Shown: piece after piece, positions 1 through 26,755 of the stretch
Layout of the letters: each line of letters starts with the position of its first letter
How positions within the stretch are numbered: position 1 is the stretch's first letter
IMG/VR virus record: IMGVR_UViG_3300033064_003586
Coordinates: 1-26,755 of that record
Source of the DNA: a virus
Length of the DNA: 26,755 bases
Reading direction: 5' to 3' (one strand)
Position numbers and translations under genes: made by a program
The notes under the pieces: generated by a model
Told to the model about the DNA's origin: nothing
The model's input: only the letters and a program-made list of their open reading frames with translations
Database searches by the model: none

Positions 1-59
1 ATTATTTCAAGGAATCTCTCTCTGTCCTGCTTTAATATTTTTAGAGTTAATACCTTCAT
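1..59 (-). CDS. 5' end of a gene running off the left edge
   Basis: A minus-strand reading frame opens with ATG at 59..57 and stays open to the window edge, giving MKVLTLKILKQDRERFLEI. A GGAAGG sequence lies four bases upstream. An in-frame ATG at 71..69 is an alternative start but would lie inside the upstream hairpin. The gene follows the capsid genes, where connector or other head genes are often found, but 19 residues are too few to assign a function. Confidence 0.45.
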   Translation of the reverse strand, partial: MKVLTLKILKQDRERFLEI

Positions 60-70
60 TGAACCTTCCA

Positions 71-102
71 TTAGGGGGGGGGGCTTATCACCCCCCCCCT
101 AA
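71..102. terminator. 12-bp G/C-tract hairpin after the capsid genes
   Basis: TTA plus nine G (71-82) pairs perfectly with nine C plus TAA (91-102) around the 8-base loop 83-90. It lies 18 bases past the stop of the decoration-like gene. No T-run follows on either strand, so it is not a textbook intrinsic terminator. It could instead be an mRNA 3' stabiliser or processing site. The G run is ten bases long and prone to slippage or sequencing error. Confidence 0.45.
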
Positions 103-119
103 GCCCAAGCCTTTAAGTT

Positions 120-752
120 CTACCCGCTAGGTATTAGAGCATAGGTATAGATGTATCTGGTTGCCGAGCCGATGAGAACCTTAATGTAGCCTGCGATGGT
201 GTTAGCAGCTCCTGTATCAGTGTCGTTTGCCACTTGACTATCGTCAGGTAGTTTAGCAAAGCCTGACCAAGCTACATTACCCCCAGCAGCATCAACGGCG
301 ATGGGGTAAGCTCCACCGGTAACTGTGCCATGCAAGGCCTGCATAGCGTGGAGAACATACGCCCCACCAGCTATTGTTCTGGTGCTACCACTGGCACTCT
401 CCAGCTTGCCCTCATAGCATCTCATGTCGCTACTGAGATTGCCCCCAGCGGCACCTTTGAGGTCAGGGTTGGACATGATACCCACCAGTTTAGAGCCTGC
501 TATACCACTGGCGAACCCCGGGGCAACCTCAAGCCCGGTTACACCCGTAGTCCCACCAACAGCAATGTTAGGCTTTATCTGGACACCACAAACATCCCCA
601 CTGGTAGCATCATAATCCCTGCTATTGATGCGGACATTCTTGGTATCTAGTTGGGTATCAAGGTGTATGTTGAGCTTATCGATATTACCCTCGGTGGCGG
701 AGTCAAGACCTGAATAAAGAGCAGCCTGACCATAATAATCTGTATGAGCCAT
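120..752 (-). CDS. putative head decoration / capsid-associated protein
   Basis: This 210-residue protein is Gly/Ala/Thr-rich, predicted mostly beta, with no membrane segment and no motif I can name with certainty. It starts MAHTDYYGQAALYSGL, with GGAGG ten bases upstream of the ATG. It lies 34 bases downstream of the major capsid gene on the same strand, the usual position of decoration or stabilisation proteins in tailed phages. The composition (many small residues and short GG turns) fits an exposed capsid accessory protein. The call rests on position and composition; a minor structural protein of another kind is possible. Confidence 0.5.
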   Translation of the reverse strand: MAHTDYYGQAALYSGLDSATEGNIDKLNIHLDTQLDTKNVRINSRDYDATSGDVCGVQIKPNIAVGGTTGVTGLEVAPGFASGIAGSKLVGIMSNPDLKGAAGGNLSSDMRCYEGKLESASGSTRTIAGGAYVLHAMQALHGTVTGGAYPIAVDAAGGNVAWSGFAKLPDDSQVANDTDTGAANTIAGYIKVLIGSATRYIYTYALIPSG

Positions 753-786
753 TTTGCTTTAACCTCCGTTAGATTTTAGTCCCTGA

Positions 787-1932
787 TTAAGTAGAGGCGA
801 CAGGGAGAGAGTTCGGTACGTCAAAGATACGACCGATGGCGTACTTGCTTCCCACGACAAGCTCGGTGTAGGCGGCCAGGCGCATTGCCTTGCCGATGTA
901 GTTTTCGAGCTTCTCGAAGTATTCCAAGTTGTAGAACTCGCCGTCTGATTCGGTCTTACCAAAGGCTACTTTCACACCGGGATCTTCCTGCGCCAAGTTA
1001 CCGACCCCCAACTTGAGCGCAAAAATCGAGTATTGTGCTGCGTCGGCTGTATGAACAGCCCGGGCATCGGCACTGGTTGTGCCCCTGCCAGTATCGCCTT
1101 CCTCTGCTACGAGGAAGTCTGAGCGGATTATGGGTTTGCCGTCGAACAGGGTAGTCCGGCCACCAGCCGAGTTTACGTCGTAGCTGATGAGTCCGAGGGG
1201 TCCTGCCGTTGCGTGAGCCAGTGCAACGATACCCATTTCCCGGTACACCCGGTCAATCTGGCGTGCGAGACAGAAAGGCATGAGCCAGAAGTCGAAGCCA
1301 TGCTTCATTTCGTCACCGAGTATCCGCATATCCTCGAGGGCCAATGCTGCCTCTCCACCGTCAATATCCCAGGTTTGGCCGTAGTTCACTGCGGCCCAGG
1401 CGTGCAGACCATCCATTGACAGACCGGTGGCATCGTAGGTGTAGTCATCGTAGATAATCTTGTTGCCCATCTTTTTCGTGATGCCTCGCATCATTTCCTC
1501 GACCAGCATTTGCTCGTAGTTGTTCACCGTCTGGTGAATAGCCGGGATATACTTGTCGAGTTTGCGCTGCAGATAGCAGATACGAAGCGTGGCCTGTTGC
1601 GCCGAATAGGTTACGCCCTCTGTGAAGGCAGTCGCCCCACCGATACCGATATCTGCGACGTCACCCTCGGCGGTCGTGTCTTCACGAAGCCACTGGATAT
1701 AGTCGCCGGTATGGTTGGCCTGGGCAAAGGGCAGAATGTCAACAGGGTTACCACGCTTTACGTCTTCATCCACAACACCGGGGATGAGAGTTGGCTGAGT
1801 CGCCTTCAGCAGTTCAGCCAGTGTAGACCAGTGGCCACCTGATAAATCAAGTAGCATCATCCGAACTGGCAACGTGAAGGCGAATAAGGCTATTGTCAAT
1901 GCTTGCCTGCATAAAGTTCTCACTTTGTGCAT
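787..1932 (-). CDS. major capsid protein (HK97-fold type)
   Basis: This protein of 381 residues is likely the shell-forming coat protein. It sits directly downstream of a scaffold-like gene and in the order terminase-portal-scaffold-capsid. Features include an N-arm-like stretch (LIPGVVDEDVKRGNPVDILPF), a central helical part with YLQRKLDKYIPAIHQ, and a C-terminal region LGVGNLAQEDPGVKVAF followed by LENYIGKAMRLAAYTELVVG, as in HK97-type coats. The ATG at 1932 has GGAGG nine bases upstream. The ATG-ATG at 1858/1855 (MMLLDLSGGHW), where coat-like sequence begins, has no good ribosome site. The product would therefore carry about 25 extra residues including a short hydrophobic stretch (ALTIALFAFTLP). 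No separate maturation protease gene is visible nearby. Confidence 0.82.
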   Translation of the reverse strand: MHKVRTLCRQALTIALFAFTLPVRMMLLDLSGGHWSTLAELLKATQPTLIPGVVDEDVKRGNPVDILPFAQANHTGDYIQWLREDTTAEGDVADIGIGGATAFTEGVTYSAQQATLRICYLQRKLDKYIPAIHQTVNNYEQMLVEEMMRGITKKMGNKIIYDDYTYDATGLSMDGLHAWAAVNYGQTWDIDGGEAALALEDMRILGDEMKHGFDFWLMPFCLARQIDRVYREMGIVALAHATAGPLGLISYDVNSAGGRTTLFDGKPIIRSDFLVAEEGDTGRGTTSADARAVHTADAAQYSIFALKLGVGNLAQEDPGVKVAFGKTESDGEFYNLEYFEKLENYIGKAMRLAAYTELVVGSKYAIGRIFDVPNSLPVAST

Positions 1933-1950
1933 CTTGGTTTTCCTCCGTTC

Positions 1951-2697
1951 TTATTTTGCTTTTGCTTTGTCGAGCATCGTCTCTGCGGTGCTCCTTATTT
2001 CCCCACCAGCAGATTGAACAGAGGCAGGCTTTTGTCCGAGCCCCGGTGGTTTAGGAGTAGTAACCGGGACCTTTGGTTTACCGGTAACAGGATCGATTTC
2101 TGGCGCAGCCTGAGCTTTAAGTAGTGCGGCTGCACTCGCCAGTCGTTTCGCATCGCCATCTGGAACAAGCTCAGCCAGCTTCGTCTCGTCAACACCGGAG
2201 GCCATAGCCGCCAGCTTGATAGAGATTTGGGTTTCCCGGGTAGCGGCGGCGGCTTCCCTTGCCACAAATGCAGCTTCCTTTACTTTATTGGCTGCAACGA
2301 CGCCATCCAGTCTGATTTTCTCGGCCGCTTGAGATTGTTTGACTCGTAGCGATGTTAGGGCTTCCGGATTGTCCTTGAGTGCGGCAGCTTCGGATTCATT
2401 TTGGGCTCTGGTGAGATCGGCCATCTGATTAGTGATAGTGCTTACCTGGCCGGTTACCGTCGAGACTTCTTCTTTGAGCCTCTTGTTCTCCGTCTCTGCT
2501 GCCTCAGCCCGGTCTTTCTGCTCCCGGCCGTCGGCCGATAGAGCATCCTGTACCAGCTTCTTAACGTCTGCTCCTGCGTACTGCTTTTCCAGCTCAATCG
2601 ATGAAGTCAACTTTTCAGCAGCAGAAGTTTGGCTCAAGTCCTCCGTTGCCGGAGTCGTCGTGCTTCCGTCCTTCGCTTTAAGAGTTGGGTCCAACAT
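1951..2697 (-). CDS. capsid scaffolding-like protein
   Basis: This 248-residue protein is highly charged and Ala/Glu/Lys/Gln-rich. A long predicted coiled coil at about residues 55-175 (AAETENKRLKEEVSTVTGQV and onward) is flanked by a disordered N terminus and a Pro-rich C-terminal segment (DPVTGKPKVPVTTPKPPG), ending with a basic helix. This profile, the size and the position 18 bases upstream of the coat gene fit an internal scaffolding protein that guides shell assembly and binds coat through its C-terminal helix. GGGAGG lies nine bases before the ATG. There is no protease domain. The call rests on profile and position. Confidence 0.7.
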   Translation of the reverse strand: MLDPTLKAKDGSTTTPATEDLSQTSAAEKLTSSIELEKQYAGADVKKLVQDALSADGREQKDRAEAAETENKRLKEEVSTVTGQVSTITNQMADLTRAQNESEAAALKDNPEALTSLRVKQSQAAEKIRLDGVVAANKVKEAAFVAREAAAATRETQISIKLAAMASGVDETKLAELVPDGDAKRLASAAALLKAQAAPEIDPVTGKPKVPVTTPKPPGLGQKPASVQSAGGEIRSTAETMLDKAKAK

Positions 2698-2751
2698 TAT
2701 GAGTGTCCTCCCATGTGGAGTATATATATTACCTCAACAATAAGTCAAGGC

Positions 2752-2964
2752 TCACTCCCTGAATCCTAAACATTTTCCGTCAGCGTCAAGGTGGACGTCC
2801 ATAACTTTGCAACGATGGTTACCCTTGCTATTCCATTTACAATCCTCGTTGTCGCATGATAAGGTCACCTTGCCTATGAGACAATTACCTTCGTCCCAAT
2901 GAGGACAATGTTTAGCCATGCAGATATATCTACCGTCTTTCTTTTCCCAAGTGCATCCTGTCAT
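2752..2964 (-). CDS. small Cys-rich (DUF1540-like) protein
   Basis: This 70-residue protein has eight cysteines (C4, C15, C20, C28, C37, C42, C52, C65). The second half, C-x4-C-x9-C-x12-C followed by LGF, resembles the DUF1540 Cys-rich pattern, and the first half looks like a partial second copy. It probably binds a metal; the role is unknown. Its ATG overlaps the stop of the giant gene by one base (TAATG). AGGAG within the last codons of that gene serves as ribosome site, so its translation is likely coupled to the 9-kb cistron and it may work with the giant protein. Confidence 0.62.
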   Translation of the reverse strand: MTGCTWEKKDGRYICMAKHCPHWDEGNCLIGKVTLSCDNEDCKWNSKGNHRCKVMDVHLDADGKCLGFRE

Positions 2965-5900
2965 TAGATACTCCTGGACTTATCTTTCCGGAGAGTCACT
3001 ACAAAGATGTGGTGTTTCTCTCCATACTCGTCGTATTTATCTTCCTGCTCTTTATAGGAATCGAGGACGTTAAAACCAAAGCCTTTCAAGTCCATAAGAT
3101 ACTCTTTGTAATCCACCTCGCCCTCTTTGGGCTTGCCGCTCTTGAACTGAGTATCGCCGTAGATGTAGATGAAGGCCAAGCCCCCAGGCCTCAATACACG
3201 ATACAACTCAGGGATTGACTTCTTCAGCTCGGTAGAGTGTAAGACGGATAAAGTAAATACCGAATCGAAGCTATTGTCTCCAAAAGGTAGCTTCTCAGCA
3301 TTGGCTACCCTGAAGTCGACGCTTGCCTTCTTTTTATCAGCATTACCCTTAGCCAACTTGATTGCTTTTGGCGTTATGTCTATTGAGGTAACATTAAGCC
3401 CAGCCTTAGAAAAGTGGATTGCGTCTCGACCGTTTCCAGAGCCGATTTCTAAAATATCCTTCGCCTTGTTTTTCTTTACCTTCTTTACAAATTCAGTTGC
3501 AAAGACAGATGGCTTCATGTCTTCAGCCCAATGCGGAGTCTCTTCGGCATATTCCTCTTTCCAGTCTGCGGCTGTCATACCAGAGTCAGCAGACTCTTCA
3601 TCCTGCCCAAAGTCACCCTGCCCACCTCGTAGTGCTTTCAAGCGCTCTTCAATCTCGCCGCCTCTTTCGGCCCACTCTTCAATGAACCGCTCATAGGCAG
3701 TCAATTCCTCACGCCTGTCCTTTTCACTAACCGGCGTGTAATCGAACTTCAGTACCAGCCAGTCATCAAGCGCCTGATTATCCCTTCTGAATTCGTCCTT
3801 TGCCGCCAGATGAGGCTTGGTCAGGTATGTCAGATATAGGTTGAAGACTCCCCGGCTGGGAACCTTAGTGAAGTCCTTTTTCTCATTGCCCATCAAGTCC
3901 CGGTAGACTTCCCGGTAGAACTCGATGTTCTCCATCAGGAACCAATCGTCGGTATACCACAGGTCAGTACCGGTATTTAGCTTCCAGTGCTCCGGCTTGC
4001 CCTCACCGATGATGGTGTAGTAGCCAACATAAGTATCTACATATTGCTCCGGAACGAACTTTCCGTAGGCATTTCTCCGTAGTTCAGCCAAGCCGAACTC
4101 GGTATATTTTCCCTTATCATCAAACCGCATGGCGTTTCGCTCTTCTGCTCTTTCGTCCTCATCATCGATGTAGAATTCAGACTCATTATCTGCCAGCCCC
4201 TCGAGTCTGATAAAGTCCTTCTTCCGCTCGTCGTAGATATCGTCGTATTCAATCGCCGGCACATCTTCCGGCTTGGTGATATCGATACCTCCGACGTCGT
4301 GCATGGCTGTAGCGAACTCCGGATTATCAACCAGGAAGCGCTCCTGGCGCTGTCCCTTAACATCGAGTTCGTGATAGGCAACGAAGTTCTCAATCTGAGA
4401 TTCAGGGAAGGTTCCGATTCGTCCTTCCCCACTTAGGATATCTCTTACAAGGTGCTTCTCTTCATTCCTTTGCTGTAAATAAGCAATGAGCGGAAAATCC
4501 GATTCAGGTTTTCCTATTTCCTTAGCATAGTCTATATGTTCTTGAACAGTCTTCTCATCAGATGCTAGGTGTTCATCGAGCATCTTGATTCCATCATCTA
4601 TAATTTTCTGGATGGGGCTGGGTTTCCCTATTTCATTAATGGCTTTCAAAACTCGTTCATAATCCTTAGCCCAGTCTGTTTGAAGCTGTATGTGGCTTGG
4701 TAGTGCCTCTGGACTTGGCATAACCTGCATTGTTTCATAATCTTTACCACCAGGCAATAGGTCAAGATGCTCTTGCTGAGCAAGTTTCATAAGTTCAGTA
4801 GCTCTACTTGTATCAACCCCCTCAAATCCTGCTTGATAAGCCTCACGCCTGCGCCTGTCCTTGCGGTACTCCGTATTGGCAGCCAAGTAAGCGGCCCGGG
4901 CTTCCGAGTCATCACCATCGATGGCGTTATACTCATTGTCCTGAGCACGCCACTTGACAGTTATCCGGAGTGCTGGAACATTCCATGTACTTCCGTTATC
5001 GGTTAGCAGCCCGGCATCATAGGCTTTATCGAATACGCCCTGATGATCCACCAGCCATATCTTTGCCTCAGCGCTTTGCGGTTCAACAGTGCCGAGCAAG
5101 CGCCCTCTCTCAGCCCACAGCCCTGCTTCCTTATCGGTAAAGCCGACCTTATATGCCTCGACTTTCTCAAGGTCATCGAAGTATACGCTATCAGGAAACT
5201 GTTTGAAGAAAGCCGCCCGGCGCTTGTCCACATCATCGATGTAAGTCTCCGGGGAATTCTTGTCTCCGAGCGTATTCCAGTGGGCGTCCTCTTTGACGTT
5301 CTTGGCCTGCAGCCGTATCGCCGGCTCCACCCACTCGTCATAATGGCCACGCTCTTCCTCAGTGGCCAGGCCGCCCCTGTCCTGCAGGAGACTTTCATCG
5401 AGTGCCTTTCTGTAGGCATCTGGGCTATCAAATGCCCATTGCTTTACCAATGGACTGCCGCCGCTATAATCGCTTACCAGACGCCCACGCTCTACCCAAG
5501 CCTCTACCTCGACGTCATCGAAGCCGTTGGATATCGCCTGAGTCCGCATATCGTCATCGAAGTATTCACTGTCAGGGAACTCTTCGTAGAACTTGGCAAT
5601 CCTTTCTTTCTCATCTTCGATATAGTCATCGCCATCCTTATCTGTTAAGGTGGCCATGTACTCTCTTTCAGGCCGGTTCTTTGCCTTGAGGATGTAATAC
5701 TGCTCCGGCTGTGCTGGCGCATTGAGGGCGTCAGCACCGGTCTTCAGCGCCTCATCCTGATACCATTTAAGCAGCTCTGGGTCCCGGGCAAGCACTACCA
5801 TTGACTCAGCACTCATGGCGCCGTACTCCTGGACCGCCGCTTCCCTTTCAAAGTAGTTCTCAGCAGACGCTTCAGGTGGCATGGTCATTTCGGGCATGCC

Positions 5901-8900
5901 GTTCTCCGGGATATCCAGTGAATTAACCAAGCTCTTGAACTCATCGTAAGCGGCTTTGGTATATATCTTCTCCTGGCCCCATACCGCTAGCTCTGCGTTC
6001 TCTTTGGGGTGAGTATAAAGGTAATTAGTCCTGGGATTGACACCGATATCCGCATTATGTTTCTCGAGGTACTCGGCCTGCAAATCCTCATCAGTAATAG
6101 AATGATACTCCATGAGCATAGAGAACTGTCTCTGCGAGATATTGCCTAGATATGCTTGATTATGCCGCTCGTCGGCGTCCCATTCCTTCAGCTTCTCTTC
6201 GTCACCAGTGGCTACAAGCACTTCCCTTTCACGCCACATCTGATAATACTGAGCGAAGGTAGTACCCTTAGCCGCATCAGCGTTAATCTTAAAGAGTTTC
6301 TCATTCGGCATTACGCTCATGCTCTCTTTAATTGCCTGGGCCTCCGTGATTGCCCGGACATATTCCGGGAAGCCCTTTGTTTCCGTCAGTGTCGCCGGAT
6401 CGACGCCCTTGAACTGTGACGCCGTATCAGCCCAAAAGTCCTCGGTAGTATAGTACGGTGTGCGTACTCCGTAAGGCAGACTGTCAGTGTACTTCGGCAG
6501 CCCCAGCTTCGCAACATTCTCAACCCAATCACCGGTATAAGTCTGAACGCTGGCGCCAACGATGGCTGGGACAGCTACCGCCAAAGCGGTCACCGGATCT
6601 TCCTGATAAGCCTCGTAGATATCCCATACGGCAAAGGGGGCTACCCTTTCCGCCCACTGTTTCTTGTCCTTGATATCAACCTCTTCACCCACAAAGTTCT
6701 TACCCTTCCAGAAATCGAGTAAAAGACTGGCAAGCGGTGAAGCCTTGCCCCTGAGTAGGTTCTGAACGAGGTCGAGGGGATCGGGTTTATACTCGGCGCC
6801 AGTCACACTTGAGACGCCTGTGCCGGTAATAGCCCGGGTAAAGAAGACGAGGAACTGACGGAAGCCACCCCAGGGGTCTACTCGGGTATTGCCAATCCTG
6901 ATTGACATATACTCAGCGCTTCTCGGATCTCTCTCGACTTCCCACCAGCCAGCCATTGCGCCGAGTAGAACAATGCCGCCAAACGTGCTGACAAATAGAG
7001 AGGCGTTCTTCCATGCCTCAGCTCGTACCCGGGGATTGGCGTTTATCAGATCCTTTACGGACAGTATCCTACCTATCGCCATCCTCGGAGCAAAGAGCAA
7101 GCCGCTCAATATAGAGGCTGCCCCTGCGAACTGGCCGAGCGAACCTCTGGCAGTAAAGTTAGCGAGGCTCTTAGAGAAGTCAATCATTTCTTTCTGGATA
7201 TCAAAAGCCTGGCCGGGCTTCAGTTTCTTTTTACCGGAGGCGTACTGCTCATTCAGTTTGAGCATAGCCTTATAGTAGCTCTTGAATATCCGCCAGTTAT
7301 GCTCATTTGTGCCAGTCTCGAAAGCCCGGGCAGATATCTTGACATGGGGTAACCACGCTGTAAATCTCGGGAGTAGTCTACCAACACCCTTTGTATAACC
7401 GTATTCCTCAGTACCTCGATAGTGTGCGGTTCCCTTTGGCAGAATGAGCGGCCGGAGAAAGTCGCCGCCGACATCTGCCGCTACATCATAGATCTGGTAG
7501 AGGGGATCTTGAGTAATTCTTGACCATGAAGCCTCGGCTGACTTTTGACTCCATATAGCTTTCCACGCCTCGACGTTGGCCAGGGCAAATGATATCGGAT
7601 GGCTGGCAATGAGCGGCGCCTGCTGTCTCCAAAATGAGAAGTCGAAGGACGCCTTGTTAGCCCTGAGGAAGTTACCGATATCTATGGGCGCCATCCCCAG
7701 CTCTTTAAGTGCCCTAACAATACTATCCGTAGCAGGAGCTGGCCAGAGTGTGAGTTCCTTTATCGCCTTATCAATCGGGGCCTCATACTTTGCCACTGGT
7801 GGCAGGGGATACGACCTGTCCCGAGCCTCCATGCGCTTGAGCTGGAACTGGTCGAAGGTTATCCTGCCATCAGCTAATTGAGTCTCTAGTTCTAGTTCTG
7901 CTATGGCAAATGCCAGATCGCCCTCAGTCCTCAAATCCTGGACAACAGGTATCTCAAACGCCGGCTCCATCATGGTCTTATAGCCGTAAGGTATGCCGGA
8001 CAGTTTATTCAGGTACTCCGCCATATCCGCATCAATCGGAATATGCTCCCGGCCTATCTCATGGAATACGCCCTCAACAACGTCCTTTAAGGTTGTACCC
8101 TCTTCTGATATCGTGTCCAGGGCTTTCATAACCTGTGGCTGGTCACCGAAAACGTAGTTCAACCGATCCCAGGCGGAACCGCCTTCAGGGAAGAGAAGGC
8201 TACCGGGGCCTTTCTTACGAGGTATAGCCCGAGCATGGCGTATCAGCCTGCCGTACTCGTCTTTCTGAGGAAGAGCGTTAAGTAGAGCGGTATAGGTGGC
8301 CGCCATTTCAAAGGGATAGTCCCTCATCTTTGCGGCTACCTGTTCAAACAGTACGCTCCGCATCTGTTCTGACAGGTCATCGAGGTATTCGGTTTCAACC
8401 ACCGGTAACTTGCCGGAGAGGGTTTCTTTAATTGCGAGTTTAATGGCCTCTTCAGCCGGCAGACCGTCCTTGATCATAAGTTCTTGGGCCCGGGCTTTCA
8501 GGATCTCGGCCTGGTCTGTCTTCGTCTCACGCCTTAACTCTTCCGTCAAAGCCCAGGCATCGATCGCCTTGCGGTCCATAACATATTTGCCGAACAGGTC
8601 AAGAGTTCTGGTACGCTGGGCTGGCGTCAGCATACGCTCACCAGAAGGAGATAACTCTACGTCTCTTGGTCTTGTCTCAGGAACGGACTTGGATATCTCG
8701 GGTTGCTGGCGGCTTACAGCAGCTTTAGCCACCTTTACTCTCCGCCTTGCCTCACGAACCTGTATAACCCGATTGGCAATCTCATCAGCGCTGATGCCGA
8801 ACTGGACTGTCAAATTATCAAGCGCCTCGTCCCGGGGAACTTTGTTATATGTTCTCTTCCCTTTCTCGGAATACTTGGCAAACGAATGTTTCGGCCATAA

Positions 8901-11900
8901 TTGCTCGGCCTGCTTAACGGTGAAGTATTCAGGGAATGTCTGCTCCCTCAGGGAGATAAAGAATTCAAGGCCAACCTTTCTTCCTCTGCCGATTGTAATC
9001 CTTTTGCCGGCTACTGGATCAGTCTCTAAGAAAGTTCTCAGCCCTTCAAGTTCGGCCTCCGCCTCATAAGCCGCAGCCGCTTGCTGGTACTGGTCGAGCT
9101 TGAGCTGGTCTTCCATCGATATCTGGACAATCTCACCCCGGCCCCTGGGCCGGACTACCCTCTCTTCGCCAAACATTCCAGGTTGAACTCCGGCTTCAGG
9201 CATACCAGCTTCAGGGGTGGGGATAGGAAACTTCTTATCATATTCCTCTGAAAGAAATTTCCTTTGTAACTTTTCGTTAAGAGAAAATCCGAGTTCCTTA
9301 GCCTCTTGTTTGTATTTCTTCAAACCCTCTCGGATGTATTCTTCTTTTGTAACCTCTGGGGTAACAGGTACAAGTGGTTCACCCCTCAACTCAGCTATCT
9401 TCAGGTCGAGCTGATGGATGGCCTTATCAACAAAGCCTTCGCCGTATTGCCTCTCGAGAGTTACCTGTGTCTCTTTCTTGGTGGCGAGGTCACTGCGGAG
9501 TTTCTCTACTTGCTCAAGGCTCATCCCGGTAGTGCGCTTGGTGACGTACTGTTCAGCTTGCCCGGGCTCGGTGGTTGGAAGTGCTGTTTCTAATTCATAA
9601 CCTCTGGCAGCTAACTCCTTTGCTGATAACTGAGTGGTAGTTCCTTTTTCATCTACAAGCAGCCATTTACCCTTTTCAGTAATGCCAGCTTGAGGTCGCC
9701 ATTCTTGAGCAGTAAGTCTCTTGCCTTCGGGATTTATTAAAATATCACCAACTTTAACTTCAGGCTTCTCTTCAGGAACGCCGATTGCCCCTCTTTCGCC
9801 TTTGACTACTTCTTTCAGCCGCTCGTACCAGTTACCTTTCTCATCCTTTGCCCAGCCCCGGGCTTTCTTGGCGGCCTCCGTCATGCCCTTCTGTTCTAGC
9901 GGACTGACCATACGGACCGATACGCCGGCGGCGAAGCCGGACGGCAGCAGGGTAGCCACCGCCGTCTTGACCGCTATATCGGGTAAGTTCTCTAAGACGC
10001 TCCTATTCTCATCGTAGAAGCCTACAGCCACGTTGCTGACGACTTCCTGTGCTACCTCAGTGGATATCTCGGCAAACTGGTTAATGGTGAAGTTCCGGCC
10101 AAACTTGAGTATCGTGTCGGCCAGTGACTTCTTGCTTAACTCTGAGATAGCCCTTCGCTTGAACTGCCCGAACAGCAATGGACTCACCTGTTTCAGTAGC
10201 GGTATCCGGCCGGCGCTTTCAAGCAAGCCAATGATGGCCCCGGATATCGCCGCCAGCTCAGCCGCTTTATCTTCTGGAGCCCCGGCGTTTATCAGGTCTT
10301 CAAAGACTGCCTGGCCCTCGACCGGTGCCATAATAGCCGCTGTCCCCAATACAGCCAGCGGGCCCACGCCGCCTGTAACCAGCGCCATAGCGGTAGCCGT
10401 CACGATAAATGGAGTGATGCTGGCCAGTTCATAGGCATAATAGCGAAAGTCTTTGAGCAACTCCGGATGCTGGAAAGCGCCCTCCTGATATGCAATAGGG
10501 GCTACCAGTTCCGGGTTCTTGGCTACCCAATCCTGATATTCCTCTTTGTTCTCGTTATAAAGATACCTGAAGTTTTCCCTCATCCGGCGGTTAGTCTCGT
10601 TCATGGATTTAACCATGTCGTCGCTAAACAGCTTCTCGATATCCAAGCGGTCATCCTTCTTGGCCGGTATCTCAGAGAAGATAATCTCCGGCATAACGGA
10701 GAGCATGAAGTTCTCGCCTTGCTCCCACATTGTCCGGGACTGGAAAGCAGTCCAATCCCAAAAGTCCTTAAATATGTTCTGTGGGGGATCTTTAGTGAAG
10801 AGCTTGGTAGCCGGATTATAAGCGCCGACATAATCGCCCCGGGCATTATAGGCCGCCTGATTCTCAATATCGATGGTGAGTGATTGCCGGATTCCATCAA
10901 CCTCGACAACCATTCTCTGCCGGCTGAATATCTCATTTATCTCCGCCGGCTCGTAGCCCATGAATCCGAGTAGCTGTCTCTTCTCAAAAGTGCCGCCGCC
11001 GGTCTGCATTGTCTCCATAAATAGAGCGAAGTCACTCTCGATTAGCCCACCTAGTTCCTCGGAATTAGCAAAGTCCGGGAAGACTTCGTTTATCAGTGTA
11101 TTAACGTGGGCCTCTTGATTGACAAAATCCATTGTCTGAAGGATATACTCTTCAGTAACACCAAACAGCCGGAGAATATCCTGGGCCTCTTGCGGATCCA
11201 CCAGGCTATTGAGTTCCTCGATAAAGCCCTGGTAATCAGTGGCCAGTCTATTCTGCAGTTGGTCGACAATCACCCCGGGTAATTCCTCAGGGGAATATCC
11301 GTAGCTATTGGCCGGATCGAACATGAAGCCGAAGGCGCTACGAAGGTGTCTCACCAGCTCATCATCCGGCCTGGCTTTTTCTGCCTCGGGCCTCGGCATC
11401 AGGTAGAAAGCCGGCTCACCCCGGGCCATCGGTGTCATCAAGAGGACGCTGCCCTCTGGCACGTCGTAGCCCAGGAACTTAGCCTGCTCTGCAGTAAGAT
11501 ACTGCTCGTAAGGTATGGCCCATCGGACAGTCCTTTTTTCAGGCGGCAACGCCAGCTCAGCCAACTGCTTAGCCCCGACAAACCTGTTAGACGGTACGCC
11601 GTAGAGTTCGGCCAGGGCCTTCATATCGGCGGTAGTTACCTCAGGGGTTACCGTCTCGAGCTGAACAAGGTCTAGCTGGTCGTAGGTAGGTCGCTGTGCC
11701 TGGAACTCTTCTGCAGCCTTCTTCCATTCCTCGAAATAAGGCTGCATTTCGTCATCAGCCGGAGCGTCCGGGAACTTGCCGGTTACAGACAGGAATCCCG
11801 ACCAGTCCGTCCATGCCTTGTCGAACTTGTATATATCCTTTGAGGATATCAGGGGGCTAACCGGCTCAGCCTCTTCGACCTCTTCATCTTCATCGAGGTC

Positions 11901-11999
11901 CGGAGTGGGTGGCTGATAGTTACCAGCAATCCACTCACGTTCACCGGTGGCCGGGTTTACTCGCCAATATCCTGTTTTTATGGTGGTGTCATTTACCAT
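2964..11999 (-). CDS. giant polyvalent (probable virion ejection) protein with C-terminal SAM methyltransferase
   Basis: One uninterrupted frame of about 3,011 residues lies between portal and scaffold, the usual place of large proteins packaged and injected with phage DNA. The N terminus is acidic (DLDEDEEVEEAE, about 35-46). Hydrophobic, membrane-capable segments lie at about 527-565 (ITPFIVTATAMALVTGG) and 580-600. A small beta-type segment is near 748-800 and charged helical stretches run to about 1100. A conserved-looking core at about 1450-1715 contains SFDFSFWRQQAPLIASHP, FTARGSLG, FAPR, a hydrophobic helix near 1670-1690 and DPRSAEYMSIRIGNTRVDPW; I recall such motifs from large polyvalent proteins (LPD38-like). 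Residues 2100-2450 hold tandem repeats. Residues about 2815-3000 form a full class I methyltransferase: EIGSGNGRDA (motif I), acidic SIDI, NAEKLPF, FDSVFTLSVLH and LRPGG. The ATG at 11999 has AGGTG upstream; a TTG at 12002 is the alternative. The methyltransferase substrate is unknown. Confidence 0.85.
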   Translation of the reverse strand: MVNDTTIKTGYWRVNPATGEREWIAGNYQPPTPDLDEDEEVEEAEPVSPLISSKDIYKFDKAWTDWSGFLSVTGKFPDAPADDEMQPYFEEWKKAAEEFQAQRPTYDQLDLVQLETVTPEVTTADMKALAELYGVPSNRFVGAKQLAELALPPEKRTVRWAIPYEQYLTAEQAKFLGYDVPEGSVLLMTPMARGEPAFYLMPRPEAEKARPDDELVRHLRSAFGFMFDPANSYGYSPEELPGVIVDQLQNRLATDYQGFIEELNSLVDPQEAQDILRLFGVTEEYILQTMDFVNQEAHVNTLINEVFPDFANSEELGGLIESDFALFMETMQTGGGTFEKRQLLGFMGYEPAEINEIFSRQRMVVEVDGIRQSLTIDIENQAAYNARGDYVGAYNPATKLFTKDPPQNIFKDFWDWTAFQSRTMWEQGENFMLSVMPEIIFSEIPAKKDDRLDIEKLFSDDMVKSMNETNRRMRENFRYLYNENKEEYQDWVAKNPELVAPIAYQEGAFQHPELLKDFRYYAYELASITPFIVTATAMALVTGGVGPLAVLGTAAIMAPVEGQAVFEDLINAGAPEDKAAELAAISGAIIGLLESAGRIPLLKQVSPLLFGQFKRRAISELSKKSLADTILKFGRNFTINQFAEISTEVAQEVVSNVAVGFYDENRSVLENLPDIAVKTAVATLLPSGFAAGVSVRMVSPLEQKGMTEAAKKARGWAKDEKGNWYERLKEVVKGERGAIGVPEEKPEVKVGDILINPEGKRLTAQEWRPQAGITEKGKWLLVDEKGTTTQLSAKELAARGYELETALPTTEPGQAEQYVTKRTTGMSLEQVEKLRSDLATKKETQVTLERQYGEGFVDKAIHQLDLKIAELRGEPLVPVTPEVTKEEYIREGLKKYKQEAKELGFSLNEKLQRKFLSEEYDKKFPIPTPEAGMPEAGVQPGMFGEERVVRPRGRGEIVQISMEDQLKLDQYQQAAAAYEAEAELEGLRTFLETDPVAGKRITIGRGRKVGLEFFISLREQTFPEYFTVKQAEQLWPKHSFAKYSEKGKRTYNKVPRDEALDNLTVQFGISADEIANRVIQVREARRRVKVAKAAVSRQQPEISKSVPETRPRDVELSPSGERMLTPAQRTRTLDLFGKYVMDRKAIDAWALTEELRRETKTDQAEILKARAQELMIKDGLPAEEAIKLAIKETLSGKLPVVETEYLDDLSEQMRSVLFEQVAAKMRDYPFEMAATYTALLNALPQKDEYGRLIRHARAIPRKKGPGSLLFPEGGSAWDRLNYVFGDQPQVMKALDTISEEGTTLKDVVEGVFHEIGREHIPIDADMAEYLNKLSGIPYGYKTMMEPAFEIPVVQDLRTEGDLAFAIAELELETQLADGRITFDQFQLKRMEARDRSYPLPPVAKYEAPIDKAIKELTLWPAPATDSIVRALKELGMAPIDIGNFLRANKASFDFSFWRQQAPLIASHPISFALANVEAWKAIWSQKSAEASWSRITQDPLYQIYDVAADVGGDFLRPLILPKGTAHYRGTEEYGYTKGVGRLLPRFTAWLPHVKISARAFETGTNEHNWRIFKSYYKAMLKLNEQYASGKKKLKPGQAFDIQKEMIDFSKSLANFTARGSLGQFAGAASILSGLLFAPRMAIGRILSVKDLINANPRVRAEAWKNASLFVSTFGGIVLLGAMAGWWEVERDPRSAEYMSIRIGNTRVDPWGGFRQFLVFFTRAITGTGVSSVTGAEYKPDPLDLVQNLLRGKASPLASLLLDFWKGKNFVGEEVDIKDKKQWAERVAPFAVWDIYEAYQEDPVTALAVAVPAIVGASVQTYTGDWVENVAKLGLPKYTDSLPYGVRTPYYTTEDFWADTASQFKGVDPATLTETKGFPEYVRAITEAQAIKESMSVMPNEKLFKINADAAKGTTFAQYYQMWREREVLVATGDEEKLKEWDADERHNQAYLGNISQRQFSMLMEYHSITDEDLQAEYLEKHNADIGVNPRTNYLYTHPKENAELAVWGQEKIYTKAAYDEFKSLVNSLDIPENGMPEMTMPPEASAENYFEREAAVQEYGAMSAESMVVLARDPELLKWYQDEALKTGADALNAPAQPEQYYILKAKNRPEREYMATLTDKDGDDYIEDEKERIAKFYEEFPDSEYFDDDMRTQAISNGFDDVEVEAWVERGRLVSDYSGGSPLVKQWAFDSPDAYRKALDESLLQDRGGLATEEERGHYDEWVEPAIRLQAKNVKEDAHWNTLGDKNSPETYIDDVDKRRAAFFKQFPDSVYFDDLEKVEAYKVGFTDKEAGLWAERGRLLGTVEPQSAEAKIWLVDHQGVFDKAYDAGLLTDNGSTWNVPALRITVKWRAQDNEYNAIDGDDSEARAAYLAANTEYRKDRRRREAYQAGFEGVDTSRATELMKLAQQEHLDLLPGGKDYETMQVMPSPEALPSHIQLQTDWAKDYERVLKAINEIGKPSPIQKIIDDGIKMLDEHLASDEKTVQEHIDYAKEIGKPESDFPLIAYLQQRNEEKHLVRDILSGEGRIGTFPESQIENFVAYHELDVKGQRQERFLVDNPEFATAMHDVGGIDITKPEDVPAIEYDDIYDERKKDFIRLEGLADNESEFYIDDEDERAEERNAMRFDDKGKYTEFGLAELRRNAYGKFVPEQYVDTYVGYYTIIGEGKPEHWKLNTGTDLWYTDDWFLMENIEFYREVYRDLMGNEKKDFTKVPSRGVFNLYLTYLTKPHLAAKDEFRRDNQALDDWLVLKFDYTPVSEKDRREELTAYERFIEEWAERGGEIEERLKALRGGQGDFGQDEESADSGMTAADWKEEYAEETPHWAEDMKPSVFATEFVKKVKKNKAKDILEIGSGNGRDAIHFSKAGLNVTSIDITPKAIKLAKGNADKKKASVDFRVANAEKLPFGDNSFDSVFTLSVLHSTELKKSIPELYRVLRPGGLAFIYIYGDTQFKSGKPKEGEVDYKEYLMDLKGFGFNVLDSYKEQEDKYDEYGEKHHIFVVTLRKDKSRSI
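4700..5690 (-). repeat. tandem protein repeats of about 110-130 residues inside the giant gene
   Basis: Three consecutive copies are anchored near residues 2125, 2254 and 2361. The shared pattern of copies 1 and 2 is YI-D, then FPDSxYFDD, GFxDxE, W-ERGRL, K-W, KAxDxxLLxD. Copy 3 keeps the R-rich helix and EAYQAGFEG and then decays. A further degenerate copy (YIDDEDERAEER) lies near residue 2611, and an upstream half-copy may exist before 2100. The similarity is at protein level; I did not find matching DNA-level repeats, so the duplications look old. Confidence 0.7.
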
Positions 12000-12006
12000 C
12001 AATCAC

Positions 12007-12171
12007 CTATGACGCCGAGACTGGCCGTTGTGGAACTCCCTGCCGACGCTGGCCGGCTGCCTGCCTTAGCTGCTGGATACCGGGGGAGAAGTTACCGCCA
12101 GCCTGAGCGGACTGAGGCTTCATGGCTTCTCTCGCCCTGCGGTCAAATTCTTCGTGGGTCAGCTTTGCCAT
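12007..12171 (-). CDS. 54-residue protein between portal and giant gene
   Basis: This short gene begins MAKLTHEEFDRRAREAMKPQ and ends RPVSAS. Its ATG follows the portal stop directly (TAAATG), and GGGGAGG lies eight bases upstream, inside the portal C-terminal codons. Its stop lies just before the giant gene, whose ribosome site overlaps its end. The protein is basic and Gln/Arg-rich with an N-terminal amphipathic helix. No family is recognised. The tight position suggests a small head or ejection accessory protein, or simply a coupling cistron for the giant gene. Confidence 0.68.
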   Translation of the reverse strand: MAKLTHEEFDRRAREAMKPQSAQAGGNFSPGIQQLRQAAGQRRQGVPQRPVSAS

Positions 12172-13947
12172 TTATCTTTCCTCCCCTCTGCTTTTCCGGA
12201 CTATCTCTTCCCGGCGTTCACCACGCCTGTCAGACTCTTCAGGCTCCATCATTGACTCATCACCGGGCGGCTTGCCGGCGCCACCGCCGGATTTATCAAG
12301 CAGTGGGACCATCGGCTTGATTGACTCGTTGCCGGGCCGGCCAGGAGCAAGGCCCATGACACCGCCCTTCGCCCTGTCTCGCAGCACCATTTCGAGCTGT
12401 TGTAGCGTCATTTCAGCCAGGATATCCTTGCCGTCATCTATCTGCTGGTGGCCGTTGAGGTAGAGTGACTGAGCCAGGTCGCCGTCCTCACCCTTTTCAG
12501 ACCGGCCTTTTGCTATCTCACCGGCCGGATCCTGTACCCTGATGACGTCTCTGAATACGGTATGCTTTGACATACCAATCGCCAATGCCTGTGCGCCTAT
12601 AGCGTAGTTAGCGATATCCTGCTCCGGAGACGTGGAGTGGAATTCATATTTCGTGCCGAACTTCCTGTCGATATCTCCGGTAGCGTATTCTCTCTCGAGG
12701 CCCTCTTCCCCTATCTCGACCTTGTAGCCGGCCTGGACGTACTGTTTCTTTATCATCTGAGAAGCAGCCCGGTAGAATAGGCTCATAGCGTTCAGCCTCG
12801 GGATAAATATGGCGTCCTTAGTGGCCGTCAGCTTGGAGATAGCTACGGCGCTCAGTGGGAATGACAGGTTACCAAAGTCAATGTTCGGCAGACCGCCACG
12901 CTGCAGAGCGCCAACCAGCATATTGTAGAAAAGCCGGGTAGCGTTCTTGACGTCGTTAATCGGGATTAGCCGGAATCCGCCGCCCTGATCAACCGGTATC
13001 AGCTTCCGAATCCCACCAAAGTTTTTCGGTGTCGTCGCTTCAGTCCCCTCGTCACTTTCGTACTCGTAAGAGCCCTCGAAGCTCATGGCGGTAAGTGTCT
13101 GGAAAATGGAAGCCGCCCGGTGCAGCTCCGGTATCAGGCCCCGGTTATTCTCAAAAATGCTCTCACCCTTGTTCTTCAGTCCGCCAACGTCCATCAATGA
13201 CTGAAGCCCGGCGCCGGACTGCATAGTGATTAAAGGTGGGTAGCCCAGCCCATGCTTAGTCTGTCTCTCAGGATACCTTGTAGAATCGCTGGTCTGTCCG
13301 CCGCCCTTGTATAGCTGCGTGGCTATGTAAATCTCATTGACCTCATCATCCCAAAAGTCACATACTGCGGCGTGCTTGGCGTTGCGGATGACGATACCAT
13401 AGTCTCTTTCAATCTGAGCTTTTGTCCGGGATACTTCAGGAGCGCCCCATATAATTCCCTGCGAATCATTCTCATAGTAAAACCAGCGAGTATCGAGGGG
13501 GGAGATATCGGGCAGGAATTTATCGCCGTCTTCCCTCATCAGCACCCGGGCAGCGATGGCGCCCCGGATAAGTATCTGTTCGATGAGGAATCCGTAGAGC
13601 GACGTCTGGAAAGCGTTTGCCACCATCAGGTCGTTTTCGTAGTAGATATCATGGTAGAAATTCTCAATGTTGGTAGTCTCTCTATCGGTAAGACCGCTAC
13701 CAAATACAATACGCTGCATATTGGCACCGTTCATTATGGCAGCGCTGCGGCCGAGGAAGACTTTGGCCTCGTTCATGGTGACGTTGATAACGTCCGGAGT
13801 ATTCTGGCCGTCGAGGTTTTTCATCACATAAGGGTCGAGTATGGCCAGCTTGCGGTCATCATCCTGGCGCCTGAACAGGCCGGAGCCGGCCATTTCATTT
13901 TTCTTATCCAGGATGACCTGATAGTTCTTTGCGTATAAATCAGCCAT
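12172..13947 (-). CDS. portal protein
   Basis: This 591-residue protein lies directly downstream of the large terminase (12-base gap) and upstream of the head genes, the canonical portal position. The N terminus is hydrophilic (DLYAKNYQVILDKKNEM). The central part has mixed alpha/beta clip/wing-like content (SPLDTRWFYYENDSQGIIWG; CDFWDDEVNEIYIATQLY). A long helical stem region contains FYNMLVGALQRGG and LTATKDAIFIPRLNAMSLFY, and the C-terminal tail is very charged (EEIVRKSRGEER), typical of portals. It should form the dodecameric vertex ring used for packaging and tail attachment. AAGGAG lies eight bases upstream of the ATG and overlaps the terminase stop. The family call rests on length, layout and context. 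Confidence 0.82.
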   Translation of the reverse strand: MADLYAKNYQVILDKKNEMAGSGLFRRQDDDRKLAILDPYVMKNLDGQNTPDVINVTMNEAKVFLGRSAAIMNGANMQRIVFGSGLTDRETTNIENFYHDIYYENDLMVANAFQTSLYGFLIEQILIRGAIAARVLMREDGDKFLPDISPLDTRWFYYENDSQGIIWGAPEVSRTKAQIERDYGIVIRNAKHAAVCDFWDDEVNEIYIATQLYKGGGQTSDSTRYPERQTKHGLGYPPLITMQSGAGLQSLMDVGGLKNKGESIFENNRGLIPELHRAASIFQTLTAMSFEGSYEYESDEGTEATTPKNFGGIRKLIPVDQGGGFRLIPINDVKNATRLFYNMLVGALQRGGLPNIDFGNLSFPLSAVAISKLTATKDAIFIPRLNAMSLFYRAASQMIKKQYVQAGYKVEIGEEGLEREYATGDIDRKFGTKYEFHSTSPEQDIANYAIGAQALAIGMSKHTVFRDVIRVQDPAGEIAKGRSEKGEDGDLAQSLYLNGHQQIDDGKDILAEMTLQQLEMVLRDRAKGGVMGLAPGRPGNESIKPMVPLLDKSGGGAGKPPGDESMMEPEESDRRGERREEIVRKSRGEER

Positions 13948-13959
13948 ATACTCTACTCC

Positions 13960-15399
13960 TTAATACGGTATTGCATCGCCGCCGCCGCCGCCCTTCTTTT
14001 TGCAGCGTGTCATCATAACAGCGTCGCCCACGTCCGGAGATTTGCTTCCCCTGGCTTTGGCGTCCTCTTTACTTTCAATCTGCAGCAAGCCTCGAGGCGT
14101 ATAAGTGTACCGGATATCCGATAGCTGAGCCTTCAGCTTATCGTTATCGGGAAGGTCCAGTTCCCCATCTGCTAATTCCCTTGAGAATTCCCACCACCCC
14201 TCAGCTCTGCGGTTGAGGTATCGTTCAGTATCGAGTGCCGGCTTACCGGAATCATACTCGATAATTTTGTACTCATTGCCGATCTCTCGCTTGAGATTAT
14301 CATATACGCCGGCGCCGAGTCCAACCACATCGATATAAGTCCTGACCGGTTTGTTTTCCTTTATCAGCCGGGCCGTCCGGCCGGTGGTGTAGCCTGTTTC
14401 CTGATGCCCCCAGGTAATAACGTCGAGGACTTTCTTCCCCTGGCTGATGGCAAAGCAGCACTCGTCGTCGCCGTACCTGGCCACGTCGAGGGCGGCCACC
14501 TTCAGGTGTTTGTCATATTCCTTGCGCTCCAACTCCCGGGACATGGCGAACTCGATATCCGAGAGACGCATGAGATTATTGATCCCGGCCTCTGGGAAGT
14601 CACCGAGGATAAAGACGACGTAGAGGTAAGAGCCCTTGCCCCAATTCTTATAGCGCTCGGCAACTTTGGCCGGGCCCATAAGCTGAGGGTAAGGGAGTTC
14701 CTGCCCCGACCACTTCTTCTGCCAATCGCCGCTTTCGATATCTTCCTGGGTAATACCGAAGCTGGCAAGGTTTGGTGAATCAAACGCCGAGATATGAAAT
14801 TTCTTATAGAGGTCCGAGTTGAAGGTATCCCGGTATGCTCCCACTGACTGAGTAGGGTTCGAGAGCAGGAGCTCATGGGTATTACCGGTAGAGAGTGGAT
14901 TCTCGATGGCGCCGAAGATATCGTTGGTCAGGCCGGCGGCGTCGTCGCCTATCACCAGCACGTTGACATTGTGGTAGCCGAGCATACGTTCCGGCTCGTC
15001 GGTAGCGAAGCCGACGGCAAAGTGGTCTTCAGATATCTCAAGGGCTTTCCGGGTGAGGTTTCCCTCGAGGGGGAATTTTGCCTGTGAGTAAGCGAGCCGT
15101 ATCTCACGCCAGAGGATGTCCTCGACCTGTCTGTTAGTGGGGGCTGTAGTGATGACGGTGGCTGGGTAGAAGTTATAAAGAAAGGCCAGGGCTACACGGG
15201 CGGCGACGAAGCTCTTGCCAGTGGCCTCGCAGCTCCGCACCGTTGTCCTGGGATAGTAGAAAGCGGACTGAGCGATAGCAATCTGCATGGGCCAGAGGTT
15301 ACAGCCGAGCACTTTCTCGATCCACCAGTCCGGGTATATCCGGGCCTTATGCCGTATTTTCTCATTCATTTCGGGCGTCGGGTATAAATTAGTCGCCAT
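13960..15399 (-). CDS. terL: terminase large subunit (packaging ATPase-nuclease)
   Basis: The packaging motor cuts concatemeric DNA and pumps it through the portal. Numbering from the upstream GTG at 15411, the ATPase half has a Walker A-type loop SCEATGKS (59-66), a hydrophobic strand plus acidic pair VLVIGDD (151-157) as Walker B, and a SNPT coupling-type motif near 184-187. The RNase H-like nuclease half has D309 (AALDVARYGDDE), D361 (YIDVVGLGAGVYD) and D460/D463 (SPDVGDAVMM). The C terminus is a Lys/Gly tail. I prefer the ATG at 15399 because it overlaps the stop of the zinc-ribbon frame (TAATG); the GTG at 15411 has no good ribosome site. That leaves 479 residues, normal for the family. 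Confidence 0.92.
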   Translation of the reverse strand: MATNLYPTPEMNEKIRHKARIYPDWWIEKVLGCNLWPMQIAIAQSAFYYPRTTVRSCEATGKSFVAARVALAFLYNFYPATVITTAPTNRQVEDILWREIRLAYSQAKFPLEGNLTRKALEISEDHFAVGFATDEPERMLGYHNVNVLVIGDDAAGLTNDIFGAIENPLSTGNTHELLLSNPTQSVGAYRDTFNSDLYKKFHISAFDSPNLASFGITQEDIESGDWQKKWSGQELPYPQLMGPAKVAERYKNWGKGSYLYVVFILGDFPEAGINNLMRLSDIEFAMSRELERKEYDKHLKVAALDVARYGDDECCFAISQGKKVLDVITWGHQETGYTTGRTARLIKENKPVRTYIDVVGLGAGVYDNLKREIGNEYKIIEYDSGKPALDTERYLNRRAEGWWEFSRELADGELDLPDNDKLKAQLSDIRYTYTPRGLLQIESKEDAKARGSKSPDVGDAVMMTRCKKKGGGGGDAIPY

Positions 15400-15620
15400 T
15401 AAGAATCCCACTTCGGGTGATACCCTGAGTCGTTTGGTGCCGGTTCCGACTTAATCTTTCTCATCACGGAGTTCCAGTCTATCGCATGGGTAAAAACGGA
15501 CATTACTCGGCGTGCCAACTGTCCGCAAACAGGGCAGATGTTATCGATATCCCTGCCGTCAATCGGGCGGCTGGCTTCTGACCTGTGACCATTCTGACAC
15601 TCGTATTAATAGAGAGGCAT
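15399..15620 (-). pseudogene. FmdB-type zinc-ribbon gene interrupted by TAA at codon 5
   Basis: Read from ATG at 15620 the frame is MPLY, TAA (15608..15606), then YECQNGHRSEASRP, DNICPVCG and RRVMSVF, ending in TAA at 15401..15399, which overlaps the terminase ATG. FmdB-family zinc ribbons typically begin MPxYEYxCxxCGH, so the stop stands exactly where Glu (GAA) is expected. Apart from that codon the protein looks complete (73 codons). No start codon lies between the stop and the cysteines. It may be a nonsense mutant, a readthrough gene or a base error. It overlaps the end of the upstream gene by 62 bases. Confidence 0.65.
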
Positions 15621-15921
15621 CGGCAATCTCTTTCTTAGGTGGCTCTATGCGCTCTATTTTCTCGAAAGTTTCCGCTTCCTCATTCTCTTCGTCCGCCTGG
15701 ATGACTCGGATAGTGGACTGGTACATCGGCTCAATCATTGGGAGAAGGTGTCCATCCTCTACTTCAGGTAAGTCCGGGTGTTCAATCAGGAGTTCAATGT
15801 CCTTTGGATTGTAATACTCCGGTCTTTCACTTATCCTGAGAATCTTACCACCCTCGAAGTCCAGTAGTTTTGCGAGATAGTCCCTCGGAACAACAATAAT
15901 AGCTGCATTTTTAGTCACCAT
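15559..15921 (-). CDS. hypothetical acidic protein
   Basis: This 120-residue protein is acidic (DEENEEAETFEKIERIEPP near 76-94) with no membrane segment or recognised domain. Its ATG has a strong AAGGAGG four bases upstream. Its last 20 codons overlap the zinc-ribbon frame, unusually long for this compact operon. Its own original stop may therefore have been lost, or the tail may be dispensable. It precedes the terminase genes on the same strand. Function unknown. Confidence 0.65.
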   Translation of the reverse strand: MVTKNAAIIVVPRDYLAKLLDFEGGKILRISERPEYYNPKDIELLIEHPDLPEVEDGHLLPMIEPMYQSTIRVIQADEENEEAETFEKIERIEPPKKEIADASLLIRVSEWSQVRSQPPD

Positions 15922-15951
15922 TAAACCTCCTTTTCATTTTGCCCTCAATGA

Positions 15952-15980
15952 ACCGGGCGACTTTGGCCACGTCGCCCGGT
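15952..15980. terminator. 10-bp GC hairpin in the gap upstream of 15921
   Basis: ACCGGGCGAC (15952-15961) pairs with GTCGCCCGGT (15971-15980) around a 9-base loop. It lies between two minus-strand genes. There is no clear T-run on either side, so it may be a partial terminator or an mRNA processing or stability element. Confidence 0.45.
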
Positions 15981-16011
15981 CGATCAGAGCAGAATGGTTA
16001 ATAACAGTCGA

Positions 16012-16028
16012 GCCGGCCTATAGCCGGC
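16012..16028. repeat. GCCGGC-CTATA-GCCGGC palindrome over a stop codon
   Basis: A 6-bp stem with a 5-base loop overlaps the TAG (16020..16018) of the secreted/membrane protein gene. Together with the hairpin at 15952-15980 it gives two stem-loops in the 100-base gap before the next gene. No T-tract follows. Confidence 0.4.
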
Positions 16029-16380
16029 CGGGAAGCGGACATTTCATAGTAAATCCACTGTCCGGGCTTGAGAGTGTGTCTGTAGCGCCCTGAGACGTTC
16101 TACGTCGTAAAGATAGAGCTACTAAGACAATAGCGAGTGAACATGAAAGCCCTGCGACCATGTTAGATACCGGGATACCGGCCAAAATTGCCGGTGCCGG
16201 TGCAGTTAAAGCAACATTTAGCGAGGCGGTGCCCTCTTCCGCCAGGTCAACCGCCGTCATACTGGCGGCCGCCGGAGTTGGGTCAGGCGGTGCCGGCGCC
16301 GGAGCGAGTACCGGGGCGACCATCAGGGCGAGCAGGCAAATAAAAAGCAAAGAGACGAGAAATATTCTCAATTTTTTCAT
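16018..16380 (-). CDS. small secreted/membrane protein with signal peptide and one TM segment
   Basis: This 120-residue protein begins with a typical export signal: MKKLR followed by a Leu/Ile/Val core to about residue 25 and a likely cut after VLA. A Pro/Ala-rich linker (PAPAPPDPTPAAA) follows, then a second hydrophobic helix at about 70-92 (NMVAGLSCSLAIVLVALS) with RRR directly after it, which would place the C terminus in the cytoplasm. AAGGAGG lies eight bases before the ATG. In this position, near DUF1353 and another tiny membrane protein, it could belong to a lysis or envelope module. No holin or spanin signature can be claimed. Confidence 0.7.
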   Translation of the reverse strand: MKKLRIFLVSLLFICLLALMVAPVLAPAPAPPDPTPAAASMTAVDLAEEGTASLNVALTAPAPAILAGIPVSNMVAGLSCSLAIVLVALSLRRRTSQGATDTLSSPDSGFTMKCPLPGRL

Positions 16381-16408
16381 CGATGAAACCTCCTTGTGGT
16401 TTTTTGTT

Positions 16409-16456
16409 CAGAAAATGCCGGGAATTTCCGTAAATTTCTGTTAATTACCAGAAAAT
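16409..16456. promoter_or_regulatory. symmetrical leader with CAGAAA/TTTCTG elements
   Basis: The 100-base gap upstream of 16380 is AT-rich. It holds CAGAAAA (16409-16415), the palindrome GGAATTTCC (16421-16429) and TTTCTG (16435-16440) facing CAGAAA (16449-16454) across eight bases. It could be an operator or a weak stem-loop before the secreted-protein gene. I see no clear -35/-10 pair. Confidence 0.3.
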
Positions 16457-16481
16457 AACCACCCCCTTTTACCGATAAATC

Positions 16482-16907
16482 TCAGAAACCGCTTGATGTC
16501 CTCTTTTTCCAGGCGAATCCGCCGAAAATACGGACGGCAGCCCACATTACGCACCGTTTCCACAGGGCGACGCCGAGGTCGGCCATGCCGTCGTAGAAAA
16601 TCAGGTCCACCACTGACCTTTTGTGCCTGAAACCGGCGATGGCGTCCTTATAAAGAGCGTCGTGGATGACGGCTGCCTTCGTGTATCTGCCGAGTTTCGG
16701 GATAATTCCCCGGGCAAACCGGGGAATCGAGGCGAAGTCGGTGACGAAACCGGGGGCGACGTGGATTTGGATATACTCACGCTTCCACAGGTAAGTGAAT
16801 TCCCGGGCGACCTTGAACGTCTTTCCGTCGGGCATGACCTCAACGACGAGCGGTGTCAAAAAACTGTTCCTTTCCCTCTTTTTCAAAGTCCCTTCGGGCT
16901 TTTTCAT
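16482..16907 (-). CDS. DUF1353 family protein
   Basis: This 141-residue protein has the DUF1353 signature: GFVTDFASIPR (53-63), GRYTKAAVIHDALY (73-86), a Lys/Arg plus acidic helix (KRSVVDLIFYDGM) and a C-terminal AAVRIFGGFAW. The conserved His-Asp in IHD and the TDFASIPR turn suggest a metal- or ligand-binding site, but the family has no settled function that I know of. It is common in phages, often near lysis or tail genes. I chose the ATG at 16907 (AAAGGAG six bases upstream). The longer frame to 16943 begins with TTG and would abut the upstream gene's stop without a clear ribosome site. Confidence 0.82.
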   Translation of the reverse strand: MKKPEGTLKKRERNSFLTPLVVEVMPDGKTFKVAREFTYLWKREYIQIHVAPGFVTDFASIPRFARGIIPKLGRYTKAAVIHDALYKDAIAGFRHKRSVVDLIFYDGMADLGVALWKRCVMWAAVRIFGGFAWKKRTSSGF

Positions 16908-16943
16908 ATACAGCTCCTTTGCGTCGTAGAACGGCGGTTGCAA

Positions 16944-17054
16944 TTATAATTTCCTTCCATGAAACCACCATATCACCACTATGCAGACCAGCAACGTCCC
17001 GAGGGCAATCACGACATAACATAACGGCCTGAGCTCGGGCGATATAATTATCAC
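16944..17054 (-). CDS. 36-residue single-pass membrane protein
   Basis: A GTG at 17054 overlaps the upstream stop as GTGA. The product starts (M/V)IIISPELRPLC, continues with a hydrophobic helix of about 18 residues (YVVIALGTLLVCIVVIWW) and ends FHGRKL. The coupling by overlap and the clear membrane segment support a real gene. A tiny TM protein next to DUF1353 could be a holin-like or regulatory peptide. That is inference from topology and neighbours only. Confidence 0.6.
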   Translation of the reverse strand: MIIISPELRPLCYVVIALGTLLVCIVVIWWFHGRKL

Positions 17055-17353
17055 CCCTGCACCATCATCGCAACCAGTACCTCATCAGCCCCTTCATCCG
17101 CCCCTGAGACGACACCAGACCGATATCTGCCGCACCCCATCGCCGGCGTCAGGCAAAACCTGCACGCACCAAGTACCTCACCGAACTCAGCGCACGTCGA
17201 ACACCGCCTCTTCGCCTCACGCAATATCTCCCAATCCATCTGAGGCTCGGGAAACGGACTGAAACCCAAACCCTTACCCCTGTGCGGATAATGCTGCCTC
17301 TGCGGTATGGCCTTCTTTCCTGCCGGATTGAAATACGGCAACGCTTTACTCAT
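17051..17353 (-). CDS. small protein with paired CxxC motifs
   Basis: This 100-residue protein has a basic, aromatic N-terminal half (MSKALPYFNPAGKK) and CSTC (51-54), CRFC (64-67) and C74, a likely zinc-binding knuckle. The start at 17353 is chosen because it overlaps the upstream stop as ATGA and has GGGTGG eight bases upstream. A further ATG at 17380 lacks a ribosome site. Function unknown. Confidence 0.6.
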   Translation of the reverse strand: MSKALPYFNPAGKKAIPQRQHYPHRGKGLGFSPFPEPQMDWEILREAKRRCSTCAEFGEVLGACRFCLTPAMGCGRYRSGVVSGADEGADEVLVAMMVQG

Positions 17354-17589
17354 TTCAATACCACCCCAGCCAATCGACATGACACCAGGAACGCCGTCGC
17401 CCTCCCCACGTCATGCCGACGGAAAATTTCGTAATGACCTTTAATCAGCTTCGGCACTCGGATTAAACGAGAAAAATATGGCCGCTTCTCAATCCTGATT
17501 TCCACATTAATCTCCTTTCCAGAGAGTGGGAATATTGAAAATTGTTCAAGGCACCCAACCCTTCTCTCAAGGGTCGTTACTTTAAGCAT
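17350..17589 (-). CDS. hypothetical basic protein, first gene of the late-strand block
   Basis: This 79-residue protein is basic (net positive, RIEKRPYFSRLIRVPKLIKG) with no recognised domain. The ATG at 17589 follows a GGGAGG plus G-run. The 4-base ATGA overlap with the next gene supports that it is translated. A 14-codon reading frame just upstream (MTHPCIFYREGGDA) ends across the start. Function unknown. Confidence 0.5.
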   Translation of the reverse strand: MLKVTTLERRVGCLEQFSIFPLSGKEINVEIRIEKRPYFSRLIRVPKLIKGHYEIFRRHDVGRATAFLVSCRLAGVVLK

Positions 17590-17737
17590 CCCCCCCCTCC
17601 CGGTAGAATATGCATGGGTGGGTCATGGTGCACTAAGTCCGGGGCCGGTGGCCGGGGTGGCGGACCTGGTCGTTTCAAACCCTGATAAGAAAAGGGCAAG
17701 GCAGCCGGCGGGGGGTAGGGGGGCCGTTCTCTTCTCT

Positions 17738-17765
17738 TCTTATCTTATCTACTCTTATCTTATCT
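17738..17765. repeat. 15-base direct repeat, TCTTATCTTATCT twice
   Basis: The 13-mer TCTTATCTTATCT occurs at 17738-17750 and 17753-17765, each built of TCTTA units. On the minus strand it reads AGATAAGATAAGA. It may be iteron-like, a strand-opening element or a transcription-factor site. The adjacent replisome-organizer-like gene makes an origin link conceivable but unproven. Confidence 0.45.
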
Positions 17766-17767
17766 GT

Positions 17768-17831
17768 GTATAACTTTCAGGGTAAATTAAAGTATAACTC
17801 TATTGACAAAAGGTTATACCTTGCGTTATAC
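17768..17831. promoter_or_regulatory. four operator-like heptamers GTATAAC/GTTATAC
   Basis: GTATAAC occurs at 17768-17774 and 17792-17798. Its reverse complement GTTATAC occurs at 17813-17819 and 17825-17831. The inner pair extends to an exact 8-base inverted repeat, AGTATAAC (17791-17798) and GTTATACT (17825-17832). One copy overlaps the -10 box, one lies in the spacer and one sits directly upstream of the -35, as expected for repressor sites. No repressor gene is identified in the window. Confidence 0.6.
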
Positions 17832-17832
17832 T
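17803..17832 (+). promoter_or_regulatory. sigma-70 type promoter for the plus-strand gene at 17882
   Basis: A consensus -35 TTGACA (17803-17808) and a -10 TATACT (17827-17832) are 18 bases apart. Transcription would start near 17839-17840, about 40 bases before the ATG at 17882. Confidence 0.72.
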
Positions 17833-17881
17833 AACCTAGCGAGTGTAGATAGCACTTGACTAAAGGTAAGGAGCTGAGTAG

Positions 17882-18394
17882 ATGCCACCGAGTAACTTCA
17901 AGCGCAAGTGGATAAAGTTGTTTATTGACGAGTGTCTAACGGGGACAATTAGGGAGGACTTGTCGTCGGAGGAGCGGGGAGTTTGGTATGATTTCCTTCT
18001 TTTAGCGGGCCGGAATAGGCCACCTGGTGCCGTCTCCGCCAACGAAACAACGGCGATAAGTCCTCGAAGATTAGCATCTCTTCTTAACATCTCGGTCCAG
18101 CTATTGGCCAGGGCAACAAGGAAGTTTCTCGACTCAGGCCGCATCATAATGGACGGTGCAGGTATCATTCATATAGTCAACTGGGATAAGTACCAGTACA
18201 CTGACTACGACCGCCAGAAGCCATACAGGGAAGCCAAGATGTCAAAGATTGATGAGGAACTAGCCAAGAAGCACGCTCACCAAGAGGCTGTCTCTCAGAT
18301 GTCAAGCGAGGAGAGAGAGGCCGATGCCGAGCGACTTAGCGAGGAGTGGGACGAAGCCCACGCTGGCGATGAGAACGAAGAGCTGGAAGAATAA
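17882..18394 (+). CDS. replisome organizer-like (DnaD-type winged-helix) protein
   Basis: The first 105 or so residues of this 170-residue protein match the phage replisome-organizer N-terminal pattern. They include KWIKLFIDEC, LSSEERGVWYDFLLLAG, PRRLASLLN, a helix RKFLDSGRI and the terminal strand IIHIVNWDKYQ. This is a winged-helix DNA-binding fold as in DnaD-like replication initiators. The last 60 residues are acidic and probably disordered (EEWDEAHAGDENEELEE). The protein is short and lacks a helicase-loader C domain, so it may only bind DNA. It is the first gene after the promoter at 17803-17832. AAGGAG lies upstream of the ATG. A transcriptional regulator is the main alternative. Confidence 0.7.
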   Translation: MPPSNFKRKWIKLFIDECLTGTIREDLSSEERGVWYDFLLLAGRNRPPGAVSANETTAISPRRLASLLNISVQLLARATRKFLDSGRIIMDGAGIIHIVNWDKYQYTDYDRQKPYREAKMSKIDEELAKKHAHQEAVSQMSSEEREADAERLSEEWDEAHAGDENEELEE

Positions 18395-18826
18395 CTAATC
18401 GCTGGCTGGCGGTGTCTCATCACTGGCCGGAGCCGGTGTCTTCTCCTGGTACTTGTGCGCTATCTCGAGGGCCTCGGCCAGGATAGGCCGGGGCTTATTG
18501 TCCAGGGCATCGGCGCTCTTTGCCAGCTCCGCATAGGTCATGATCCCGCCGGTGTGCTCTACCTTCTGCCGGGCCTTGCCAATGGCATGATCAATGACAT
18601 ACTCACAGGCACGCTGAATATCAGAAGCTAAATGCCTGAAGCCACGTCGGCGCTCGATATGCTTCTGCAGTATGGCCGCCGCCAGGGGGGCAGATGCCGT
18701 TAGTATCTCGTTGACTTCCCGGCGGTCCTCAACCTTCGGCGGCCTTCCCTTGCGCTTTGGAATATCTACGCCTGGGCTTTCATCAGCTCGGGCGTTTATA
18801 CTCTCTTTCCCGGTGTTCTCAGTCAC
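18395..18826 (-). CDS. putative terminase small subunit
   Basis: This 143-residue protein has an AT-hook-like KRKGRPPK (24-31), a helical middle (LAAAILQKHIERR; ACEYVIDHAIGKARQKVE) and a conserved-looking HTGGIMTYAEL. Small terminases often show GKP-type helices followed by such a motif, then an acidic/Pro tail. It would recognise packaging DNA for the large subunit. The start is GTG with AGGAG eight bases upstream. Unusually it stands alone, about 3 kb from terL, with its stop abutting the stop of the opposite-strand gene. Another DNA-binding protein is possible. Confidence 0.55.
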   Translation of the reverse strand: MTENTGKESINARADESPGVDIPKRKGRPPKVEDRREVNEILTASAPLAAAILQKHIERRRGFRHLASDIQRACEYVIDHAIGKARQKVEHTGGIMTYAELAKSADALDNKPRPILAEALEIAHKYQEKTPAPASDETPPASD

Positions 18827-18990
18827 GGTGTAAGCTCCTGTAATGCAAATTCAGGCGTGTTTAGATGTTGATGCGTACATTAGTATTAAATTGGTATATA
18901 GTGACGCTGGCGTTTAGCCAGGCTGGTAGTTAGCGAGGCCCGGGTCGCTTGCCGAAGGCGGCGCCGGGCAGTATAAAGGGGGTGAAAACA
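18827..18990. other. AT-rich gap upstream of the small-terminase-like gene
   Basis: No gene is seen. Bases 18850-18905 are AT-rich with TATATA- and TAATAC-like words on the minus strand and may hold the promoter of the minus-strand gene, but no -35 partner is clear. Bases 18930-18975 are GC-rich. Confidence 0.35.
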
Positions 18991-19152
18991 GTGGCCGGCG
19001 TATGCAGTCTGGGAGACAGTACGCCGGCTGATGTCAATAGTAAAACAAAGGTAAGGGAAATGTCAAGCGGTGATAATGCCCCTGGTTGCAGGCGTAAAGG
19101 TGGGGGTATTATGGAGCTGGGAATAGAACCGGGCAGCGCCCCGACGAGGTGA
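18991..19152 (+). CDS. possible 53-residue protein (or structured RNA)
   Basis: A frame from GTG at 18991 to TGA at 19152 follows AAAGGGGGTGAAAACA, similar to the leader of the other plus-strand genes. The product is low-complexity and basic (GCRRKGGG) with no known domain. The start codon sits at the edge of a strong hairpin (18994-19028). Translation may therefore be controlled by that hairpin, or the region may be an RNA element and not a gene. Confidence 0.35.
   Translation: MAGVCSLGDSTPADVNSKTKVREMSSGDNAPGCRRKGGGIMELGIEPGSAPTR
18994..19028 (+). promoter_or_regulatory. long two-part stem-loop
   Basis: GCCGGCGTA (18994-19002) pairs perfectly with TACGCCGGC (19020-19028). Inside, GTCT (19007-19010) pairs with AGAC (19014-19017) around GGG. 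The whole is a nested hairpin covering the start of the small frame at 18991. Confidence 0.55.
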
Positions 19153-19215
19153 GCCAGGCCGGAGCGCCGCCCTTCCGCAGCTTTCATTATAGAGGGCGCC
19201 GGGCCGGGAAGTCAA

Positions 19216-19250
19216 GGGGTCAGGCACAAAATAAAGTTTAGGGGTCAGGC
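19216..19250 (+). repeat. GGGGTCAGGC direct repeat (25-base period)
   Basis: The 10-mer occurs at 19216-19225 and 19241-19250, just upstream of the promoter at 19262. It resembles words I recall from bacterial REP/IS200-type ends, but there is no transposase here. It may be an activator or repressor site for that promoter. Confidence 0.4.
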
Positions 19251-19261
19251 GTGAAGGGGTA

Positions 19262-19290
19262 TTGACAACCGCAAGGGGTAATGATACAGT
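19262..19290 (+). promoter_or_regulatory. promoter for the early plus-strand gene block
   Basis: The -35 TTGACA (19262-19267) is followed after 17 bases by TACAGT (19285-19290), preceded by TGA so that it forms an extended -10 (TGnTACAGT). A start near 19297 would give a leader of about 40 bases before the ATG at 19337 and drive the cluster up to the KTSC gene. Confidence 0.65.
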
Positions 19291-19336
19291 GTAGCTACTT
19301 GAATATAACTTGAGCGTGAAGGGGGTAGACAGGACA

Positions 19337-19525
19337 ATGAAAGCCGGCGACATAACTAAAATCTACAACACTACACTTGGAGGCAAGCAAGTAGTAGAGG
19401 GTGAGGCCAAGCTGATAAAGCCGAGCGACCTCGGCAATGATGGCCTTTCCCCGGGGTACGAATGTTGGCTATTAGAATTCACAGATCAGAAGGGCGAATA
19501 CTTCGACAGGGTGATAAAAGTTTAA
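19337..19525 (+). CDS. hypothetical small protein
   Basis: This 62-residue protein (MKAGDITKIYNTTLGGKQ to FDRVIKV) is likely a small beta-rich fold of charged strands (EGEAKLIKPSD; ECWLLEFTDQKGEYFDRVIKV). The start at 19337 is chosen because it follows GTGAAGGGGGTAGACAGGACA; an upstream TTG at 19310 would lie in that leader. It is the first gene after the promoter at 19262. Function unknown. Confidence 0.62.
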   Translation: MKAGDITKIYNTTLGGKQVVEGEAKLIKPSDLGNDGLSPGYECWLLEFTDQKGEYFDRVIKV

Positions 19526-19544
19526 CGCTTACCCATCGACGAGA

Positions 19545-19569
19545 GCCGGCGACATGAGGCATCGCCGGC
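19545..19569 (+). terminator. GCCGGCGA/TCGCCGGC hairpin between early genes
   Basis: An 8-bp perfect stem with a 9-base loop begins 19 bases after the stop of the preceding gene. Further GCCGGC words follow and could form alternative stems. No T-run follows, so attenuation or RNA processing is as likely as termination. Confidence 0.45.
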
Positions 19570-19616
19570 CCTGGCCGGCAGGTAAGCCGGGAATAATAAA
19601 CGTGAAGGGGGATACA

Positions 19617-20126
19617 ATGACAAAGGACACAGAGGAAAAGAAGGACACCGCCCGGGATCAGGCCAGAGCTCAGGCCGAGAGCGTGACCGAAATGGTGAAG
19701 CGCCTCGAGCACGCCCAGGAGTGCGCCGGCGGCGAGGTCTGCGAGGCCACCAACCGGGAAATAATAGAGGGGCTGGGCTGGTACTACAAAGAGGGAGACA
19801 AGGCAACCGACGAGCAAGCCGAGGAATACCACGACGAGGACAAGGCCCGGGAGCGTATACTCGAGGACGCCTTGAGCGTCGAGGTTCGTAAAGACTGGCA
19901 CACACCCGGCGACACAGACACAGCGCCCGACGAGTTCAATATTCTGCTATGCACCGGCGGGCCAGCCGTCCGGATAATGGGCGACCTGGACGAACACGCC
20001 GAGCCAACCCGGGCATATATGCAGTATCAAGACTGGTTTACTCCCTGGGCTGATTACTTTGGCGAGGGCTGCAACGTCGATGACCTTCTGACCTACGCCC
20101 AGCAGTTTTATTACAGCGAGTGTTAA
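19617..20126 (+). CDS. hypothetical acidic early protein
   Basis: This 169-residue protein has a charged, helical N-terminal part (KKDTARDQARAQAESVTEMV), a middle with GWYYKEGDKATDEQAEEYH, and a C-terminal domain NILLCTGGPAVRIMGDLDEH followed by MQYQDWFTPWADYF and DDLLTYAQQFYY. I recall similar Trp-rich C-terminal segments in uncharacterised phage proteins but cannot name the family. The ATG at 19617 follows GTGAAGGGGGATACA; an extension to 19554 would run through the hairpin. It is strongly acidic. DNA mimicry (anti-restriction) is conceivable but only a guess. Confidence 0.72.
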   Translation: MTKDTEEKKDTARDQARAQAESVTEMVKRLEHAQECAGGEVCEATNREIIEGLGWYYKEGDKATDEQAEEYHDEDKARERILEDALSVEVRKDWHTPGDTDTAPDEFNILLCTGGPAVRIMGDLDEHAEPTRAYMQYQDWFTPWADYFGEGCNVDDLLTYAQQFYYSEC

Positions 20127-20138
20127 CACAACGAACAG

Positions 20139-20161
20139 GGGCCCGGCTCATGGCCGGGCCC
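20139..20161 (+). terminator. GGGCCCGGC/GCCGGGCCC hairpin between early genes
   Basis: A 9-bp all-G/C stem with a 5-base loop (TCATG) lies 13 bases after a stop codon and directly before the GGGGGTAGACA leader of the next gene. No T-run follows. Confidence 0.5.
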
Positions 20162-20172
20162 GGGGGTAGACA

Positions 20173-20367
20173 GTGAAAGACAGCCGACAAGTTATAATCT
20201 ACTTCGACGACCCGAGAGGCCAGCTCATGCAGGTTAGCCACGCCGAGTATAAAAGCTATTGGCAGCGTATAGGCTGGACGCTGCAGGGCCCAGCGTCTCA
20301 CCTTCCGGGCATCGTCCCGGATACGGCCAGGACCCAGGCCAGAGGACTACAGCCGAATTTGATTTAA
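20173..20367 (+). CDS. hypothetical small protein (GTG start)
   Basis: This 64-residue protein begins MKDSRQVIIYFDDPRGQL, followed by MQVSHAEYKSYWQRIGWT, with a Pro/Arg-rich tail. The GTG start follows GGGGGTAGACA, the leader shared by other genes of this block. The first 40 residues look like a small beta-beta-alpha unit. No family recognised. Confidence 0.6.
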   Translation: MKDSRQVIIYFDDPRGQLMQVSHAEYKSYWQRIGWTLQGPASHLPGIVPDTARTQARGLQPNLI

Positions 20368-20376
20368 GGGGAGGAC

Positions 20377-20637
20377 ATGGAAATGGAAGCTAAAGATACG
20401 GTGATGAACGACAAGGAAATGGTGCAGGCAATTACCGATAATCCTGATGTTCCTATGGGACAGGCACTTATAGAGAAGCAAGCCGAAATCTCATTCAAGG
20501 CAGGGATGAAAGACTCAGGTATGTATGAGGCGTGTAAGTCAGCCTACGCTTGGTATTATGAGGGGCAGGCTGGAGATTACAAAATCATTGGGGAATACCT
20601 GAAACAAGCCCTAGCCAAAGCCGAAGCCAACCTATAA
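20377..20637 (+). CDS. hypothetical small protein
   Basis: This 86-residue, mostly helical protein contains NDKEMVQAITDNPDVPMGQA and then YEACKSAYAWYYEGQAGDYKI. AAGGGGAGG lies directly upstream of the ATG at 20377, nine bases after the previous stop, so it is probably co-translated with that gene. The AYAWYYEGQ segment faintly resembles GLGWYYKEG in the 19617 gene product. Function unknown. Confidence 0.62.
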   Translation: MEMEAKDTVMNDKEMVQAITDNPDVPMGQALIEKQAEISFKAGMKDSGMYEACKSAYAWYYEGQAGDYKIIGEYLKQALAKAEANL

Positions 20638-20696
20638 CTTAGCCCTTCACGCCCTGGCCGGGACACACTCCGCCCGGTCAGTGGTGAGTGGCTAAG
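20638..20696 (+). promoter_or_regulatory. long interrupted hairpin immediately upstream of the tRNA
   Basis: CTTAGCC (20638-20644) pairs with GGCTAAG (20690-20696), TCAC (20647-20650) with GTGA (20684-20687), and CTGGCCGGG (20654-20662) with CCCGGTCAG (20673-20681, one G-T pair), around a 10-base loop. The structure ends 11 bases before the tRNA and follows a stop codon directly. It may be a terminator for the upstream mRNA or a processing signal that frees the tRNA. Confidence 0.55.
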
Positions 20697-20707
20697 CTCA
20701 AGTATAA

Positions 20708-20783
20708 TGGGGGATAGACTAGATGGTAGGTCGCTGGCCTTTGGAGTCAGAGCGGGCAGGTTCGAGCCCTGCTCCCCCAGCCA
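20708..20783 (+). tRNA. tRNA-Gln (anticodon UUG), CCA encoded
   Basis: A full 76-base cloverleaf is present. The acceptor TGGGGGA pairs with TCCCCCA and the D-stem GACT pairs with GGTC. The anticodon stem CTGGC/GTCAG holds loop CTTTGGA, giving anticodon TTG. The variable loop has five bases. The T-stem GCAGG/CCTGC holds loop TTCGAGC, followed by discriminator G and CCA. The U1-A72 pair and G73 are glutamine identity features. It reads CAA (and CAG by wobble). It lies inside the early plus-strand gene block, as phage tRNAs often do. Confidence 0.95.
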
Positions 20784-20809
20784 CTAAATAATGTGAAGGG
20801 GGTAAACAC

Positions 20810-20950
20810 ATGGACTTGACAGACTGGACTTTCCTGTTTACCTATGGCTACGACCTCGATGTCTATGCCTATGGTAGCCTGAGAGTAGGCGTAGACAGGA
20901 AGACAGGCCGGAAGGTAATATCCTATGTATTAAATACTAAAGGAGACTGA
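20810..20950 (+). CDS. 46-residue hypothetical protein
   Basis: The product (MDLTDWTFLFTYGYDLDVYA, SLRVGVDRKTGRKV, SYVLNTKGD) is Tyr/Asp-rich with predicted beta hairpins. The ATG at 20810 follows GTGAAGGGGGTAAACAC, the block's shared leader, and is 26 bases after the tRNA. The stop lies just upstream of the next start. Function unknown. Confidence 0.6.
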   Translation: MDLTDWTFLFTYGYDLDVYAYGSLRVGVDRKTGRKVISYVLNTKGD

Positions 20951-20952
20951 AG

Positions 20953-21276
20953 GTGATGGAATTCAAAAAAGTTTACAACGAAATGAGAACCGACAGGGGC
21001 ATAGAATACGAGAAGGACGAGGCAGAACTGAGAGAGAACTTCGTCCGGGTAGAGGTATACCATACGCCCGACATTTACGAAATGGCGCCATCGCTAATCA
21101 AGGTTACTCATGGCTTCAAACAGACCGATGACTGGACGACACGATGGATATTTACCTCGCCCAACAGGGAGTTAGCTATCCGGGAGGCTATCCGGATACT
21201 CGATAGCTATGAGCTGGGCCAGAAGCGCGTCGACATGACGGACTGGAACGACCTTGAGAAAGGGGGTAAAGTATAG
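20953..21276 (+). CDS. hypothetical protein
   Basis: This 107-residue alpha/beta protein contains EFKKVYNEMRTDRGIEY, FVRVEVYHTPDIYEM, DDWTTRWIFTSP and a helix ELAIREAIRILDSYELGQ. It may start at GTG 20953 or ATG 20956. AAAGGAG near 20940 serves either, within seven to ten bases. It ends directly against the next ATG (TAGATG). No family recognised. Confidence 0.65.
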   Translation: MMEFKKVYNEMRTDRGIEYEKDEAELRENFVRVEVYHTPDIYEMAPSLIKVTHGFKQTDDWTTRWIFTSPNRELAIREAIRILDSYELGQKRVDMTDWNDLEKGGKV

Positions 21277-21492
21277 ATGACAGTAGAATGGAGCGCAGTC
21301 TTGTCGACGAATATAGACATGATAGGCTACGATGAAGAGAACTCAGAACTTCACGTCCGGTTTAACTCCGGAGCTGAGTATGTCTACAATGAAGTGCCGC
21401 CGGCAGTCTATCAAGAATTCCTGGACGCTGAATCGAAGGGCCGGTATCTAAACGAGCGTATCAAGGGCCGGTACGACTACGCCAGGGTGTAA
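21277..21492 (+). CDS. KTSC domain protein
   Basis: This 71-residue protein matches the KTSC domain throughout: STNIDMIGYDEENSELHVRF, then GAEYVYNEVPPAVYQEFL, DAESKGRYLNERIKGRYDY. The family is named after a frequent fusion C-terminal to lysyl-tRNA synthetase and is common as a small stand-alone phage protein; its biochemical role is not settled as far as I know. Nucleic-acid or RNA binding is often suspected. The ATG follows the previous stop without a gap, with AAAGGGGGT upstream. It is the last gene of the plus-strand block. Confidence 0.85.
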   Translation: MTVEWSAVLSTNIDMIGYDEENSELHVRFNSGAEYVYNEVPPAVYQEFLDAESKGRYLNERIKGRYDYARV

Positions 21493-21524
21493 CAGGCGTC
21501 ACCAGATCGATATCTGACAGACTT

Positions 21525-21572
21525 AGGGGCTAGGTGAATAGGATACAACCTCTGTGTCCACGCCTAGCCCCT
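21525..21572. terminator. hairpin between convergent gene blocks
   Basis: AGGGGCTAGG (21525-21534) pairs perfectly with CCTAGCCCCT (21563-21572) across 28 bases. It overlaps the TAG of the methyltransferase gene on the minus strand and lies 33 bases after the KTSC stop. It probably terminates or insulates both converging transcripts, though no strong T-run is present. Confidence 0.55.
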
Positions 21573-22226
21573 CTCTATAGCCTCAATGAGATACTTCCCT
21601 ATGTACTCTGTATAGGCAGGGGGGATTGCTTGAGATAAACCACTTTGATTTGCCCAATCAATGCCCATCGCCAAACGAGCATCATCGACAGCAAAATTAT
21701 GTCCTGCAACCGAGATTAACTTGGCTTTATTGGCAAAACTTGAGAAGCCATCATTTGAAGCAGTGTAGCCGGCTCGCCCTTTACACGCACAGCTAGTTGG
21801 CGAAAGGCGAAACTCAAAAAAGTTAGTTTCAAAATAGCGATGCCTTTTAACCTTCAAACCAAACATCGTTCCACACAGCATAAAAGGCTCACGCAATAAA
21901 TGCTTTGCCCAGGGCACATTCTCGATTACATACGGTTTACCTGTATTAATTAGTCTTTTGCGAACAGGCTCTATTTGGTCAGGATATGTCTCTCTTAATC
22001 CTGGACGGCAGGCAATCGCCTGACAATATCGCTTACATTCGGGGCTTGCGTGGTAAGCGTCATACCCATCAAGCAGAAACTCCAGCGCATCCGCCTGGTA
22101 GAACTTGAACGGGTAATGGGGCTGTGGCTTTATATCAACGCCCACAACTTCAAAGCCTGCTCGGTGATACCCCATAGCAGCACCGCCAGCACCGCAGAAT
22201 AAGTCTAATATTCTAGGCTTCATCAT
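21564..22226 (-). CDS. DNA (cytosine-5) methyltransferase-like protein
   Basis: This 220-residue SAM enzyme has C5-methyltransferase motifs: DLFCGAGGAAMGYHRAGF (motif I, 8-25), VDIKP (30-34), SPECKRYCQA (motif IV, catalytic Cys64 expected), YVIENV (motif VI, E102-N103) and KRHRYFETN (motif VIII, 127-135). The usual PPC of motif IV is PEC here. At 220 residues it is short, so the target-recognition region must be small, as in many phage enzymes. A role in shielding phage DNA from host restriction is likely. Its ATG overlaps the upstream stop as ATGA, and GAGG lies five bases upstream. Confidence 0.85.
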   Translation of the reverse strand: MMKPRILDLFCGAGGAAMGYHRAGFEVVGVDIKPQPHYPFKFYQADALEFLLDGYDAYHASPECKRYCQAIACRPGLRETYPDQIEPVRKRLINTGKPYVIENVPWAKHLLREPFMLCGTMFGLKVKRHRYFETNFFEFRLSPTSCACKGRAGYTASNDGFSSFANKAKLISVAGHNFAVDDARLAMGIDWANQSGLSQAIPPAYTEYIGKYLIEAIERG

Positions 22227-22666
22227 TTCAGCCTCAGGTACTTGTGATTGTCCTTGACGTACTGGCCATAGCTAGTAGTCTTCCTGCCATTCCCCGAAAC
22301 ATAGCCTAGAGCGTTCCGGATACGCTGGGTAACTTCCCTTCTCCCCAGGTTAAGGCACTGAGCCATGTGCTCGATGACGAATACCTCATCGTCCGGCTCG
22401 AAGGCATAGAGGAATTCCATCATCAGACCATCTACACCGGCGGCCTGGATACGGACATCAAGCTCAGCGGCAATGATTGCCGGCAGCTCGAACTTAGCGC
22501 CGGCCTTAATCGGCATCTTACTGATGGCCGGGTCGGTGTAGCCTGTCTCTTTAGGGTTCCTGGGCCAGACACCGCTCCGAAGCAGGGCCAGGGTAGGCAG
22601 CAGCCACCGGAGCTGAGGCTTAGTGTACCGGATACTATGCGGCGAGTACCAATCTTTCTTCGTCAT
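22223..22666 (-). CDS. hypothetical phage protein
   Basis: This 147-residue protein contains TKPQLRWLLPTLALLRSGVWPRNP, LPAIIAAELDVRIQAAG and LGRREVTQRIRNALGYVSG, the last like a helix-turn-helix. I recall similar LLxLLxxGxWP proteins in phages near modification genes but know no function. The start at 22666 is chosen: it overlaps the PAPS-reductase stop as TGATG and has GGGAG five bases upstream. The ATG three bases earlier is too close to the ribosome site. Confidence 0.65.
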   Translation of the reverse strand: MTKKDWYSPHSIRYTKPQLRWLLPTLALLRSGVWPRNPKETGYTDPAISKMPIKAGAKFELPAIIAAELDVRIQAAGVDGLMMEFLYAFEPDDEVFVIEHMAQCLNLGRREVTQRIRNALGYVSGNGRKTTSYGQYVKDNHKYLRLK

Positions 22667-23439
22667 CATTTCTCCCTGCTTATCCACCAATCCCATAGCT
22701 CTTGACCGTCGGCAAATTCACGCTTGACCTTCCGGCCCGAAGCTTTACGCCTAGCTATTATCTGATCGCAGGCCCGGCGCCACAGGTAGGCTACCTTTGG
22801 GAAGTAGTATATCTCTTTCTTGACGTTCCTGGAAAATGGGCATAGCACACAGCCCAGCCGTTTGAAGCCGCCGTACTCATCATCATAGAGCTTGCAGTAA
22901 GGCAGGTTATACTTCTCGATATACTCCCATACCTCGCCCTCAGACCAGTACAATATAGGCCGGACAAATGTTTTATCGATCTTCGGCCATTTGTTATGTT
23001 GCTCAAAGCACTTCTGGCCCTTCCGGATAGTGCCCTCGTCTCGCCGGTTACCCAGGATTAGCACCCGGCCGAGGCCGCCAGCCTCTTTGATATACTTACA
23101 ACACCAGCGTTTCTGCCTTATCGGGAGTCCCTTCTTAGCTACGAGCTGCCACCATGATATCCCCAATGGCTTAATGTGATTATCCCGCTGGACGTCCGGG
23201 TGAAACTCCCGGATGAATTGGTAGATTTCAAGTGGATCGATAGGACTCTGGCAGTAGTGCCAGTCTACCCTTACCTGGGCCTGGACTGAGGCAAGGTGTT
23301 TGATGACTACGCTATCCTTGCCGCCACTGAAGCCGCCGTAGTATTGAATGGGAGCAGGCGGCTCGACGGCCTGCAGAAACTTGATAGCCGTCTCTTCTTT
23401 GGTCATCCCGGTCAGCATATCAATCTGTTCGATGCTCAT
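22666..23439 (-). CDS. PAPS reductase / ATP-pyrophosphatase family protein
   Basis: This 257-residue protein has the adenylating loop YYGGFSGGKDSVV with SGGKDS at 38-43, then KRWCCKYIKE (C113, C114), LILGNRRDEG (127-136), PILYWSEGEVWEYI and RLGCVLCPF (C197, C200). The CC plus CxxC arrangement suggests a zinc or iron-sulfur site, as in phage members of this family. They are presumed to activate a substrate with ATP and transfer sulfur or another group, possibly to nucleic acid. The start at 23439 overlaps the upstream stop as ATGA and has AAGGGG upstream; the longer frame to 23553 lies within the preceding gene. It sits two genes upstream of the cytosine methyltransferase. Confidence 0.85.
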   Translation of the reverse strand: MSIEQIDMLTGMTKEETAIKFLQAVEPPAPIQYYGGFSGGKDSVVIKHLASVQAQVRVDWHYCQSPIDPLEIYQFIREFHPDVQRDNHIKPLGISWWQLVAKKGLPIRQKRWCCKYIKEAGGLGRVLILGNRRDEGTIRKGQKCFEQHNKWPKIDKTFVRPILYWSEGEVWEYIEKYNLPYCKLYDDEYGGFKRLGCVLCPFSRNVKKEIYYFPKVAYLWRRACDQIIARRKASGRKVKREFADGQELWDWWISREK

Positions 23440-23663
23440 GCTAACCCCTTTGGCCCCGGCCGAGGCTTCTGCCGCATAAAGCGGTCTATCTCTTTGTACT
23501 TGTAGTAGGCATCGATGTAACTCTGCAAAGGCCGGACTCTCCAATCCTGCCATACAGGTTGAGGCTCGTCAAACGTCTTCACGCCGAGCCTCTTCAGTGC
23601 CTTCAGCACCGCCAGCTTTGTTTCAGTATTCAGGCAGCACCACGCCGGGAGAGCTTGTTTCAT
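23436..23663 (-). CDS. hypothetical small protein
   Basis: This 75-residue protein contains WCCLNTETKLAVLKALKRLG, PVWQDWRVRPLQSYIDAYYK and a basic C terminus (RQKPRPGPKG). It overlaps both neighbours by four bases (ATGA), so it is translationally coupled to the PAPS-reductase-family gene. Function unknown. Confidence 0.6.
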   Translation of the reverse strand: MKQALPAWCCLNTETKLAVLKALKRLGVKTFDEPQPVWQDWRVRPLQSYIDAYYKYKEIDRFMRQKPRPGPKGLA

Positions 23664-23878
23664 GGTAGGATTATCCCTGATTCAGTAATCCTCTCCCCTG
23701 GCCTCACACCCTTAGCTTGCTGTTTTTTCATTTTGACGTTCATTTCTTTCTGAGCCTGTGTCATGTAATAAGTTATGCCCTGGAACTGCTCATCATGGAC
23801 TCGGCACACTCCGTAGCCGGACGTCATGTTTCTATTCCTCTGGCAACCGGGTACTGGGCATGGATTTTGTTTAGCCAT
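23660..23878 (-). CDS. small Cys/His protein
   Basis: The N terminus of this 72-residue protein has C7, C12, C25 and H28 (NPCPVPGCQRN; YGVCRVHDEQF), a likely zinc site of C-x4-C-x12-C-x2-H type. The rest is a basic helix (MTQAQKEMNVKMKKQQAKG). GGGGGT precedes the ATG, and the gene overlaps its upstream neighbour by eight bases. It may bind nucleic acid; function unknown. Confidence 0.62.
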   Translation of the reverse strand: MAKQNPCPVPGCQRNRNMTSGYGVCRVHDEQFQGITYYMTQAQKEMNVKMKKQQAKGVRPGERITESGIILP

Positions 23879-24122
23879 CTTTATTACCCCCTAATTTTTC
23901 CTCAAGGAATAGAAGGCAAGCAGAACCATAAGGTGTGCCAGCGCACTCATTAGCTTCCTTTTGGAGCAATTCTTTAATGCCCTTCAGCATCGCATCCGCA
24001 CCAGCTTCAAAATCAGAGTACTGCGGTTCCATATTCCAAATCTCAGGCAACTTCTTCTGAAAGCATGGTTTATCTAAATTCAATTGGTGGGGATTCTTCC
24101 ATCCATCAGGTCTATAACTCAT
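23871..24122 (-). CDS. hypothetical small protein
   Basis: This 83-residue protein has an aromatic N terminus (MSYRPDGWKNPHQLN) and a helical part DFEAGADAMLKGIKELLQ, ending in LFLEEKLGGNKDG. The segment EAGADAMLKG is common in phage mini-proteins of unknown role. GGGAGATAATAAAG precedes the ATG, and its end overlaps the next gene by eight bases. Confidence 0.6.
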   Translation of the reverse strand: MSYRPDGWKNPHQLNLDKPCFQKKLPEIWNMEPQYSDFEAGADAMLKGIKELLQKEANECAGTPYGSACLLFLEEKLGGNKDG

Positions 24123-24396
24123 CTTTATTATCTCCCATCATATTATCCCATCGTCTAGAGTCGAAGTCACCACCACCAGTCCCGAAGTCATGGTCAGCAG
24201 GTAAGTCCTTACACTCTCTGATATGCTCCATAGTTTTGCTCAAAGCCTTATCGTTCCTGATGAACTCTATGTCCTGGAAGAAGGATTCAGCCCCCATGAC
24301 AAACTCTACAGGTGGCATTGAACCAACCTGTAATACCACGACAACCTCTTTCCTCTTGTGAAAATAGCCGACGTGATACCTCATTCCTACTGGCAT
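24112..24396 (-). CDS. hypothetical small protein
   Basis: This 94-residue protein has an N-terminal beta part (RYHVGYFHKRKEVVVVLQVG), then FVMGAESFFQDIEFI, and an acidic Gly-rich tail (DHDFGTGGGDFDSRRW). AAGGAGG lies six bases upstream of the ATG and overlaps the end of the upstream small gene. No family recognised. Confidence 0.6.
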   Translation of the reverse strand: MPVGMRYHVGYFHKRKEVVVVLQVGSMPPVEFVMGAESFFQDIEFIRNDKALSKTMEHIRECKDLPADHDFGTGGGDFDSRRWDNMMGDNKDEL

Positions 24397-24397
24397 A

Positions 24398-24556
24398 TCA
24401 TTCCTCCTTGTCAGCCAGAATCACATTGACAAGCTCTGCCTCTAATAGAGCTTGGGATATACGGAGTTTGAAGTATTGTCTCTTGAGTAGAAACTCGAAG
24501 TTACGCTGCCTGATATCCCTCACCCGGGCCAGTACCTCCAATGTCTCGATATCCAT
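24398..24556 (-). CDS. 52-residue helical protein
   Basis: The product (MDIETLEVLARVRDIRQRNF, then FKLRISQALLEAELVNVI, ending LADKEE) is one long amphipathic helix or coiled coil. GGAGGG lies four bases before the ATG, and one base separates its ATG from the TAG of the upstream gene. The adjacent ribosome sites and close packing support expression. Function unknown. Confidence 0.6.
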   Translation of the reverse strand: MDIETLEVLARVRDIRQRNFEFLLKRQYFKLRISQALLEAELVNVILADKEE

Positions 24557-24557
24557 A

Positions 24558-24698
24558 CTACCCTCCAAACAGTAAAGCTATACCTATTACCAGCCGGACT
24601 ATCCGGACGAACTGGCAATACCATTCCTGCTCCCGGAAGACAATCATGCTCACTATAGCGTCTAGTATCAGGATAGTTCCAAAGATATAGTTAATCAT
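24558..24698 (-). CDS. 46-residue membrane protein
   Basis: Two hydrophobic segments (NYIFGTILILDAIVSMIVF and VRLVIGIALLFGG) flank a short polar loop REQEWYCQF, giving a helical-hairpin topology. The ATG overlaps the VRR-NUC stop as ATGA, with GGAGAGG upstream. A two-TM mini-protein could be a holin, a superinfection factor or a membrane anchor; nothing in the sequence decides. Confidence 0.58.
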   Translation of the reverse strand: MINYIFGTILILDAIVSMIVFREQEWYCQFVRIVRLVIGIALLFGG

Positions 24699-25090
24699 AC
24701 CCTCTCCAATATAGCCGGCAGCTCGTCGACATCCCGGACAATGTGATACCGGCAGTTTAGTTTCTTGACCTGTTCCTCGAACTCGACCTGGTCCGGCTCT
24801 TGCTTCCCCTTAGTTGACTTACACTCGATGAAGGTGACGAAGGATACCGGGTGTGTGCGGTGTATCTTTTTCTGGACGGTATGAAACATCTGAACTTCGC
24901 CACCCTGGACAACGATATAATCGGCGGTCCCTGCCTTGACACCCTTGAACATACGGTGAGAACCGTCCTTGTTCTGAATGGGGATATCGCCGGCGTTTAA
25001 CCTGGCGTACCACAGCTTACCCTGATTCATATAAACCTGTAGGTAGTCCTCGACACCCTTCTTGACTTCAGCTTCCGATAAGTTTAACAT
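24695..25090 (-). CDS. VRR-NUC domain nuclease
   Basis: This 131-residue protein is a compact PD-(D/E)xK-type nuclease of the VRR-NUC family. It has the N-terminal helix SEAEVKKGVEDYL, KAGTADYIVV with D57, and FIECKSTKGKQEPDQVEF with E89 and K91 as catalytic residues, then CRYHIVRDVDEL. Family members act on branched or structured DNA during replication and recombination, and phages carry them as stand-alone genes of this size. About 15 residues (MFHTVQKKIHRTHPV) are inserted between the D57 strand and the ECK strand. AAAGGAGAAGG precedes the ATG. Confidence 0.88.
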   Translation of the reverse strand: MLNLSEAEVKKGVEDYLQVYMNQGKLWYARLNAGDIPIQNKDGSHRMFKGVKAGTADYIVVQGGEVQMFHTVQKKIHRTHPVSFVTFIECKSTKGKQEPDQVEFEEQVKKLNCRYHIVRDVDELPAILERV

Positions 25091-25138
25091 CCTTCTCCTT
25101 TAGAGCCAATTAGCCTATAGGGTTAGTCCCTATCGGGC

Positions 25139-25429
25139 TTATCGGGGGGTGGCTACTGAGGCTTGATGTTCAGCAATAGCCTTTTCGCAACATACAGGAG
25201 TGCCATCGACATCTCTCTCCTCCATGTAACCACAATATTCGCAAACGGAGTCGTAATCCCTAATAATGTTTATCTGATAAGAGTCTCTGCTCCGATGGTC
25301 TCTGATAAAGTTTGTCAAATCCTTAGCCTCACCATCAAGGAACCCCGCCAAATCTTCCAAGTTTCTAATAAAGAATGGGCGTGGTAGTTCTATTTCAGCA
25401 TGTAAATCTCGTAATTTCTTCTTAAACAT
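25139..25429 (-). CDS. small zinc-ribbon-like protein
   Basis: This 96-residue protein has a basic N-terminal helix (MFKKKLRDLHAEIE), a middle with NLEDLAGFLDGEAKDLTNFI, and a C-terminal CEYCGYMEER...VCCEKAIAEH that could bind zinc through CxxC plus CC/H. The ATG at 25429 (AAGGAG four bases upstream, overlapping the previous stop) is preferred over the one at 25462. A small hairpin (ATAGGG/CCCTAT, 25117-25133) follows its stop. Function unknown. Confidence 0.6.
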   Translation of the reverse strand: MFKKKLRDLHAEIELPRPFFIRNLEDLAGFLDGEAKDLTNFIRDHRSRDSYQINIIRDYDSVCEYCGYMEERDVDGTPVCCEKAIAEHQASVATPR

Positions 25430-25793
25430 CTTTCTCCTTCTCTGGCATAGTTCCAGCATCAAGAGCTTGCCAGGTTTTATATTTTAATCTTTCCCCCATA
25501 TCCCAAAGTTTTTTACCCGCTTCCTTCAGCACTTCCGCCCTCACCTGCTCTGCCCGGTTATCAAATTCATTTATGAGTTCAAGGCAATTCTTGTCTGCCA
25601 ATTTAAGTTGCTGCGTGAGGTGCTCTAATTTGTCCTCATAGTATTCAGCATCGGCATCGCGCTGGTCTCCTTGTAATTGCCTTATCAATTCAATAATTTG
25701 TTCCTTTTTAAAGGTTTTGCGGTTTTTAAATTCCCTCGCCCAAGTTATAGTTTGGTTAAGTGCCACTATCGACGGTTTATCTATCTGCTTCAT
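25422..25793 (-). CDS. hypothetical coiled-coil protein
   Basis: This 123-residue protein is almost wholly helical and charged, with a likely coiled coil from about residue 45 to 100 (YYEDKLEHLTQQLKLADKNC; EFDNRAEQVRAEVLKEAGKK). No cysteine cluster or enzyme motif. It overlaps both neighbours by a few bases. Function unknown. Confidence 0.62.
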   Translation of the reverse strand: MKQIDKPSIVALNQTITWAREFKNRKTFKKEQIIELIRQLQGDQRDADAEYYEDKLEHLTQQLKLADKNCLELINEFDNRAEQVRAEVLKEAGKKLWDMGERLKYKTWQALDAGTMPEKEKDV

Positions 25794-25938
25794 CTTTAGC
25801 CTCTTTATCCCTATGGTCTACTCCGTGCTTAAAGCCGTGAACAAAGAAGTCTTTTGCAACATGACCAACAACATCTTCAAACCATCTCCAATGTTCTTCG
25901 GCCAACTTTCCAGCCTCTTGTTTAACTTCCACCTTCAT
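25777..25938 (-). CDS. 53-residue hypothetical protein
   Basis: This Glu/Lys-rich helix begins MKVEVKQEAGKLAEEHWRWF, followed by VAKDFFVHGFKHGVDH, a motif common in uncharacterised phage mini-proteins. AAGGAGGG lies five bases before the ATG at 25938; the longer frame to 26040 would start inside the upstream gene and is rejected. It overlaps the next gene by 17 bases. Confidence 0.6.
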   Translation of the reverse strand: MKVEVKQEAGKLAEEHWRWFEDVVGHVAKDFFVHGFKHGVDHRDKEAKDEADR

Positions 25939-25949
25939 CTGTTCCCTCC

Positions 25950-26258
25950 TTATTGCTGGTGTGGGCGGCTTTGAACATTTAATAGTAAATCCTCTAGTGC
26001 TATAACAACCCGCCGCCATCGCGGGGAACGCTCTGAACACATGCCGAGTATGTTATTTAATTCTCGTTTCATTTCCTCAACCAATGCCTCTATACGGGCT
26101 TCAAATAGTTGGTTGATTTGGCGAGCCTGGCATTCTAAACAGGCAAGGCTATGAGATTCGTTCCCACAATCATCAGCTCCTACGCTGGGTGGGTCGAGAC
26201 ATAAATCTGATTCGCACTCCAGTATTTTGGTTATTCCCTCAATCTCTTTATCTGCCAT
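25950..26258 (-). CDS. small Cys-containing protein
   Basis: This 102-residue protein begins MADKEIEGITKILECESDLC, with further cysteines in ADDCGNESHSLACLECQARQ, followed by a helix INQLFEARIEALVEEMKREL. The two Cys groups may bind zinc. GGAGG is nine bases upstream of the ATG at 26258, and the gene overlaps its upstream neighbour by 11 bases. Function unknown. Confidence 0.6.
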   Translation of the reverse strand: MADKEIEGITKILECESDLCLDPPSVGADDCGNESHSLACLECQARQINQLFEARIEALVEEMKRELNNILGMCSERSPRWRRVVIALEDLLLNVQSRPHQQ

Positions 26259-26457
26259 CTGAAACAACCTCCTTCGCAGCTGTATAAGTAACCCCGTCTT
26301 TGGGGCAGGTGATACAGATTTTAGTTACAGGGAAGCCCTCTTCCGCCAGCTTCTTTCCCAATACAACCCATTTCAATGCTTCACAGGTTGGTAAATCTTC
26401 ACAGGTGACGCAGGGGAATTTATCTGCCATCTTGATGCTCCTCCAAACTAGACTCAT
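26248..26457 (-). CDS. small Cys-rich protein
   Basis: Two starts are plausible. The ATG at 26457 overlaps the upstream stop as ATGA with AGGAG five bases away (69 residues). The ATG at 26430 has GGAGGAG seven bases away (60 residues, MADKFPCVTCEDLPTCEALK). The cysteines CVTC, C and CITC form a probable zinc site. The MADK start resembles that of the next gene. Function unknown. Confidence 0.6.
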   Translation of the reverse strand: MSLVWRSIKMADKFPCVTCEDLPTCEALKWVVLGKKLAEEGFPVTKICITCPKDGVTYTAAKEVVSDGR

Positions 26458-26755
26458 TTGCTCTCCTGTTCTATAATTTGCAGGTTAACTTGTAGGATTA
26501 GCTTTTCGAGTTTAGCAAGCCTATCTAACAAGTCATCATATTCTGGTAATTCTTTTGGAGCTACCTTCAGCATATCAGCAATATTCTTTTCACGTGTTCT
26601 GGCTTCTCGTAGCATTTCCTTGAGAAAACGCACACTCTTGGGCTTCTGCCCTGTGCCGTTGCAAGCCCAACAAGATACTGTTTCTAGTATTATTCCTGCT
26701 CGCTCTGTGATATTCTTTTTGCCCGAACCTTTACATACTGGGCAAACTCCACTAC
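26454..26755 (-). CDS. DnaJ-type zinc-finger protein, partial (N terminus outside window)
   Basis: The frame is open from the right edge and ends at TGA 26456..26454. Two CxxCxGxG-like knuckles, CPVCKGSG and CWACNGTG, are 23 residues apart, as in the DnaJ Cys-rich domain. A charged helix follows (RFLKEMLREARTREKN; LLDRLAKLEKLILQVNLQII). There is no J domain in the visible part. In phages such knuckle proteins are small zinc proteins of unknown function. It heads the visible part of the right-hand operon. Confidence 0.7.
   Translation of the reverse strand, partial: SGVCPVCKGSGKKNITERAGIILETVSCWACNGTGQKPKSVRFLKEMLREARTREKNIADMLKVAPKELPEYDDLLDRLAKLEKLILQVNLQIIEQESK

Follow-up and report, generated by a model that had tools for sequence, protein, structure and literature searches.

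The question raised by this locus is whether a TAA codon at the fifth position of an otherwise conserved phage zinc-ribbon gene is read through, is decoded as sense, or is the trace of a lesion. The gene lies on a 26,755-base IMG/VR virus record, i.e., the whole stretch analysed here and called the window, in which it directly precedes the gene of the terminase large subunit.

The interrupted zinc-ribbon frame

The FmdB-type zinc-ribbon gene (Zn_ribbon_8; 15399..15620, minus strand), recognised by translation, a profile match and alignments with relatives, reads MPLY-TAA-YECQNGHRSEASRPIDGRDIDNICPVCGQLARRVMSVFTHAIDWNSVMRKIKSEPAPNDSGYHPKWDS-TAA from 15620 to 15399, with the motifs MPLY-TAA-YECQNGH…CPVCG…KWDS-TAA in this order. 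The premature TAA is codon 5 (15606..15608, minus strand; the base that presumably changed is 15608), where the family consensus is Glu and six relatives have GAA, and it is followed by 68 sense codons and then by a TAA that overlaps the terminase ATG. The first-pass annotation regarded this frame as a complete family member but for one base, and the profile comparison agrees: read through the TAA, the frame matches PF09723 (Zn_ribbon_8) over positions 1–41 of 41 with 38.4 bits (E 4.4e-11) and a single TAA inside. The curated cut-off of this family is 34.4 bits, and the score without residues 1–5 is 24.7 bits, so that the cut-off is passed only when the TAA is read through. The continuity of the frame across the stop is not due to chance, because six relatives have FmdB proteins whose alignments cross it and span the whole frame, with E values from 9.7e-19 to 4.5e-9.

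The window shares with the family (PF09723; phrog_1076, FmdB-like transcriptional regulator) the MPxYxYxC start, the second CxxC knuckle, the hydrophobic/S motif after that knuckle (RRVMS) and the full-length profile match. It differs from the family in its TAA at codon 5 and in a first knuckle of the form C-x3-H (CQNGH) rather than C-x2-C, this C-x3-H form being likewise found in one relative (L005, CPQGH). The knuckles of the read-through frame are thus C8-x3-H12 and C29-x2-C32, and C8, C29 and C32 are invariant in an alignment with five relatives. All zinc-binding residues and the C-terminal motif past the stop are intact and no second lesion is present in the 68 codons, which upholds the earlier argument against long decay. 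A search of the literature for FmdB zinc ribbons in phages returned nothing useful.

Rescue of the zinc ribbon by an internal start was considered and rejected, as no ATG, GTG or TTG lies between the codon-5 stop and C8, and the next standard starts, at codons 35, 40, 52 and 53, are all past C8, C29 and C32. As assembled, the FmdB start can thus yield only MPLY. The window gene is therefore a broken family member in the assembled sequence, with no open frame able to express the domain.

Codon 5 in relatives and in the wider family

A terminase 69–90% identical to that of the window is present, complete or nearly so, in nine IMG/VR contigs; a tenth match is partial. In seven of the nine, the terminase is preceded by an FmdB gene at a distance of up to about 1 kb; one of the seven (L003) retains only the 3′ end of FmdB because the contig begins there. 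Comparison of codon 5 among relatives, proposed in the first-pass annotation, gave a uniform answer: in all six with a readable FmdB start (L002, L004, L005, L006, L008 and L009), codons 4–6 are TAC GAA TAC and the FmdB frame is open, over 77–93 codons. In five of them (L002, L004, L005, L008 and L009) FmdB is, as in the window, directly upstream of a 74–90% identical terminase, with the stop and start overlapping or nearly adjacent; they differ from the window in the GAA at codon 5 and in their intact frames. The two remaining relatives (L007 and L010) lack FmdB upstream of the terminase, where they have other sequence, so that within this group FmdB seems to be dispensable. In two relatives tRNA-Met genes lie just upstream of FmdB (L008:4678-4752 and L009:373-444).

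The wider family gives the same picture. Codon 5 of 155 distinct viral FmdB starts is GAA in 124, GAG in 20, Asp in 8, and Leu, Asn and TAA in one each, the TAA being that of the window, although the Glu share (144) is inflated by the part of the set that was gathered with patterns requiring Glu; besides the window's TAA, the 155 members are free of internal stops. When 2.9 million viral IMG/VR contigs were scanned for this start motif, no match had TAA vs. at least 120 with GAA, and the GAA matches that were read were all open, except for a few reaching the end of the sequence. Internal stops were likewise absent from 140 family matches in 71 bacterial genomes. A second copy of this virus was sought by an FmdB peptide scan of IMG/VR and by an exact match to the DNA surrounding codon 5 in which base 15608 was left as N, both without a match in the records scanned, by an exact 31-mer in genome contigs, which was not found, and by blastn against annotated phages, again without a match; no near-identical second genome was found in the records scanned.

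The same base in the overlapping upstream gene

An ORF of 120 codons (15559..15921, minus strand) precedes FmdB and overlaps its start by 62 bases. Its homologues in L003 (39% identical) and L132 (45% identical) stop just past a PPK motif (VDPPK and VNPPK), ending in RVDPPKIKT-stop and RVNPPKRTPEGGE-stop, respectively. The window ORF reads RIEPPKKEIADASL and then continues for 16 more codons, and these codons, 105–120, are FmdB DNA read out of frame. A G at base 15608 alone puts TGA in place of TTA at codon 105 of the upstream ORF (15607..15609, minus strand), i.e., the same base acts reciprocally on the two frames, and such a G would end the ORF near the ends of its homologues. Read in this way, one G-to-T change would both truncate FmdB and lengthen the upstream gene by 16 codons. 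Since a single substitution accounts for the excess length of the upstream ORF as well as for the stop in FmdB, the G-to-T change, whose direction we infer, is supported independently of the comparison with the FmdB family. The loss of the upstream gene's expected stop through base 15608, as the two reading frames imply it, had escaped the first-pass annotation. The overlap logic may be of some small general use, as a base that makes one stop and removes the expected stop of a neighbour supports an ancestral state without recourse to reads.

The upstream ORF belongs to a small unnamed family (NAAIIV...FEGGKI...EHPDL...PPK) that shifts its place around FmdB (L003 1-353, L132 3001-3249, window 15559-15921): it comes before FmdB in the window, whereas L003 has it between FmdB and the terminase gene. 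The window copy has no match in Pfam or PHROG.

Recoding, readthrough and other explanations

One in-frame TAA within a conserved gene could mean that this phage decodes TAA as sense. However, the terminase genes of the window and of six of six relatives (L002, L003, L004, L006, L007 and L008) terminate with TAA at the homologous aligned position, the window has a TAA stop in its portal-position, major capsid and scaffold-position genes too, and no tRNA with anticodon UUA is present in the window. The terminase stops contradict recoding, which is left with a negligible probability, the smallest of all the readings weighed here, and the earlier view that wholesale recoding is unlikely holds. 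As a caution, when a single phage contig from a metagenome has a stop within a conserved frame, this should not be equated with evidence of recoding.

Functional readthrough, in which some ribosomes would insert an amino acid at UAA, e.g., Gln by a near-cognate tRNA, and the product would perhaps be kept scarce, is suggested by the intact frame and zinc ligands past the stop and by a phage tRNA-Gln near-cognate to UAA (anticodon UUG; 20708-20783, plus strand; Rfam tRNA, 54.7 bits), the only tRNA in the window; readthrough would also maintain the supply of ribosomes to the terminase start. However, the anticodon of this tRNA is an ordinary UUG, and the CAA and CAG codons suffice to account for its presence; a suppressor tRNA was rejected on this anticodon and on the five-pair anticodon stem. 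The tRNA-Gln(UUG) was not found in the sequence examined of the relatives G001–G004 and the loci L006–L010. The stop context, UAA-U, is reported to be the most efficient terminator, i.e., the strongest termination signal, in bacteria (PMC5289835), the 66 nt downstream of the codon-5 stop fold no better than shuffles (z +0.86) and hold no notable hairpin, and neither a relative nor any other viral FmdB was seen with a stop at codon 5. Of the features of programmed readthrough, i.e., a stop conserved in relatives, a weak context and a stimulatory structure, none is found here. Functional readthrough is thus very unlikely, and a low-level regulated form of it, aided by the phage tRNA-Gln(UUG) and yielding the zinc ribbon and the coupled terminase in small amounts, is slightly less probable still.

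Two further readings were weighed. In the first, a +1 frameshift within the 62 bases of overlap would fuse the upstream gene and the zinc ribbon into one product, as the upstream frame runs open past the FmdB stop to 15559 and ribosomes shifting by +1 in this stretch would enter the frame of the zinc ribbon. However, no recognised slippery motif was seen by inspection, the two genes are separate and differently ordered in relatives, the FmdB genes of relatives usually have a strong ribosome-binding site of their own, and the residues of the extension are merely out-of-frame FmdB DNA; we give this fusion the same slim probability as the regulated form of readthrough. Alternatively, the lineage may have lost FmdB and the gene may be an established, decaying pseudogene, in line with the lack of FmdB before the terminase gene in L007 and L010, but the unmutated 68 codons, the full set of zinc ligands and the preserved overlap with the terminase start speak against this. 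An established pseudogene is a shade less probable than the fusion; at most it would be a very young one, merging with the explanation by a lesion.

A probable isolated single-base lesion and its expected consequences for the terminase

The codon-5 TAA is very probably an isolated single-base lesion. The three options offered in the first-pass annotation are thereby narrowed: a nonsense mutation and a sequence error both stand, and readthrough has nothing positive in its favour, given the strong UAA-U, the absence of a notable hairpin and of a suppressor tRNA, and the relatives without such a stop. However, functional readthrough would be expected to leave the same picture past the stop, with intact zinc ligands and an intact C-terminal motif. 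One isolated substitution in an otherwise intact frame is what an ordinary nonsense mutation, or an error of the consensus, would look like in a phage assembled from a metagenome; the window differs in that the base sits in a gene overlap, hitting two stop/sense codons at once. The ancestor would have had an ordinary phage FmdB-type gene with Glu at codon 5 that started within the end of the upstream gene, and a G-to-T change at 15608 of the minus strand would have turned FmdB codon 5 into TAA and the upstream TGA into TTA, adding 16 residues to the upstream protein.

The terminase large subunit (13960..15399, minus strand; phrog_2, E 1.3e-23) has a start that overlaps the FmdB stop as TAATG (15397..15401, minus strand), as noted previously and as seen in the sequence and in the junctions of relatives. 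Whichever gene precedes the terminase, its stop overlaps the terminase start or is at most 12 bases away from it, in the window and in nine of nine relatives. The preceding gene varies among L002–L010, being FmdB, a member of the small PPK family, a different ORF in L006, or others. Predicted ribosome-binding-site pairing is usually weak at the terminase starts of the window and the nine relatives. In the window, the predicted SD pairing is −2.9 kcal/mol at the FmdB start, −4.8 kcal/mol at the terminase and −12.2 kcal/mol at the upstream ORF; at the FmdB starts of relatives it is −6.4 to −11.6 kcal/mol. A phage with Methanosarcinales as the recorded host (vir525) has a terminase 38% identical to that of the window.

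Originally, ribosomes finishing the upstream gene would have moved on to FmdB and then to the terminase. With T at 15608, those in the upstream frame would stop at 15559 and those in the FmdB frame at 15606, so that neither would reach the terminase start, and ribosomes leaving the upstream gene would now halt about 160 bases short of it. The stop-start coupling to the terminase is thus probably broken and terminase translation reduced, a consequence of the stop that the first-pass annotation had not considered. Restarts at codon 35, 40, 52 or 53 could partly restore the flow, with a product that lacks the zinc ribbon. Since a cost to packaging is expected, the mutation would be either very recent or an error. 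In our judgement, rather than by computation, a real mutation that arose recently in the sampled phage is slightly favoured, and a consensus or assembly error, weighed in the same way, is a serious though lesser possibility. Among the window genes matched by relatives, only FmdB has an in-frame stop or frame break, the other stops in the table of matches being judged antisense or shifted shadow ORFs and set aside; as no other gene matched by relatives is broken, the contig is not generally error-ridden. If real, the lesion would be a natural test of the dependence of the terminase on translation of the FmdB frame.

Other features of the window

Downstream of the portal-position gene, a single ORF of 3012 codons occupies 2964-12002 (minus strand); its C-terminus resembles a SAM-dependent methyltransferase (DILEIGSGNGRDAIHFSKAGLNVTSID, recognised by eye), and pieces homologous to it occur in G001, G002 and G004. 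The region 16482-16943 (minus strand) strongly matches phrog_1158 (tail assembly chaperone, E 2.8e-32); a phrog_1158 match sits upstream of the terminase in most relatives, and the annotation as a tail assembly chaperone may be wrong.
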